A stretch of DNA of 64,000 nucleotides from Sporanaerobium hydrogeniformans (GTDB lineage: Bacteria > Bacillota > Clostridia > Lachnospirales > Cellulosilyticaceae), in contig NZ_PEDL01000007.1 in assembly GCF_002735925.1 (NCBI RefSeq), positions 1-64,000 of the forward strand. The letters run 5' to 3'. The notes beneath the pieces are model-generated. The model ran no database searches, was not told where the DNA came from, and saw only the letters and a program-made list of their open reading frames with translations. How positions within the stretch are numbered: position 1 is the stretch's first letter; the number at the start of each line of letters is the position of its first letter. Shown piece by piece: positions 1 to 64,000 of the stretch. Made by a program: the position numbers and the translations under genes.

Positions 1-48
1 ATTTAATAAGGAATATGAAAAATTTAAACTTTCGTGATACAGTGCAGA

Positions 49-240
49 GCAAGAAAGAAGGCTTTTCGCAGGTTTCCTCCACAGACTTTCGCAAAGTCTT
101 GGTGAAAGCCTGTAGGCTGTCTTTAGGGACGTTATCGCAAGTGTTCTTCTTGCGATAGGTAGGACCGTTAGTCTACAGGCCTGAGCCTAGAGTTTGCCAA
201 GGCGAGGACCCAGAAATCGGAGAAAAGCCTTCTTTCTTGC
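49..240. ncRNA. Candidate structured non-coding RNA, family unassigned
   Basis: A perfect 19-bp inverted repeat (49-67 pairing with 222-240) closes a 192-nt segment that is clearly richer in G and C than the AT-rich flanks. Inside are further nested pairs: CCTGTAG/CTACAGG, a TATCGCAAG/CTTGCGATA hairpin and a GACTTTGCGAAAGTC hairpin. No reading frame of note spans it. The multibranched fold and size fit a long clostridial structured RNA (the raiA motif or 6S RNA are the ones to test), but I could not match conserved family sequence. The strand is uncertain. Minus is slightly favoured because the nearest genes run that way. Confidence 0.55.
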
Positions 241-385
241 GGCCCCACAGGTATCCCTCCTTTTTCCTGACTTCTAGGACCCCAAGAGTACTTAAAAAAA
301 CTGAAATTTAACTAACTCTTTATCGGAAACCAATCCTCAATAATTGAGGTTTACTCATTCCAATAAGGACGATAATCCTATTTAA

Positions 386-571
386 TTATTTTTTCTTTCT
401 TAGACCTACAAAGCTAATAATTACATTTAGAAAACATAAAACTAACAGTCCAGGAAAGCTATGTTCTCCAATATCCCATATAACATCAACAACTAACAGC
501 ACGCAAACTATAAGTGTGGCAATAATACTGACGATTTTGTAAATATCCCATCCCGTAATAACCCTTTTCAT
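386..571 (-). CDS. Small two-helix membrane protein
   Basis: A 61-residue protein with two hydrophobic helices joined by a short acidic loop, ending in the basic tail GLRKKK. I place the start at the internal Met (MKRVITGW) because a GGGGGA Shine-Dalgarno lies just upstream. The Met 12 codons earlier has no ribosome-binding site. No family was recognised. It stands alone, downstream of and on the same strand as rlmH but separated by about 240 bases. It could be a small membrane regulator or a chance survivor; the good ribosome-binding site argues that it is expressed. Confidence 0.5.
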   Translation of the reverse strand: MKRVITGWDIYKIVSIIATLIVCVLLVVDVIWDIGEHSFPGLLVLCFLNVIISFVGLRKKK

Positions 572-810
572 ACTCCATCCCCCAATCATCCTATAAATAC
601 TTTTCATTAAACAAATAGTTACTTTATATTCATTTTAACATTCTATTTAAATTATTCAAATACTTAAACTTCTACACTTTAAACCTTATAGTTACCAATA
701 ATTTTACCATGTGGTATGGTCCCTACCTCCTTACTATAACTCTTCTTATTTATCCTTGCGGCCAACTATCTTTATTCTCTACATTTATTAACTCTAAAAA
801 GAGTTATCAC

Positions 811-1290
811 TTACTTATGATACGGTTCACCATTGTTAATACGATAGCCTCTATAAATTTGTTCTAGGAGCATCACTCTAAATAATTGGTGTGGAAATGT
901 CATTTTTGAAAAACATAGCTTGTAATTTGCCCGTTTTAGAACTGCATCGGATAAACCTAGAGAACCTCCTATAGTAAAAATAAGATGGCTATTTCCTTTG
1001 ATGCCGCAATCTAACATAAAGTGTGCTAGTTCTTCAGACGATAGCATCCTTCCCTGTAAATCCAGGGCTATCACATAAGCCGAATCACTTATCTTGGCAA
1101 GAATTTTTTCACCTTCCCTCTCTTTGATGATAAGTTCCTCCTTCACCGAAGCATTATCAGGTGTTTTCTCATCAGCTAATTCTATAATGTTCAGTTTACA
1201 ATAACGACTTAAACGTTTGCTATATTCATCTATGGCTTGCACCAGATATTTTTCTTTGAGCTTACCTACACATATTACTTCAATCTTCAT
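811..1290 (-). CDS. rlmH: 23S rRNA (pseudouridine-1915-N3) methyltransferase RlmH
   Basis: This SPOUT-class enzyme methylates pseudouridine 1915 in helix 69 of 23S rRNA, acting on assembled 70S ribosomes with S-adenosylmethionine. The 159-residue length matches the family. The SAM-binding loop FTIGGSLG (about residues 101-108) and the C-terminal signature HQLFRVMLLEQIYRGY...GEPYHK are present. The start chosen is MKIEVICVGKLKEKY, preceded by AGAGGA. An upstream in-frame Met adds six residues without a better ribosome-binding site. Identification rests on the distinctive N- and C-terminal sequences and is firm. Confidence 0.95.
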   Translation of the reverse strand: MKIEVICVGKLKEKYLVQAIDEYSKRLSRYCKLNIIELADEKTPDNASVKEELIIKEREGEKILAKISDSAYVIALDLQGRMLSSEELAHFMLDCGIKGNSHLIFTIGGSLGLSDAVLKRANYKLCFSKMTFPHQLFRVMLLEQIYRGYRINNGEPYHK

Positions 1291-1450
1291 ACCCTGTTCC
1301 TCTTTCATCTTGTTTTATCTTTCTTTTATTGTATCACGAATTTAAGCTTTTATTTTGACCCTCACCTATCTTTTGACCTTTTCTTATTCCTAGACAAACT
1401 TTATCCCTTCTTTTACAATAAAGTAAATAACACTCAAAAGGAGATTAACT

Positions 1451-1870
1451 ATGTCATTTAAACCTCTTCATAAACAAGAAACAGCCTCTACCGAAGGCAG
1501 AAGCTGTCTTATATTTTATAATTTAGCAGGTAAGGATTTACAAACAGCTAAAAATCTTGCTGGAATGCTTGGCCTTCGTGATATCGTAATTACTACTTCT
1601 AAAAATAGTAAGGTTTGTATTCAAGATTTATTGGACACTAAACCTTTACCTGAAGACGGAGAAGGCATCAAAGAGCGTGCTATCTTATTTCATCAAATTC
1701 CCGCTACTAAGCTTTCTGCTTTTATGGATCATCTCAAGAAATTCAGGCTATCTGGCATTCTTTATGCCACTATCACTGAAACCTCTATTCATTGGACACT
1801 TGATGAGCTTTTAGCCAATCTAGTAGCAGAACGTCAAAGCTTTAAAGAAGGAAAACCTTCTTATCATTAA
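1451..1870 (+). CDS. DUF3783 family protein
   Basis: A 139-residue protein with a clear AAGGAGAT ribosome-binding site. The central and C-terminal part (LPEDGEGIKERAILFHQIP, then a stretch ending in IHWTLDELLANLVAER) resembles the DUF3783 domain known from clostridial proteins of unknown role. There is no signal peptide or membrane segment, so it should be cytosolic. It converges on pepA, and the two stop codons overlap (TTAA at 1867-1870), leaving no room for a separate terminator. No function can be assigned. Confidence 0.75.
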   Translation: MSFKPLHKQETASTEGRSCLIFYNLAGKDLQTAKNLAGMLGLRDIVITTSKNSKVCIQDLLDTKPLPEDGEGIKERAILFHQIPATKLSAFMDHLKKFRLSGILYATITETSIHWTLDELLANLVAERQSFKEGKPSYH

Positions 1871-3327
1871 TGTTTGCCACAGCCACAAGGTCCTTCTACC
1901 ATTGCGTAAAGTGTGCGTACTGGTACACCTGTGGCTCCTTTTGTTAAATACCCTGTATTTGTCTCTACCCAAGAAGTTCCAGCAATATCAAGGTGTAACC
2001 AAGGTAAATCCTTTACAAATTCACCAATGAAAAGGCCTGCTGTAATGGTTCCAGCATTTCTTCCCCCTACGTTTTTAAGGTCAGCTACTTCACTTTTAAT
2101 GAGCTTTTGATAATCTTTATGATTAGGAAGCTCCCAGAAGGTTTCACCTGTTTTTGCTGCTGCACCTTGAAGCCTCTCATAGAAAGCAGAATTATTCGTA
2201 ACAACAGCTGTAGTTGTGGTACCGAGTGCAACAAGGGCTGCACCTGTTAAAGTGGCTACATCAATCACTTCTGTTACTTTTTCTTTTTCAATAATATAGG
2301 TTACTGCATCTGCAAGAGTTAGACGCCCTTCTGCATCTGTATTTAAAATCTCAATGCTTTTTCCTGCCATCGAACCAATAATATCACCTGGCTTATAACT
2401 ACTTCCTGAAATGGTATTTTCACATGCTGCTACAACTGCAACAATATTTCTTTTTACTTTATTTTTAGCAATAGCACTCATGGCACCTATAACTGCACCT
2501 GCTCCACCCATATCACTATGCATGGTTTTCATGGAGTCAGTAGGTTTTAATGAGTAGCCACCTGTATCATAAGTTAAACCTTTACCTACTAATCCTAATA
2601 TTTCCTGACTATCAGGCTCTCCCATATAACGCATAACAATGAGTCTTGGTTTGTTCTCAGAGCTCATCCCAACGGCTAAAAAGGCTTCCATTCCTAACTC
2701 TTTAATTGTCTCTTCTTTCATTACCTCTACTTCGAAGCCGGCTTCTTCCCCAAGCTTTTCTACTTCTTTAGCAAGACTTTCTGGATAGATAATATTAGAA
2801 GGTTCATTCACTAAGTTTCTAGCAATGATAACACCTTCTACTATATGAAGGGTTTCTTGTAATTTGATTTGGGCTCTATCCCTTTTTGCTTCTGGCACAC
2901 CTGTTAGATAAATAGTCATTTCTTCTTGATGTTGATCGGTTGTTTTGTACTTAATAAAGTCATAAAGAGCAAGGCTCATAGCTTCTGTAATAGCTTTTAC
3001 ATTGCCACCTACACAAAGCTTTTCATTTACTAACAGCTGCACACCTAATGTTTTTACTTTAAGAGCCTTTGCCTTTCTAGCTCCTTCTGATAAAGCACGT
3101 CTAAAACCTTCTGACGTGAAATCTTCTTTTTTTCCTACACCTATAAAAATTTCATATCTTACTTTTTCCTCTATTGTTGTGGCACAAAAAACTTCTCCTT
3201 CTTTACCTAAAAAAGCTTTTTGTTCTTTAAGTACTTCTACTTTATTTATATTACTTACTTCATCCTCATAAACAGGAATCAGTAAAGCCTCTACCTCATG
3301 TAAAGTCACATCTTTGATTGTAATCAT
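1867..3327 (-). CDS. pepA: Leucyl aminopeptidase, M17 family
   Basis: A cytosolic two-metal aminopeptidase that releases N-terminal residues, leucine preferred, during peptide turnover. It is 486 residues, the usual length. The metal and catalytic core is present: GKGLTYDTGGYSLKP (about 248-262, with Lys249 and Asp254), SDMGGAG (Asp272) and the family signature NTDAEGR (329-335, with Asp331 and Glu333). The more common form has a Ser in place of Thr256, a mild variation. The C terminus carries a Cys-rich tail, GPCGCGKH. The start has a strong GGAGGAGAG site. Confidence 0.95.
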   Translation of the reverse strand: MITIKDVTLHEVEALLIPVYEDEVSNINKVEVLKEQKAFLGKEGEVFCATTIEEKVRYEIFIGVGKKEDFTSEGFRRALSEGARKAKALKVKTLGVQLLVNEKLCVGGNVKAITEAMSLALYDFIKYKTTDQHQEEMTIYLTGVPEAKRDRAQIKLQETLHIVEGVIIARNLVNEPSNIIYPESLAKEVEKLGEEAGFEVEVMKEETIKELGMEAFLAVGMSSENKPRLIVMRYMGEPDSQEILGLVGKGLTYDTGGYSLKPTDSMKTMHSDMGGAGAVIGAMSAIAKNKVKRNIVAVVAACENTISGSSYKPGDIIGSMAGKSIEILNTDAEGRLTLADAVTYIIEKEKVTEVIDVATLTGAALVALGTTTTAVVTNNSAFYERLQGAAAKTGETFWELPNHKDYQKLIKSEVADLKNVGGRNAGTITAGLFIGEFVKDLPWLHLDIAGTSWVETNTGYLTKGATGVPVRTLYAMVEGPCGCGKH

Positions 3328-3473
3328 TTATTCTCTCCTCCTGTATAGTGTAAATAGCTTAACTTCTTTACTATACTCTATTAGTATAAACGCTCTCAAT
3401 GAAAATAAGTAAAGATAGTTTTAATAAAATTTTCGTAATACATCAACGAAAATTTGCTACTCTTAGTAATAGA

Positions 3474-3527
3474 TATAAAAAAATAGGGCTATCCTTTCAC
3501 CCTTTTACGTGAAGAAATAGTCCTATA
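3474..3527 (-). terminator. Intrinsic terminator of tRNA-Arg(CCU)
   Basis: Just past the tRNA 3' end on the minus strand, an imperfect stem (AGGACTAT... pairing with ...ATAGCCCT) is followed by a run of seven T residues. Confidence 0.7.
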
Positions 3528-3529
3528 TA

Positions 3530-3603
3530 CGTTCCCGACTGGAATCGAACCAGCGGCCTACCGCTTAGGAGGCGGTCGCTCTATCCTACTGAGCTACGGA
3601 AAC
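3530..3603 (-). tRNA. tRNA-Arg, anticodon CCU
   Basis: A 74-nt cloverleaf. The acceptor stem is GTTTCCG/CGGGAAC with one G-U pair. The anticodon stem ACCGC/GCGGT encloses the loop CTCCTAA, giving anticodon CCU, which decodes AGG. The T-arm GCTGG-TTCGATT-CCAGT is standard. The discriminator is G and CCA is not encoded. Confidence 0.95.
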
Positions 3604-3651
3604 ACTGCATCTATTATAGTACATTTTTATTTGTTTTTCGTCAAGTATTTA

Positions 3652-4527
3652 TTAGCAAATGACAGTACCCTGTAACCAACACGTACCCATAAAACGCATA
3701 CCTATACTTGGCTCGCCGATGAGAATTTTTTTATTAATCATAACCTCAAGAGGCATATCGTTGACGTTTAGGACAAAGAGATACATCTCTTCCTTTGTTT
3801 TCATATTTTTACGTATATGAATCTCTTTAATCTCACCTAAAATAGCATAAATAGCATCTTCCAAAGTAGTTGGAACAAAATAACCACTCATAATGGATAA
3901 GAAATCCTCTTCTAGCATACGCTCTTTAAGCTGCTCATCCAGTTCTTTTTCTTCTTTCTCAAGAAGTTCCTTAGCCTCTTCATCACCTTCTCTAGCCCTT
4001 TGAACCATCACTTTAAACTTCTCACGCTCTTCCTTTTCGATGCTTTCTTCTTCTTCATCTCTCTCTATCGGAAGGACAATAGTCCCTTCTGTAGCTAAGC
4101 CAACTACCTTAACTTTGTTAAACTTTTTATTTTCACTATTTGCCTCTGTATAATCAATTACATTTTGCAGCCAAAAAATAAAAGGCATACCTGTTTCTTT
4201 TTCTTCACAAATAGCATAATAACTATAATCATCATCTATACATTCTACAGTTAACTCTTCTACCTCAATACAATGGCGTGCTTCTACATAAGGCTCACAC
4301 TGCTCTACTTCAATCTTTGCATCTTTCTTCTCTGAACGTACAACAATACGAACCATTAAATAAGTGTTCTCACCATATTTCTTATAGTACTCTCCCAATA
4401 TTTCTTTGCTTTTTGTCTTACTAGCTAATTGTATAGTGGGTTTGTCTAAAATTTCTTTTACCATCTCTTGAAGCTTATCTTCATCTACAATTTTTGAAAA
4501 ACCTATTGCTGTAATTGGTGCTTCCAT
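3652..4527 (-). CDS. DUF3881-like cytosolic protein
   Basis: A 291-residue protein opening with AITAIGFSKI, with a very acidic, charged segment in the middle (about 155-200, rich in Glu and Lys) and no signal or membrane helix. Sequence and length agree with my memory of DUF3881, a family largely confined to Lachnospiraceae-type clostridia; I have not verified this. The ribosome-binding site is strong (GAGGGGGG). It lies just after the tRNA-Arg(CCU) promoter region and appears monocistronic. Function unknown. Confidence 0.7.
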   Translation of the reverse strand: MEAPITAIGFSKIVDEDKLQEMVKEILDKPTIQLASKTKSKEILGEYYKKYGENTYLMVRIVVRSEKKDAKIEVEQCEPYVEARHCIEVEELTVECIDDDYSYYAICEEKETGMPFIFWLQNVIDYTEANSENKKFNKVKVVGLATEGTIVLPIERDEEEESIEKEEREKFKVMVQRAREGDEEAKELLEKEEKELDEQLKERMLEEDFLSIMSGYFVPTTLEDAIYAILGEIKEIHIRKNMKTKEEMYLFVLNVNDMPLEVMINKKILIGEPSIGMRFMGTCWLQGTVIC

Positions 4528-4686
4528 ACGTCACCCCCCTCTCTCGCATAACTATCCATGCTCAATAAGTATCATTCCTATTATACAAAGTGGCTGTTTA
4601 AGTTTCAAGTGCATTTCACCCTTAATTAAATATATCTATTCGCCCTCTTCATTATGCCTGCTGCTCCTCTAATAAAAAATGTGTAA

Positions 4687-4785
4687 ATAAAAACAAGGGA
4701 TTATTACAATCTTTCTTTCTCATTAGGCATGTTTAAACAGCAAACACACTACCTCTTATATAAAAGAAATGATCGTAGTAATCCC
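4687..4785 (-). terminator. Large-loop intrinsic terminator after the glycerophosphodiesterase gene
   Basis: Arms at 4697-4718 and 4763-4785 pair over about 22 bp with one mismatch, a bulge and a few G-U pairs. The loop is unusually long (44 nt) and contains the palindrome GTTTAAAC. On the minus strand the stem is followed by a T-rich tract (TTGTTTTTATTT), so it terminates the upstream gene. Confidence 0.65.
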
Positions 4786-4795
4786 TCTTTATTTC

Positions 4796-5524
4796 CTAGC
4801 ATAAACCATTAATGACATCATTAAAGGTATCTGGATGATTTGTAATAACTGCATCTACACCTAAGTCTTTCATTCTATGCATATCTTCTACTTCATCTAC
4901 TGTCCAAACAGTTAATGTCTTGCCAATACTGTGCACCGTTGCAACAGCTTCTGCATCAATCTTTTCATAGTTACAAGAGATGGCATCCGCATATCTATAA
5001 GAGCGAATATCCCATGGCATTTCTTTACAAAGAAGAGCTGTCTGAATGTTAGGGGCTACTTCCTTTACTTTTCTAAGTGTTTCTACATTATAAGAAGAGA
5101 TAATCACTTTGTCTTCTGCCCCTACTAATTTTACACGGTCAAGTACTTCTTCTTCTAATCCTTCATAATGTCCTGTATTATCTTTAAGCTCTACATAAAG
5201 CTTAACATTATACTTTTTAGCAAGCTCTAACGCTGATTTAATACATAAGATTTTTTGTCCTTTAAATTTAGAATCATATTTAATTCCTGCATCAAATTCT
5301 AATAATTCCTCTAATGTATAGTCTTTGATATAACCTGTACCTGTTGTTGTACGGTCTAATTTATCATCATGAATAAGAACAAGCATCTTATCCTTTGTCA
5401 TGTGTACATCTACTTCAATTCCATCACAATAACCTTCTGTTAACGCCTTTGCAAATGCAATGTTTGTATTCTCTGGGTATTTTCCACTAAAACCTCTGTG
5501 TGCAATATTAAGTGCTCTTTTCAT
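4796..5524 (-). CDS. Glycerophosphodiester phosphodiesterase
   Basis: Hydrolyses glycerophosphodiesters, the deacylated phospholipid headgroups, to glycerol-3-phosphate and an alcohol. It is a 242-residue GDPD TIM barrel with no signal peptide, so cytosolic, like UgpQ. The catalytic signatures are AHRGFSGKYPENT (His and Arg near residues 9-10), EVDVHMTKD and VLIHDD. The C-terminal VWTVDEVEDM...GVDAVITNHPD is typical. The start follows AAAGGAG. It is monocistronic with its own terminator. Confidence 0.9.
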   Translation of the reverse strand: MKRALNIAHRGFSGKYPENTNIAFAKALTEGYCDGIEVDVHMTKDKMLVLIHDDKLDRTTTGTGYIKDYTLEELLEFDAGIKYDSKFKGQKILCIKSALELAKKYNVKLYVELKDNTGHYEGLEEEVLDRVKLVGAEDKVIISSYNVETLRKVKEVAPNIQTALLCKEMPWDIRSYRYADAISCNYEKIDAEAVATVHSIGKTLTVWTVDEVEDMHRMKDLGVDAVITNHPDTFNDVINGLC

Positions 5525-5672
5525 TGAAACACACTCCTTTTACATTATTATTTCTATTTTACTCTACTGATTATACATGAAAAATTGTACTTATTGTATA
5601 CAGTATCCTTATATACTTCCTATTATATACTTTATATCTGTTGCACTCAATGATTTTTAGGGAAATTTTTAT

Positions 5673-6632
5673 TTATTTGAAACGAATGGCATCTGATTGT
5701 GGGGTAAGCTCCTTAAAAACAAAGCCTTGTTTTTTTAAACCTTCTACAATAGCTGGCAGTGCTTCTACTGTTGAAGTTTTAGCTGCTGCATCATGCATTA
5801 AAATAACTGCACTGGCATTCTCAGATTTGCTTGCTACAGATTTCGCTCCATTCAAAACAGAGTCAATAATGACTTGTTTATCTTGTTTGCTTACAGCTGC
5901 ATCACGTGAATCTACATTCCAATCAAAATAACTTAAGCCTGCTGCTTTAACTGCTGGGATCACTTGCTCCATGATATCTTCTCCACCATATTTCTTACTA
6001 ATCGTATTATTGGAACCACCTGGGAAACGCATAACTGTTGGTTTTACCCCTGTAGATTCTTCAATAAGCTTACTCAGGTCATTAATATCTGTCATAAAAC
6101 TATTTACATCTTTATAAATTTCTTGATACTTATGAGTATTAGAGTGAATAGCAATAGTATGCCCCTCATCTACAATTCGTTTATAAATATGTGTTTGCTT
6201 TTTATTACCTAGTACAAAGAAAGTGGCTTTAATATTATTTGCCTTAAGAAAGTCAAGGATCTTGGTTGTATTTGGACTAGGACCATCATCAAAAGTTAAG
6301 TAGGCTACCTTTTTTTCTTGTTCCTCTGCAATCTCTGGCATCTCAGGGTTTTTATTTTTAAGTTCTTCTAACTCTTTTTTGAGTTCATCTATCTCCTTCT
6401 TGAAAGCTTCACGCATTCCTTGAAAGTTTTCAATTTGTGTTTGTAAAACCTGTTGTTCTTCTTTTGCCACTTGAAGTGCCGTCTTTATCTCTTGTAGCTC
6501 CACAGTTTTTTTCTGTACCTTTTTAGATACAAAACCTACTGAAAAAGTCAAAAGGCTGGATAGTGTTAAGAGAATAAGTATCAAGCCTATTCTACTCTTT
6601 TTTCTTTTAGTTGTTTTAATTTTATATTTCAC
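5673..6632 (-). CDS. Membrane-anchored polysaccharide deacetylase (NodB domain)
   Basis: Probably deacetylates N-acetylglucosamine in peptidoglycan or another surface glycan, outside the membrane. The 319 residues comprise a basic N-terminus and one membrane anchor (about 14-35), a coiled coil (about 38-98), then a NodB homology domain. Its motifs are visible: TFDDGPSP (Asp115-Asp116), the metal-binding HSNTH (His163, His167), RFPGG (202-206) and LMHD (His280). The start is GTG, preceded by AAGGTAGGT. The 100-residue anchored protein upstream lies 31 bases away and is probably cotranscribed. Confidence 0.88.
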   Translation of the reverse strand: MKYKIKTTKRKKSRIGLILILLTLSSLLTFSVGFVSKKVQKKTVELQEIKTALQVAKEEQQVLQTQIENFQGMREAFKKEIDELKKELEELKNKNPEMPEIAEEQEKKVAYLTFDDGPSPNTTKILDFLKANNIKATFFVLGNKKQTHIYKRIVDEGHTIAIHSNTHKYQEIYKDVNSFMTDINDLSKLIEESTGVKPTVMRFPGGSNNTISKKYGGEDIMEQVIPAVKAAGLSYFDWNVDSRDAAVSKQDKQVIIDSVLNGAKSVASKSENASAVILMHDAAAKTSTVEALPAIVEGLKKQGFVFKELTPQSDAIRFK

Positions 6633-6663
6633 AGAATTACCTACCTTAGTATATTATATTTTA

Positions 6664-6966
6664 TTATTTCATAGACTCTGGAATCACAATCGGTGCATAA
6701 AGCTGCAAAGTATCTTTTATACGCTTTACATCTTTTTCTGTAGTTTCCACCTCTTGCTTAATTTGTTCAAGCTGAGCTTCTAACTCAGATTTTACATTAA
6801 TTCCATGCTCTACCTGTGTCTTATAACCTTGTAACTTCTGATAAGTGTAAATTAGTCTACAAGTTTGTGTGGCAGTAACAATACCTCCTATGCAAGTTAT
6901 TCCCACCAAAATCTTTAACAAAATATTTTTTTTACGCTGTACTCCTAAGCTGCTATATCTTCTCAT
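6664..6966 (-). CDS. Small membrane-anchored coiled-coil protein
   Basis: A 100-residue protein: basic cytoplasmic N-terminus, one transmembrane helix (about 17-36), then an extracytoplasmic heptad-rich segment (about 45-90). The plan is like FtsL/DivIC-type division proteins and like the N-terminal part of the deacetylase that follows, but I recognise no specific family. Start has GAAAGGAAG. Its position directly before the deacetylase suggests that the two coiled coils could interact, which is inference only. Confidence 0.65.
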   Translation of the reverse strand: MRRYSSLGVQRKKNILLKILVGITCIGGIVTATQTCRLIYTYQKLQGYKTQVEHGINVKSELEAQLEQIKQEVETTEKDVKRIKDTLQLYAPIVIPESMK

Positions 6967-7235
6967 CTGTCTTCCTTTCTTATGTAACTACCGTCATTAA
7001 AAATTAGTCTTATCTAAATTATACCTTCTTTTATAATGAAATTAAACAGACTTTTATAATTAAAAACTGGTATTTAATAGTACCCTCTTATTTCCTTCTC
7101 TCTTATAAGACTCTTTTTTACTTCATAAAGTTTCTTTTTTTATTAAATTGATGTAAAATCCTCGTCTATCTCTTCCTAATAATTGTATTGAACTCTCTTT
7201 TAAAAAGTGTTACAATAAACAAGCAAACAAAATAG

Positions 7236-7309
7236 GCATGCGTAGTTCAGCTGGATAGAGCGTCTGACTTCGGATCAGAATGTCGTGGGTTCGAATCCTA
7301 CCGCATGCG
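7236..7309 (+). tRNA. tRNA-Arg, anticodon UCG
   Basis: A 74-nt cloverleaf. The acceptor stem GCATGCG/CGCATGC is perfect. The anticodon stem TCTGA/TCAGA encloses CTTCGGA, giving anticodon UCG. The T-arm carries GGTTCGAATCC. The discriminator is G and CCA is not encoded. Confidence 0.95.
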
Positions 7310-7312
7310 TAT

Positions 7313-7361
7313 AAAATAAAACGGCCTCCCTTTATCTTTTAATGGGTTGCCGTTTTATTTT
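7313..7361. terminator. Bidirectional terminator between tRNA-Arg and the tetR-like gene
   Basis: A 13-bp perfect stem (AAAATAAAACGGC/GCCGTTTTATTTT) encloses a 23-nt loop with A and T tracts on both sides, so it can serve both converging genes. The right arm reaches the stop codon of the regulator gene. Confidence 0.8.
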
Positions 7362-7998
7362 ATTTCCATATTTTATTAAAAATATCTAGATACATGGTAC
7401 CTTTGTTAACGGAACTACTTACATAGCTAGCTGTAAGTACACCTGCACACAAAGCACCTAGTTCTTTAGTTGGTTTTTGAAGAGTAATTTCCTTGTTTGC
7501 TTTTGCTTTCTCACAAATATCTTCAAAGAGCTTCTGTAAAGTTAAACCATTATAATAAGCATATTCTTGCTCTTTTATACCATTAAAGAAGTACACAAAT
7601 TCGGCATCAATTAGCTTCATTTCATTAGCCTCCTCACCGATGCTTAAAAGGAAGTTAATATAGCCATCAAAGAACTTTATATACTGCTTCTCTTCACTAA
7701 ACCAACTATAAATTTTCCCTAATTTCTCCTCAAAGCTTAAACCTGGTGGAAGTTCCTTTAAACGGAATGCTACTTTAATCGTAAAGATTCTCAGATAGTA
7801 ATGAAAGATATGATCCTTTGTAGGGAAGTAATTAAAAAAAGTTCCCCTTGAAATTTGAGCCTTTTGACAAATTTCATCTACTGTAATAGCAGAAAAATCT
7901 TCATTCTTAAGTAAATTGGTGACTGTCTTTAAAATAGTTGTTCTTGTTTTAACATAATTTATCTTTCTTAATGGAAAGTTTTCTAATGATTGATACAT
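7360..7998 (-). CDS. TetR/AcrR family transcriptional regulator
   Basis: A 212-residue regulator with an N-terminal TetR DNA-binding domain: a helix around residues 18-33, then ITVDEICQKAQISRGTFFNYF (about 38-58), the classic helix-turn-helix with its GTFFNYF recognition end. The ligand-binding C-terminal domain is divergent. The ribosome-binding site is AAAGGAGAT. No transporter or enzyme adjoins it, so its target is not evident. The divergent neighbour is the dacF-like carboxypeptidase 255 bases away, making that intergenic region one possible operator location. Confidence 0.88.
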   Translation of the reverse strand: MYQSLENFPLRKINYVKTRTTILKTVTNLLKNEDFSAITVDEICQKAQISRGTFFNYFPTKDHIFHYYLRIFTIKVAFRLKELPPGLSFEEKLGKIYSWFSEEKQYIKFFDGYINFLLSIGEEANEMKLIDAEFVYFFNGIKEQEYAYYNGLTLQKLFEDICEKAKANKEITLQKPTKELGALCAGVLTASYVSSSVNKGTMYLDIFNKIWK

Positions 7999-8253
7999 GT
8001 TATAACCATCTCCTTTAGTACAAATATTTATTTCTTCTAAAGTATGGTCTAATTAAAATTTATTATTCAATCTTCAACAATTTATTTTTTTTTAAAACTA
8101 TATCTTTACCTTTTTACATCCTTAAAGATATTTATGAAAAAAATTTCTACTTCTAATTGTTTCTAATTGTTTACTTAACTGCTATAATGTTAATGCTATA
8201 ATAACTTACATTTTTTTACTCTACTGCTTCGTATATAATGAAAGGATTACCAC

Positions 8254-9645
8254 ATGATTAAGAGATTTACTATTGTTTTTTTGTGTTTGATAACATTTTG
8301 TTTTCCTATATTGGCTTCTTCTATTCCAAACCTTCATTCTGAAGGTGCTATTTTGATTGAGCCTACAACTAATACTGTCCTTTATTCAAAAAATGGTCGT
8401 TCTACCTTTTATCCAGCTAGCACAACCAAAATACTTACAGCACTTCTTTTAATAGAAGATTTAGATTTAGAAGCTCCTATCACTAAAACTATAGCTTCGA
8501 TTAATAATACACCCATTGACAGTAGCCATATTGGTCTTCAAGTTGGAGATCGCTATACTGCATTAGATGGACTTTATGGCATTTTATTAGGCTCAGACAA
8601 TTTCATTAGTTATGATATGTCTCTCAAAGCTGCTGGGAGTATGGAAGCCTTTGTTGATAAAATGAATCAAAAAGCAAAGGCATTAGGCGCAACCTCCTCT
8701 CACTTTGTAAATCCTCACGGTTATCATTCTCCTATGCATTATACAACCCCATATGATTTATCTCAAATTGCAAGAGGTGCCTTTAGTAATCCACTTTTAC
8801 TTCAAATTGCTGGCACCCCACTTTATAATTTTGTGGTTCAAAATACTGGTACTACTATCTCCCTTAAGCATACAGCTGCTTTACTAGACACGAGTAGTCC
8901 TCTATATAATAATCATGTAATAGGTGTTAAAACAGGTTTTCACGATGCTGCCAAACGTGTTCTTGTAGCTAAAGCACACTTTGATAATATTGACTTAATT
9001 GGAGTGGTCATGCATACAGATGCCCCTTATCAATTTGAAGATATGAATACACTTTTTGAATACGGTCAAACTAATTTTAGTCTAGTACAAACTGAAAATT
9101 TTAGACCTTACATCGCTAATCATTCCTATTCACCTTGGGCCAAACCTTATATTGAAACTGCACTTTCTAAAGCCTGGATTACTCAAACTACTCGTAACTA
9201 TACTGATTTTATTACCAAACGTGAGCTTATTCATTTATTAAAAAGTAGTTTGCCAGCTGCTTATCGTCTTATCCTAGATGAATGTATTACTTATAAGGAG
9301 GATTCTATTTATGCAGAAAATCTTCCTGCTACACGTCAGCAGTTAGAAGCTACCTTGCTCCATCTTTTTAACACACTTGCTCTTCCACCACGTGAGATTT
9401 TTACGCAAAAGAAATCCTGCTTGTCTTCAGCGCCTACACCTAGCCAAGAAGTTTTTCTTTATACCCTTACAGATACTCAGTCTATGGGGAAACCTGAAAT
9501 GTCTTCTAGTCCAGATGACTATTTAACGTATGAAGAGGCCATTGCCATCGCCACTAAAATTTCTACACTCGTTCAATGCTATGATCAATCTAAATTAGTA
9601 GACAATGAGTACCCTTATTCTTTGCCTATCCTTAATTTTTATTAA
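8254..9645 (+). CDS. D-alanyl-D-alanine carboxypeptidase (DacF-like) with C-terminal SLH-like segment
   Basis: A penicillin-binding protein of the S11 family that trims the terminal D-Ala from peptidoglycan stems outside the membrane. A signal peptide (about 1-22) precedes the catalytic motifs: STTK (Ser56-Lys59), SDN (114-116) and KTG in GVKTGFHD (about 226-228). After the catalytic domain, WAKPYIETALSKAWI followed by ITKRELIHLL (about residues 288-335) reads like one degenerate S-layer homology repeat rather than the usual beta-sandwich and amphipathic anchor. This suggests attachment to secondary wall polymer. The ribosome-binding site is AAAGGATT. Confidence 0.9.
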   Translation: MIKRFTIVFLCLITFCFPILASSIPNLHSEGAILIEPTTNTVLYSKNGRSTFYPASTTKILTALLLIEDLDLEAPITKTIASINNTPIDSSHIGLQVGDRYTALDGLYGILLGSDNFISYDMSLKAAGSMEAFVDKMNQKAKALGATSSHFVNPHGYHSPMHYTTPYDLSQIARGAFSNPLLLQIAGTPLYNFVVQNTGTTISLKHTAALLDTSSPLYNNHVIGVKTGFHDAAKRVLVAKAHFDNIDLIGVVMHTDAPYQFEDMNTLFEYGQTNFSLVQTENFRPYIANHSYSPWAKPYIETALSKAWITQTTRNYTDFITKRELIHLLKSSLPAAYRLILDECITYKEDSIYAENLPATRQQLEATLLHLFNTLALPPREIFTQKKSCLSSAPTPSQEVFLYTLTDTQSMGKPEMSSSPDDYLTYEEAIAIATKISTLVQCYDQSKLVDNEYPYSLPILNFY

Positions 9646-9661
9646 TAGTTTAACTCCAATA

Positions 9662-9711
9662 TAAAAGACTAAAGGAGTGTACCTCATTAGATACACTCCT
9701 TTAGTCTTTTA
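9662..9711. terminator. Bidirectional terminator
   Basis: A perfect 20-bp stem encloses a 10-nt loop between converging genes, with A and T tracts on both flanks. It also contains the last codons and stop of the DUF2752 gene. Confidence 0.88.
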
Positions 9712-10057
9712 TACCTTTAAACATTGTTTTTATCAATTTATCTAACCAGCTTAGGCTACTTCTCTGAGTAATATAATCTTTACTACGGTGATATAATTCA
9801 TTTACCCCTAAGCTTCCTAATAGAAGTACCCAAATAAAGATAAGTGGATTAAGCTCAAAGGCTTTTAGCCACTTCCCCCTTACCAAAACCTTTAAGGCTG
9901 CTAGGCTATTGCATCCCCAACAAGGCTGTCCTAATGCATCTAAAATACAACTTGTTCTAAAATGAGAATACCTGCTTACTCCATACATCATTGCTAGCAT
10001 TGCTATACTATTTAAACTAATAAATCCCATTTTAAAAATTTGCCACTTTGTTTTCAT
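9701..10057 (-). CDS. DUF2752 membrane protein
   Basis: A 118-residue protein with two or three hydrophobic segments. The central CWGCNSLAALKVLVRGKW followed by AFELNPL corresponds to the DUF2752 signature (consensus CPGCGxTRA...NPL), with the second half of the Cys motif altered. Its start overlaps the stop of the TM2 protein by one base (TAATG), implying translational coupling. In other genomes DUF2752 proteins commonly sit next to TM2 or zinc-ribbon proteins, as here. Function unknown. Confidence 0.8.
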   Translation of the reverse strand: MKTKWQIFKMGFISLNSIAMLAMMYGVSRYSHFRTSCILDALGQPCWGCNSLAALKVLVRGKWLKAFELNPLIFIWVLLLGSLGVNELYHRSKDYITQRSSLSWLDKLIKTMFKGIKD

Positions 10058-10434
10058 TATTCCTTTAATGGTACACCATTAGCATCATTCGGCACTTGAT
10101 CACAAAGGATAAGTATACCATCTACAATCGTCCAAATAATCCCCCCTATTGTAGCTAGCCCACAGGTAAAAGGTATCCCTAACCATACTACTAAAAGTTG
10201 TGCAACACCTATTGCCGTATAACCTAAATAAAATCTCCCTACACCAAAACACCCTAAAAAGATCTGAAGTAAACCTGCTACTAATTTAGATTTTTGATTG
10301 GATGTTACATGGTCATTATTAGGATAATAATTAGGCATAGGTTCTTGTCTATTCTCCACCATTATAGGTGCTCCACAATTCGAACAAAACTTAGCTTCTT
10401 CATTTAGTTCAGCACCACATTTACCACAAAACAT
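10057..10434 (-). CDS. Zinc-ribbon and TM2 domain protein
   Basis: A 125-residue protein beginning with a zinc ribbon, CGKCG...CSNCG (four Cys, residues 3-21), followed by a linker and a TM2 domain of two helices (about 50-115). The TM2 domain contains the typical GxGRFYLGY turn between them. It forms a translationally coupled pair with the DUF2752 gene. The pair is common in Firmicutes and lacks an established role. The ribosome-binding site is GGAGGGG. Confidence 0.9.
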   Translation of the reverse strand: MFCGKCGAELNEEAKFCSNCGAPIMVENRQEPMPNYYPNNDHVTSNQKSKLVAGLLQIFLGCFGVGRFYLGYTAIGVAQLLVVWLGIPFTCGLATIGGIIWTIVDGILILCDQVPNDANGVPLKE

Positions 10435-10601
10435 ATATACCCCTCCATTTACTCATTCTTTGCATATTTCCCTTCTTTTCATAGTATCATACTCACACAA
10501 CTTACTTCAAGCACAAATCTTTAATAAAACGCACACTCTTAGTAGCTTGTAACATATATTATAAAGAGTATGTAACTGCTATAAATAAGGGAGGACTTTT
10601 T

Positions 10602-11318
10602 ATGGGAATAGAACTTTGTAAGGATCTTAATGCATTACATCCTAAAGTGAAAGAACTCGCTCTCCAGCTTCTTGAAGCATGTAAAAAAGCTGGACTTGAT
10701 ATTTTAATTACAGAAACTTATCGTACTATGGAACGCCAAGACTATCTCTATGCTCAAGGTCGTACTCGAGCTGGTAATATTGTAACCAATTCTCCAGGCA
10801 AAAACATGAGTTCTTATCACCAATGGCGCTTAGCTTTTGATGTTGTTAATAATTCTAAAACGGCACCTTATGACCCAGCTATTTTAGCTAAGGTTGGAGC
10901 CATAGGCCAAAAGCTTGGTCTCGAATGGGGTGGGAGTTGGCAAGGCTTTAAGGATTATCCTCATTTCCAATACACCTTTGGTCTTTCTATAGAAGATCTT
11001 CGTACTGGAAAAAGGCCACCTACCTGTGCTTGTAATGAGGGAGACTATGAGATAGCCGTTGATCGTCTCGTAACTAAAGGAATTATATCAACGCCTTCTG
11101 CTTGGAAAAACCTTACTCAATCCAACCCTATCTATGTTGAAATGCTCCTTTTTAATATGGGGAAATATATTGATCCTACCATTACCACTTATCAAGAAGG
11201 TGTTCAAAGACTCGTCCAAAAACAAATCATTAGTTATCCAGATGCTTGGCTCAATCAAAAAAACTATCCTATTCAAAATGTTAAACGTTTAATTCTCCTT
11301 GCTGCCCAAAAGCTTTAA
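10602..11318 (+). CDS. M15-family peptidoglycan peptidase (endolysin-like) with two C-terminal repeats
   Basis: A zinc peptidase of the VanY/CwlK type that cuts peptidoglycan peptide bonds. The catalytic domain (1-140) has ETYRT, the zinc motif SYHQWRLAFDV (His73 and Asp80) and HFQY (His121). There is no signal peptide, as in phage-type endolysins. The tail has two related units of about 40 residues, DYEIAVDRLVTKGIIS..AW and TYQEGVQRLVQKQIIS..AW, probably wall-binding. Start follows GGGAGGA. No holin or phage gene adjoins it, so it may be a domesticated endolysin or an autolysin released by lysis. Confidence 0.88.
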   Translation: MGIELCKDLNALHPKVKELALQLLEACKKAGLDILITETYRTMERQDYLYAQGRTRAGNIVTNSPGKNMSSYHQWRLAFDVVNNSKTAPYDPAILAKVGAIGQKLGLEWGGSWQGFKDYPHFQYTFGLSIEDLRTGKRPPTCACNEGDYEIAVDRLVTKGIISTPSAWKNLTQSNPIYVEMLLFNMGKYIDPTITTYQEGVQRLVQKQIISYPDAWLNQKNYPIQNVKRLILLAAQKL

Positions 11319-11350
11319 ATAATTAACTATTTCTAAACTATTTAAATATA

Positions 11351-11390
11351 AAAACAAGCATCCTCATTATACACTGAGGATGCTTGTTTT
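11351..11390. terminator. Bidirectional terminator
   Basis: A 16-bp perfect stem (AAAACAAGCATCCTCA and its complement) with an 8-nt loop between converging genes, with A and T tracts on both sides. It abuts the stop codon of the MATE gene. Confidence 0.88.
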
Positions 11391-12736
11391 TATCGTGTTA
11401 CATTCTTTATCCACTTACCTTTCATAACTCGTATAACAGCCGCAACAGCTTTTATAAGCTCTTCTGAGCGCAAGAGCAAATAAACAACTGGTACCGAAAA
11501 ACCAAATACTTTAAGTCCAATATAACCAAGAGGTATAGCAATCCCCCATAAGAAAAGAACATCTGCTATGAGTACAAACTTTGTATCCCCACCACCTCTT
11601 AGGATACCCATCATTAAAATAAACCCTAGGGATTGGAAAACTAGAATAAGTGCTCCTACTGTCATAATTTGCATAGCAATCCCTTTGGTTAGATCAGATA
11701 CATTATACAGTAACAGGACATAAGGACGAATTCCATACATGATTATACCACCTATTATCCCTAAAATAATAGCAATAATAATGAAGGTGTTTCCATATTC
11801 CTTAGCTTTAGTATAGTCTTCCTGTCCAATAGTATTACCAATCATAACAGCTGCTGCATTACCCACACCCATAATGAACACAGATACAAATTGCCATACT
11901 ACACTATTAATACTATTAGCTGCAACTGTTTCAGTTCCCATTAAAGCCACAATAAAGGAAAGAACAGATGAACCTAACACCCAAACTAGCTCATTTGCAA
12001 TAACGGGTCCTCCAACCTTCCAAAAGTCTTTTACAAGAAGTTTATCTGTCATTAAAAGACTCTTTGGTTTAAATTTAATCTTCTTTTCGAAGAAAACAAT
12101 AAAAAATAGAGCAATAATAAATTCTACTAAACGAGCAATTGTCGTTGCAATAGCTGCACCTTGTACACCTAATCGAGGTGCTCCAAAGTTCCCAAAGATA
12201 AGAACGTAATTAAGACAAACATTTACAATAAGTGAAGCCCCATAGACTACCAAAGAAATTCTAACTGTTTGTACTGAACGTAGTGCACTAATAATGATAT
12301 TCGTAATAGCAAAGAAAATATAACTTATAAAAATAACCCTCAAATACTGTGTTCCTTGCTCAATAATAACAGGGTCTTTACTAAAAACAGTCATAAATTG
12401 CCCAGGAAATACTACAGCAATCACCATAAAAATAAGAGCTGCCACTATACTAATCTTAGTCACAATGGCAATAATCTTATGAATAGCTCCTATATCCTCT
12501 TTACCCCAATACTGTGAAATAAGTACATTGGCACCACTTCCAATCCCAAAACATAAAATCATAAATATAAAGAAAAGTTGATTAGCAAGTGTTACTGCTG
12601 AAAGAGCCTGCTCACCTAAACTGCCTACCATAATTGAGTCTGCCATACTTACTGCAAAAGTAATTAGATTTTGTAAAGCAATAGGCACAGCAATAGATAC
12701 AATCAATTTATAAAAGGTTTTGTCACGTGTTAGCAT
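11390..12736 (-). CDS. MATE family multidrug efflux transporter
   Basis: A cation-coupled efflux pump of the MATE family. It is about 448 residues with twelve hydrophobic helices in two similar halves. MADSIMVGSLG near the N-terminus is the usual DinF/NorM-type motif and QYWGKED follows helix 2. I choose the internal start MLTRDKTFY because GGGGGA lies upstream of it. The Met 15 codons earlier lacks a ribosome-binding site. No neighbouring regulator is evident, so the substrate cannot be inferred. Confidence 0.9.
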   Translation of the reverse strand: MLTRDKTFYKLIVSIAVPIALQNLITFAVSMADSIMVGSLGEQALSAVTLANQLFFIFMILCFGIGSGANVLISQYWGKEDIGAIHKIIAIVTKISIVAALIFMVIAVVFPGQFMTVFSKDPVIIEQGTQYLRVIFISYIFFAITNIIISALRSVQTVRISLVVYGASLIVNVCLNYVLIFGNFGAPRLGVQGAAIATTIARLVEFIIALFFIVFFEKKIKFKPKSLLMTDKLLVKDFWKVGGPVIANELVWVLGSSVLSFIVALMGTETVAANSINSVVWQFVSVFIMGVGNAAAVMIGNTIGQEDYTKAKEYGNTFIIIAIILGIIGGIIMYGIRPYVLLLYNVSDLTKGIAMQIMTVGALILVFQSLGFILMMGILRGGGDTKFVLIADVLFLWGIAIPLGYIGLKVFGFSVPVVYLLLRSEELIKAVAAVIRVMKGKWIKNVTR

Positions 12737-12887
12737 TTTTAAAATCCCCCTTTTTGTTGATTTTGAAAATCTATTTTTCATTCTATCATATCCTTCTTAC
12801 CTATTCTAGACTTTTCCTCTTTATTCACATTGATTTCCTTTTCTTTAAATTTCTTATCCTTTATTGTACTATTAACATTTTAAAACA

Positions 12888-12938
12888 AAAAAGTAGAGCT
12901 TTGTCCCTACCGTTTAGGGTTACAAATCTCTACTTTTT
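12888..12938 (-). terminator. Intrinsic terminator of serS
   Basis: A rod-like nested hairpin: AAAAAGTAGAG/CTCTACTTTTT outside, TTTGT/ACAAA and CCCTA/TAGGG inside. It lies just downstream of the serS stop with a T tract on the minus strand. Confidence 0.85.
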
Positions 12939-12954
12939 AATATTTACTGCTTTC

Positions 12955-14241
12955 TTATTTTGACTGAGGTAATTCGATCTTTTCTACTCCTCCCATATAA
13001 GGGCGAAGCACTTCTGGAATAACAATTGTCCCATCTGCTTGTTGGAAGTTTTCAAGAACAGCTGCTGTTGTACGTCCTACTGCAAGACCACTTCCGTTTA
13101 AGGTGTGTACAAAACGTGCTTTATCTTCTTTACTATCTTTAAACTTAATATTTGCACGTCTTGCTTGGAAATCTTCAAAGTTAGAACAACTTGAAATTTC
13201 TACATAACGTCCATAACTTGGCATCCATACTTCGATATCATAGGTCATAGCTGAACTAAAGCCTAAATCTCCTGTACACAGGCGTACTACACGGTAAGGA
13301 AGCCCTATTGCCTTTAAGATATCTTCTGCATCACTTGTTAATTTCTCAAGCTCTTCATAAGATTCTTCTGGCCTTGCAAATTTAACCATCTCTACCTTAT
13401 TAAATTGATGTTGACGGATAATACCTCTTGTATCACGTCCTGCTGAACCAGCTTCTGCACGGAAACAAGGTGTATAAGCACAGTGCTTAATAGTAAGATC
13501 TTTGCCCTCTAATATTTGGTCACGATACATATTGGTAACAGGTACTTCTGCGGTTGGAATTAAGAAATAATCTGTTCCTACTACTTTGAAAGCATCTTCT
13601 TCAAACTTAGGAAGCTGACCTGTTCCTGTCATACTTGCACGATTAACCATTAAAGGAGGAAACACTTCTGTATAGCCATGTTTATCTACATGCATATCTA
13701 GCATGAAGTTCATAATCGCACGTTCTAGCCTTGCACCTAAGCCTTTGTAGAATACAAAACGAGAACCTGTTACTTTACCTGCTTTTTCAAAGTCTAATAC
13801 ATCTAAGCTTTCTCCTAAATCCCAATGAGCTTTTATTTCAAAGTCAAATTCTCTAGGCGCTCCTACCTTGCGAAGCTCAAGGTTCTCACTATCATCTGCT
13901 CCTACTGGCACGATTGGGTTAGGTAAATTAGGAAGATTCATGACAATAAGAGAAATCTTTTCATCTATTTCTTTGATTTGTGCATCTAATACTTTAACTT
14001 CCTCTGAAAGTTTTTTCATCTCAGCAAAGATAGCTGTTACATCTTCTCCTGCTTTTTTCAGTGCAGGTATTTGCTTAGATACAGCATTTTGCTTACTTTT
14101 ATGAGCTTCTACTTCTTGTAGCAGTTCACGCCTTTTTACATCAAGTGTTGTGAATTCATCTAAGCTATATTTTCCACTTCTTGTAGCAAGCCTCGTCTTA
14201 ACACCTTCTAAATCATCACGTAATAATTTAATATCTAACAT
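12955..14241 (-). CDS. serS: Seryl-tRNA synthetase
   Basis: Class II synthetase that charges tRNA-Ser and tRNA-Sec. It is 428 residues. The N-terminal long antiparallel coiled coil (about 30-105) grips the tRNA long arm. The catalytic core shows [22 protein letters not shown] (motif 2), [13 protein letters not shown] and the motif 3 region [13 protein letters not shown]. The start [10 protein letters not shown] has GAGGTG six bases upstream. A GTG three codons earlier is in frame but has no such site. Transcription passes through a T-box leader immediately upstream, so expression should rise when tRNA-Ser is uncharged. Confidence 0.97.
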
Positions 14242-14303
14242 ACTCTTCACCTCATCATAAAATAGTTTATTAAAGTTAAATACACCCTATAAGCTTTTAA
14301 GCA

Positions 14304-14596
14304 TTAAAAAACGCCCTTTTATCCATAAAGTTATGAATAAAAGGGCGAGTATAAGTCCCGCGGTGCCACCTTTATTTGTTAGCCCTAAAAAATCAGACTA
14401 ACCTTGCATACTGCTATATAGGGCAGTCCCCTCCTGATTCATCACCAGCGACTCCAAAAGCGGACCATCTTAACATATTTACTAGTTCTCACCATCCACT
14501 AGCTCTCTAAAAAACATTATTAAGACTTTTCTTTTATCATCATCGTAAATTTATATCATTTGCTTCTATTATAAAATACCCCTTCACAAAAAGCAA
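14304..14596 (-). promoter_or_regulatory. Promoter and T-box riboswitch of serS
   Basis: On the minus strand there is a promoter TTGCTT-17-TATAAT (14591-14596 and 14568-14573). It is followed by a stem I region with AGAGAG (about 14503-14508) and a GGTGAGAA kink-turn-like motif. The invariant T-box AGGTGGCACCGCGGGAC lies at 14355-14371. Last is a terminator of CGCCCTTTTAT/ATAAAAGGGCG with six U residues (14306-14347). This is a standard transcriptional T-box reading tRNA aminoacylation. I could not place the specifier codon with confidence; serine is inferred from the downstream gene. Confidence 0.93.
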
Positions 14597-14636
14597 GGAA
14601 TTAGAATTATTATTTTAATAATGTATATAATGTTCA

Positions 14637-14729
14637 ATTATTGGTGATAATATGCTTGTACCAAGTGTGAGGTACATCGCTAAATCCCCCCTCAACCTAG
14701 GTTTCTCCCCCTGAAACCTAGGCTTTTTT
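14637..14729 (+). ncRNA. Candidate C-rich small regulatory RNA
   Basis: The predicted start is near 14638, after a -10 TATAAT at 14626-14631 (weak -35, TTAGAA at 14601-14606). The RNA would hold three hairpins: ATTAT/ATAAT, GTACC/GGTAC, and a perfect 10-bp terminator CCTAGGTTTC/GAAACCTAGG followed by CTTTTTT. C6 (14686-14691) lies single-stranded between hairpins 2 and 3, and C5 (14707-14711) is the terminator loop. C-rich unpaired motifs that pair with Shine-Dalgarno sites are typical of Gram-positive regulatory RNAs. The U tract lies only on the plus side, so this is not the terminator of the converging bgl genes. No open reading frame. Confidence 0.5.
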
Positions 14730-14765
14730 ATGCGTTTTGTTAATATATTTCTAAACTCATTGAGC

Positions 14766-16259
<1,494 letters not shown>

Positions 16260-16271
16260 TTATATACTTTA

Positions 16272-18143
<1,872 letters not shown>

Positions 18144-18173
18144 TTAATCCTCCTTTTGTTTTTAAAATAGAAT

Positions 18174-18254
18174 AAAAAAATACCTAAATAAGAATCAATT
18201 AGCCAAAACTAATTCATTTTTATTTAGGTATAGCCTACTTAAAGTAACAACCCT
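18174..18254 (-). promoter_or_regulatory. RAT antiterminator and overlapping terminator before the PTS gene
   Basis: On the minus strand 18226-18254 matches the ribonucleic antiterminator of BglG/LicT proteins (starts GGGTTGTTACT, ends AGGCTATACCT). It overlaps the 5' arm of a terminator (TACCTAAATAA/TTATTTAGGTA, then seven U) at 18174-18230. Binding of active LicT should block terminator folding and allow transcription of the PTS and glucosidase genes. Confidence 0.92.
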
Positions 18255-18273
18255 ACTTCATTTTATTATTCGT

Positions 18274-19107
18274 TTATATAGTTGTAATACGATTAATGTG
18301 GATAGTTAAATAAATCATTTCATCCTCAGTAAGATCCCAATCAAATTCTTGTTTAATATAGTCTCTTATCTTTAGAGTACATTCATATTCTTTCTTATAC
18401 TTAAGCCTTAAAACCTCAATAAATTGAGTATCTTGATCCTCTATTTTGATACCTGTAAAAATACGCTGAGCAAAAAATTTAAGATGTGTGATAAAACGTT
18501 CATAGTGAATAGAATATTCATCAAGCTCTAGATTAAAATGGTATTTAATAATACTTAATATTTTTTGAATCATCTTTGTCATATCTGTAGTCTTTTCCAT
18601 AGATAAGTCATCCATAAGTGCATTGACCAAGTGAAGTGCAATAAAGCCTGCTTCATCTTCTGGTAAATTCACACCTAACCTGCGTGAGATAATATGAAGC
18701 GCTTCTTTTCCTACCAAAAACTCGTGATTATAAAGCTTTTTAATTTCCCAGAGTAGTGCATTTTTAAGAATGACACCCTTTTTGTAACGTTCTAAGGCAA
18801 AATTAATATGATCTACCAAAGAAATATAGATATTAGGATTCAGCTTTTTGCCTAAAGACGCTTTGGCAAAGCTGATAATTTCATTTGTAGCTTGAATATG
18901 TTCAAGCGGTATCTTTTCTAAAAGTTTAATAAGTTGATTAGAGGTTGTCTGATCATTACAGGTGTATACCTTATCTATCAACCGCTCCTCTATTTCATCT
19001 CCTGGCTTCTTTTTAAAACCAATACCACATCCCATCGCCAATACTTCATTGTTTTTATCATCAAAAGACTTTATGAGATTATTGTTAATTACTTTAACAA
19101 CTTTCAT
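18274..19107 (-). CDS. licT: LicT/BglG family transcriptional antiterminator
   Basis: An RNA-binding antiterminator of 277 residues. It has an N-terminal CAT domain (1-55, MKVVKVINNNLIKSFD then a GxGIGFKKKPG stretch) that binds the RAT hairpin, followed by PRD1 (about 65-170) and PRD2 (about 171-277) carrying the histidines phosphorylated by the PTS. When substrate is present the EIIB no longer inhibits it and HPr activates it. Its own leader contains a second RAT/terminator, so it regulates itself. Confidence 0.94.
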   Translation of the reverse strand: MKVVKVINNNLIKSFDDKNNEVLAMGCGIGFKKKPGDEIEERLIDKVYTCNDQTTSNQLIKLLEKIPLEHIQATNEIISFAKASLGKKLNPNIYISLVDHINFALERYKKGVILKNALLWEIKKLYNHEFLVGKEALHIISRRLGVNLPEDEAGFIALHLVNALMDDLSMEKTTDMTKMIQKILSIIKYHFNLELDEYSIHYERFITHLKFFAQRIFTGIKIEDQDTQFIEVLRLKYKKEYECTLKIRDYIKQEFDWDLTEDEMIYLTIHINRITTI

Positions 19108-19141
19108 GGCGTCCTGTCCTCTCTTGCAGTGTTATATCATC

Positions 19142-19232
19142 AAAAAAGGCTACACCACCTCTCTTAGTGAATTACAGTAATATAACTTATTCACTCTAAA
19201 AGGGTATAGCCTGCATTACCAGTCACAATCCC
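19142..19232 (-). promoter_or_regulatory. RAT antiterminator and terminator in the licT leader
   Basis: 19202-19232 on the minus strand begins GGGATTGTGACTGGTAATGC and ends AGGCTATACCC, close to the canonical RAT. It shares GGCTATACC with the 5' arm of a terminator (GGCTATACC/GGTGTAGCC plus inner AGTGAAT/ATTCACT, then six U) at 19142-19210. This gives LicT positive autoregulation. Confidence 0.92.
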
Positions 19233-19559
19233 ACTATTTATTTCTACCTATATGGTACAGCATGTCCCTAAAAAAGTCAACATCTTCATCCATTTTTGTA
19301 TATAATTTACATTATTTTTCACACTACTTCCTCTTATACAAGTTTCTCTCTACCTACTAGTTGTTTATCTTTTCCTAGTAAAACTATTTTCTATTTTATG
19401 CTCTAAACTCAACTTATAAATAGAGTATTTATATGCAAAATATATAATTTAATATTTTGTTTTTTTTATCTAAGCCATAAATTAAACTAAAACATCTTGC
19501 TTTTTTCTTATATTTTCATTTTATTTTAGAGACTACTCTATCCTTCTATAAGTTTCATC

Positions 19560-19673
19560 TTGTTAAATTGTTGACAACTTTTTTGAGGTATGTTAGTATC
19601 AACCCATAAAGGCAAGCGACATTCTTTTAACAGACATGTTGTAACTTAACCTTTATTGTTAAAAAAATAACAT
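19560..19673 (+). promoter_or_regulatory. adhE promoter with Rex-type operators
   Basis: TTGTTAAATTGTTGACAA at 19560-19577 matches the clostridial Rex consensus (TTGTTAA, four bases, TTAACAA) at 13 of 14 defined positions. It contains the -35 TTGACA (19571-19576), which is followed after 17 bases by the extended -10 TGTTAGTAT (-10 hexamer 19594-19599). A weaker second copy, TTGTTAAAAAAATAACAT, lies at 19656-19673 in the leader. Rex senses NADH/NAD+, so adhE should be derepressed when NADH is high. Confidence 0.82.
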
Positions 19674-19752
19674 TCTTCAAGATTTTACTTGAAAATACAA
19701 AATTTTTATTTTTCTCTTATATTAAAGTGATTATTTTAAGGAGGGTATTAAA

Positions 19753-22368
19753 ATGTCTGAAAACAAAAAAGCTAAAGCAGTAGAACCTGAAGTAGATGCA
19801 GTAGTAATGGTTGATGAGCTTGTAAAAAAAGCTTCTGTCGCTTTAGATGCATTTATGAGCTATAATCAAGAACAAATCGATGAAATTACAAAAGCAATGG
19901 CTCTTGCTGGTCTTTCTAATCAAATGAAACTTGCTAAAATGGCTGTTGAAGAAACAGGTCGTGGAATCTTTGAAGATAAAGTAACTAAAAATATTTTTGC
20001 AACTGAATATATCTACCACAGTATCAAACATGAAAAAACTGTAGGTATCATTGAAGATAACGAAGATGAAGGTTACATTGAAATCGCTGAACCAGTTGGT
20101 ATTGTAGCGGGTGTTACACCAACTACTAACCCTACTTCTACAACAATGTTCAAAGCAATTATTGCTATTAAAACACGTAATCCTATTATTTTTGGTTTCC
20201 ACCCAGCAGCTCAAAACTGTTCTCGTGAAGCAGCTATTATCGTAAGAGATGCAGCGATTAAAGCAGGTGCTCCTGAAAACTGTATTCAATGGATTGACCA
20301 TCCTTCAATCGATGCAACAAATGCTCTTATGAATCACAAAGATGTAGCAATGGTACTTGCAACAGGTGGTTCTGCCATGGTTACAGCAGCTTACTCTACT
20401 GGTAAACCAGCTCTTGGTGTAGGTCCTGGTAACGTACCTGCTTTCATTGAAAAAACTGCTAATCTTGAGCAATCACTTACAGACCTTATCCTTTCTAAAT
20501 CTTTTGATAATGGTATGATCTGTGCCTCTGAACAAGCAGCTATCATTGAAGCACCTATTTATGACCAAGCAGTTGCCTTCATGAAAAAACAAGGTTGCTA
20601 TTTTGCAACAAAAGAAGAAATAAAAAAACTTGAACCAGTTGTTATTGATCCTATTCGTCAAATGGCTGGTCCAGCAATTGTAGGTAAATACCCTCATGAA
20701 ATCGCTGCTCTTGCAGGTATCACTATTCCAAAAGAAACGAAAGTAATCTGTTGTGAAATTGATGGTGTAGGTGAAGCTTACCCACTTTCAAGAGAAAAAC
20801 TATCTCCTGTTCTTGCCGTTGTAAAAGCGAAAGACGTAGAAGATGGTATTCAAAAGGCTGAAACAATGGTTGAATTAGGTGGTCTTGGTCATACAGCAGT
20901 TATCCATACAACAGATAATGACCTTATTGATGAATATGGTAAAAGACTGAAAGCTTGCCGTATCATTGTTAACTCTCCATCAGCATTTGGTGGTATTGGT
21001 GACGTTTATAACTCACTTATGCCTTCACTGACACTTGGCTGCGGTTCTTATGGACGTAACTCAACTTCTTCAAACGTTACAGCATCAAACTTAATTAATA
21101 CGAAAAGGGTGGCTAAAAGACGCGTGAATATGCAGTGGTTTAAAATTCCAGAAAAAATCTATTTTGAAGCAGGCTCTGTTCAATACTTAGCTAAAATGCC
21201 AGAAATCTCTCGTGCAATGATTATCGCTGACCCTATGATGGTAAAACTTGGCTATGTTGACCGTGTAACCTATCAACTCAATAAAAATTTAAATAAAGTA
21301 GCTATTGAAATCTTTAGTGAGGTTGAACCCGATCCAGACCTTGTAACAGTTAGAAAAGGGACTGCTGCTATGAATTCCTTCAAACCAGACGTTATCATCG
21401 CTCTTGGTGGTGGTTCTGCAATGGATGCTGCTAAAGCCATGTGGTTATTCTATGAAAACCCAGAAGCTGACTTCGTAGGTATGGCTCAAAAATTCATGGA
21501 TATTAGAAAACGTGTTTACAAATTCCCTAAACTTGGTAAAAAAGCAAAAATGGTTGCTATTCCAACAACATCAGGTACAGGTTCAGAAGTAACTTCTTTC
21601 GCTGTAATTTCTGATAAATCTAAAAACATGAAATACCCACTTGCTGACTACGAATTAACACCAGATGTAGCTATTATTGACCCAGAATTCGTTATGTCTG
21701 TACCAGCTGGTCCAACTGCTGATACGGGTCTTGATGTATTAACACATGCTATTGAAGCTTATGTATCTGTACTTGCTTCTGACTACACAGATGCGCTTGC
21801 AATGAAAGCTATTGAACTTGTATTTAAATATTTACCACGTTCTTATAAAAATGGTGCAAAAGACCCTGAAGCACGTGAAAAAATGCACAATGCATCTTGT
21901 ATCGCAGGTATGGCATTCACAAATGCTTTCTTAGGTATTAACCACTCACTTGCTCACAAACTTGGTGGTGAATTCCACATTGCCCACGGTCGTGCAAATG
22001 CCATCTTATTACCACATGTTATTGCTTACAATGGAGAAGCTAATCCTTCTAAATTCATGGCATTCCCTAAATATGGCAAGTTTATTGCACCTGAGCGTTA
22101 TCAAGAAATCTCTAAAATGTTAGGTCTTCCAGCTTCTACTCCTGAAGAAGGTGTAGCATCTCTTGTAAAAGCTGTTAAAGACTTAATGAAAGAACTTAAC
22201 ATTCCATTTACTATCAAAGAAATGGGTATTGACGAAAAAACATTCCTTTCAAAAGTAAACGACCTTGCTTACAAAGCTTTTGAAGATCAATGTACAACAG
22301 CTAACCCAAGACTTCCAAAAGTAGCTGAACTCGAAGATCTTTACAAAAAAGCTTACTACGGAAAATAA
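19753..22368 (+). CDS. adhE: Bifunctional acetaldehyde/alcohol dehydrogenase AdhE
   Basis: Converts acetyl-CoA to ethanol in two NADH-dependent steps and is the main ethanol branch of fermentation. The 871 residues fuse a CoA-acylating aldehyde dehydrogenase (about 1-440, catalytic Cys257 in GMICASEQ) to an iron-dependent alcohol dehydrogenase (about 460-871). The second half has GGGSAMDAAKAM (about 552-563), HAIEAY and the metal-binding NHSLAHKLGGEFHIAHG. Such proteins usually form filaments called spirosomes. The strong AAGGAGG site and codon choice suggest high expression. The N-terminus carries about ten extra residues. Confidence 0.97.
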   Translation: MSENKKAKAVEPEVDAVVMVDELVKKASVALDAFMSYNQEQIDEITKAMALAGLSNQMKLAKMAVEETGRGIFEDKVTKNIFATEYIYHSIKHEKTVGIIEDNEDEGYIEIAEPVGIVAGVTPTTNPTSTTMFKAIIAIKTRNPIIFGFHPAAQNCSREAAIIVRDAAIKAGAPENCIQWIDHPSIDATNALMNHKDVAMVLATGGSAMVTAAYSTGKPALGVGPGNVPAFIEKTANLEQSLTDLILSKSFDNGMICASEQAAIIEAPIYDQAVAFMKKQGCYFATKEEIKKLEPVVIDPIRQMAGPAIVGKYPHEIAALAGITIPKETKVICCEIDGVGEAYPLSREKLSPVLAVVKAKDVEDGIQKAETMVELGGLGHTAVIHTTDNDLIDEYGKRLKACRIIVNSPSAFGGIGDVYNSLMPSLTLGCGSYGRNSTSSNVTASNLINTKRVAKRRVNMQWFKIPEKIYFEAGSVQYLAKMPEISRAMIIADPMMVKLGYVDRVTYQLNKNLNKVAIEIFSEVEPDPDLVTVRKGTAAMNSFKPDVIIALGGGSAMDAAKAMWLFYENPEADFVGMAQKFMDIRKRVYKFPKLGKKAKMVAIPTTSGTGSEVTSFAVISDKSKNMKYPLADYELTPDVAIIDPEFVMSVPAGPTADTGLDVLTHAIEAYVSVLASDYTDALAMKAIELVFKYLPRSYKNGAKDPEAREKMHNASCIAGMAFTNAFLGINHSLAHKLGGEFHIAHGRANAILLPHVIAYNGEANPSKFMAFPKYGKFIAPERYQEISKMLGLPASTPEEGVASLVKAVKDLMKELNIPFTIKEMGIDEKTFLSKVNDLAYKAFEDQCTTANPRLPKVAELEDLYKKAYYGK

Positions 22369-22410
22369 GCTTTAAAACATGACATTTATGCCCCTCAATT
22401 AACTATATAA

Positions 22411-22451
22411 AGCGCATGATTAATGAGTTTTCCTACTCTTAATCATGCGCT
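22411..22451 (+). terminator. Intrinsic terminator of adhE
   Basis: A 13-bp perfect stem AGCGCATGATTAA/TTAATCATGCGCT, followed by a T-rich tract. Confidence 0.82.
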
Positions 22452-22503
22452 ATTCTATTATCTTTTATTTATCTCTTGCTTACTTCATTTATTACTCAAA
22501 AAA

Positions 22504-23265
22504 TCAAAGATAGTTTTCTATTTTACATTGCTCGTGAAGGGTTTTTCCTAGTAATGTGATTGCCTGCTTAGGGCAGTTACTAATGCAGCGATAGCACATC
22601 GTACATCTGCCTTTCTGCTCTGCTTTTTGATTAAGGATTGCTAAGTTTTTCATTGGACATAACTGCACGCAGCTTCCACAACCTATACATTTTTGAATAT
22701 CAATCTTTAATTTATTAGAATAGTTTTTGGTTTTATTATAAAACCAAAGCCTTTGCCCAAAAAGCCCTGCCATATGATAAAAAAATCCGATTCCCTCTTT
22801 TGTCGGTTGACCCTTTTTAAGGGTATTAACAGATTTTTCTATTTTTAGCTGTGCCTGTTTTACTATGGCTTTGTTTTGCTGTATCGTTTTCTTTAATTGC
22901 TTTTCATCCCCTATACAATCAGGCATTTTTAGATGTAGTCCACCAATAATTTCAGCTCCACACCGGGTAAGTAGCCTTGCACTATAGCCACTTCCATCCC
23001 CACTAAATAGCCCCATCGTTGCAATAATAAATACCTTTTTCCCTTGAAATGCTGATTGATTCTGCAAAATAAAATCTCTCATTATTTTGGGTAAGTTGCT
23101 GAAATAAATAGGATACCCCAGTATAATCCAATCATTTTTCTGTATTTCAGTTAGGACATTTGCATCTTCAATAGAAATACATCTTGATTCTGTGTCCATT
23201 GCCTCTGCAAAGTATTGAACGCAATGCCTTGTATTGCCAGTTCCGCTAAAATAGACTCCCAACAT
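22504..23265 (-). CDS. EFR1-type flavodoxin/ferredoxin fusion
   Basis: A 253-residue redox protein. The N-terminal flavodoxin fold (1-150) has the FMN-binding loop SGTGNTRHC (residues 7-15). The C-terminal ferredoxin has two [4Fe-4S] motifs, CIGCGSCVQLCP and CTMCYRCISNCP. This pairing is the EFR1 family, common in anaerobes, whose electron partners are mostly unknown. It is convergent with adhE and monocistronic. Start follows AAGGGGAG. Confidence 0.9.
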   Translation of the reverse strand: MLGVYFSGTGNTRHCVQYFAEAMDTESRCISIEDANVLTEIQKNDWIILGYPIYFSNLPKIMRDFILQNQSAFQGKKVFIIATMGLFSGDGSGYSARLLTRCGAEIIGGLHLKMPDCIGDEKQLKKTIQQNKAIVKQAQLKIEKSVNTLKKGQPTKEGIGFFYHMAGLFGQRLWFYNKTKNYSNKLKIDIQKCIGCGSCVQLCPMKNLAILNQKAEQKGRCTMCYRCISNCPKQAITLLGKTLHEQCKIENYL

Positions 23266-23398
23266 ATCTTTGCTCCCCTTCTTTAAATATCATTATTCAT
23301 CTATTACTCGTATTTCTTTTGCTCCCTCATCCTCCTACGAGAGGTATCTTCTCTCATTCACTTAACTATTCTAATATAAAATCTTTCTATATTAGATA

Positions 23399-24919
23399 TT
23401 ATTTATATGCTTTATAAAGAACAATATCTCCTACTTCTACACTTGCTATATCTGTCCCTATCCAGTCCCTAAAACTATAAATCAACGTCATTTTATCTTT
23501 CTCAAGACTCGATGCTTCACTCGAATTTAATAGGATTTCTTTTCCATCTTTTAATATCACTTTAAGCTTAGGAGTTATATCCCCAGCATTTTGGTTCTCT
23601 TCCTGCCTATCTAGTACTAGAGCCATAGATCCTTTTCCAATTTGAATTTCTCTTACATTAATCTCTTTTTCCGTTCCATAAGGGATGATTTGATTAACTG
23701 TGAGAGTCTTCACTTCACCTTTGTTTTCTACTTCAAATTCCCATGGACCTTGCCAGTTCTCTACTACCTCTCTCGTTGTTAACTGGAATTGATAAGCCTT
23801 TAGCTCTTCTGGAGAAGCAATATCATAAACCCAATAAGCTGTATTTTTTATAGTCTCATTTTCTGAAGTATGACTACTTCCAACTTGATAACTAGACTCT
23901 ATCATCTCTCCTGTCTTATCATATAGTCTCATATCATATGTCTTCTTTCCTTCTCCTGCCATAAGAATATGTAATTTATCTTGTATAAAACCTATATTGT
24001 CTATCGTAAAACGATTATCTCCTTCTATTAATTGGAGTCCTAATCCTGCCTCATCTAGTAACATTTGCGGCTGCCCTTCTAGTTCTTTTTTTCTTTCAAG
24101 GTATAACTCTTCATTGCTGTCCTTGAGCCTCTCGAGATGTTTCTTTTCATGATCTTCTAATACATGTGGTATAAGTTTTAATGCCTCTCCTTTATGAGCC
24201 ATAAGATAATCTGTTAAATTAACTGCTATAGGGTAAGTTTTTTCCTCTTCTCCCTCTATTCCTTCAATAGATACAATAATGTCCCCTAAAACAGATTCTC
24301 CATATCTTCCCTTATAAGTAAAGTATACCTTGCTATCTGTATTTTCCTTAGTATAGCACATCCCATAGGATGCACTACTTGTTCCTGACATCATACTTTG
24401 TGCTGTGTTTAAATAGGTACTTAACCCTTCCATGTCCAATGTATTATCTTCTTGAATAAATGCTTTTAAACCTTCATCAAACTCCGCCATTACCTTTATG
24501 TATTCTGTATAAGGCGCACCCTTTGGAATGGCTTCAAGGCGTTTCTGCTTTTCTATATCCTCTTTAGAATTTATTTCTATACTCCTTAACCTTAAATTCT
24601 CACTTGCTATAAAAGGGAATCCGTCTAGCTTTTCTACGCTAATAAGGAGCTGCATGGTATGTTTATCTGCTAATACCCGTTCAAGTGTCATCTTCAAGTC
24701 ATCTTGCACCACACTCCTATAAACAGGCTCACCATATGTTCGTATAAAATGCATCTGGTTTTCCTGACCATCTAACATTATACTTTGTCCTGTAGCTTGT
24801 ACAGACGTAGTCACTACCGCTTTCTCTTCTGCAACTGCTTGGGCTTGTATCACAGGACAACCTAACATGCTTGCTACTAGTAAAAGTACTAATTCTTTTC
24901 TTACCTTCCCTAATCTCAT
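23399..24919 (-). CDS. Exported protein of unknown function
   Basis: A 506-residue protein with a signal peptide (about 1-28, ending near AQA). The body looks beta-rich without Cys clusters and contains a charged stretch near 255-280 (EDHEKKHLERLKDS). The C-terminal half recalls the immunoglobulin-like DUF4179/DUF5643 domains of clostridial surface and anti-sigma proteins, but I am not sure of the match. It probably works outside the membrane. There is 68-base spacing to the HD-GYP gene and no clear operon partner. Confidence 0.65.
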   Translation of the reverse strand: MRLGKVRKELVLLLVASMLGCPVIQAQAVAEEKAVVTTSVQATGQSIMLDGQENQMHFIRTYGEPVYRSVVQDDLKMTLERVLADKHTMQLLISVEKLDGFPFIASENLRLRSIEINSKEDIEKQKRLEAIPKGAPYTEYIKVMAEFDEGLKAFIQEDNTLDMEGLSTYLNTAQSMMSGTSSASYGMCYTKENTDSKVYFTYKGRYGESVLGDIIVSIEGIEGEEEKTYPIAVNLTDYLMAHKGEALKLIPHVLEDHEKKHLERLKDSNEELYLERKKELEGQPQMLLDEAGLGLQLIEGDNRFTIDNIGFIQDKLHILMAGEGKKTYDMRLYDKTGEMIESSYQVGSSHTSENETIKNTAYWVYDIASPEELKAYQFQLTTREVVENWQGPWEFEVENKGEVKTLTVNQIIPYGTEKEINVREIQIGKGSMALVLDRQEENQNAGDITPKLKVILKDGKEILLNSSEASSLEKDKMTLIYSFRDWIGTDIASVEVGDIVLYKAYK

Positions 24920-24987
24920 CTTGTCATCTCCTTACAAAATTTTATTTATTATTCCTTACTCACAATACAGCTTCACCTCATCTTATT

Positions 24988-26256
24988 TTACTTAAGGACA
25001 AAACCTATCTTTTCAAAATACCCCAATAAATCTTTGTACTCATTCATTAAATTAGTATATAAATCTACTGCCTCTTTCGTATTCACTTTAACCTTTTCTT
25101 CAATAGCGTCATAATTCTTAATAACCAAATGGCAGATATCCTTATCGATCTCATGATGAGCTACCATACTTAATAAGATGGATATAACCTTATCTTTTGA
25201 AAATTCATCCTTATAGCTCCTTTTTCCTATCAACGCACTTAATACATCTGCAATTGCTACTATTCTTGCTTCCTGTGATATTTGATTACCCTTTAAGCCA
25301 AACGGATATCCTGTACCGTTGAGCTTCTCATGATGCAATGTAGCCATATCTCGTATATCATCTATTCCCATATCGCTTAAAATATTATATCCGACTATAG
25401 CATGGCTTTTTATGATTTCAAATTCTTCCTTAGTAAGCCTTCCCTTCTTCTCTAATATATGAATTGGAATGGATAATTTTCCTATATCATGAAGCATAGA
25501 TGCTATCTTAATAATTGTTGATTTATCATCATCTAATCCCATCATTTTAGATATTTGAAAACTTATCTCTTCTACAGTTATAGTATGTAACATAGTGGCT
25601 TCACTTCTAAAGTCTATAGCACAATTTAACATTCTTATATAGGAAATAATTTCACTTCTTGATAATGTTTTCTTTTCTAAAATCTCATACAGTTCATTTA
25701 AATAAGTATCATCTTTTATTTTTTCTAATAAATGATAGGTATCACATGTCTTTTTAAATAACACCTTATGCTCTTCAAGTATATAATCATCATTTTTATT
25801 TAATAGCCACATCGGATCTATTTTATTAAAATGCAATTGTAAAATGGCAATAGTATCCGCTAAATTTAATATAAGTGCTTCTTTAGGAATCTTCATTTTT
25901 GCTGAGCCACTAAAATCTTTAGGATATAAATGATGTCCTAACACTATATCTGCTAAATCTGATAAAGGTGAGAAATACTTTATAAATAAATAACCGTATA
26001 CTGAATGATTCATGGGGATGTCTAATTCAATGTCAATAATATGCTCCCTTTCTTCTATCTTATAGACTCCTATATCATGAAACACAGCTAATGTAGTTAG
26101 TCTTAATATTTCTTCATTACTATAACCACCATGGCATTTTAATAGCATATACATTATATAGGCAACCTTTTCTCCATGGCCTGCTAATCTGTCATCCATA
26201 GAATCTAATGTTCTCTGTATGACCCTCACAATATCTTTTAAAGTAATTTTTTTCAC
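24988..26256 (-). CDS. HD-GYP domain protein, probable cyclic-di-GMP phosphodiesterase
   Basis: A 422-residue cytosolic protein with two HD modules. The N-terminal one is degenerate (FHDIGVYKI, later GHHLYPKD). The C-terminal one is a full HD-GYP with MLHDIGKLSIP, a metal-binding HAIVGYNIL region, LHHEKLNGTGYP and ADVLSALIGKRSY. HD-GYP proteins hydrolyse c-di-GMP to GMP. No receiver or sensor domain is fused, so the degenerate half may regulate. The start is GTG with GGGAG upstream. Confidence 0.85.
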   Translation of the reverse strand: MKKITLKDIVRVIQRTLDSMDDRLAGHGEKVAYIMYMLLKCHGGYSNEEILRLTTLAVFHDIGVYKIEEREHIIDIELDIPMNHSVYGYLFIKYFSPLSDLADIVLGHHLYPKDFSGSAKMKIPKEALILNLADTIAILQLHFNKIDPMWLLNKNDDYILEEHKVLFKKTCDTYHLLEKIKDDTYLNELYEILEKKTLSRSEIISYIRMLNCAIDFRSEATMLHTITVEEISFQISKMMGLDDDKSTIIKIASMLHDIGKLSIPIHILEKKGRLTKEEFEIIKSHAIVGYNILSDMGIDDIRDMATLHHEKLNGTGYPFGLKGNQISQEARIVAIADVLSALIGKRSYKDEFSKDKVISILLSMVAHHEIDKDICHLVIKNYDAIEEKVKVNTKEAVDLYTNLMNEYKDLLGYFEKIGFVLK

Positions 26257-26330
26257 ACAAACACTACTCCCATCATCAACCTTTGTTTTTCCTATCTTGT
26301 CTTATTGTTTGACATTATTTATTAATTAAT

Positions 26331-26702
26331 TTATTCTTCTATTTTATCTATAATTCTTTTAAGTTCCTCTAACTCTTTCCCTGATAACTTTCCCTTCTTA
26401 TCAAAAGCTGTAATTAGCATCTCCATTGATCCCTCAAAAACAGTATTAATAAGATTCTTAGCTTCTTTTACCTGACATTCCCCTTTATCAATCAAAGGAT
26501 AGTATTTAAAGTTTGCTGCTGTCTTATCAGCACCTATAAACTCTTTTTCCATAAGCCTTACCACTAAAGTTCGTACCGTTGTGTTTGACCAATTTATCTC
26601 TCTTTTTAATTCTTTAATAATCTCTTTTAAAGTTATAGGTGCGTGATTCCATAAAATCCTCATTATTTTCCATTCTGCTTCAGTTATTTTTTTATCCATC
26701 AT
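26331..26702 (-). CDS. BlaI/MecI/CopY family repressor
   Basis: A 123-residue winged-helix repressor: ITEAEWKIMRILW, then ITLKEIIKELK and SNTTVRTLVVRLMEK (recognition helix, about 38-52), with a C-terminal dimerisation region. Family members usually lie beside a BlaR1-type sensor protease and are cleaved on induction. None is present here, so it is an orphan. A strong palindromic operator sits 49 bases upstream, implying autoregulation. Confidence 0.88.
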   Translation of the reverse strand: MMDKKITEAEWKIMRILWNHAPITLKEIIKELKREINWSNTTVRTLVVRLMEKEFIGADKTAANFKYYPLIDKGECQVKEAKNLINTVFEGSMEMLITAFDKKGKLSGKELEELKRIIDKIEE

Positions 26703-26751
26703 TCCCCTCCCTCACCTATCCCTTTCAAATAAACTACAAGTTTAGTTCCTA

Positions 26752-26775
26752 TTAAGACTACATGTGTAGTCTTAA
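26752..26775. promoter_or_regulatory. Palindromic operator of the BlaI-type gene
   Basis: A 24-bp near-perfect palindrome: arms TTAAGACTACA and TGTAGTCTTAA around two central bases. It has the TACA...TGTA core typical of BlaI/MecI operators. A weaker related element (AACTACAAGTTTAGTT) lies closer to the gene at 26731-26746. Confidence 0.8.
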
Positions 26776-26864
26776 TATGTCAATATATTTTTAATTGTTT
26801 CACATAATTTATGCTTAATGATAGAGGTATCCTTCAGTAAAGATAGTTGTGAAAATTAGAATTT

Positions 26865-26893
26865 AAAAAAGCTGTCTGCAATAGCAAACAGTC
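26865..26893 (-). terminator. Intrinsic terminator facing left
   Basis: The stem CTGTTTGC/GCAGACAG is followed by six T on the minus strand. It probably ends transcripts leaving the crp-type gene through repeat A. Confidence 0.65.
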
Positions 26894-26912
26894 AACTAAA
26901 AAGTATGTAGAT

Positions 26913-26961
26913 CTGTTCATCACCTATATACCAAGGATACTCTGGACGATACTTGGATTAT
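26913..26961 (+). repeat. Dispersed 48-bp direct repeat, copy A
   Basis: First of six related copies, sharing a right half CAAGGATACTCTGGACGA followed by TACTTGG. In this copy CCAAGGAT and ATACTTGG form an imperfect inverted repeat around a 10-base loop. It lies at the left edge of the accessory region, between the blaI-type and crp-type genes. The hairpin at 26978-27004 follows on its right. Confidence 0.8.
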
Positions 26962-26977
26962 GATATTGGAATAGGAA

Positions 26978-27004
26978 GTGGGCAACCAAGCCAAGGTTGC
27001 CCAC
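26978..27004. terminator. Perfect hairpin next to repeat A
   Basis: A 10-bp stem GTGGGCAACC/GGTTGCCCAC with a 7-nt loop. It lies downstream of the minus-strand regulator gene (stop at 27064). There is no long T run on either side, so termination efficiency is uncertain. Confidence 0.6.
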
Positions 27005-27063
27005 ACTTTCGTAGTAGTCAAGATCAGCTTTGGTAATCCTACTTTATGTCATACTAAGGTATG

Positions 27064-27705
27064 TCATTTTTTTATTGTGATTGTACGGTTATTAATTTCA
27101 ATAATACCTTCCTCTTTTAATTTCTTAAGCTCTCTAAATAGAGAAGGTCTTTGTACACCCAAATAATCTGCCAGTTGTCTTTTACTCATTGGAAGAAGAA
27201 TTACCGAAGATTTCTGTATAATAGTTTGCTGTTTAAAATAATCCATAATATTTTCTCGAAGTGTTCTTTGAGTAAACATTGCTATCTTCTGATTTATTCC
27301 TTGCGAATTTTGTGAGATTGACTTTATATAGTGCAATGTAAAATTGTAATCATGCAAAAACTCCAAAACAGCATTTATGTCAATATGGATAATTTGACAA
27401 TCTGTAAGACAATAGATAGTAAGAGGATAACTGTGGTTGTCACCAAATAATAAATTTGCTCCTATCACACTTCCCTGACTAAATTCAAACATCGTAGTTG
27501 CTGAACCGTTCGTTGATAAAGAATACGCAACCAAACTTCCTGACAATACAATATCTAATGTACGGCAAGTTTCATTTGCATTATGAACGGTTGCACCTTT
27601 CATATAGTGTTTTTGATAAATATGATTACCTGCTATTAGTTTTTCTAAATTAGATTCCTTTACAGCTGAAAATAATGAAATGTTTCGTAAAATGTCAATA
27701 TTCAT
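27064..27705 (-). CDS. Crp/Fnr family transcriptional regulator (hcp-linked, copy 1)
   Basis: A 213-residue regulator with an N-terminal cyclic-nucleotide-type beta barrel (about 15-120), a dimer helix and a C-terminal winged helix (MSKRQLADYLGVQRPSLFRELKKL, split here at its turn, about 172-195). It is divergent from the permease/cupin/rubredoxin/hcp genes and probably controls them. In clostridia, regulators of this group beside hcp respond to nitrosative stress. No Cys cluster for an FNR-type Fe-S centre is seen, so the sensor could be haem or another ligand, which is unproven. Confidence 0.88.
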   Translation of the reverse strand: MNIDILRNISLFSAVKESNLEKLIAGNHIYQKHYMKGATVHNANETCRTLDIVLSGSLVAYSLSTNGSATTMFEFSQGSVIGANLLFGDNHSYPLTIYCLTDCQIIHIDINAVLEFLHDYNFTLHYIKSISQNSQGINQKIAMFTQRTLRENIMDYFKQQTIIQKSSVILLPMSKRQLADYLGVQRPSLFRELKKLKEEGIIEINNRTITIKK

Positions 27706-27781
27706 ATGAATTTACTCCTCCATTTAAAAACATTATATCAAAAAGAAACATCGGTGTCTATTTGCGAATGATAAACTACTT

Positions 27782-27800
27782 TATAATTGTGTTATCACAA
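27782..27800 (+). promoter_or_regulatory. Likely promoter -10 and operator of the hcp cluster
   Basis: TATAAT at 27782-27787 is followed directly by the inverted repeat TTGTG-TTAT-CACAA (27787-27800), a Crp/Fnr-like dyad 19 bases before the first start codon. No good -35 is visible, which suits an activator-dependent promoter, though an operator downstream of the -10 would fit repression better. Confidence 0.45.
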
Positions 27801-27818
27801 AAAGAATGGAGGATTTGT

Positions 27819-28301
27819 ATGGATATTTTTACAGTGGCAATGTGGATAGGAACGATTATATTCCTTTTGATTTCCTTGAAAAAGGATAAAACAAAGACAG
27901 TGAAAGCCCTTAAAATGGCATTTGGTATGGGCAAGGGTATGTTGGGAAGCATATTATCAATTATTTTTTTAATTGGTTTAATTCTGACAATATTACCACC
28001 AGAGAATATTGCCAAATTTGTAGGAAGTCAATCATTGTTTATAGCAACGGTGGGTTCGGCGGCATTTGGAACAATTACACTGATCCCTGCTTTTATTGCT
28101 TTTCCGCTTGTCGGTACACTGGTTGACGCTGGGGTTAGTATTGTTCCTTCCGTAGCATTTTTAACTACACTTACAATGGTAGGGATCGTAACATTTCCAC
28201 TTGAAAAGCGTGAATTTGGGCTTAAATTTACTGCTACCAGAAATGGATTAAGCTTTTTATTTGCCATAATTATCGCTATGGTAATGGGGGTGATTGTATG
28301 A
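27819..28301 (+). CDS. Permease, half-size (ArsP/DUF318-like), N-terminal partner
   Basis: A 160-residue membrane protein with about four or five helices, resembling one half of the roughly 300-residue COG0701 permeases (ArsP/YraQ). Its substrate is unknown. The start MDIFTVAMW has GGAGGA upstream. An open frame extends 48 codons further but crosses the promoter region. It overlaps the next permease gene by four bases, so the two halves are made together and presumably form one transporter. First gene of the operon leading to cupin, rubredoxin and hcp. Confidence 0.75.
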   Translation: MDIFTVAMWIGTIIFLLISLKKDKTKTVKALKMAFGMGKGMLGSILSIIFLIGLILTILPPENIAKFVGSQSLFIATVGSAAFGTITLIPAFIAFPLVGTLVDAGVSIVPSVAFLTTLTMVGIVTFPLEKREFGLKFTATRNGLSFLFAIIIAMVMGVIV

Positions 28302-29011
28302 AAATCTTAAAAAAAGCAAAAGATAATATCTTCTTGATATTGATTGCAACTTCCTATATCCTACTGTTTGTAATTAAACCAGATATGGGTGTCACATCAA
28401 TTAAAAACAGTGCCTATTACATTAAAGAAATGCTTATGATAATGCCCGTGATATTTGTTCTTACGGCGCTTTTGGATACATGGATTGCAAAAGAAAAAAT
28501 CACGAAATACTTAGGAAAAGAATCCAAAGTTAAAGGTATCATATTGTCGTTCGTTTTAGGCAGCATTTCTGCGGGACCGATATATGCAGCATTTCCTATG
28601 TGTGTCATGCTCCACAAAAAGGGAGCTTCTGTACGAAATTTGGTTATAATTTTAAGTTCGTGGGCAGTAATAAAGGTTCCAATGCTGCTAAATGAAGCAA
28701 AATTTTTGGGAATAAAGTTTATGGCAATCCGTTGGGTGTTAACAGTAATTGCTATAGTAGTATTTTCGTGGATTGCTTCAAAGATTGTTAAGGACGAAGA
28801 CATAGTACAAAAAGAAGAAAAAGCAAGTGGACTTACATTAAACAGAGGATCTTGCATGGGCTGTACATTGTGTACTAAAAAATATCCTGAGGTTTTTGGT
28901 ATGCAAGGTAAAAAAGCATATATAAAAGCTTATGACTCTGAAATAGATAAAGAAAGGCTTAACCAAACAATATTAGCTTGTCCTGTTAGAGCCATTCATT
29001 TTAATGAATAA
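28298..29011 (+). CDS. Permease second half fused to a C-terminal ferredoxin domain
   Basis: A 237-residue protein. About five membrane helices (1-170) resemble the other half of an ArsP/DUF318-type permease. The C-terminal 60 residues hold CMGCTLCTKKYPEVFG and CPVRAI, four Cys sufficient for one [4Fe-4S] cluster, as in single-cluster ferredoxins. The electron-transfer domain should face the cytosol and could couple transport to redox state or serve as a sensor. The combination of split permease plus ferredoxin beside rubredoxin and hcp is uncommon in my experience. Confidence 0.75.
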   Translation: MKILKKAKDNIFLILIATSYILLFVIKPDMGVTSIKNSAYYIKEMLMIMPVIFVLTALLDTWIAKEKITKYLGKESKVKGIILSFVLGSISAGPIYAAFPMCVMLHKKGASVRNLVIILSSWAVIKVPMLLNEAKFLGIKFMAIRWVLTVIAIVVFSWIASKIVKDEDIVQKEEKASGLTLNRGSCMGCTLCTKKYPEVFGMQGKKAYIKAYDSEIDKERLNQTILACPVRAIHFNE

Positions 29012-29012
29012 T

Positions 29013-29046
29013 TAAGAAATGTTGTAAAAGCAACGTACATTTCTTA
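29013..29046 (+). other. Inverted repeat between permease and cupin genes
   Basis: TAAGAAATGT and ACATTTCTTA (10 bp, perfect) with an inner GTTG/CAAC pair. There is no U tract, so it may be an mRNA processing or stability hairpin. A TATAAT-like element follows at 29055-29060, which could give the cupin, rubredoxin and hcp genes their own promoter. Confidence 0.5.
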
Positions 29047-29152
29047 GTATATGCGGTATAATTTAATCATTAGCTATTTTAACAATAAGGAATTATTGAA
29101 TAATAACCCCCACAATTCAAAACCTATTATAATAAAAGAGGAGATATATACA

Positions 29153-29467
29153 ATGATTGAGCAAATTCATGAGATGTCAACCGGAGATGAAAAAGCGATT
29201 GAAAGAGTAATTCAGGATGAAAATATTCATTATCTTCATATGGTCTTTAATAAGGAGGAAGGCCTCCCAGAACATTTCTCTAATTCCAACGTTTATATGA
29301 CAGTGGTAAGAGGGACTTTATCTATCGGGCTAAATGATCAAGAAGTTCACCAATATGATAAAGGAACTCTTTTGAAGATTCCTGTAAATACAAAGATGAA
29401 TGTAAAAAATTTATCCAAAAGTGTGCTTGAGTTAATTGTTGTAAAAGCACCGGCACCTTTGAAATAG
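29153..29467 (+). CDS. Small cupin-domain protein
   Basis: A 104-residue single-domain cupin: beta strands with LHMVFNKEEGLPEHFSNSN (His ligands reduced), VRGTLSIGLNDQE and GTLLKIPVNTKMNVKN. The classic metal-binding GxHxH is only partly kept, so catalysis is doubtful. The start MIEQIHEM is chosen for its GAGGAGA site. The frame runs 34 codons further upstream without one. The gene precedes rubredoxin and hcp, a grouping seen in other anaerobes, and may have a sensing or chaperone role. Confidence 0.82.
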   Translation: MIEQIHEMSTGDEKAIERVIQDENIHYLHMVFNKEEGLPEHFSNSNVYMTVVRGTLSIGLNDQEVHQYDKGTLLKIPVNTKMNVKNLSKSVLELIVVKAPAPLK

Positions 29468-29506
29468 TGAAACAAAATTTATAATCATTGAAAGGAGGAG
29501 CAAATA

Positions 29507-29671
29507 ATGATAAAATATGTATGTATCCCATGTGGATATATCTATGACCCACAAATAGGTGATCCAGATAGTGGAATAGCCCCTGGCACTGCGTTTGAAG
29601 ATATCCCTGATAATTGGGTTTGCCCAATTTGCTTTGTGGGTAAAGATGAGTTTGAACCAGTAAAGGAATAA
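29507..29671 (+). CDS. Rubredoxin
   Basis: A 54-residue electron carrier, full length for the family, with the two iron-binding knuckles CIPCGYIYD (Cys6, Cys9) and [11 protein letters not shown] (Cys39, Cys42) and the usual DNWVCP. The ribosome-binding site is GGAGGAG. It lies 20 bases before hcp and probably supplies electrons for Hcp or for peroxide/NO reduction in this cluster. Confidence 0.95.
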
Positions 29672-29690
29672 TACGAAGGAGGGAACGATT

Positions 29691-31322
29691 ATGAGTATGT
29701 TTTGTTACCAATGCCAAGAAACCGCAAAAGGTACCGGTTGTGAGGTAAGAGGTGTATGTGGCAAAAATGAGGAAGTTGCAAAATTGCAAGACTTACTGAT
29801 TTATGTTACAAAAGGGATTTCTGAAATAGTGGTAAAAGGCAAAGTGGATGTTAAATCCATAAGTGAAGTAAATCATCAAGTCCTAAAAAGCCTTTTTATT
29901 ACTATTACAAACGCTAATTTTGATGATGGCGCAATCGAAAATCAAATCCATAAAATGATTGAATTTAGAAACGGGCTAAAAAAACAGCTTTCTGGTGTTA
30001 ACCTTGGTGATGCGGCGGAGTTTGAAGTAATCGATAGAGCGTCTATGTTAGACAAAGCATCTAAAGTAGGTGTACTTTCAACGGAAAATGAAGATGTTCG
30101 TTCTCTTAGAGAGATGATTATCTATGGTTTGAAAGGTATGGCAGCGTATACACATCACGCCCTTAATATCGGAAAAGAAGATCTTGCTATCAATGCATTT
30201 ATTTATGAAGCACTTGCTTCAACCCTTGACGATTCTTTGTCTGCAGATGATCTTGTGGCATTAACATTAAAGACAGGCGAGTTTGGCGTGAAAGCGATGG
30301 CGCTGCTAGACGAAGCCAATACCTCCAAATATGGAAATCCTGAAATTACCAGCGTTAATATTGGTGTAAGAAACAATCCTGGAATACTGATTTCAGGCCA
30401 TGATCTCACTGATTTAGAGCAACTACTGGAACAAACCAAGGGTACTGGTATCGATGTTTATACACATAGTGAAATGCTTCCTGCACATTACTATCCTTTC
30501 TTTAAAAAGTATGATAATTTTGCGGGAAATTACGGCGGTTCATGGTGGCAGCAAGTGACCGAATTTGAAACCTTTAATGGCCCCATTTTATTTACTACAA
30601 ACTGTATTGTACCTCCAAGAAGTGAGGAAATCAGACAAAGAATCTTTACTTCCGGTGCATCAGGCTATCCCGGATGCCCTCACATCACAGCTGATGAAAA
30701 TGGCAAAAAAGATTTTTCTGAAATTATTGCGATGGCAAAGCAGTGTAAGCCTCCTGTAGAAATTGAATCAGGCAATATTGTTGGCGGTTTTGCTCACAAC
30801 CAAGTTTTTGCCCTTGCAGACAAAGTAGTTGATGCAGTAAAATCAGGTGCAATTAAAAAGTTCTTCGTTATGGCAGGCTGTGATGGCAGAATGAAATCTC
30901 GTGAGTATTACACCGAGTTTGCAAAAAAACTGCCTAATGACACAGTTATTCTCACAGCGGGATGTGCCAAGTACCGTTACAATAAACTTGGATTGGGAGA
31001 TATCGGAGGTATTCCAAGAGTTCTTGATGCTGGTCAGTGTAATGATTCCTACTCGCTTGTAGTAATCGCATTGAAGCTGAAGGAAATATTTGGACTTGAC
31101 GATGTTAACGATCTACCGATTGCATATAACATTGCTTGGTATGAGCAAAAGGCGGTAATTGTACTACTTGCGTTACTTTATTTAGGTGTGAAGAATATCC
31201 ATCTTGGACCTACCTTACCAGGATTTTTATCTCCGAACGTTGCAAAGGTCCTTGTTGAAAAATTTGGCATTGCAGGTATCGGACAAGTTGAAGATGATAT
31301 CAAGTTATTCATGGGCGAATAA
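29691..31322 (+). CDS. hcp: Hydroxylamine reductase / hybrid cluster protein (copy 1)
   Basis: An iron-sulfur protein of 543 residues with an N-terminal cubane site (Cys pattern x2, x8, x5 in [19 protein letters not shown]) and the hybrid Fe-S-O cluster ligands in [25 protein letters not shown] and [11 protein letters not shown]. Hcp reduces NO or hydroxylamine and is a nitrosative-stress protein, also implicated in protein S-nitrosylation. Start follows GAAGGAGGG. Last gene of the plus-strand cluster. It differs from the second Hcp in this window by lacking a C-terminal DUF1858. Confidence 0.95.
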
Positions 31323-31342
31323 TTCGTTTTGATATTTTAAAT

Positions 31343-31386
31343 AAAAGCAAAGATTCTGATTAACATTCGGAATCTTTGCTTTTTTA
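31343..31386 (+). terminator. Intrinsic terminator of the hcp cluster
   Basis: A 14-bp perfect stem AAAAGCAAAGATTC/GAATCTTTGCTTTT followed by T residues. Confidence 0.88.
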
Positions 31387-31399
31387 TATTTAGAAATAA

Positions 31400-31449
31400 A
31401 TTTGTCACCACCCATATGCAAGGATACCCTGGACGATTTTGGGCATATA
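31400..31449 (+). repeat. Dispersed 48-bp direct repeat, copy B
   Basis: Shares GCAAGGATACCCTGGACGAT with copies A and E. Lies between convergent genes, so a promoter role is unlikely. Followed on the right by a perfect hairpin at 31457-31489. The remaining 260 bases up to the catalase remnant hold no gene that I can support. Confidence 0.8.
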
Positions 31450-31456
31450 AGAATTA

Positions 31457-31489
31457 TGGCACTGTACTAAATTGAATGGTACAGTGCCA
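31457..31489. terminator. Perfect hairpin next to repeat B
   Basis: An 11-bp stem TGGCACTGTAC/GTACAGTGCCA with an 11-nt loop and no clear U tract. Same position relative to the repeat as at copies A, C and D. Confidence 0.5.
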
Positions 31490-31750
31490 AGATTGTGTGT
31501 TTATATATATTTTATTGCGCAGATAAAATTAACCATTAAAAGAGGGCATGCTCTTAATAGTTAGTAATTCAATATTGGAAGCAACGTCTGTTTCACAATT
31601 AAAATCTATTTGGTATTTGCTGATTATCATTTAGGGGTTGTCCGAGATAGTCAAAAATCCAAAGCTTTTCAGGAGCTACTTAGGGACTAATGTTTATAAT
31701 ATGAGTTATTGGGTCTAAGTCAACCCACTCAATATTACTGGGGTCATGGC

Positions 31751-32258
31751 TTATCCATTAGGATTATTGAAACTGACAGGATTGGCCGTTGTATTGCCAA
31801 ATGCATTTGATGGAGAAGGTGTAGAAAGATCAAAATAAATACGGGAATCTTTTGTAACACCAAAATCCTTGTTGGAGCCAGGATCCTGAACACGATTAAA
31901 TGCCTCTCGAAATATAGCGTTATGCGCTTCTTCACGGTTAAGCAGAAAATCGATGGTTTCCTTTACTTTTTTGTCGTTAATCTGACGATAGAGGTACTGA
32001 TACACTACCTTTGCTCTCTGCTCTGATGCAATGTTCGATAGCAAATCTGCGCACAAATCACCAGTTACTGTAACATAGTCACCAGTCCAAGAGTAGCCAG
32101 AGGAATTGATTAGTCCAGGGTTAAGTCCTAAAATCACATGTGACTGAATTTCGCCTGCTCCGACAGCGGTAGCATCTACATCATGCCCATTAAGCAAATT
32201 GTGGGTTAGCCTTTTCTACCTCAACAGGGTGAAAAAGCTGTTTTTCGTGCTTAAACAT
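31751..32258 (-). pseudogene. Manganese catalase / CotJC-like gene with internal deletion
   Basis: Reading on the minus strand from ATG at 32258 gives a typical Mn-catalase N-terminus (MFKHEKQLFHPVEVEKANPQ) that ends at a stop after 22 codons. In another frame, from about 32197, the C-terminal two thirds follows (LNGHDVD, VTGDLCADLLSNIASEQRAK, LLNREEAHN). By memory of the family, about 65 residues with the first metal ligands are missing and the reading frame is shifted. The remaining ligand motifs are intact but cannot make an enzyme. An intact copy would have removed hydrogen peroxide. Confidence 0.85.
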
Positions 32259-32404
32259 TATAACACTTCCTTTTACACAGAATATTATTCCACTTTTTGC
32301 AAACAATATGCGTAAATAATTTAAAGCAATTTGAGGTTTAAATAATTAACTAATAAATGAAAATATATAAAATTACGCAAACAATTGCATTAAGGTGGGA
32401 AAAT

Positions 32405-33715
32405 ATGAATTCTGTATGGAAAGAAAAATCACATTTGCCAATTTACAATTCGTTGGAACATGATATTAAGACAGAAGTACTCATTATTGGCGGAGGTTTA
32501 GCAGGCATACTGTGTAACTATATGTTAACACAGGCTGGAATTGATTGTGTATTGGTAGAAGCGGATCGTATTTGCAGTGGAATTACAAAAAATACAACCG
32601 CAAAAATTACCTCGCAACATGGTTTTATTTTTGATAAGCTAATCAGTGAATTTGATGTGGAAACAGCAACACTTTACTTGAAAACCAATGAAGAAGCACT
32701 TGGTAAATATCGTACTCTGTGTAAAACAGTAGACTGCGATTTTGAAGAAAAGGACAATTATGTCTATTCTATTGATGATACACAAAAGGTCCAGCAAGAG
32801 CTTACTGCATTGCATAAGATCGGGTTTCCGGCACAAGTCATAAATAGCATTCCGCTTCCATTTTCTATAGCTGGTGCCGTTAAGTTTCCACATCAAGCAC
32901 AATTTAATCCTTTAAAATTCATATCGGGTATTGTAGATGGACTGTCAATTTATGAGAAAACAGCTGTTCGTGAACTGATTGGTACTACTGCTATCACAGA
33001 CCATGGGAAAATTAAAGCAAATAAAATTATTGTTACCACTCATTTTCCCTTTCTAAATAAACACGGAAGTTATTTTTTGAAGTTATACCAGCACCGATCC
33101 TATGTAATTGCTCTGGAGAACGCACCTTATGTAAACGGTATGTATGTTGATGAGGCCCAAAAGGGATTATCTTTCCGTAACTATGACAATCTTTTGCTTA
33201 TTGGTGGTGGAGATCATCGAACTGGTAAGCAGGGTGGAAATTTTGCGGAACTTGAGGATTTTGCTAAGCGATACTATCCAAATTGCAATATCAAATACCG
33301 CTGGGCAACTCAGGACTGCATGACCCTTGACAGTGTACCCTACATTGGTGCATATTCTGCTAGCACATCAAATCTTTATGTTGCTACAGGTTTTAACAAA
33401 TGGGGCATGACCAGTTCCATGGTTTCTGCACTTCTACTCTGTGACTTGGTTCAGGGCAAAGAAAACCCCTATGCATGCGTATTTTCACCATCACGTACCA
33501 TTCTCCGTCCGCAACTTGCTGCAAATGCTTTTGAGGCTGTTATGAATCTGCTTACCCCAACGGTTCCTCGATGCCCTCATATGGGTTGTGCATTAAAGTG
33601 GAATAAGCTTGAGCACAGTTGGGATTGTTCTTGTCATGGGTCACGATTTGCGAAGGATGGCAAAATAATTGATAATCCTGCTACTGGAGATTTAAAGCTG
33701 AAAGGTAAAAAATAA
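32405..33715 (+). CDS. FAD-dependent oxidoreductase with C-terminal Rieske domain
   Basis: A 436-residue protein. The N-terminal DAO-type FAD domain has the dinucleotide-binding motif VLIIGGGLAGILCNY near residue 27 and a GLSFRNYDNLLLIGGG stretch. A C-terminal Rieske [2Fe-2S] site follows: CPHMGC and CSCHGSRF, with Cys and His pairs about 15 residues apart. Such proteins (YhfW-like) are soluble oxidoreductases of unknown substrate. The start MNSVWKEKSHLP follows GGTGGG. The 16-codon upstream extension has no site. It shares its cassette with the broken catalase, divergently. Confidence 0.88.
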   Translation: MNSVWKEKSHLPIYNSLEHDIKTEVLIIGGGLAGILCNYMLTQAGIDCVLVEADRICSGITKNTTAKITSQHGFIFDKLISEFDVETATLYLKTNEEALGKYRTLCKTVDCDFEEKDNYVYSIDDTQKVQQELTALHKIGFPAQVINSIPLPFSIAGAVKFPHQAQFNPLKFISGIVDGLSIYEKTAVRELIGTTAITDHGKIKANKIIVTTHFPFLNKHGSYFLKLYQHRSYVIALENAPYVNGMYVDEAQKGLSFRNYDNLLLIGGGDHRTGKQGGNFAELEDFAKRYYPNCNIKYRWATQDCMTLDSVPYIGAYSASTSNLYVATGFNKWGMTSSMVSALLLCDLVQGKENPYACVFSPSRTILRPQLAANAFEAVMNLLTPTVPRCPHMGCALKWNKLEHSWDCSCHGSRFAKDGKIIDNPATGDLKLKGKK

Positions 33716-33830
33716 GTAATTGTCAAAAATATTAATAAATTAGTAAATCGAAAAAGCTTTTTATTAACACAGCTTAATTAGTTGATTGTAAAATTTTGAA
33801 TAATAATCATGATTTTTTAAAAAGTTTAAA

Positions 33831-33880
33831 TCCGATTCCCATCCTTTTGTAAGGATATTATGGCAGATACTCGGCATTTA
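33831..33880 (+). repeat. Dispersed 48-bp direct repeat, copy C
   Basis: Carries TCCTTTTGTAAGGAT and GATACTCGG as in copies D and E. The sequence TCCTT/AAGGA forms a short hairpin inside. It lies between the convergent FAD/Rieske and cat genes and is followed by the hairpin at 33887-33929. Confidence 0.78.
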
Positions 33881-33886
33881 ATGAAT

Positions 33887-33929
33887 AAGAGGAGCCGCTA
33901 CACAACCACGAAGTGTAGCGGCTCCTCTT
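33887..33929. terminator. Terminator hairpin of the cat gene next to repeat C
   Basis: A perfect 17-bp stem (AAGAGGAGCCGCTACAC and complement) with a 9-nt loop, starting 4 bases after the cat stop. It is flanked by A/T on both sides and so may act in both directions. Confidence 0.78.
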
Positions 33930-33932
33930 AGA

Positions 33933-34565
33933 TTAATTTGTAGGGAGTTGTTCAATCATTTCTTGTAGTTCGTTGAAAAATCGCGACAGATGAAACCCAT
34001 CACAAACAGCATGATGCACTTGTACGGCAAGGGGTAATAAGCACCGATCATTTACAGTCTCAAACTTGCCCATTGTGAAAATCGGTAATAAATAGCTGTA
34101 GCCTTTTTGCAAATTTAGGTTGAAGCCCTCAAAGCTCGACCATGGAATCATAGATACTGAAAAGGTGTTTTTAGGGGCATTGGGCTTGGCTATCATACGA
34201 TTGATAGAGCCATATTCCTGAATATCATTTTCGTAATTCGCACAAAACTGCTTATAGTTAGGACTATATGTAGTCCATAGGTTGGAGAAGGTTTCGCTTT
34301 CTTTGTGAAAGACAGTATAGCAAGGAGAAAGATAATCGTATACGCCTACTTCTCCGTTATCGTCCAACGCTGTGCGAAATTCCTCGTGGCGATTTACAAC
34401 ACAAGCAATCAGATAGAGCATGGTCGGATACAGGCTCACTCGTTTCTCCCTTAGTTCAGTAATATCAAGACGCACAGTCATGCTGTAGGTACACGGTACA
34501 TCTGATAAGTAATGGTTAAAATATTCTTCACGCTTCCATGTGGAGCGGTCAATCAACTGAAACAT
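33933..34565 (-). CDS. cat: Chloramphenicol O-acetyltransferase
   Basis: A cytosolic trimeric enzyme that acetylates chloramphenicol with acetyl-CoA and so gives resistance. It is 210 residues, full length. The catalytic motif QVHHAVCDGFH (His184/185) is intact, as are PCTYSMTV, NRHEEFRTA, SMIPWSSFEGFNLNLQKG and LPIFTMGKF. These align by memory with the clostridial CatP/CatD group of the transposons Tn4451/Tn4453, though clearly diverged. Start follows AAGGAAA. The gene is alone between two copies of the dispersed repeat with its own terminator, as a resistance cassette would be. Confidence 0.92.
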   Translation of the reverse strand: MFQLIDRSTWKREEYFNHYLSDVPCTYSMTVRLDITELREKRVSLYPTMLYLIACVVNRHEEFRTALDDNGEVGVYDYLSPCYTVFHKESETFSNLWTTYSPNYKQFCANYENDIQEYGSINRMIAKPNAPKNTFSVSMIPWSSFEGFNLNLQKGYSYLLPIFTMGKFETVNDRCLLPLAVQVHHAVCDGFHLSRFFNELQEMIEQLPTN

Positions 34566-34647
34566 TGTTGATTTCCTTTCAAGTTATTTTCGTTGTTTTT
34601 ATTTTACCATACAAAAGTACACTAATCTACGTTGTAAATGCAAACTA

Positions 34648-34697
34648 ATCATTGACCGTCCTTTTGCAAGGATTGACTGGAATATACTCGGATTATA
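34648..34697 (+). repeat. Dispersed 48-bp direct repeat, copy D
   Basis: Carries TCCTTTTGCAAGGATTGACT and TACTCGGATTATAG. It lies between the start of cat and the stop of the GyrI-like gene, with its hairpin at 34706-34733 on the right. Confidence 0.78.
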
Positions 34698-34705
34698 GTA
34701 GTGAA

Positions 34706-34733
34706 AACGCAGGGCGGTTATCCGCCCTGCGTT
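34706..34733. terminator. Terminator hairpin of the GyrI-like gene next to repeat D
   Basis: A perfect 12-bp stem AACGCAGGGCGG/CCGCCCTGCGTT with loop TTAT, 7 bases after the stop of the downstream minus-strand gene. Confidence 0.75.
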
Positions 34734-34739
34734 ATATTA

Positions 34740-35195
34740 TTATAGAATAGGTACACAAATTTCACAGTAATGATTAGCTACAAGCTTAGCGATGTATCGT
34801 TCCATTATTGGTCGATTATAATCTACTTCATATTTTGATTTAGATATCGTGGGGAAGATTTCTGACCATGCTTTCTGCATTGCAGATGCAGTGTGTTCAA
34901 TTGTAAATACTGCATATTTCCCTCCTGAGATCTTACCAATTGTAATGGTGTCATTACCTATAACAGTATTGTTGCCAAGAACAATGCAGGCATCATATCG
35001 GCAATTTTCAGGTTTTGTTAATTGCACATTATCATGAGCTATTCCTAAAATTATTGAGTTTTCATCCATATAATTATTTGTAGTAGCCCAAGATTTCAGT
35101 TTTTCCATAGTTTCAATATTTTCTACACCATATGCTCCATATCTTCTGTAATATGCAATGGTTGATGGTGAGATCGTTTCGATTTTGATATTCAT
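34740..35195 (-). CDS. GyrI-like (AraC effector-binding) small-molecule-binding protein
   Basis: A 151-residue stand-alone GyrI-like domain, with IETISPSTIAYYRRYGAYGV at the start and ISGGKYAVFTIEHTASAMQKAWSEI in the second half. Such domains bind small, often cationic or aromatic, molecules and either act as effector modules or sequester or hydrolyse toxic compounds. No DNA-binding region is fused. It lies alone between repeats D and E. A second GyrI-like protein, of different sequence, lies at 39649-40089. Confidence 0.85.
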   Translation of the reverse strand: MNIKIETISPSTIAYYRRYGAYGVENIETMEKLKSWATTNNYMDENSIILGIAHDNVQLTKPENCRYDACIVLGNNTVIGNDTITIGKISGGKYAVFTIEHTASAMQKAWSEIFPTISKSKYEVDYNRPIMERYIAKLVANHYCEICVPIL

Positions 35196-35298
35196 AGCAA
35201 ATATCCCTTCATAAATATAGTGACCGGCCCTTTTTTACTGTACAATGATTTAAAATGAATTACAAATACTATTTTAAAAGTTGTGCATAATAACTAAA

Positions 35299-35347
35299 CC
35301 TATTGTTATCCTTTTGTAAGGATACTCTAGACGATTTTGGGTATGTA
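35299..35347 (+). repeat. Dispersed 48-bp direct repeat, copy E
   Basis: Carries TCCTTTTGTAAGGATACTCT and GACGATTTTGGG. It stands in a 463-base gene-free stretch (35196-35658) that otherwise holds only the hairpin at 35475-35503 and two short open frames (25 and 43 codons) that I cannot assign. Confidence 0.78.
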
Positions 35348-35474
35348 GTAAAATAGCTAATAAGTAATATCTGCAAACCAATCAAAATGAAGCCATGAAG
35401 AATGCATATTACCGAGCCAGAACGAACAAAAATGTTCATGTGTTGCGACTACTGTATCTGCTAAGTGAATAACG

Positions 35475-35503
35475 AAACGGTCAGGTGAGATGCCTGACCG
35501 TTT
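35475..35503. terminator. Terminator hairpin right of repeat E
   Basis: An 11-bp perfect stem AAACGGTCAGG/CCTGACCGTTT with a 7-nt loop, T-rich on the plus side. It lies 155 bases downstream of the ATPase stop on the minus strand, farther from its repeat than the other hairpins. Confidence 0.65.
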
Positions 35504-35658
35504 TGTACTCTATTTGCCACGTTCAAAATAGAAGTCGCAATATAAGCAGGACTTCATATCCTGTCAGAAATCTTGGATAAATGGGTGCATGGGGCGTCTG
35601 CAAATTCACAATATGCAAGCCACTGTTGCAGATTTCATCTTGATACCATCCCATTTTT

Positions 35659-38181
35659 TCACCCCTTGCGTAGCTTCTTAATCAGCTTTACTATTTCATA
35701 CCAAAACACCGAGATAGCTGCAATGCCGACAGCAATCAAAAGAGCTGTTGCAGACAGCGGTGCCAGCTTCAAGAATGCATTTAGCGGCGAGTAAAGGATA
35801 ATGCCAAGCATAGCAAGTGTTCCGATATTAACTGCCCACATCACCTTGTCTTTGGCAAGGCATTTGACCGACTGTATAGCAAAATCATGGTCGGAGCTGT
35901 TGACCTGCACAAGGAATAGGTTAGACAGCATAATAATTGCAAGCCCCATAGCACGAGCAATGGGTGCATTGTCTGCATTTCCTCCCAGTATGGTGTAGTA
36001 TGTTCCAAAGAAGGCTGCAAAAATCACAAGTCCCTGTAATATACTTTTGGCAAGAGTTTTTGCGGTTAGTAGCTTTTCTTTGGGGTTACGAGGTTTGCGC
36101 TCCATAATGTCCGTTTCTGCAGGCTGACGTTCTAACACAATAGAGCAAGTAGGGTCAATGAGAAGTTCCAGTAGCACAACATGCAGTGGAAGTAAAAGTA
36201 GTTCTGTAGGTGCAATGCCCAGGATAGGTGCAAGCAAGGAGGCAAATGCAATAGGAATGTGAATAGTGAACACATAGCCCACTGCCTTTCGGATATTATC
36301 ATAAATTCGCCTACCATCCTTGACTGTTTCCACAATGGTAGTAAAGTTGTCGTCCATTAAAATAAGGTCGGCGGCCTCACGAGATACCTCACTGCCACGC
36401 TTGCCCATTGCAATGCCGATGTCTGCATATTTTAGAGCAGGTGCATCGTTAACACCGTCGCCGGTCATAGCAACAATCTCGCCATTATCCTTAAACGCTT
36501 TCACAATGCGCATTTTATGTTCAGGAATAACACGGGAGAAAATGCTAACATCCTTAACCCTTTCACATAGTTCCGTATCAGACATTTCGTTTAGCATATC
36601 ACCTGTAATGATATGGTCACTGTTTGGCATACCAATTTTCTTTGCAATGGAAGATGCGGTAATTCCGTTGTCGCCTGTAATCATAACAACACGAATACCC
36701 GCCCTATTGCATACTGCAATGTCTGCTTTTACGCCTTCACGTGGGGGATCTGCAAGCCCGATGAGTCCACAAAACTTCAAACGACAATCGGTGATTTGTG
36801 CTGGGATTTCTGACTCACTCTGAAGATTTGCAGTGGCAATTGCAATCACACGCAGACCCTGCTTTGACATTTCAGTAATTTTATGCTCTACTACTTCTTT
36901 ATCATCCTCCGTCAACTCGCAGATGGTCAAAATACGCTCTGGTGAACCTTTTGCGGCAATAACAATACTGTCGTTTCTTCTCCATATATGTCCCATCATT
37001 TTCAGTTCATTGGTAAAAGCATATTCGCTAATTAGTTCACCGCTAAAGAGATGTTCCTTGGAGATGCCAAGCCAATCACAATGTTTAAGCATTGCTTTTT
37101 CCATTGGGTCGTAGGCGTCAGTTTCGCAGCCAAGTCCCATCACTTCACACAGAGTATGGGTATCACCATCGGTAGCCCAAATATCCTGCACTGTCATCTG
37201 ATTCATGGTAATAGTACCTGTTTTATCCACACATAGTACCGAAACAGCTCCGAGTGTTTCCACTGAGGGAAGCTTGCGCACCAGTGATTGCTTTTTGGCA
37301 AGCCTCCATGCACCCATTGAGAGAAACACGGTGAGAATAACCGGGAATTCTTCCGGGATCATAGCCATAGCAAGAGTTATGCCTGACAAAATGCTTTCAA
37401 TCAGTCGATCGCCAAAAGCGTGATCGGGTATGTTAAACCAAGTGAACACACCCACAAGGGCAAACAAAACAGCCGCTATTCCAGCGCATAGCTTAACAAG
37501 GCTGCCGGTCTGTTTTTGAAGCGGTGTATCCTCATTGGGTGCTGCGGCAACATTTGCACCGATTTTACCGTATTGGGTAGCCCCGCCGATTTTATCAACC
37601 AATACAGTTGCTGTTCCTTGGGTAACCAAGGTGCCTGCATAGCAATAATCACGGCGCCAGTAATCCTCTGTGAACTCGGCATTTTCGGTTGGGTTCTTCC
37701 ACACCCCCTCGGCTTCACCTGTGAGAGAGGATTCATCTACGCAGAGGTCATTGCATTTAACAATTATTCCGTCAGCAGAAATTTTGACACCCTCATAAAT
37801 CATCATTAAATCGCCAGGAACGAGGTCACTGCTGGCGATGGTCTGCTCCTTGTCATCACGAATGACAGTGACGTGTGGGGCAGATAAATCCTTGAGAGCA
37901 TTTAAGGTTTTGTCAGTTTTCCATTCTTGGATAACATCAATGCTGATAATACCCACTACAAAAATGAGCATAATCCCACCATCTCTGGGCTCACCCAGAA
38001 TAAAATAGATGATTGCAGCAACAATTAGTAGCAAAAACATCGGCTCACAGATAATGTGCAGAACTTTTCTTTGAAAACTCTCTTTCTTTTGTGAGGTCAA
38101 TTCATTTTTGCCATATTGTTCTTGCAATCGTTTTACTTCGTCAGCGGTTAGGCCTACCATGTTCAGTTTGTTGCTTATCAT
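35659..38181 (-). CDS. P-type cation-transporting ATPase under NiCo-riboswitch control
   Basis: An 840-residue P2-type ATPase exporting cations at the cell membrane. The actuator motif TGEAEG, the phosphorylation site CVDKTGTITMN, the hinge TGDGVNDAPALKYADIGIAMG and a cation N-terminal domain are all present. Membrane helix 4 reads IPEEFPVILTVF, with PEEFP in place of the PEGLP of Ca2+ pumps and no CPC motif of heavy-metal P1B pumps. Overall similarity is to Ca2+/Mn2+ pumps, but the NiCo (czcD) riboswitch in its leader points to Co2+, Ni2+ or Fe2+ as the exported ion. Start follows GGAGG. Confidence 0.9.
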   Translation of the reverse strand: MISNKLNMVGLTADEVKRLQEQYGKNELTSQKKESFQRKVLHIICEPMFLLLIVAAIIYFILGEPRDGGIMLIFVVGIISIDVIQEWKTDKTLNALKDLSAPHVTVIRDDKEQTIASSDLVPGDLMMIYEGVKISADGIIVKCNDLCVDESSLTGEAEGVWKNPTENAEFTEDYWRRDYCYAGTLVTQGTATVLVDKIGGATQYGKIGANVAAAPNEDTPLQKQTGSLVKLCAGIAAVLFALVGVFTWFNIPDHAFGDRLIESILSGITLAMAMIPEEFPVILTVFLSMGAWRLAKKQSLVRKLPSVETLGAVSVLCVDKTGTITMNQMTVQDIWATDGDTHTLCEVMGLGCETDAYDPMEKAMLKHCDWLGISKEHLFSGELISEYAFTNELKMMGHIWRRNDSIVIAAKGSPERILTICELTEDDKEVVEHKITEMSKQGLRVIAIATANLQSESEIPAQITDCRLKFCGLIGLADPPREGVKADIAVCNRAGIRVVMITGDNGITASSIAKKIGMPNSDHIITGDMLNEMSDTELCERVKDVSIFSRVIPEHKMRIVKAFKDNGEIVAMTGDGVNDAPALKYADIGIAMGKRGSEVSREAADLILMDDNFTTIVETVKDGRRIYDNIRKAVGYVFTIHIPIAFASLLAPILGIAPTELLLLPLHVVLLELLIDPTCSIVLERQPAETDIMERKPRNPKEKLLTAKTLAKSILQGLVIFAAFFGTYYTILGGNADNAPIARAMGLAIIMLSNLFLVQVNSSDHDFAIQSVKCLAKDKVMWAVNIGTLAMLGIILYSPLNAFLKLAPLSATALLIAVGIAAISVFWYEIVKLIKKLRKG

Positions 38182-38264
38182 AAAAGTTACCTCCGTTTTA
38201 GCCTTTCGGCAGTCGTTTGATAGCTCTATGGCACTCCATTTTCAGGGTCATTGTTCCATTTGGG

Positions 38265-38390
38265 CATAAAAATAGCACACCTATGGAACATACTACTGTC
38301 CCACAGATGTGCGTAAAATGCAATCTGTTGCCGCTCACTGGGCGGCCCGGCCCCATGACCTTTCAAAGAAAGGTTCATCGCCTGCTCAGT
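38265..38390 (-). promoter_or_regulatory. NiCo (czcD) riboswitch with terminator expression platform
   Basis: The aptamer (38295-38390, minus) carries the conserved pieces in order: ACTGAGCAGGC, a GGTCATG hairpin end, GCCGGGC, GCGGCAACAGAT, and ACGCACATCTGTGGGACAGT. These match my memory of the crystallised NiCo aptamer nearly base for base. The last element also forms a 16-bp terminator arm (GCACATCTGTGGGACA with TGTTCCATAGGTGTGC, all paired with G-U allowed, 38275-38312) followed by TATTTTTAT. Metal binding should prevent termination and turn on the ATPase. Confidence 0.9.
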
Positions 38391-38537
38391 TTGTACTGTT
38401 GATCTCGCATTCACAAAGGAATGTAATGCAGCGCAAAGAGGTTACTAAATATTATATGCAGTTGTAATATAATTGTCAACTGAAATAAGATATTTTAATA
38501 TTTTTTAAAAATTTATTATTAATTTTAATAATTAAAA

Positions 38538-38586
38538 TCTGTTCGTCATCTTTATACAAGTATTGACTGGACGATACTTGGAATTC
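38538..38586 (+). repeat. Dispersed 48-bp direct repeat, copy F
   Basis: Has CTGTTCGTCATC and CTGGACGATACTTGG as in copy A. CAAGTAT and ATACTTG form a perfect inverted repeat around a 10-base loop. It lies between the divergent ATPase and WYL-regulator genes. No adjacent hairpin was found, unlike the other five copies. Confidence 0.78.
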
Positions 38587-38688
38587 ACTACAACGAACAA
38601 ACACTCTTAGGAAGAAATACATTGTTTTTAATATGTCTTGTAGATGTCATAGGATCACCTTATAATTAAAAGTAATAGAGGTGATACT

Positions 38689-39582
38689 ATGCAGGTTAAT
38701 AGGCTGTTCGAAATGATTTATCTATTGCTAAATAAAGAAAGCATTACCGCTGGGGAACTTGCGACGCACTTTGAGGTTTCACCCCGTACGATTTATCGGG
38801 ATGTAGAGCTTTTATCCTCGGCAGGAATACCCATTTATATGACCAAAGGTAAGGGGGGTGGCATTTCACTTCTCTCTGGCTTCGTTCTCAATAAAGCTAT
38901 TCTTACCGATAGTGAAAAATCAGATATTCTCTCTGCTCTGCATGCTGTAGAGGCAGTCAGCTTGGAACAAACTAACTCTGCGGTGCAAAAGCTATCCTCT
39001 CTTTTTGGAAACACAAATGCAGATTGGGTTGAAGTTGATTTCTCAGGGTGGGCAAATACAGATGAGGAAGCCAAGCTATTTGGCATACTAAAGGCCGCTA
39101 TTATAGGAAAGAAAAAAATGGCGTTTCATTATCATAGCAGTGAGGGCAGTATGAAGCGTATAGTAGAACCAATGAAACTCTGCTTTAAGGGGCAGAGCTG
39201 GTACCTTTATGCTTTCTGCACGGTGCGTAAAGATTACCGTTTTTTTAAGTTGCGACGCATTAAAAAGTTGGAGTTATTAAATGAGCACTTTGAACGCACG
39301 ACTCCTACAAAGGTATTTGTTGACAGCAATGTTTTTCAAGATGATTTTATAACTATTACCCTTAAGCTATCAAAGAAAATGGCGTATCGTGTATATGATG
39401 AGTTCTCACAATACGAAATACTTCCTAGCGGCGACTTTATTGCTCAGCTCATCATGCCGAGAGGTGATTGGGTCTATCATTATCTCGCAACCTTCGGTGA
39501 GCATTGTGAAGTTTTAGAGCCGGAAGATATGCGTCTACAAATAAAGGATACCCTGCAAAAAACACTGGCTCATTATTTATAA
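38689..39582 (+). CDS. WYL-domain transcriptional regulator
   Basis: A 297-residue regulator. The N-terminal DeoR-like helix-turn-helix (about 1-55: SITAGELATHFEVSPRTIYRD) is followed by a WYL domain (about 140-215) with SWYLYAFCTVRKDYRFFKLRRI (here spaced over 22 residues) and a C-terminal extension. WYL domains bind nucleotides or other negatively charged ligands. It appears to lead a plus-strand group with a GyrI-like and a TfoX-like gene (gaps of 66 and 32 bases), as YafY-type regulators commonly do. Confidence 0.9.
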   Translation: MQVNRLFEMIYLLLNKESITAGELATHFEVSPRTIYRDVELLSSAGIPIYMTKGKGGGISLLSGFVLNKAILTDSEKSDILSALHAVEAVSLEQTNSAVQKLSSLFGNTNADWVEVDFSGWANTDEEAKLFGILKAAIIGKKKMAFHYHSSEGSMKRIVEPMKLCFKGQSWYLYAFCTVRKDYRFFKLRRIKKLELLNEHFERTTPTKVFVDSNVFQDDFITITLKLSKKMAYRVYDEFSQYEILPSGDFIAQLIMPRGDWVYHYLATFGEHCEVLEPEDMRLQIKDTLQKTLAHYL

Positions 39583-39648
39583 TATGACATGCTATTGTCG
39601 TATTATCCTTGATATGATGATTGTATCAAAAACAAGGAGGTTTATAAA

Positions 39649-40089
39649 ATGAATTATGAGGTTGTGCATTTAGAGCAAAAAATCATTGTGGGGGTAAGTG
39701 CAATAACAGGAAGCAGCGACCCTGAAATGGGAAAAATCATTAGTGGACTTTGGGAGAAGCTCTACCAAGAAGGCATTCATGCCGTTATAAAAAACAAAGT
39801 AAACGACTATGCTATTGGACTTTATTCCGATTATACGGCGGATGGGTACTGCGTTACAGCAGGGAATGAGGTTTCCAAGGCAGAAAATCCTGAACTGACC
39901 ATAAAAATAATTCCTGCTGGGAAATATGCAAAATTCTCTGTACATGGACATATGGAGAAAGCTGTTGCCCATGCATGGGGAGAGATTTGGCAAATGAATT
40001 TAGACCGTAGCTTTACTGGAGACTTTGAGGAGTATCGAAATGCAGACTTTGAAAACTGTGATATTGATCTCTACATTGCCTTAAAATAA
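39649..40089 (+). CDS. GyrI-like effector-binding domain protein
   Basis: A 146-residue single GyrI-like domain: MNYEVVHLEQKIIVGVSAIT at the start, DYAIGLYSDY in the middle and IPAGKYAKFSVHGHMEKAVAHA in the second half, matching the YdeE/AraC-effector group. Acidic ligand-pocket residues suggest a cationic or aromatic small molecule. Strong AAGGAGG site. It follows the WYL regulator and may bind the compound that the regulator responds to, which is inference from position only. Confidence 0.87.
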   Translation: MNYEVVHLEQKIIVGVSAITGSSDPEMGKIISGLWEKLYQEGIHAVIKNKVNDYAIGLYSDYTADGYCVTAGNEVSKAENPELTIKIIPAGKYAKFSVHGHMEKAVAHAWGEIWQMNLDRSFTGDFEEYRNADFENCDIDLYIALK

Positions 40090-40121
40090 AGGGACGCACT
40101 ATCGACATAGGAGGAGAAAAA

Positions 40122-40448
40122 ATGGCATCTTCACAAAATTATGTTTTATATGTTTGTGAGCAAGTGAGTCTTGCAGGAAATATTACTTTTAGAAAGATGT
40201 TTGGTGAGTATGCCATCTATTGTGATGGCAAATGCTTTGCCCTCATTTGCGACAATCAGTTCTTTATTAACCCTACTAAAGCAGGACTGGCACTTTTACC
40301 CAATGTGCAAATGGGAATCCCCTATGAAGGTGCAAAGCCAAGGATACTGCTGGAAGATATAGAGGATCGAGATTTCTTGTGCAAACTGGTGCAAGAAACC
40401 TGTGCCGAATTGCCAATGCCCAAGCCTAAAAAGAAGAAGGAGAAATGA
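40122..40448 (+). CDS. TfoX N-terminal domain protein
   Basis: A 108-residue stand-alone TfoX/Sxy N-terminal domain: FRKMFGEYAIYCDGKCFALICDNQFFIN is the hallmark stretch (spanning about residues 23-50), with a Lys-rich C-terminal tail. The full-length proteobacterial TfoX regulates competence. The short N-terminal-only versions in Firmicutes have no known role. Strong AGGAGGAG site. It ends the three-gene plus-strand group and is followed by a terminator. Confidence 0.85.
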   Translation: MASSQNYVLYVCEQVSLAGNITFRKMFGEYAIYCDGKCFALICDNQFFINPTKAGLALLPNVQMGIPYEGAKPRILLEDIEDRDFLCKLVQETCAELPMPKPKKKKEK

Positions 40449-40473
40449 AATATCAGGTTTGTTTCTTTCTTTT

Positions 40474-40512
40474 GGAGCTGTTGCACTAAACAATTAGTGT
40501 TCGGCTCCTTTT
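40474..40512 (+). terminator. Intrinsic terminator after the TfoX-like gene
   Basis: An imperfect stem GGAGC...CACTAA pairing with TTAGTG...GCTCC, loop ACAA, followed by TTTTC. It marks the right end of the accessory genes. Confidence 0.75.
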
Positions 40513-40607
40513 CTACGTAAAATACACTACACATATGAAGATTACAAAAAAGCCATGTATCAAGGGAAATACTAGCTTGATTCCTGTTCCACCTATTTGT
40601 ACACATA

Positions 40608-40647
40608 AAAATAACCTCTGAGAGATTACTCACCCAAAGGTTATTTC
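40608..40647 (-). terminator. Intrinsic terminator of the VOC-family gene
   Basis: The stem AAATAACCT/AGGTTATTT lies 12 bases after the stop, with TTATTTTTATG following on the minus strand. Confidence 0.75.
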
Positions 40648-40658
40648 AAAATATCTAC

Positions 40659-41123
40659 TTAATTATTCAAGATTTTTCCTAAATCTGTTAGGGATGCACC
40701 CATTCTCTTTGAGATTTCTTCCATAGATAGCCCAGAAGAAAGAAAACGCTTGATAACCATTTTCATACATTCGCCCACTTCAATAATATGACTATCTAAG
40801 TCATAAAACCTTATCACGCGTTGTCCCCAAGTATGTTCTATAACATCTCCCAAATACTTAATATTAGAGTACTGTTCTAACTTCTTTAAAAAACCATCAA
40901 AATCCTCTTCCTCGAAGCATAGTTCCATATTATTGGATTCTTGTAGTATTTTATTTTTAGGAATATTTACAAGCCAATCAAATTCTTGCTGCAATGCTAA
41001 ACCACAATCAAAAGCAATATTGATTCCATAATCTTGATATACTTTTAGTCCAAATAAATCTTCATAAAATTTTCTCGATGTATTTATATCCTTTACTGAT
41101 ATTACAGTGCATGAATATTTCAC
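40659..41123 (-). CDS. VOC/glyoxalase-fold protein with helical tail
   Basis: A 154-residue protein. Residues 1-120 form a vicinal-oxygen-chelate fold (ISVKDINTSRKFYEDLFGLKV at the start, FYDLDSHIIEVGE at the end), as in glyoxalases and antibiotic-binding proteins. Metal ligands are only partly evident (the final Glu is kept). The last 35 residues are helical and resemble a small helix-turn-helix (LSMEEISKRMGASLTDLGKIL), an unusual addition. Substrate unknown. Confidence 0.82.
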   Translation of the reverse strand: MKYSCTVISVKDINTSRKFYEDLFGLKVYQDYGINIAFDCGLALQQEFDWLVNIPKNKILQESNNMELCFEEEDFDGFLKKLEQYSNIKYLGDVIEHTWGQRVIRFYDLDSHIIEVGECMKMVIKRFLSSGLSMEEISKRMGASLTDLGKILNN

Positions 41124-41284
41124 TTTGTCTCCCCTTTTACATGTTCTTCCCCTTACCAGATTCCCTGTAAGTTTCTCCTTTGTAAATGAATCAATTTTAT
41201 TACAACTATCTTACCTTGGAATAAGCCTTTTCTAAAATCAATATCTCCTATTCCTTAGTCCTATTCATTTAATTTTAGGTTGGT

Positions 41285-42127
41285 TTAATTAATAACAATA
41301 GCTGTTGCATCTAATATATTATCATAAATCCACTGAGCATTTTCTGTTGCCAATCTGATACATCCATGACTTAAAGCCATGCCTAACCTGTCGTCAATCA
41401 CTTCAGTTCCCTCTGCATTAAATAAAATTGAATGATAATAATAAGCACCTTTGATTCTAGTAGCATATTTTACTCTATAAGCGTCAGTACCAAAGTAAGG
41501 CTTTCTACCAGTTACATAAAAAGTACCTTTGATTGTCGGGGTACTAGGCTTTCCAACAGTACATTCCCATTTATAGAGTTGTTTCCATAGATTGTTATCA
41601 TCCTGTACAAATATATACGTAAGTTTATTTTCTAAATCCGTTGTAATTAAATTTGTGGTAGGGCTTTTGATTTGATTATCATTTACGAACCGAGTCATAT
41701 CTGTATAAAAATATGTGAAATCATATTCTGTTGGAGGATTAGCATCATCAGATAGAAAAGGGGTAAATATATAGCCCTTTCGATTATTATAGATAACTTG
41801 ACTCCAATCTCCAGTTACAGATAAAACTTGTACTTCAGCTTTGGCCGGAATGACAGTCACTGGGTTGGATTCAGCAGATGGATAGGATCTTAAGAGTGTA
41901 TCCCTCCAAGTATATTTCGTGATTGATAGGAAGGCATCATAGACATAGCCTTTTAGGTTATTATAGATGACCTCATACCAATCTTCTGCTGCATCAATAA
42001 CTTGAACCATTGAACCTAAAGGTATTACAGCAAGTACTTTAGATGTTGCAGTGTTATTTTCTCTTAGATTAACATTAGCCAAGGTATATTTATAGACATC
42101 TAGCTTTTGGCGGGCATACTTTCTCAT
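41285..42127 (-). CDS. L,D-transpeptidase with two SH3b domains
   Basis: A cell-wall cross-linking enzyme of the YkuD family, about 280 residues. Two SH3b repeats (about 15-65 and 70-120, each ending in a YNNxKGYxxxxFL pattern) are followed by the catalytic domain with HSILFN and SHGCIRLATENA, the catalytic Cys in SHGC. There is no signal peptide or membrane helix at either plausible start (Met1 or Met2, with GAGGTGA upstream), so the export route is unclear. Confidence 0.88.
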   Translation of the reverse strand: MRKYARQKLDVYKYTLANVNLRENNTATSKVLAVIPLGSMVQVIDAAEDWYEVIYNNLKGYVYDAFLSITKYTWRDTLLRSYPSAESNPVTVIPAKAEVQVLSVTGDWSQVIYNNRKGYIFTPFLSDDANPPTEYDFTYFYTDMTRFVNDNQIKSPTTNLITTDLENKLTYIFVQDDNNLWKQLYKWECTVGKPSTPTIKGTFYVTGRKPYFGTDAYRVKYATRIKGAYYYHSILFNAEGTEVIDDRLGMALSHGCIRLATENAQWIYDNILDATAIVIN

Positions 42128-42219
42128 CATTCACCTCTAAATTAGTCTTATAATAAAGTATGCTAGCTTTAAGATATTAATGAAAAGATTGATGTATTAA
42201 CCTATCACTTCTATTTATC

Positions 42220-42438
42220 TTAGTTAAACTCTTTTTTAATCCACTGCCCTACTTTTACTATTTCTTCTTTTAAGGAACATAACCCAAGTAATATTCCACC
42301 AATAAGTAAGGCTCCTCCTACTTGTTGTAATGAAAATGTCCAACCTTGCCATGTATTTCCTGTAACATCCAAGGCTCCTATCGAAAACATAATAGCTCCA
42401 GAAATCATAACTCCTACACTAAAAATGGTTAATTTCAT
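42220..42438 (-). CDS. Small two-helix membrane protein
   Basis: 72 residues with two hydrophobic helices (about 3-22 and 36-55), a Trp-containing loop between them and a basic C-terminus (VGQWIKKEFN). No family recognised. It lies between the L,D-transpeptidase and acyl-CoA ligase genes, on the same strand, with gaps that do not require cotranscription. Confidence 0.6.
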   Translation of the reverse strand: MKLTIFSVGVMISGAIMFSIGALDVTGNTWQGWTFSLQQVGGALLIGGILLGLCSLKEEIVKVGQWIKKEFN

Positions 42439-42511
42439 ACTTTTATACTCCTTACACCTTATTTCTAAAGCACAAGTACCTCATTAAATCTCCCTAGTTA
42501 GTAAAATAGAT

Positions 42512-44146
42512 TTATCCTCTATTTTGTGCCTCTACAAGATTTTGGCTACTGAACATCTTACGCAAGGTATTTTTCTCAATTTTACCTGTGGGATTTCTAG
42601 GAATATCTTCAAAAAAGATTTTACGTGGTCTTTTGTAACGAGGTAATTTAAGACAGAATTGATTAATTTCCTCTTCTGTTAGTGTATGGTCTGGTTTTAC
42701 TTCGATAATTGCTGCCGCAATCTCACCTAGACGTTTATCAGGAAGTCCAATAACGGCTACATCATGCACTGCCTCATTGGTGCGAATGAAATCTTCGATT
42801 TGAACAGGATATAAGTTTTCGCCACCGCTAATGATGACATCCTTCTTACGGTCTACTAACAGAATAAAGTCATCTTCATCTTGCTCAGCCATATCTCCAG
42901 TAAATAACCAACCCTCCTTCAGAACTTCATTAGTTGCTTTTTCATCACGATAGTAGCAGGTCATCACACCAGGTCCTTTAACTGCTAGCTCCCCAACTTC
43001 TCCTTTTTTAACAGGATTGCCTTTTTCATCTACAATTTTCACTTCCCAACCATAGCCAGCCTTACCGATAGTACCTACTTTATGTACATTCTCTACTCCT
43101 AAATGTACACAACCTGGTCCTATAGACTCACTTAAACCATAGTTCGTATCATATTGATGATTAGGAAAGTATTCTAACCATTTACTGACTAAGCTTGGTG
43201 GTACAGGCTGTGCTCCAATATGCATCATACGCCACTGATCTAGCTTATAATCTGCTATTTTTAATTCCTCACGGTCTAAAGCTTCTAGTATATCTTGTGC
43301 CCATGGTACGAGTAACCATACAATGGAACATTTTTCTTCAGAAACAGTTTGTAAAATAAACTCTGGCGTCGTGCTTCTTAAAAGGACCGCCTTCCCCCCT
43401 GAAAGTAAGCTACCAAACCAGTGCATTTTAGCCCCTGTATGGTAAAGTGGGGGAATGCATAAGAATACATCCTCTTTTTCTTGTCCATGATGAGCTTGTT
43501 CTACAACAGCCGCATGCATCAAGCTACGATGCTTATGTAAAATAGCCTTTGGAAAACCGGTCGTACCTGATGAGAAATAAATGGCTGCATCATCCTCATC
43601 AGTTAATTCAATATCAGGTGTACGACTTGAACAATTGGCTGTAAGTGCCACATAATCTTCAGCAAAAGTTGGACAGTTATCTCCTACATAAAACAAAAGA
43701 CGGTTTTTACTAATCTCATCTGCTATTTCTTCCACGCGTCCAATGAATTCTGGTCCAAATACTAAAATATCTACTTCAGCTAGCTCCACACAATATTTAA
43801 TTTCATCCGGTGCATAGCGAAAGTTAAGAGGAACAGCCAGAGCACCTGTTTTTAAAATACCAAAATAAATAGGTAACCATTCCAGACAATTCATTAAAAG
43901 AATACCTACTTTGTCTCCTTTTTCAATTCCTCTATCTAGAAGCATATTAGCAAAACGATTGGCTTTTTCATTAAAAACATGCCAAGTGATTTCTCTGCGA
44001 TAATGTGTCATAGGATTAGGTTCCATCAGCTCGTACTCCTTCCAAGTGACACGCCTCTTCTCTTTTACCTCTGGATTTATCTCAATTAAACAAATAGCAT
44101 CACCGAACTTTTCACTATTTTGTTCTAACAATTTCGTAATAGGCAT
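42512..44146 (-). CDS. AMP-dependent acyl-CoA synthetase/ligase
   Basis: Activates a carboxylic acid to its CoA ester through an acyl-adenylate. It is 544 residues of the ANL superfamily, with the P-loop YFSSGTTGFPKAILHKH, YGLSES, GWLFTGDMAEQDEDDF, the hinge DRKKDVIISGGENLYP and the catalytic Lys in PTGKIEKNTLRK. The sequence is nearest to fatty-acid-type or crotonobetaine/caffeate-type ligases; the substrate cannot be told. The start MPITKLLEQ follows GGAAGG. An upstream in-frame Met has no site. The N-terminal part contains an extra segment with two similar RRxxTW pieces. Confidence 0.88.
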   Translation of the reverse strand: MPITKLLEQNSEKFGDAICLIEINPEVKEKRRVTWKEYELMEPNPMTHYRREITWHVFNEKANRFANMLLDRGIEKGDKVGILLMNCLEWLPIYFGILKTGALAVPLNFRYAPDEIKYCVELAEVDILVFGPEFIGRVEEIADEISKNRLLFYVGDNCPTFAEDYVALTANCSSRTPDIELTDEDDAAIYFSSGTTGFPKAILHKHRSLMHAAVVEQAHHGQEKEDVFLCIPPLYHTGAKMHWFGSLLSGGKAVLLRSTTPEFILQTVSEEKCSIVWLLVPWAQDILEALDREELKIADYKLDQWRMMHIGAQPVPPSLVSKWLEYFPNHQYDTNYGLSESIGPGCVHLGVENVHKVGTIGKAGYGWEVKIVDEKGNPVKKGEVGELAVKGPGVMTCYYRDEKATNEVLKEGWLFTGDMAEQDEDDFILLVDRKKDVIISGGENLYPVQIEDFIRTNEAVHDVAVIGLPDKRLGEIAAAIIEVKPDHTLTEEEINQFCLKLPRYKRPRKIFFEDIPRNPTGKIEKNTLRKMFSSQNLVEAQNRG

Positions 44147-44289
44147 AATAACTTCCTTCCTTAATGTGTTTAAAAACTTACTCATTATAGTGTACACATA
44201 ATTTAGGCTATTATCAATGTTCGAATTTAAATTTTACTGATTTTTTTAATAGTTTTTGTTTATTTTTTATTATCTTAGTTAATCATTTT

Positions 44290-44841
44290 TTATTTTCTTT
44301 TATATATAATGGGTTCATCGTATCCAAATGTTTTCTTACCGTTTGCTTCCATCATTTCAGTCACTTCTAGCCTTTCTTCCGAAAATCGTTCAAATAAAGT
44401 AAATTTGAGAACAGGAGAGAACATACTTACACTTCCACCTTCCCATACACCATTTTTTAGGACATAAATTGCTGGTGTAAATTTCTCAGATTTCTTTAAA
44501 CACGAATACTCTACATCTCTTAGCGCATCATATGTAAAAGTTGTTTTATCATAACCATTTGGTATGTCATAAGATGTTAGCTTGATTCCTTCCTCTTTCT
44601 CTGTAAACAAAAATAAATGAGGAGCTGCATGTGTTTTTCCTTCAGAAGTGTAATAACTTTCCTCTACAAGAAAAATACCTTTAAAATCTTCTGGTAAATG
44701 GATTATCTTATCATTACATATCGTATTAATATGTTCGGCAAATGGAAAATGTCTCATTCCTTGATCTTGAAATCTTTTGTATTGCTCCCTATTATCAAAC
44801 TTACCTGTTAAAATATTCATGAAAGCTTCTAATTTGCTCAT
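44290..44841 (-). CDS. Uncharacterised protein, possibly CpcT/CpeT-like
   Basis: 183 residues, cytosolic. The opening LEAFMNILTGKFDNREQYKR followed by a beta-rich body (GIFLVEESYY, HLFLFTEKEEGIKLTSYD) recalls the CpcT/CpeT fold, known as phycobilin lyases in cyanobacteria but of unknown role in other bacteria. The match is from memory and weak. The start MSKLEAFM follows GGGAGG; an upstream Met adds five residues. No operon partner. Confidence 0.6.
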   Translation of the reverse strand: MSKLEAFMNILTGKFDNREQYKRFQDQGMRHFPFAEHINTICNDKIIHLPEDFKGIFLVEESYYTSEGKTHAAPHLFLFTEKEEGIKLTSYDIPNGYDKTTFTYDALRDVEYSCLKKSEKFTPAIYVLKNGVWEGGSVSMFSPVLKFTLFERFSEERLEVTEMMEANGKKTFGYDEPIIYKRK

Positions 44842-45032
44842 ATGGCATCCTCCCAAGTCATAAATTAATTGTTTATCAATTGATGATGGTAAGTATACTC
44901 CACTTTTTTATGGTTGTCACGTATTTTGAATATATTTACATTTATATCATATAATGGTTCTTTGTATAAATAACTTTCTTAATATATTTGAATTCTTATT
45001 TGTTAACTTTATTTTATCTAAGAACTTGCATT

Positions 45033-46199
45033 TTAATAAAAGATAGTAGCATCTACTTCATAACCTTTTTTCAGTATTCCTTTATTTTCTTGAAGCTCAA
45101 GATCTACCTTAATCATATTTTCACCATTTACTACTACTGATTGGTTGGCAATGCGACTTACTTTGGCTTCTAGTACTTGTTCCTTATTAGCTAAGAGTGT
45201 TGCTTCTGCTTTACTACCTACTGCTATATGACCAATAAAACTTTCTGGAACATCTACTGTAATTACTAAATCCTCCGTATCTACCATACGTAAAATAGGC
45301 TCTTTGCTATTTTCTTCTAATAGACTTCCTTCTTGAATAAGTAAATCACAAATCACACTATTCTCTTTGTCTACTACAATAGCATTTTCTTTTAAATAAC
45401 TTTTAGTTAATTTATCTTTCATATTCTTGAGCTCTATTTGAGCAATTTGAATTTGCATATTAAGCTTCTTTGCATAAGTTATTTTATCTGCATGTGCATT
45501 GTCGACAGTTGTTTGAAGACTTTTTATAGTAGTAGCAAGTTCACCTATTTCAAGTTGCTTTTGGGCATAAAGCTTTTCAAGATTAGCTTCATACTCTCTT
45601 TTGCTGTTTGTAAGCTGTTTCATGTTAAGTACCATCTTTTCTAACTCGTGTTTCGCAACATCGCCCATTTCTGCTAACTGCTCGCTAGCTTCATATTCTT
45701 TATGAGCTACTTTAAATTTTTCATCTGCTAAAGCAATTTTTTCCTGAATAACTTTTATCTCTGAGTCTGTTCCAGACTCTAAAAGATTTTTTTTAAGAGC
45801 AAGTTCACTGCTTTTTTGGGCTATTTGAATACTTTCTGGACTAAGATTACGATTTGCTGCCGCCAGTTCTATTTCTAAAAGTTGAATCTCCTGTTCTTTT
45901 TTTAAGATGTCATTTTTATAACCTTCATAATTAATACTTACTAATTTATCACCCCTTTTAACTTCATCTCCTGTCTTTACATAAACTTTTTCTATAGAAG
46001 TTGGAAAATCCACATAAATCTCTCTTATTACATTAGCCTCTACCTTGCCAAAAACATCTACTTTATTTTCTTCTACTTCTTCTGCTTGTTGTTCCACTAC
46101 GACTGCAGCCTTGGTTTCCTTACCGCTACAACCTGTCACCCAAACACCTGTCCCGAATATACTCATACTTAAAATAAACATACTCCACCACTTCCTCAT
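45033..46199 (-). CDS. HlyD-family efflux adaptor lipoprotein
   Basis: The adaptor subunit of a MacB-type exporter, 388 residues. It has a lipoprotein signal with lipobox VTGC (Cys24), a biotinyl-lipoyl half motif (about 60-90, IYVKTGDEVKRGDKLVSI), a long coiled-coil hairpin (about 95-265), the second lipoyl half and a beta-barrel end. It overlaps the ABC ATPase gene by four bases. In Gram-positives such adaptors link the ABC permease to the outside or sense substrate. Part of the locus under the three 11-bp-repeat operators. Confidence 0.9.
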   Translation of the reverse strand: MRKWWSMFILSMSIFGTGVWVTGCSGKETKAAVVVEQQAEEVEENKVDVFGKVEANVIREIYVDFPTSIEKVYVKTGDEVKRGDKLVSINYEGYKNDILKKEQEIQLLEIELAAANRNLSPESIQIAQKSSELALKKNLLESGTDSEIKVIQEKIALADEKFKVAHKEYEASEQLAEMGDVAKHELEKMVLNMKQLTNSKREYEANLEKLYAQKQLEIGELATTIKSLQTTVDNAHADKITYAKKLNMQIQIAQIELKNMKDKLTKSYLKENAIVVDKENSVICDLLIQEGSLLEENSKEPILRMVDTEDLVITVDVPESFIGHIAVGSKAEATLLANKEQVLEAKVSRIANQSVVVNGENMIKVDLELQENKGILKKGYEVDATIFY

Positions 46200-46903
46200 T
46201 TTCTTCCTCCTCCTATCAGTATGGATCCTTCTTTATGAATATGTCCATCTTTTACCCTAAGCAAATGAGTCCCATAATCAGCAGCTTCTCTGGAATGGGT
46301 TACTTGTACAATAGTCTTTCCTTGCTCTCTATTAATGCACTTTAGCAATTCCATAATCTCTATGCCTGTCTTGCTATCTAAATTTCCTATTGGCTCATCT
46401 GCAAAAATAATATCTGGCTTATTAATCAGTGCCCTGGCAATAGCTACCCTCTGTTGCTGACCTCCTGAAAGCTCTCTTGGCGTATGTTTCCTTCTGTCTT
46501 TAAGTCCCACAATCTCTAAGATTTCATCTAAATCTTGACGATAATTTTTCATCTTTTTGCCATCTAATAAAATAGGTAAAAGTATATTCTCCTCTACATT
46601 TAAGTTAGGAATAAGGTTGTAAAACTGAAAGACAAAACCAATATCATTTCGTCTCATCTGACTTTCCTCCTTATCCTTCATCTTACTAAGTTCCTTTCCA
46701 TTAATTTTAATAGTCCCTTCAGTCACCTTATCTAATCCACCTAAAAGGTAAAGTAATGTACTCTTCCCTGAACCAGAAGGTCCCATAATAGAATAAAAAT
46801 GTCCCTTCTCAATCCTTAGATTAATATCCTTTAAAATATTTATTTTTTCACTACCTAAAGCATAACTCTTACAAAGTCCCTGAGTTTCAATAGCAATCTC
46901 CAC
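46196..46903 (-). CDS. ABC transporter ATPase, MacB/LolD-like
   Basis: A 235-residue nucleotide-binding subunit: Walker A GPSGSGKST (41-49), Q-loop FVFQFYNL, signature LSGGQQQR, Walker B IIFADEP and the D-loop NLDSKTG. Closest in style to ATPases that pair with FtsX-type permeases (MacB, BceA). Its permease is the 840-residue gene upstream (47175-49697), 270 bases away, and its adaptor follows with a 4-base overlap. It has its own operator of tandem 11-bp repeats at about 47009-47060. Confidence 0.93.
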   Translation of the reverse strand: MEIAIETQGLCKSYALGSEKINILKDINLRIEKGHFYSIMGPSGSGKSTLLYLLGGLDKVTEGTIKINGKELSKMKDKEESQMRRNDIGFVFQFYNLIPNLNVEENILLPILLDGKKMKNYRQDLDEILEIVGLKDRRKHTPRELSGGQQQRVAIARALINKPDIIFADEPIGNLDSKTGIEIMELLKCINREQGKTIVQVTHSREAADYGTHLLRVKDGHIHKEGSILIGGGRK

Positions 46904-47008
46904 CTTTAACCCCTCACCTTTCCTTATCTAACCCTTTTCATCTCTTAACCTTACGATTAATTTATTTAACGTTTAATATTTTCTTTATAGAATTTATCTT
47001 AAAAGTTC

Positions 47009-47060
47009 TCTCATAAGAAACTTCTAAGAAAACCTTAAAAAAACCTTAAGAAATAAAATT
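47009..47060 (-). promoter_or_regulatory. Response-regulator operator 1 (11-bp direct repeats)
   Basis: On the minus strand four boxes recur every 11 bases: TTAAGG, TTAAGG, TTAGAA and TTATGA, each separated by TTTTT, TTTTC or GTTTC. The same array occurs before the FtsX permease and before the BcrA-like ATPase. Direct repeats at helical spacing are typical of OmpR/PhoB-type regulators. It lies about 110 bases before the ATPase gene, with possible -10 elements following. Confidence 0.7.
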
Positions 47061-47084
47061 TTTCTTCATACCATCCAATTAAAT

Positions 47085-47141
47085 AGGCGAGTATAGAATT
47101 ACAGGCAGATATAGAATCTCGGGCAGATATAGAATCTGCCC
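47085..47141. repeat. Three 18-bp tandem units ending in a palindrome
   Basis: Three consecutive 18-bp units share the core AGTATAGAAT or AGATATAGAATCT (47085-47102, 47103-47120, 47121-47138). The last unit with its flank forms GGGCAGAT-ATAGA-ATCTGCCC, an 8-bp perfect hairpin. On the minus strand it reads like the GTAGGGGC...GATTCTATATC intergenic palindromes that recur in many Firmicutes genomes. Confidence 0.75.
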
Positions 47142-47174
47142 CTACGGGAAGAAAGTGGTGTATAGACTTAAAGT

Positions 47175-49697
47175 TTACTCAAACTTAATGGCTTCAATGA
47201 TATTAAGTTTGGAACTCTTAAAGGCTGGCGAAATAGAAGCCACCACTGTCACAAGGGTAGCCATCATTAAATATACCCCTATCCCCTCTCCAATAAAATA
47301 AGCAACAGGTGGCATTTGAATAAGTTCTAAAGCATAAGGTAAATTCTTCATCATTATCCATCCCATTCCAATCCCTACACTTGCTCCCATAGAACCGGTA
47401 TATAAAGCTTCAAGAAAAATCATTTGAAGCACTTGTTTCTTACTCATTCCCACTGAACGGTAGACTGCGATACTTCGCTTCCTTTCGATAAAGCTAATAA
47501 AAAGATTATTGATAATCCCTACAATTCCAATTAGTACAGCTAATAGGGATAAAGTAGATAAAACCATCATAACCGAAGCATTTGAGTCTGCATTATCTTT
47601 TATTTGATTTTGTAAACTCCTACCTTGTAAATGCCTATCCCTATATTTCATCTTTAAATATTCAAGAACAGCATCTGGTTCATGGCTTGTTTTAAGATAA
47701 ATGGAAGTATAATTATGGCTTGCAAAGTCTTGCCTATAATAATTTTCTCCAATTTGCACCATGTTACCATTATTCATTAGAGTATCAAAAAAACCTACTA
47801 TCCTATAAGTACGAATTCCCTCTGGCAACTCTAACCTTAATAATTGACCTTTTTCAAGGTTATAGCGTTTTTTTAGGATGCTCGCTACAGCTATATTACG
47901 TCCCTCTCTTAGGCTATTTAAAATTTCTCTCTTTGCTTCTTCACTAACATAAGTATAGGTTTTATACTTACCATGTCTTTCTCCTTGTACTGCTTCCACT
48001 GAAAGAATAGGTGCATTATCATAATCCACTAATAACGTTTTCTGTCCTGCAAATACCCCTCCCTCTATATTACCGTATGCTTCTTTTATCCCCTCTTCAT
48101 AATAAAGAGCTCTTACATCTATTTTAGTCATTCGATCCATTTTTATCTCTAAGCTATAGGCAAAGCTTTTCTCATAAGCATTGACTATTTCAACTGCTAG
48201 GTTCTGTCCGAAATTATTAATCATTAACAGTATGCCTACACCAATGACAATAAGTGTCAGGCTATTACGGATACTCTTATTATCTTTAATGTTTTTAATA
48301 GCCAATAAACCAATATTGCCAAATAGGCTACCAAATAAACTTTCAATTAAACCAGTAGTCCACTTAACAATTAGTGGCAAAACGCCAATGACACCTAATA
48401 TACAAAGTATTAAACTTAAGCTTCCTGCTACTAAAGAGAGCTGCTCTGGCACAACTTGTGTACCCCAAATGCTAAACCCCACTATCAATAGATAAAATAT
48501 ATCCTTCCAAAACCTTCTTCCTTTCATCTTTTCTGTACCCCCTAATACAATTTCCTTAACTGGTATCTTGGAAATCTTTAAAATAGGGAAAAGACTACTT
48601 AATAAACATATCAAAAGACATAACAAAAAGGTACCTATAAAGTAACTGGGCTTTAAAACCACCTTTCCAGTTACCACCTCTCCTTTTAGAGCTACCATCA
48701 TAGCCATAACAATACCTTTTAGAATCCCTACTCCTACTAAACTTGCTAGCACTCCTCCTAAAACACCATAAAAGCTTCCCTCTAATAGCAATACTCTATT
48801 CACCATCTGCTTACTTGCACCTATACTTCGAAATGTGCCTATAACTGGCATCTTTTCTAGCATAATAACCTTAAAAGAAGAATACACAATAAATAAACTC
48901 ATCATTGTAATAATGACTGCCATCATCACAAGCATAGTAGAAAAAGATGTCAGTATTTCTCTAAAACTCCCTAAGTCCATAGCTTCACTCACTTCATACT
49001 TCGGATAAAGTTTTTTTATACTCTCCATCAAAACCCTTAGATCTTTACCTCCTGTAGCCTTAATATAGAGAATTGTTGCTCGATTATCTGCCCCTAAGTT
49101 ACTAGAGAGCTCCTCGTAAGGAACCATAAGAAGTGGCGTATCCCCCTCATTCTTAAAAATCCCTACATTTGTCGTCACACCATAAATAATGTACCTTTTT
49201 CTTTTATCTTTTAAACGAACCTCTAAGCTATCACCTACTTGAAATCCGTATTTATCGGCTGTCTTTGCACTAATAATTATGTTACTTCCCTCAAAGGCAA
49301 GACTTTTACTCACCCTTATAAGTTCTAATGTATTCATTCGCATATAATCCTCTAAGGTAATCCCTATCAGATGCATTTCATCGTATACTTCTTGCCCAAC
49401 TTTGTAATATGCTGAGGTATTTATAGTCGGAATAATATAATTTGTTTCTTTACTTAATTGTCTACTAGGCCCTAGGTTCACATATTCACTAGGCGATTTA
49501 CCATTAGCTGTAATCTTAAGGTCAGCATTCCCAATGCTGGCCTTTGCATTATCTTCATACAGCTTCATGACTGAATCTGTAATCCCCATAGAAGCAAAGC
49601 ATAAAGCGCCGGATAAAAGTATTGCTAACATAATAAGCAGCGTACGCAGTTTTTTTTCACACATGGATTTTATAATGTATTTTATAATAATAGACAT
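47175..49697 (-). CDS. ABC transporter permease, FtsX-like, MacB type
   Basis: The membrane subunit of an exporter, 840 residues. An N-terminal helix and MacB-PCD-type extracytoplasmic domain (about 20-250) come first, then three helices with a FtsX domain. A second helix, extracytoplasmic domain and FtsX unit end at residue 840. The duplicated eight-helix plan is that of peptide- or lipoprotein-exporting permeases. The start MSIIIKYIIK follows AAGGAG; a GTG three codons earlier is less likely. Operator 2 and a hairpin lie just upstream. Confidence 0.9.
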   Translation of the reverse strand: MSIIIKYIIKSMCEKKLRTLLIMLAILLSGALCFASMGITDSVMKLYEDNAKASIGNADLKITANGKSPSEYVNLGPSRQLSKETNYIIPTINTSAYYKVGQEVYDEMHLIGITLEDYMRMNTLELIRVSKSLAFEGSNIIISAKTADKYGFQVGDSLEVRLKDKRKRYIIYGVTTNVGIFKNEGDTPLLMVPYEELSSNLGADNRATILYIKATGGKDLRVLMESIKKLYPKYEVSEAMDLGSFREILTSFSTMLVMMAVIITMMSLFIVYSSFKVIMLEKMPVIGTFRSIGASKQMVNRVLLLEGSFYGVLGGVLASLVGVGILKGIVMAMMVALKGEVVTGKVVLKPSYFIGTFLLCLLICLLSSLFPILKISKIPVKEIVLGGTEKMKGRRFWKDIFYLLIVGFSIWGTQVVPEQLSLVAGSLSLILCILGVIGVLPLIVKWTTGLIESLFGSLFGNIGLLAIKNIKDNKSIRNSLTLIVIGVGILLMINNFGQNLAVEIVNAYEKSFAYSLEIKMDRMTKIDVRALYYEEGIKEAYGNIEGGVFAGQKTLLVDYDNAPILSVEAVQGERHGKYKTYTYVSEEAKREILNSLREGRNIAVASILKKRYNLEKGQLLRLELPEGIRTYRIVGFFDTLMNNGNMVQIGENYYRQDFASHNYTSIYLKTSHEPDAVLEYLKMKYRDRHLQGRSLQNQIKDNADSNASVMMVLSTLSLLAVLIGIVGIINNLFISFIERKRSIAVYRSVGMSKKQVLQMIFLEALYTGSMGASVGIGMGWIMMKNLPYALELIQMPPVAYFIGEGIGVYLMMATLVTVVASISPAFKSSKLNIIEAIKFE

Positions 49698-49718
49698 CTT
49701 CCCCACTCCTTAAACTAA

Positions 49719-49769
49719 AAAAGTTAGTATAAAAGCACTGTATCTTAACTTGCTTCTATACTAACTTTT
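49719..49769 (-). terminator. Terminator hairpin between the kinase and FtsX-permease genes
   Basis: On the minus strand, AAAAGTTAGTATA pairs with TATACTAACTTTT, with inner AAGCA/TGCTT pairing, followed by a T run. It would end the RR-BcrAB-kinase transcript. It also overlaps where the operator-2 promoter -10 (TAGTAT) would lie, so transcripts starting there would lack one arm. Confidence 0.7.
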
Positions 49770-49770
49770 C

Positions 49771-49813
49771 ACCTATAAGAAATCTCAAAGAAAATCTTAA
49801 GAAAATCTTAATT
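49771..49813 (-). promoter_or_regulatory. Response-regulator operator 2 (11-bp direct repeats)
   Basis: On the minus strand: TTAAGA-TTTTC-TTAAGA-TTTTC-TTTGAG-ATTTC-TTATAG, the same four-box, 11-bp-phased array as operators 1 and 3. It begins at the stop codon of the kinase gene and precedes the FtsX permease gene. Confidence 0.72.
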
Positions 49814-50736
49814 TATTTGCTCTCTTTATTTATCTGCCACATACACTTCATAACTAAATTCTCTTCTTTTAAATACGCCTCTATAGAACCTTCCATTTTT
49901 TCCATAAGTCCTTTAGCAATGCACAATCCAAGACCAGATCCTTTACCTACTCTTACCTCGTCTGCTTTATAAAAGCGATCAAAAAGTTTATCTACTATTT
50001 CTTGTTTTAAACCTCTAGCTTCATTGATTACTTTAAGATACACTTTATCCTTGTCTTCATCAAGCTGTATTGTAACCCTTCCTTTGGCATGCTTTAAGAC
50101 ATTACCAATTAGATTCTCAATAACCCTTATCATTGCTTCCTCTTCCCCTAATACCCAAAGTGAGTAATCAGGAAAAAGAAATTCTGGATAAATCTGCTTT
50201 TGAACAAAATCATCATAGTAAGAAAATAAAAGTTCTCTGACTAAATTATTCACATTAACTCCTTTTAGATGCAGTTCATAATCCACCGATTCCACAACAG
50301 ACAGTTCAAAAAAGTCATTAAGTAGCTTTTGAAGGCTCTTACCCTTTTTTTGTGTTACCTCTAAGAATTTCTTTTTTTCTTCTATACTCACTTCGTCTTC
50401 TCGCAGAAGCTGAATGTAACCTAAAATTGAGGTTAAAGGCGTCCGTAAATCGTGTGACATATTAGCAATGGTCCTTTTTAATTTCATCTCTGTTTCTTTG
50501 CTCCTTGCTTCACAATCATTGTAAAGCTTAAGATAATGGTTCAGGTTTTCACCTAACCGTTCGACCTCTTTATGTCCCAAGGTAACTTCAAGGCGACTAA
50601 AGTCCTTCGTCTTATACTGTGTTTCTAACTGCTTATTAAGCCCCTTTAAAGCTTGTTGCATCTTAAATAGCTTTAGCCCAATAAGGCTTAACAAAAGTAT
50701 TAAAATCCCTACTATAAACTGAGACCCTCCCCCCAC
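49813..50736 (-). CDS. Sensor histidine kinase
   Basis: A 307-residue membrane kinase with one N-terminal helix (about 6-24) and almost no extracytoplasmic part. It is therefore probably an intramembrane-sensing kinase that listens to its ABC transporter. A linker is followed by a HisKA domain with MSHDLRTPLTSILGY (His95) and HATPase boxes VIENLIGNVLKHAKG and GSGLGLCIAKGLMEK. The start is GTG with AAGGTGGAAAG upstream. Last gene of the RR-ATPase-permease-kinase operon. Confidence 0.9.
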   Translation of the reverse strand: MGGGSQFIVGILILLLSLIGLKLFKMQQALKGLNKQLETQYKTKDFSRLEVTLGHKEVERLGENLNHYLKLYNDCEARSKETEMKLKRTIANMSHDLRTPLTSILGYIQLLREDEVSIEEKKKFLEVTQKKGKSLQKLLNDFFELSVVESVDYELHLKGVNVNNLVRELLFSYYDDFVQKQIYPEFLFPDYSLWVLGEEEAMIRVIENLIGNVLKHAKGRVTIQLDEDKDKVYLKVINEARGLKQEIVDKLFDRFYKADEVRVGKGSGLGLCIAKGLMEKMEGSIEAYLKEENLVMKCMWQINKESK

Positions 50737-50765
50737 CTTTCCACCTTCCCTCTTGTTTTTTAGTT

Positions 50766-51683
50766 TTACTTAAATTCTGCTCGTTCAAAAAGTATCTTCC
50801 CCCACCATAAAGCTATCACTGTTATAGTCACTGCTTGTATAACAACACCTAATATCCCTATAGATGTTATTTTTTCTCTTAGAAGGATAATATATTGTCC
50901 TAGCCATAAATGATGCTTCCATTCTACTGTATGAAATAAGCTTACACCTACTATGCTATAAATTAGCTCATCTATTACTGCTAGAGCCATACCTGCACCA
51001 ATGGTAGCTGCTACATGCTTTGTCAGAATAGCTACTCCTCCTAAGACGGTCATTATACTTATATGAAGTAAGCTCCCTAGCGCAAAAACTCTTAATACAT
51101 AAAGTATGCTTTGTACATCAAAAGGCTTTCCCCATCCACAGGTCAACGTTATAAGTATACTACCTATAATAGGGAAGAGCCATGTAAGTAATAATCCACC
51201 TAGCCAATACGCAGTCATTTTAGCTACAAAAAGTTTTCCTCTACTATGACCAAAAGCTATACTTATTTTAAGAGAACCGTTTTTAAATTCCCTACTTATG
51301 AATAAGGCTGCTAAGAGGGCTGCTACTAAAATAATTTGAGATACATTGCCTACAGTCATGACAAACATTTCTTCTCCATTAGTAGGCATACCATCTCCTA
51401 CTTCCAAGAGAAGCCTCCTAACTTCGCCTTCTTTTAAGTTGTATCTTTTCATTAAACTTTTATAAACCTCAACCTCTAAAGGAGTTATGCTATCATTTTG
51501 TATACTTTTTTCTAAAATAAGGATACCACCCTCTTCTGTTCTATAAACAGCTGATTTTTCCGGACTAGCAACCCACATCACACCACTCACAATGGCACTA
51601 CATAGGATTATTGCAATAAATAATATCTTAAAGCTTCTTAATCGAGATAACTTATAGCATTCACTCTTTATAAGATTAAACAT
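50766..51683 (-). CDS. ABC-2 type permease (BcrB-like)
   Basis: A 305-residue membrane protein with six helices and a large loop after the first (about 40-110), the arrangement of ABC-2 permeases that expel peptides such as bacitracin or lantibiotics. The sequence FISREFKNGSLKISIAFGHS before helix 3 is typical. It overlaps the ATPase gene by eight bases and precedes the kinase gene, so the three are made together. Confidence 0.87.
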   Translation of the reverse strand: MFNLIKSECYKLSRLRSFKILFIAIILCSAIVSGVMWVASPEKSAVYRTEEGGILILEKSIQNDSITPLEVEVYKSLMKRYNLKEGEVRRLLLEVGDGMPTNGEEMFVMTVGNVSQIILVAALLAALFISREFKNGSLKISIAFGHSRGKLFVAKMTAYWLGGLLLTWLFPIIGSILITLTCGWGKPFDVQSILYVLRVFALGSLLHISIMTVLGGVAILTKHVAATIGAGMALAVIDELIYSIVGVSLFHTVEWKHHLWLGQYIILLREKITSIGILGVVIQAVTITVIALWWGKILFERAEFK

Positions 51684-52596
51684 ATTCTTGTCCTCCTACT
51701 ACTTCTAGGAAATATTTTTCTAAGTTCCCTTCCTCTTCTATAATCTGACTAACCATCATATTATTTTTCACTAATAACTTGTTAATTTCACTTGCTTCAT
51801 GCTTTGTATCATAAAGGCGTATAATATGGTCAGGGTAGACTTCAAAATCGCATATATGAAAACTTTCCTCAATAAGGCTTGTAGCCTTTTCCACATTGTC
51901 TACCTTTATCTTTAGTGATTTTCTAGAGCGTTTGGCAAGTTCCTCACTCGTGAGCTGCTCAACAAGCCTTCCTTGATGAATAATACCATAGGCAGTTCCT
52001 ATCTGGTAAAGCTCACCTAACATATGGCTCGATATGAGAATAGTCACCTGATACATACTATTAAGGTGTTTAAGAAGTTCTCGCATCTCCCGCATTCCTT
52101 TAGGATCAAGTCCATTAAGAGGCTCATCTAAAATCAAAAATTGAGGTTCCCCTAACATAGCTGCTGCTAAACCCAAGCGTTGTTTCATTCCTAACGAAAA
52201 GTGAGCTACCTTTTTCTTTTCTGTATGAGTAAGATTCATCACCTCAAGCATCTCATCTATACACTTCTTCCCTGGAATACCTTTTATCTGCCGAATAATC
52301 TCAAGGTTTTCTCTAGCAGTTAACGTGGTATAAAAAGAAGGTCCATTTACCATACAGCCTATATGCTTTCTATGAGGCATTTGTTTCTTTTTATCTCTTT
52401 CACCATAAAGCTCAATCTCTCCTTCTGTAGGTTTTACTAAATCAGCTATCATACGAAAAAGTGTTGTTTTCCCAGCTCCATTTTCTCCGATAAAGCCATA
52501 GATCTCGCCTTTCTTAATAGTGAGATTAACGTTTTTTAATGCCCACTCACTTTTAAACTGTTTACTTAAATTAATTGTTCGCAAAATAGTTGTCAC
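51676..52596 (-). CDS. ABC transporter ATPase (BcrA-like)
   Basis: A 306-residue ATPase: Walker A GENGAGKTT (37-45), signature FSLGMKQRLGL, Walker B FLILDEPLNGLDPKG and a C-terminal extension of about 85 residues common in the DrrA/BcrA group. It pairs with the ABC-2 permease downstream. Upstream is operator 3, so it should be induced by the response regulator, as expected for a drug-detoxifying transporter. Confidence 0.93.
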   Translation of the reverse strand: MTTILRTINLSKQFKSEWALKNVNLTIKKGEIYGFIGENGAGKTTLFRMIADLVKPTEGEIELYGERDKKKQMPHRKHIGCMVNGPSFYTTLTARENLEIIRQIKGIPGKKCIDEMLEVMNLTHTEKKKVAHFSLGMKQRLGLAAAMLGEPQFLILDEPLNGLDPKGMREMRELLKHLNSMYQVTILISSHMLGELYQIGTAYGIIHQGRLVEQLTSEELAKRSRKSLKIKVDNVEKATSLIEESFHICDFEVYPDHIIRLYDTKHEASEINKLLVKNNMMVSQIIEEEGNLEKYFLEVVGGQEYV

Positions 52597-52654
52597 TACT
52601 TATTCCCTCCTATCCTTACCTTACTTATGCTTCCTACCTCTAGACTATAGAAAG

Positions 52655-52698
52655 ATACATAAGAAATCTAAAAGAATTCCTTAAGAAAACCTTAATTA
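52655..52698 (-). promoter_or_regulatory. Response-regulator operator 3 (11-bp direct repeats)
   Basis: On the minus strand: TTAAGG-TTTTC-TTAAGG-AATTC-TTTTAG-ATTTC-TTATGT, followed 8-9 bases later by a possible -10 TATAGT. It starts at the stop of the response regulator gene and precedes the BcrA-like ATPase gene. Confidence 0.72.
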
Positions 52699-53385
52699 TT
52701 TTAACCGATAGCCCATTCCCCAAATGGTCTCTATATACTCTTCATTAGGATTATTTTTCCCTAACTTATTGCGTAAATTGCTCATATGTACATTAACTGT
52801 ATTATCATCGCCCATATAGTCCTCGCCCCATACACTTTCGAACAAATTAGCTTTGGAAAAGATTTTTTTAGGATAAGTAAGTAAAAGCTCTAGGATGCCA
52901 TACTCTCTTACTGTTAAGGTTATAGTGATACCACCTACACTTACTTCTTTAGTATCCCTATCTAAGCAAATATTCTTATGAATAAGCTGAGAGTTTTTGG
53001 GCTCTATTATAGCTACCTTCCTTCGTCTGAGGTTTGTTGCAATTCGAGCTGCTACCTCATCTAAATCAAACGGCTTTGTAATATAGTCATCTGCCCCTGC
53101 TCTCAGTACATTAATTTTAGTTTCTTTATCTATACGTGCCGAAATTACAATAACAGGGATCTCCCCTTTTTCACGTATGACTTTTAAAATTTCTTCTCCA
53201 TTCAGTCCAGGTAAATTCAAATCTAAAATTACCATTTGCCAGTCCCCTTGCCCTAAATAAAGCATTGCTTCTGTTCCTGAATAAGCCCCTTGCGCCTTAT
53301 ACCCATTCTTATCAATTAACTTACAAAGTAACATATTAATCGCATCATCATCTTCTACCACTAATATACGAATTGCTTCTTCCAT
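52696..53385 (-). CDS. OmpR-family response regulator
   Basis: Receiver domain (1-115) with the acidic pair EDD (11-13), phosphorylated Asp55 in VILDLNLPG and Lys in ITKPFDLDE. A winged-helix output domain (about 135-230) follows with LTVREYGILELLL and VNVHMSNLRNKLG. The start MEEAIRILVVEDD follows GGAGG; an earlier in-frame Met has no ribosome-binding site. Partner kinase is two genes downstream of the transporter. It is the natural candidate to bind the three 11-bp-repeat operators. Confidence 0.93.
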   Translation of the reverse strand: MEEAIRILVVEDDDAINMLLCKLIDKNGYKAQGAYSGTEAMLYLGQGDWQMVILDLNLPGLNGEEILKVIREKGEIPVIVISARIDKETKINVLRAGADDYITKPFDLDEVAARIATNLRRRKVAIIEPKNSQLIHKNICLDRDTKEVSVGGITITLTVREYGILELLLTYPKKIFSKANLFESVWGEDYMGDDNTVNVHMSNLRNKLGKNNPNEEYIETIWGMGYRLK

Positions 53386-53526
53386 CTTACTTACTTCCTC
53401 CATGACTTTATTCTTTATCTCATGTTAGCGTATACCGGTAAAATAATCTATATTTTTATACTACTTAAACAACTTAAATTTTCATAATTTATAAAATAAA
53501 ATATATTAGTACTATAAAAATTAATA

Positions 53527-53579
53527 AAGACACTTGTAGTGAAAATGGCCTTAACCTTCTTTCACTTACAAGTGTCTTT
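53527..53579 (-). terminator. Intrinsic terminator of the chemoreceptor gene
   Basis: The arms AGACACTTGTAGTGAAA and TTTCACTTACAAGTGTCT pair over about 16 bp with a bulge; flanked by A/T tracts. Confidence 0.8.
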
Positions 53580-53613
53580 ACTCCCCTTATACTCTCTTCT
53601 CTTTCTTTTCTCT

Positions 53614-55722
53614 CTAATTAATTTTGAAATGTGCCATCGCCTTACTTAGTATATCCATAGAAGTGCTCAGAGTCTTGGATACTTCTAGGAGCTGTGTCAT
53701 AACAGCCTTTTGCTCCTCACTTAAAGCATTTACTTGTTCTGTAGCTGAGGCTGTGTCCTCTGTAATCATTTTAATACGACTAATATTTTCAAGCATATTT
53801 TCCTTTAAATATTCCATATCATTTACTTCTGTATTTATATTGCCTATATCACTATCCATGTTTTTTAGTTTTTGTATAATGGTTCTAAAGGCAACATCTG
53901 CCTTATCTACCGCAGCTTCTTGATTAGCAAAAATAGCATTAGCAGCTTTAACAAGATTAACAGCATCCTTCGTTTTTTTCTCAATCGTATGAAGTGTATG
54001 TCTTACATTATCTGTAGAATGTTTAGACTGTTCTGCTAGATTGCGTACCTCATGGGCAACTACTGCAAAACCTTTACCCACTGCCCCTGCCCGTGCTGCC
54101 TCAATACTTGCATTTAATGCAAGAAGATTGGTCTGTTCACTAATGCCATCTACTAGCTTCATAATCTCACCAATACTTCTCGTAAGACCACTTAATTCTG
54201 TGATACTCTCTTTGATCTTATTAGCTACTTGTATAGATGAAGCCATAGTTGTATTGAGCATTTCCATACTTTGAGTAGCTTCTTCAATAATGATTTTAGC
54301 CCCTTGATTATCTGTATAAATATCTTTAGTCTTTACCATAACTCTCTGAATACTATCTGAAAGCTGATCCATTTTCTTTGAAGTCTTTTGTGCATCTACT
54401 GCTTGGTCACTAGAACCTACTGCAATATCTCCAATAGATAAGGCTAACTGTTCAAATGCCTCTACAGATTGATTAGTTGAAACAGCTAATGTCTTACTTC
54501 CTGCAATAGTTTGTTCAATAACAATTTGTGTGTCTTGAACAAGCTTTTGAATATTACCCATCATTTTATTAAAACTTAGGCAAAGAAGCCCAATCTCATC
54601 TGTTCGTTTTGTATCTATACGTACTGTTAAGTCTCCATCTTCTGCTAACTTCATGAGTTTCATTATATGAATAATGGGGCCTGAAAAGCTTTTAGCTACT
54701 ACAAAGCTAACACCAACTGCTATAGCAGCTATACCACCTATAATGAGCCAAATAATAACTGTTGCTGCATGTAAATTCTTAGTCAGTGATTTTTGTGGAA
54801 GTTCCGCAATAACTCTCCAGCTATTATCTGTTGTTGCATAGGTAATTAAGGTATTATTTTTAATTGTACTTCCTATAGTATCTTTAGAGTCTTTAATAAA
54901 TTCCCATATGTAATCTTTTATCTGAAGCTTTTCTGTGTTTTTGTTATAAATCATCTTCCCCTCTTGATCTACTAAATAAACATCTGCTCCATCTAATAAT
55001 TTAATCTTTTCCATGTCTTCCTTTATGGCATCTAACTTAATGGGACAAAACATCAAACCAAATTCTTCACCGATGGCTGTATTGGGTACTTTTCTAATAA
55101 AATAAATACTTTTTACATCTGAACCTAGCCCCTTTTGCCATATATACTCACCATTAAGTTCTAAATCTTTAAAGCTAGAAAGCTCATCTGGTGTTATACT
55201 TGGAAGCTTCCCCATAACTGTACCATCCCTATGTACAATAGCTGCACTCTCTATACTATTTTCAATGGAGCTTAAATAAACCAATCCTTTCTGTATAGAT
55301 TGAACAACCTTTACTTTTTCTGTTTGATTCTGCTTTGCCTTAGAATAATTAATAAGTAAATTTTCTGTAGTAGAGTTTAAATCATTTATAATATATTTGG
55401 TTATATTTTTTTCTATATCCTCCAAAAAATAATTTACCGTTGAAGAAGTTTGATTCACAATATCCGCAGTAAGCTGTTTACTTGTATTTCTTAATGTACT
55501 TGTAGATATAGAAGATGAGAGAATATTAATAAACAAAAGTGGAATCGTTGTAAATGCTACCGTAATTATAATAAGCTTTATCTTAATAGAATCAATACTA
55601 AAAAGCCTCCCTAATTGAAACTGTTCTATCTGATGTTTATTTATCTTAGGCTTACTTATTTTGAGTTTACTTTCAGGGGCACCCCCTTTGGTCTTCTTCA
55701 ACTGTCCTTGTGCCAAACTCAT
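53614..55722 (-). CDS. Methyl-accepting chemotaxis protein
   Basis: A 702-residue transmembrane chemoreceptor. An unusual 45-residue basic N-terminal extension comes first, then helix 1 (about 48-70) and a dCache-type extracellular sensor (about 75-320). Helix 2 (about 322-345), a HAMP domain (346-400) and the cytoplasmic signalling hairpin follow, with the conserved tip [18 protein letters not shown]. It signals to CheA/CheW. No other chemotaxis gene lies nearby. Ribosome-binding site GGAGGAGGAG. Confidence 0.93.
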
Positions 55723-55993
55723 CTCTTCTCCTCCTCCTCAACTAATTACTTACACAATATATATACTTAATATGCATTAATATTTGTGAATTTTCAATAT
55801 ACTTTATTGTTGTACAATTTTTCAGTATTAACTTGAAAGTTGACTTTTCATAATTGATACTCTGCTTTTAAGTTAACTTGAATAAAATATTATTTTTGAT
55901 TATAAAATTTTATTTTTTCCTTTCTTTCATTCATATTTTTTTCTTTTTTGCAGATAGTAATGAGTAGGTTTATCTCAATTAAAGGAGGATACT

Positions 55994-56626
55994 ATGAAAA
56001 ATAAATGGCTTTTTTGGTTCTTATACGCTCTTGTAATCTTTTGTTGTGTAGGTTGTGGTACTGATAAAAAAACAGATTCTACACCTACTGAAACGACTCG
56101 TAAATTTTTAGATGCTCTAAAAGACCAAAATTTTAGTGCAGTCAAAGAAATTTATGCTGAAAATATAGATAATCTCCCCAATTTTAAAAACAAAGTGGAG
56201 GATATCTCACCTTTATTGGCAAATAAACTCTTTGATAAAATGTTTGATTTTGAATATACCATTGATAAAGTTGAACTGGATGAAAAAAATCCTAAAAAAG
56301 CTACGGTTTTAGTTACCTTGAATAGCTATGATTTAGGAAAAGCCTTTCAAAGTACTATTACAGATTATTTGAAAACCGACTTACAAATGACATTTAATGG
56401 GGCAACTGATGATGAAATAATCAAAAAAGCTGAAGAAGTTATTGTAAAAGATATTGAAAAAGCTGAAAAAAATTTTGTATCTCATGTAGGTATTAAGCTT
56501 ACAGAAGAAGAAGGTAATTGGAAGCTTGATAAAATAGGGGATAATCCTGAATTCCTTAATGCACTTTCAGGTAATATTATTGCTACAATTAATCAGTTAA
56601 ACAACAATTTTAACACCACTCAATAA
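55994..56626 (+). CDS. Lipoprotein of unknown function
   Basis: 210 residues with a lipoprotein signal (lipobox CCVGC, lipidated Cys near residue 22). The rest resembles the NTF2-like DUF4878/DUF5105 lipoproteins of clostridia: TTRKFLDALKDQNFSAVKEI near the mature start, then alternating strands and WKLDKIGDNPEF near the end. It probably faces outwards at the membrane; the role is unknown. Start follows AAAGGAGG. A terminator follows. Confidence 0.78.
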   Translation: MKNKWLFWFLYALVIFCCVGCGTDKKTDSTPTETTRKFLDALKDQNFSAVKEIYAENIDNLPNFKNKVEDISPLLANKLFDKMFDFEYTIDKVELDEKNPKKATVLVTLNSYDLGKAFQSTITDYLKTDLQMTFNGATDDEIIKKAEEVIVKDIEKAEKNFVSHVGIKLTEEEGNWKLDKIGDNPEFLNALSGNIIATINQLNNNFNTTQ

Positions 56627-56633
56627 ATAACAA

Positions 56634-56680
56634 GATACCTTTGGAACTTAGATTGTCTCTAAATTCTAAAGGTATCCTTT
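56634..56680. terminator. Terminator between convergent genes
   Basis: GATACCTTTGGAA pairs with TTCTAAAGGTATC with one mismatch; T-rich on the plus side. Confidence 0.7.
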
Positions 56681-56688
56681 ATTTGACC

Positions 56689-57777
56689 TTATTTATTTAC
56701 CCCACTACTTAAACTAAAACCTATATCTCCTTCTACATTCATTCCAGTACTCATAATCAGCTCTACAACTTCTTCCCTAGAAAGCAATCTTCTCCCTTCA
56801 ACTCCTTCTAAAAAAATCACATTGGTTTTTTCTTTTAAATCAATACCTTGATTAATAACATCTTTTACAGCTGGCAGGACTTCCTTGGTCATTTGTTGAA
56901 TAAAGACTGGTAACGCTAGAACAGGATTATAAGAAGGGTTAGAAGCATCCATAGGTGCAACAATCTCCTCCATCTTATTTAAGGCAACATTTGCTGTGTC
57001 AAAGTAAGTATTGATGTGATTGTAAATGGCTTCAAATTCTGGTCCTTTACTTTTTACATCTGCATATTTTTCATTAAATTCAACTTTTAGAGCATTCATC
57101 TGCTGTGCACTGTCTGTCACTGCACCCTTTTTAAAATCCTTAAAATTCATAAAACTATTAACAAGTGGATCTAAGCTCTTAATGACATAAGTTTCCATAT
57201 CATTAGCTAGAATTTTGCGTTCTTTCCTAAGAGCATCTGTTTCTTGCTCACTATAAATATAACCATCTAGAAAATAATTATCTATAAGATAGGCAGTTAC
57301 CCCTGCTATTTGTTCTTTAGTAAGAGTTATGCCTTCTGTTATACTTTGTCTCACTGCTACTATGCGTGGGTCTTGCTTCCCTAGGTCATCTTTCCCAATA
57401 GTAGCAAGTACTGCTACTGTCTGTTCCTTTTGCACCTCTTCAGCTAACTTCTCCTCTTGCTTCAGCTGTTCCTCCTTTTTTGATGTTTCACTTACTACTT
57501 CCTTTTTTAAAGCTTTTTTAGGTTTTTCTGGAAGAGGCGGCTTCATCTCTATTTTTTCTTCTTCAATGACTAGATTCTCTTTTTGAACCTCTTCATCAAT
57601 TTGCTTTTGCACTATATCCAGTTGCTTAGCTACTTCCTTTTGAATCAATAAATCTGCTAATGTCTTTTGCTTATTCTTGGTTTCTATAACCAATTCATTA
57701 ATTGAAAAACTAGCCAGTTTAAAAACTCCAAAGGCTACTAGTGCAACTATTCCCATTTTGATGATATTTCTCCTCAT
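56689..57777 (-). CDS. Membrane-anchored protein of unknown function
   Basis: 362 residues: an N-terminal anchor or signal (about 5-22), then a long Lys/Glu-rich segment, predicted coiled coil (about 35-120) with a PPLPEKPKK linker, then a helical domain (about 130-345) without recognised motifs. It follows the two ABC-type membrane genes (gap 21 bases) and is probably their cotranscribed partner, perhaps an accessory or substrate-binding part. The family was not recognised. Confidence 0.6.
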   Translation of the reverse strand: MRRNIIKMGIVALVAFGVFKLASFSINELVIETKNKQKTLADLLIQKEVAKQLDIVQKQIDEEVQKENLVIEEEKIEMKPPLPEKPKKALKKEVVSETSKKEEQLKQEEKLAEEVQKEQTVAVLATIGKDDLGKQDPRIVAVRQSITEGITLTKEQIAGVTAYLIDNYFLDGYIYSEQETDALRKERKILANDMETYVIKSLDPLVNSFMNFKDFKKGAVTDSAQQMNALKVEFNEKYADVKSKGPEFEAIYNHINTYFDTANVALNKMEEIVAPMDASNPSYNPVLALPVFIQQMTKEVLPAVKDVINQGIDLKEKTNVIFLEGVEGRRLLSREEVVELIMSTGMNVEGDIGFSLSSGVNK

Positions 57778-57798
57778 AGCACTCTCCTAATTTTTCAT

Positions 57799-58566
57799 CT
57801 AAATTTTTCTTTCAATAGAAAAATCTTTTTTATGAAGTACCTGGTTGCATAGGATAAGAAAAAAGATAGTTAATACAAAATAGCCACTATTTCTCAGTAA
57901 ATAGCCAAATCGGTTCATTTGTGCTGTCCAGGTAATAGCACTCAATAAATAATGCATACCTAGGCCTGCAATTAAGCTGAATAATAAGCCATAGGCTTCT
58001 TCCCTTGTCTTCATAGCAACCCATAAACTCACAGTGCCTGTACATAAATAGTGTAAAAAAGTAGCTCCCAAAGATGTCCCTATAACCTGTAAGGGGCTAG
58101 AAGTAAAATCTCTTACTTGTTGTCCCATCATTACCCTTACCTTAATAAAATCAGAACTCCACTTATTTACATAGGGAAAAACTTGATAAGCTATAAGAAA
58201 GTTCATCCAAAAAAGTCCTAAGAAAAAGAGTAAGGTATAAAAAATAAAGGTTATGTACTTGGAAATAAACCAATTTCTCCGGCTTCCACTTCGTAAGACT
58301 TCCAAACTCCCAAAATTATCATCAAACATAATACCGCAAATTAAAAATAAATAGGTTGGTAAATAAATATAAGTAATACCTACCGTATCATTTAATATCA
58401 AATAAGTAATTTCAAAGGCTGAAAAATTAATAGCGACTGCATCAGATAGTGAAATATATTTACTGACACTTACAACTGCTACAAAGGCAAAGATAGCAAA
58501 GGTTAAACACCACCTAATCGCATTAAAGCTCTGTGAAAGTTGATACTTTAGTATGCCTACCCGCAT
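57799..58566 (-). CDS. ABC-2-like membrane protein
   Basis: 255 residues with six hydrophobic helices. The pattern GSLEVLRSGSRRNWFISKYI after helix 2 recalls the coupling helix of ABC-2 permeases. It begins one base after the stop of the preceding membrane gene (58568-59275), so the pair is tightly coupled and likely forms a heterodimeric channel with the frameshifted ATPase. Confidence 0.72.
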   Translation of the reverse strand: MRVGILKYQLSQSFNAIRWCLTFAIFAFVAVVSVSKYISLSDAVAINFSAFEITYLILNDTVGITYIYLPTYLFLICGIMFDDNFGSLEVLRSGSRRNWFISKYITFIFYTLLFFLGLFWMNFLIAYQVFPYVNKWSSDFIKVRVMMGQQVRDFTSSPLQVIGTSLGATFLHYLCTGTVSLWVAMKTREEAYGLLFSLIAGLGMHYLLSAITWTAQMNRFGYLLRNSGYFVLTIFFLILCNQVLHKKDFSIERKI

Positions 58567-58567
58567 C

Positions 58568-59275
58568 TTATTTCCTCCTCCTTCTTAAAGATTCAAAAAT
58601 TGCTACTAGTAGTACACTAAGCATTGCTACTCCTACTAGAACACTTATCATTTCTTTTATAGCTATTCTATTCACATTTTCTTCTAATAACCAAGGAGAA
58701 AAACATAAAGGAGGATAATAAGTCTCTAAACCAAGGTAGGGAAAAGCATACGTCATTAAAAGGTACATCACTTCTGGTGCTACGAGTGGAATATATCTTT
58801 TAGTGTTAACAAAAGTAAGTATATAGGCAAAACTTGCAAAGCTTACCCCAAATAAGAAATCCAGTATAAATATTTGAACAAGATTGATCTTCTCTTCATA
58901 AGGCCCTAAAAGCCTACAAAGCCCACCTAATAAAAGAAGAGGTAATAAAAGAACCAGGCCCCCTGCTACTGCATTAACAAGTCCCCTCCTAAATACATAG
59001 CTTCTAGTATTTGCTTTATTTAGTAAAAAGGTATCATAACCATAATCTTTTTCTAACATATTCATATTACTATAAGGTAAGCTAGCAAGTAGGGGAGCTA
59101 GGAAAGGTAACAGATAAGACTGTGATATCTTAAAAGCTTGCCAACTATCATATGAAGTATGCCCATAAAAATAATAACTAAACGATACAACTATCAATAA
59201 AATACCCAGTACAAGAGAAAATATAAAATTTCTCTCCTGTAAGCTTCTTTTAAAATCGACGACTAAAAATCTCAT
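58568..59275 (-). CDS. ABC-2-like membrane protein
   Basis: 235 residues with about six hydrophobic helices and YDTFLLNKANTRSYVFRRGL preceding helix 3, the ABC-2 coupling-helix pattern. It overlaps the 3' end of the ATPase gene by four bases. Presumed partner of the next membrane protein and of the ATPase. Confidence 0.72.
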   Translation of the reverse strand: MRFLVVDFKRSLQERNFIFSLVLGILLIVVSFSYYFYGHTSYDSWQAFKISQSYLLPFLAPLLASLPYSNMNMLEKDYGYDTFLLNKANTRSYVFRRGLVNAVAGGLVLLLPLLLLGGLCRLLGPYEEKINLVQIFILDFLFGVSFASFAYILTFVNTKRYIPLVAPEVMYLLMTYAFPYLGLETYYPPLCFSPWLLEENVNRIAIKEMISVLVGVAMLSVLLVAIFESLRRRRK

Positions 59276-59932
59276 GCCGTCACCTCGCCTTTTCTCCTTA
59301 CTCCTTTATCATGAACTTCAAAGAGTTCATCACAAAGGACTTCTAAGTCCTCTTTATTATGACTTGCCACTAGTAAGGTGACCTGCTTTTCTTCTCTTAG
59401 CCGTAAAAAGAAAGCACGCATTTCTTTAATGCTTTGCTCATCTAAGCCATTCATCGGTTCATCTAAAATAAGAAGCTCTGGCTCATTCATAATAGCTTGG
59501 GCAATCCCTAACTTTTGACGCATCCCTAAAGAGTAGTTTTTCACATGCTTTTTACTATTCGGATCGAGTCCTACTTGGATCATGGCTGCCCGTACTTGTT
59601 CAATAGGTACCTTCATCTTACTCATACCATTTAAGATTTTTAAATTTTTAATGCCTGAATAATGTGGGATAAAACCAGGATTCTCTATCAAAATACCTAA
59701 CTTTTCTGGGAACTTATGCATCTTTGAGATATTTTTGTCTTCTAAAAAAAATATTCCCTTTTGTGGGTCTTATAAGTCCTGTTAGCATTTTAAAAATAAC
59801 CGTTTTACCTGAACCATTACGTCCTACAAAGCCATAAATTTTACCTTTCTCTAGCACAAAATCTACATTTACCAAGATGTCTTCTTTTTTAAAGCTTTTA
59901 CATACTTTCTCAAATCGAATATAAGCCATCAT
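59272..59932 (-). pseudogene. ABC transporter ATPase with a frameshift at an 8-base A/T run
   Basis: The N-terminal part (from 59932) has Walker A GRNGSGKT and reads to a stop at 59714. The C-terminal part, in another frame (to 59272), has the signature YSLGMRQKLG and Walker B LLILDEPMNGLDEQS. The break is at a run of eight A (59744-59751, plus strand). With seven, the frames join as NIFLEDKNISKMHKFPEKLG, exactly what the family shows there. It may be a true mutation, a sequencing error, phase variation or transcriptional slippage. The intact downstream permease genes argue that the gene is still useful. Confidence 0.82.
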
Positions 59933-59972
59933 CGGTTCCCCCTATTACTTCTATGTTTGTCCTTCTTAACTA

Positions 59973-60659
59973 TTATATTTGCTGACTAAGACGATTAGCA
60001 TCTAAAATTTTAAAACCATTCTTATAATAATCAATAAGTCCTTCCTGCTTCATGCGTGAAAGCTCCCTACACATAGCGCTTCGACATACATTTAAATAAT
60101 CAGCCAACTCATTGCGATTTAAAACGATATTAAATGCCATTTGTCCTTGCTTCCTTGCTTCATCAAGAAGGTACAAAGCTAATCGCTGCCTTAAACCCTT
60201 AAGAACAAGGTAATCTATTTTTTGATTTAAAGTAAAATTTTTCTCTCCCAATATCTTTAACATATTTTTAATAAGACTTGTGTGGTAAGTGCAGCTACTG
60301 GGGCATTTAGTCACTATCTTTTCATAAGGAATAAACAAAACTCTGCTATGACTTCGGGCTCTTACTGTTACAGGACTTATTCGCTTGTCTGTACAAACAA
60401 TGCCTTCTCCAAAAAGCTGACCTGGACTAAGCAGGGCAATGATATGCCTATCTCCAAGGATATTTTCTTTTACAACTTCTACTTGCCCCTCTAGTACAAT
60501 CCCAATTCGATCTACCTGCTCACCTAATGAAAAAAGCGTTTCTTCATTTATATATCCCTTCTCTTGAGCACCCAAGCAGTATAATAAGCTCTCTAATTCT
60601 TCTTCTTTGATATTCATAAAAAGTGGTACCTTTTTAAGTAAACACAAATACTGGTTCAT
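59973..60659 (-). CDS. Crp/Fnr family transcriptional regulator (hcp-linked, copy 2)
   Basis: 228 residues: cyclic-nucleotide-type barrel (about 15-125, with GQLFGEG), dimer helix, and winged helix with NRNELADYLNVCRSAMCREL (about 180-199). Cys residues in the middle (CPSSCTYH) and in the recognition helix could be redox-sensitive. It is divergent from hcp copy 2 and is followed after 40 bases by the frameshifted ABC operon. Likely controls hcp in response to nitrosative or redox stress. Only distantly similar to the first Crp/Fnr protein of this window. Confidence 0.88.
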   Translation of the reverse strand: MNQYLCLLKKVPLFMNIKEEELESLLYCLGAQEKGYINEETLFSLGEQVDRIGIVLEGQVEVVKENILGDRHIIALLSPGQLFGEGIVCTDKRISPVTVRARSHSRVLFIPYEKIVTKCPSSCTYHTSLIKNMLKILGEKNFTLNQKIDYLVLKGLRQRLALYLLDEARKQGQMAFNIVLNRNELADYLNVCRSAMCRELSRMKQEGLIDYYKNGFKILDANRLSQQI

Positions 60660-60882
60660 TTTTTTCTCCTATTTCTTCTTTAATATACTCTCTACTCATT
60701 TAGTATAGACCTATTAATGGATGATTGATTTCAAAATTAAAAATGTCATTCTAGTATATCCTACTGTGGTTTATTTAACACCTATGTTACTATTTTTTAG
60801 GAAGCATTTATAGGACTTTTTATCTTTAAAAATTAAATATAGTTAGATTATTTTAAATATATTTTAAGTATAAGCTTTTTTA

Positions 60883-60896
60883 GTTGCTATAGCAAC
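60883..60896. promoter_or_regulatory. Perfect palindrome upstream of hcp copy 2
   Basis: GTTGCTATAGCAAC is a 14-bp perfect palindrome in the divergent intergenic region, 66 bases before the hcp start. It is the right kind of site for a dimeric Crp/Fnr regulator. The rest of the 302-base gap is AT-rich without other structure. Confidence 0.6.
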
Positions 60897-60961
60897 ATAC
60901 TATTTTTCATCTTTATATTATGCTTAGATTACAGAAATAAATTGTAAAGGAGCGAATATAA

Positions 60962-62821
60962 ATGGAAAATAAAATGTTTTGTTATCAATGTCAGGAAACA
61001 GCTGGAAATAAAGGATGTACTAAAGTAGGTGTTTGTGGTAAGAGTTCAGAACTTGCTAATATGCAGGATTTGCTCATCTATGTAACTAAGGGCTTATCTG
61101 AGATTACTACTCGCTTACGTCAAGAAGGAAAAACAATTAGCAAGGAACTTAATCACTATATTACACTCAACCTTTTTACAACTATTACTAATGCTAACTT
61201 TGACGATGAAGTATTTTATATAAGAGTAAAAGAGACCTTAACCAAGAAAAAGGAATTAATGAAACAATTAGTAAATAAAGACGGTTTATCTGACGCAGCA
61301 ACTTGGGAACTTCCTACTGGTGCTACAATAGAGTTTTTAGCAAAAGCTGATTCTAGTGAAGTAGGTGTATTAGCAACTGAAAATGAAGATGTGCGTTCTT
61401 TAAGAGAGCTTATCACCTACGGTTTAAAAGGGTTATCTGCTTATTCTAAGCATGCCAATGCTTTAGGCCATGATAATGAAGCCATTGATGCTTTTATGCA
61501 AAGTGCACTTGCCAAATTATTAGATGATACGCTATCAGTTGATGAACTGATCGCTTTAACTTTAGAAACAGGTAAAGCAGGTGTGGATGGTATGGCATTA
61601 CTTGATACAGCCAATACTTCTACCTATGGCAATCCAGAAATCACTAAGGTAAATATCGGTGTAGGTAAAAACCCTGGTATCTTAGTATCTGGTCATGATC
61701 TTGCCGACCTTGAACAGCTTCTCATTCAAACAGAAGGTACGGGTGTAGATGTTTATACACACTCTGAAATGCTACCTGCTCACTACTATCCACAGCTTAA
61801 AAAGTATAAGCATCTCGTAGGTAATTACGGTAATGCATGGTGGAAGCAAAAAGAAGAATTTGAAAGCTTTAACGGGCCAATCCTTATGACCACCAACTGT
61901 ATTGTACCACCAAAGGATTCCTATAAAGATAGACTCTTTACAACCGGTGCAGCAGGTTATGTAGGTTGCAAACACATTGAAGGAGAAGCAGGAAGCCAAA
62001 AGGATTTCTCTTCTCTGATCGCTCTAGCAAAAACTTGCCCTGCTCCAACTGAAATTGAAACAGGTGAAATCATTGGTGGCTTTGCTCATGAACAAGTTTT
62101 TGCTCTTGCTGATACAGTAGTTGATGCTGTTAAATCTGGAGCTATTAAGAAGTTTGTTGTAATGGCAGGTTGTGATGGTAGAGCTGCTAAACGTAACTAC
62201 TATACTGATTTTGCTAAAGCCCTTCCAAAAGATACTGTCATCTTAACTGCTGGTTGTGCAAAATACAAGTATAACAAACTTAATTTAGGTGACATCGGTG
62301 GCATTCCAAGGGTACTTGATGCAGGTCAATGTAATGACTCTTATTCTCTCGCTTTAATTGCCCTTAAATTAAAAGAAGTATTTGGTTTAAATGATGTAAA
62401 CGAATTACCCATTATTTATAATATTGCATGGTATGAGCAAAAAGCAGTCATCGTATTATTATCCTTATTATACCTTGGTGTGAAAGAAATTCACTTAGGA
62501 CCAACACTTCCAGCTTTTCTTTCTCCTAACGTTGCAAAAGTTTTAGTTGAAAACTTTGGTATTGCTGGTATTTCTACAGTAGAGGAAGATATGAAAATGT
62601 TCTTTGGTGAAGAAGTAAAGGCAACTACCTCAGAAACTGGCACATTCACTAAAGATAGGATCATTGGTGAAATATTAAAATCTAATCCAGAAAATGCTCA
62701 AGTGCTCATGGCTGCTGGTATGCACTGCCTAGGTTGTCCATCCTCACAAATGGAAACATTAGAGGATGCTTGTGCAGTACATGGATTAAAGGTAGAAGAT
62801 ATTTTAAGTAAATTAAAATAG
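60962..62821 (+). CDS. hcp: Hydroxylamine reductase / hybrid cluster protein with C-terminal DUF1858 domain (copy 2)
   Basis: 619 residues. The Hcp part (1-545) has the N-terminal cubane motif [19 protein letters not shown] and the hybrid-cluster motifs [25 protein letters not shown] and [11 protein letters not shown]. Residues about 558-619 form a DUF1858 domain ([26 protein letters not shown]), whose CxxC pair is known from small redox or Fe-S maturation-like proteins. The fusion may add an electron-entry or thiol function. Much of the core is identical to copy 1, but codon use is more AT-rich, like the surrounding host genes. Confidence 0.95.
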
Positions 62822-62948
62822 AATAGTTAAGTAGCCCCCTTCCTACCTTGTCTCCAATGAGATTAAGGTTAAAATAAAAAACAGAAATTTTCTAAAAGGC
62901 AAACATGAATAAAGACAACTTAAGGAGACATAAACTAAATACGAAAAA

Positions 62949-62983
62949 GTAAGGGTGGAAACCGATATTGGTTTCACCCTTAC
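62949..62983 (-). terminator. Intrinsic terminator of the SLH-protein gene
   Basis: The stem GTAAGGGTG...AAACC/GGTTT...CACCCTTAC has one bulge, with TTTTTC following on the minus strand. Confidence 0.82.
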
Positions 62984-63010
62984 TTACTGTATGCTACTGT
63001 TTGTTTTTAT

Positions 63011-64000
63011 TTATTTCTCTGAAAACCGGCGTAGCACTGCTGCAACCTCAGCCCGTGTGGCTGTACCCTGTGGGTCGAAAAGATTGCCATTTTTGCCACT
63101 AATGAGGCCTGCCATCTGCATCTGCATTACGGCATCCTTGGCGTAGGCGCTGATTTTGGTGCTGTCCACAAAGGTGTTTTCTTCATGAATCTTTGGCAGG
63201 GCGAAACCGATGACTTTGGTGTAGTTCTCCATGATAACCGCCATCTGCTCACGGGTAATAGACTGATCTGGGGCAAACTTGCCATCTCCAGTGCCATTTA
63301 CAAGGCTGTTTTTGCTTGCCCATTCAATATAGCCCCTATAGTAAGCATCACTTTTCACATCGGTAAAGCTACTGTTTTGGTAGACGCTCACATCGGCATT
63401 TGCTAGCTGTCCTAGCGCCGTTATGAACATTCCCCTTGTCATAGTAGTGTTTGGGCTGAAGGTGGTGGCAGAAGTGCCGCTAAAGAATCCACGGCTTACT
63501 ACAAACTCAATATCTTCCTTTGCCCAGTGACCTATAATGTCCGTGAATGTAGGGCTCTGCTGTTTGTAGCCGATGCCATAGGTGGAAAAATGAGAAGTAG
63601 CAAAACGTACCACTTTTTCTACACTGTCATAAACCGAGCCGGTCATCCAGTGTACCTTTCCATTGCTATCTACATAGACAGTCTGCACATTTTCTGCCTT
63701 TTCATTTGCTCCCAGGGTATATGGGATGGTAACCGATACGTTACCGTTGCCAAAGCTCTGTACCTGCTTGTTAGTATCATAGTTCACCTTGAGGTCAAAT
63801 ACGGGACGGCTACCAATGGCTTTTTTCGCATCGGCTGTCAGCTTGCCATTGTCCATGCGGGTAGCGGTCATATGCACATCAGCTTTTGCCTGTTTGTTAA
63901 TTGCCTCAACTGCTGGCAAATCCATGCCGATTTTGATACCGGGATTATCCACCACCACAATAGTGTTTGTAATTCTCTTAGTAAGGATGGTATCCTGCAC
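63011..64000 (-). CDS. S-layer homology domain surface protein, 3' part (gene runs off the window)
   Basis: The visible 329 residues are the C-terminal part. A beta-rich segment with VSVTIPYTLGANEKAENVQTV and a VRFATSHFSTYGIGY stretch (bacterial surface-protein linker) is followed by three SLH repeats (about 150-205, 215-270, 280-329), each with a WAKEDI/YIEWAS/YAKDAV start and an ITREQMAV-type end. SLH domains bind pyruvylated wall polymer and hold the protein on the surface. Base composition is visibly richer in G and C than its neighbours, suggesting transfer. The start is outside the window. Confidence 0.9.
   Translation of the reverse strand: MQDTILTKRITNTIVVVDNPGIKIGMDLPAVEAINKQAKADVHMTATRMDNGKLTADAKKAIGSRPVFDLKVNYDTNKQVQSFGNGNVSVTIPYTLGANEKAENVQTVYVDSNGKVHWMTGSVYDSVEKVVRFATSHFSTYGIGYKQQSPTFTDIIGHWAKEDIEFVVSRGFFSGTSATTFSPNTTMTRGMFITALGQLANADVSVYQNSSFTDVKSDAYYRGYIEWASKNSLVNGTGDGKFAPDQSITREQMAVIMENYTKVIGFALPKIHEENTFVDSTKISAYAKDAVMQMQMAGLISGKNGNLFDPQGTATRAEVAAVLRRFSEK

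What the first reader, a model, noticed from the sequence alone, without database searches (positions are those of the whole stretch)
14637..14729. Candidate small RNA with two unpaired C-tracts between serS and the bgl operon
A plausible promoter, three short hairpins, C6 and C5 in unpaired positions and a strong one-sided terminator on the plus strand make an independent RNA of about 90 nt. C-rich loops pair with Shine-Dalgarno sequences in known Gram-positive regulators (RsaE/RoxS type). It faces the bgl operon and is divergent from the T-box leader.
Basis: partly seen in the sequence, partly recalled or inferred. Interest (0 to 1): 0.6.

Follow-up and report, generated by a model that had tools for sequence, protein, structure and literature searches.

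The report
Probable forespore anti-RBS small RNA
A short stretch of DNA next to a tRNA-synthetase gene encodes what looks like a small RNA, not filed in the RNA library searched, that is conserved in spore-forming relatives and in the giant Epulopiscium, has the promoter of a gene active in the developing spore, and seems built to cover the ribosome-binding site of certain messages.

Summary
Window 14658-14729 (+) encodes a predicted ~72-nt RNA: hairpin P1, an unpaired C6 segment, and a terminator hairpin with C5 in its loop. Homologs occur in 24 of 24 family genomes and 66 of 196 genomes drawn from the order; draws from other orders gave none that convinced. Upstream lies not a vegetative but a forespore sigma-F/G-type promoter (GTATA-N15-GGTGATAATA). 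All 66 carriers have a strong sigG-type match; none of 43 genomes without one carries the RNA. Viviparous Epulopiscium keeps it, promoter included. The complement of its core reads as a ribosome-binding site (GAGGGGGG-8 nt-AUG; an AUG or UUG complement is so placed in 44 of 46 homologs). Among sampled gene starts it pairs best or nearly best with ymxH (YlmC/YmxH sporulation protein), encoded just after sigG: rank 1/404, 4/348, 1/349, 1/325, 5/319 in five genomes. No Rfam family matches above threshold. CsfG (RF00516), the known forespore C-rich sRNA, differs in sequence but shares the logic. Best reading: a CsfG-like forespore sRNA that blocks translation starts, ymxH being a likely target. 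Transcription, compartment and repression are inferred, not shown.

The parts
14623..14627 (+). -35 element GTATA of a forespore (sigma-F/sigma-G type) promoter
   Evidence: 12 of 13 informative positions of the sigma-F consensus (GTATA / GGNAANAMTR, quoted in PMC3416734 Table 4, passage)
14643..14652 (+). -10 element GGTGATAATA of the same promoter
   Evidence: its last 7 bases GATAATA equal the sigma-G -10 that PMC3416734 lists for Epulopiscium cwlD
14658..14729 (+). the small RNA, about 72 nt (predicted start at or next to G14658)
   Evidence: R1 match 14658-14729, E 2.2e-22 (the sequence is in the model's seed); conservation starts at the P1 arm. 5' end not mapped
14658..14675 (+). hairpin P1, GUACC / GGUAC, loop AAGUGUGA
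   Evidence: invariant within the seed alignment; other arms (CCUUAA/UUAAGG-like) in family f4; own arms -7.68 kcal/mol on average against -4.06 for swapped arms
14675..14693 (+). unpaired seed CAUCGCUAAAUCCCCCCUC: complement of GAGGGGGG-AUUUAGCG-AUG, i.e. of an SD, spacer and start codon
   Evidence: the antisense of this site is itself hit by the pattern SD-gap-ATG; AUG complement 5-10 nt before the C run in 37 of 46 homologs, 8.3 expected from shuffles
14696..14722 (+). terminator hairpin P2, 10 bp, loop UCCCCCU
   Evidence: double changes in 4 of its 11 counted pairs and in 5 of 6 consensus pairs across the order
14724..14729 (+). T run of the terminator
14338..14552 (-). neighbour: T-box leader of serS (not part of the RNA)
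   Evidence: RF00230, 94.3 bits
12955..14250 (-). neighbour: serS, divergent
14766..16250 (-). neighbour: 6-phospho-beta-glucosidase of the bgl operon, convergent

Best explanation
A stand-alone ~72-nt small RNA, transcribed in the forespore by sigma-F and/or sigma-G RNA polymerase and ended by its own terminator. It folds into a 5' hairpin and a terminator hairpin and exposes CAUCGCUAAAUCCCCCCUCAA plus a C-rich loop. The exposed strand is the complement of an SD-spacer-start-codon unit, so it base-pairs with messages whose ribosome-binding site is G-rich and blocks 30S binding. A likely target is ymxH (YlmC/YmxH sporulation protein), whose start lies 20-82 nt after the sigG stop codon in 11 of 14 family loci examined and so is probably carried on the forespore sigG transcript; the RNA would keep this protein, assigned to the mother cell in B. 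subtilis, from being made in the forespore. Shown: sequence, predicted structure, conservation, promoter motif, co-occurrence with sigG, complementarity. Inferred: transcription, compartment, translational block, target, purpose.
For: Conservation: 24 of 24 family genomes; 51 of 196 of the order with model R1, 66 of 196 with R2. Structure: (9 cells with double changes against 2.6 in shuffles, 0 of 500 reach it); P1 compensation. Promoter: directly before the P1 arm in 44 of 46 homologs by my reading of the listing; consensus from PMC3416734 (passages). sigG: RNA in 66 of 153 genomes with a sigG-type match, 0 of 43 without; in family f22 9 of 9 and 0 of 13. Anti-RBS reading: complement of AUG 5-10 nt before the C run in 37 of 46, of UUG in 7 more. 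Target: ymxH rank 1/404 (own), 4/348 (G007), 1/349 (G008), 1/325 (G002), 5/319 (G158) for duplex energy with the seed; spacer-shuffled seeds as good in 0, 465, 1, 1 and 73 of 500. Over 23 loci ymxH is in the top 5% of 1660 background starts in 13, against sigG 0/12, sigE 1/15, nrdR 1/10. G5 run in the ymxH RBS in 19 of 24 RNA-positive loci against 26/404, 18/348, 34/349, 29/325, 20/319 of sampled genes. Distance to sigG. Family TIGR02888.
Against: No transcript data. Taken singly, an upstream region beats its shuffles at 0.05 in only 18 of 46 cases. Sigma-F and sigma-G cannot be told apart. In one search two of the covariation measures are not outstanding (pairs with double changes reached by 41 of 500 shuffles, further pair types by 105 of 500). 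Genomes share descent, so counts overstate independence; sigG loss in f22 may be one event. 87 genomes with sigG-type matches lack the RNA. In 7 of the 66 carriers that match is partial or weaker than 1e-100 and could be a fragment or sigF. In G007 pairing beyond the C run is not specific (465 of 500 shuffles as good), and outside the family only 4 of 13 ymxH starts reach the top 5%. In 15 of 39 RNA-positive sigG loci no ymxH was found nearby. ymxH was noticed among a handful of genes at the sigG locus, a mild selection. A G-rich SD may exist for its own sake; sigE often has one too (7 of 15).
Confidence: 0.6

Rival explanations
1. A forespore sRNA as above, but a general C-rich (anti-SD) regulator with many targets, ymxH being one G-rich RBS among many and not special.
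For: The C tract is the most conserved part; GAGGGGG-gap-ATG occurs 85 times in the own genome against 43 for the reversed pattern; several other sampled starts come close.
Against: In G000, G008 and G002 ymxH beats every other sampled gene, and pairing extends through spacer and start codon (0, 1 and 1 of 500 spacer shuffles as good).
Confidence: 0.45
2. A distant member of the CsfG family (RF00516) rather than an independent counterpart.
For: Same promoter type, C-rich unpaired segments, terminator. RF00516 matches lie in 99 of 249 phylum and 21 of 236 class genomes, none listed from the window's order. With filters off, R2 gives sub-significant matches at the CsfG site itself in 5 of 24 CsfG-like loci (L146, L147, L148, L151, L163; E 0.46 to 8.1), 5 of 32 matches listed, more than their share of the sequence; shared C-richness and terminator may explain it.
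Against: RF00516 does not match the window (E up to 10) or 12 diverse homologous loci (E up to 1); R2's best match in the 24 CsfG-like loci has E 0.069 and lies elsewhere; core sequences differ.
Confidence: 0.18
3. Protein-binding or sponge RNA: the C tracts bind an RNA-binding protein or a G-rich sponge RNA, not mRNAs.
For: Very strict sequence conservation; B. subtilis CsfG co-precipitates with Hfq (PMC3574147, passages); a sponge for C-rich sRNAs exists in B. subtilis (PMC8216469, passages).
Against: The SD-spacer-start arrangement of the complement and the ymxH ranking are unexplained by it.
Confidence: 0.2
4. An sRNA of the RsaE/RoxS type without link to sporulation.
For: C-rich unpaired tracts facing SD sequences, as described for RsaE/RoxS (PMC4409812, passages).
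Against: No Rfam match above threshold; forespore promoter motif; absent from all 43 genomes without a sigG-type match.
Confidence: 0.07
5. Leader or attenuator of the downstream gene, or the minus strand being a real RBS and start codon of a short gene.
For: The antisense reads SD+AUG; in 9 of 46 loci an adhE-like gene follows on the same strand (by its N-terminal sequence); the minus strand folds well.
Against: The next downstream gene is on the opposite strand in 23 of 44 loci with one; terminator T run and promoter are on the plus strand; the minus-strand reading frame runs into the diverged promoter region.
Confidence: 0.04

Closest known systems
CsfG sRNA of Bacillus subtilis (RF00516 'ylbH leader'; PMC3574147 reports that the transcript comes from the opposite strand)
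   Same: Sigma-F/G control in the forespore during sporulation (PMC8216469, PMC9147052, passages); C-rich unpaired segments; terminator
   Different: No significant sequence or model similarity in either direction; core TTTCCCCATAAG...TTTCTCCTCTCCC; other genomic place; in B. [quoted passage not shown]
RoxS/RsaE sRNA
   Same: C-rich regions that can pair with the SD (PMC4409812, passages)
   Different: ResDE-regulated in B. subtilis (PMC4409812, passages); no Rfam match here
FsrA sRNA
   Same: C-rich regions (PMC8216469, passages)
   Different: Fur-regulated (PMC8216469, passages); no Rfam match here

Membership tests
CsfG / RF00516 | Covariance-model match to RF00516 | tested here: not met
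   No match in the window at E up to 10; none in 12 homologous loci at E up to 1; own genome and 12 family genomes without match
CsfG / RF00516 | Conserved core UUCCCCAUA..CUCUUCC..UUUCUCCUCUCCC | tested here: not met
   R2 best E 0.069 in CsfG-like loci, off the CsfG site; 0.46 at a CsfG site
CsfG / RF00516 | Sigma-F/G-type promoter | tested here: met
   12 of 13 consensus positions in the window; a motif, not an assay
CsfG / RF00516 | Location between ylbG and ylbH | tested here: not met
   Window neighbours are serS and a bgl gene
CsfG / RF00516 | Restricted to genomes with sporulation genes | tested here: met
   Tested with sigG only: 66 of 66 carriers have a sigG-type match (59 stronger than 1e-100), 0 of 43 genomes without one carry the RNA
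CsfG / RF00516 | Expression confined to the forespore during sporulation | not testable with these tools
   needs RNA data
RsaE/RoxS | Rfam match | tested here: not met
RsaE/RoxS | C-rich unpaired regions complementary to SD | tested here: met
RsaE/RoxS | ResDE-type control of its promoter | not tested
   no site search made
Independent sRNA (general) | Own promoter and terminator, conserved, not tied to one neighbour | tested here: met
   the transcript itself is not shown

The most novel reading that the evidence does not exclude
The RNA is a compartment-fidelity device: a forespore anti-RBS RNA that silences a mother-cell sporulation protein (YmxH) whose gene rides on the forespore sigG transcript. 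It was kept when Epulopiscium turned sporulation into live birth, so its job belongs to offspring development and not to dormancy.
Probability: 0.22. Interest if true: 0.8.

Novelty: new variant of a known kind. Interest (0 to 1): 0.62.

Why it matters
Forespore sRNAs are little understood: for CsfG, the model, PMC8216469 (2021) and PMC9147052 (2022) state that no mRNA target was known, although the introduction of PMC12456014 (2025) says that it regulates mRNAs (passages only). It makes the question of what forespore C-rich RNAs do testable with one reporter pair.

Tried and rejected
Rfam: nothing at the RNA at gathering thresholds. With E up to 10 five sub-threshold matches appear, the best Acido-Lenti-1 (19.2 bits against a threshold of 37, E 0.022), which covers the terminator hairpin only; judged chance. 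Sigma-70 promoter: no plus-strand site just upstream. Short peptide: a plus-strand frame from an ATG at 14652 exists in the window, but many other genomes lack that ATG, one homolog has a C fewer and several lack the stop; rejected. Minus-strand gene: rejected, see rivals. CsfG membership: not met; the odds of this rival were raised from 0.15 to 0.18 on re-reading. One RF00516 hit in a relative (L032, 31.8 bits) lacks the CsfG core and was judged chance, as was L164 among 15 class loci viewed. One R2 hit outside the order (G649, model positions 21-65 only) shows neither terminator nor promoter to the eye and was judged chance. L081 is a weak, atypical homolog and L080 lacks the loop C tract; both were kept and left out of alignment A4 with 13 near-duplicates (31 of 46 used). 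One search (repeats near one homolog) gave nothing of use. Marchais 2011 (CsfG) is not held: nothing of it was read, only its citation in other papers. Searches for the RNA in print: (listings); none names such an RNA, and PMC3416734 has no hit for small RNA or sRNA; absence from print is not proven.

sigE was considered as a second target (G5 in 7 of 15) but its median is the 20th percentile. The pattern missed one ymxH (L181). In one search one start (L069) was not found and one (L050) was set wrongly; both were left as they fell. In one search the start of the RNA-negative ymxH in L267 is uncertain. The class and phylum searches score few candidates per genome with strict filters, so distant homologs there may be missed.

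Full report
What is there. Window 14658-14729 on the plus strand has a short hairpin (P1, GUACC/GGUAC), an unpaired stretch with C6, and a 10-bp terminator hairpin with C5 in the loop and a T run. The fold is far more stable than shuffles (z -4.94, 0 of 200).

Conservation. A DNA search found the element in 28 of 59 genomes: 24 of 24 of the family including the own genome, 4 of 35 others of the order. Within the family, bases from P1 to the C tract are almost invariant while the flanks differ freely. A covariance model (R1) found 51 of 196 genomes of the order; a wider core model (R2) found 66 of 196. Of 292 genomes of the class only the own one matched; of 249 of the phylum the own one and one hit judged chance. 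These searches use strict filters. 26 named records hold the core, among them Cellulosilyticum, Niameybacter, Epulopiscium (E. viviparus included), Defluviitalea and Vallitalea, so the window lies in the Cellulosilyticum/Epulopiscium family; its species was not identified.

Structure. In 19 distinct sequences 96.9% of cells pair, against 94.7% in shuffles (0 of 500 reach it), with 9 cells changed on both sides against 2.6 (0 of 500); the number of pairs with such a change, 4, is reached by 41 of 500 shuffles. Across the order 5 of 6 consensus pairs of the terminator stem have double changes. P1 is invariant in that alignment, which proves nothing, but family f4 has other arms (CCUUAA/UUAAGG and the like): own arms pair at -7.68 kcal/mol on average (45 of 46 sequences) against -4.06 for 748 pairings of arms swapped between f4 and the rest. 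The distance from start to C tract runs from 28 to 100 nt, so the P1 loop varies widely.

Promoter. The sigma-70 scan finds nothing on the plus strand just upstream. Instead there is GTATA-N15-GGTGATAATA, 12 of 13 informative positions of the sigma-F consensus quoted in PMC3416734 (Table 4, passage seen); the sigma-G -10 consensus fits its end almost as well. Of 46 homologs, 31 score 11 or more of 13, with spacers of 14-15 in 45. Taken singly only 18 of 46 beat shuffles at 0.05, but by my reading the best match sits directly before the P1 arm in 44 of 46. This is the pattern of a forespore promoter; which sigma is open.

Link to sporulation. TIGR02850 (sigma-G) was searched in the same 196 genomes: 43 have no match better than 1e-40, 153 have one far better. 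The RNA is in 66 of 153 and 0 of 43 (Fisher 1.7e-9, not corrected for descent). In 59 of the 66 carriers the match is stronger than 1e-100; in 7 it is partial or weaker (down to 3.5e-71) and may be a fragment or sigF. In family f22 the RNA is in 9 of 9 with and 0 of 13 without. 87 genomes with a match lack the RNA, so it marks a clade of sporulators, not sporulation as such. The E. viviparus record (L094, NZ_ABEQ01000006.1) holds the RNA and 60 bp before it identical to L008, whose promoter scores 13 of 13. According to PMC3416734 (abstract start, passages) this organism makes intracellular offspring by a process like sporulation and has fewer late spore genes than its sporulating relative.

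What it may do. Read backwards, the seed CAUCGCUAAAUCCCCCCUC is GAGGGGGG-AUUUAGCG-AUG: an SD, an 8-nt spacer and a start codon. The arrangement holds with different spacers in other families: 37 of 46 homologs have the complement of AUG 5-10 nt before the C run (8.3 expected from shuffles), 7 more have that of UUG, and 2 (L067, L081) have none (homologs share descent). The pattern GAGGGGG-gap-ATG occurs 85 times in the own genome against 43 for the reversed pattern. One of those sites lay just past sigG (its gene looks like nrdR). Looking at that locus in relatives, the gene between them, ymxH (TIGR02888, YlmC/YmxH family), had G-rich ribosome-binding sites.

Target test. Duplex energy between the seed and the start regions of sampled genes puts ymxH at rank 1/404 in the own genome, 4/348 in G007 (Epulopiscium), 1/349 in G008, 1/325 in G002 and 5/319 in G158 (family f22) (a run with a shorter seed gave 1/404, 3/348 and 1/349). 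With the spacer part of the seed shuffled, pairing is as good in 0, 465, 1, 1 and 73 of 500: in three genomes it reaches specifically through spacer and start codon; in G007 the C run match alone carries it (rank 1 of 348 for the C run by itself). Across 23 loci with ymxH next to sigG, 13 are in the top 5% and 5 in the top 1% of 1660 pooled background starts; sigG 0 of 12, sigE 1 of 15 and nrdR 1 of 10 are in the top 5%. Inside the family 9 of 10 reach the top 5%, outside it 4 of 13. A G5 run is in the ymxH RBS of 19 of 24 RNA-positive loci and in none of the 3 ymxH found in 20 RNA-negative sigG loci, one of these with an uncertain start. ymxH was not found near sigG in 15 of 39 RNA-positive loci, three of them in the family, so other targets must exist there or ymxH lies elsewhere.

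Logic proposed. ymxH starts 20-82 nt after the sigG stop in the 11 family loci that have it, of 14 looked at, so it is probably on the sigG message, which in B. subtilis is made in the forespore (gene list in PMC3416734, passage). B. subtilis ymxH is listed under sigma-E there (passage), and PMC9332280 (passages) infers a redundant mother-cell role for YlmC and YmxH. A forespore RNA covering the ymxH start would keep this protein out of the forespore. This last step is inference.

Comparison. CsfG is the closest in kind: C-rich and forespore-controlled (PMC3574147, PMC8216469, PMC9147052, passages). By the tests made it is another family: neither model finds the other significantly and its core differs. 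With filters off, though, 5 of R2's 32 sub-significant matches in 24 CsfG-like loci fall on the CsfG site, which shared C-richness and terminators may explain but which keeps distant kinship open. RF00516 matches 99 of 249 phylum and 21 of 236 class genomes, none listed from the window's order, so the two RNAs may replace each other; the order is thinly sampled there (one search adds 21 genomes with one chance hit).

Neighbourhood. A close serS lies divergent within the flank held in 14 of 46 aligned loci, from six families (flanks 1.5-2.5 kb, some cut), with T-box leaders found beside several. An adhE-like gene follows in 9 of 46, by its N-terminal sequence. Many Cellulosilyticum, Epulopiscium and all 12 f4 loci have other neighbours. 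No bgl relative was found next to the RNA elsewhere. The RNA is therefore most likely a gene of its own.

Verdict. A real, clade-wide forespore-type sRNA absent from Rfam (existence and forespore link about 0.8), acting most likely as an anti-ribosome-binding-site RNA (about 0.6), with ymxH a credible target in the window's family.

Noticed in passing
L030 (G001:C1:970595-970625 and integrase ORF L030:1679-2731, minus strand); L031 in G022: A 31-nt copy of the sRNA terminator lies beside a tyrosine integrase (PF00589), about 42 kb from the full sRNA in G001; G022 has a like copy beside the end of a very similar ORF. An integrative element seems to use the 3' end of this sRNA gene as its attachment site.
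   Followed up: partly
L140-L149, L151-L165: CsfG-like RNAs are more widespread than Rfam's threshold admits: RF00516 matches 99 of 249 phylum and 21 of 236 class genomes, only 6 and 0 over the cut-off; of 25 viewed, 24 have the conserved core, and some a forespore-type promoter to the eye. RF00516 is filed as a leader; PMC3574147 reports the transcript on the other strand.
   Followed up: partly
sigG loci L166-L182, L253, L264, L265: sigE has a G5 ribosome-binding site in 7 of 15 loci, though its pairing with the sRNA is unremarkable.
   Followed up: partly
L057, L059-L066 (families f22/f21): P1 of the Vallitalea-type RNAs holds a large insert with what looks like a second stem (GAGG..CCTC), so the 5' domain reaches 70-82 nt before the C tract; function unknown.
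   Followed up: no
G016:C11:45911-46612: The best sigG match of one RNA carrier holds six in-frame stops; it may be decayed or interrupted.
   Followed up: no
window 38294-38399, minus strand: NiCo riboswitch (RF02683, 80.1 bits).
   Followed up: no
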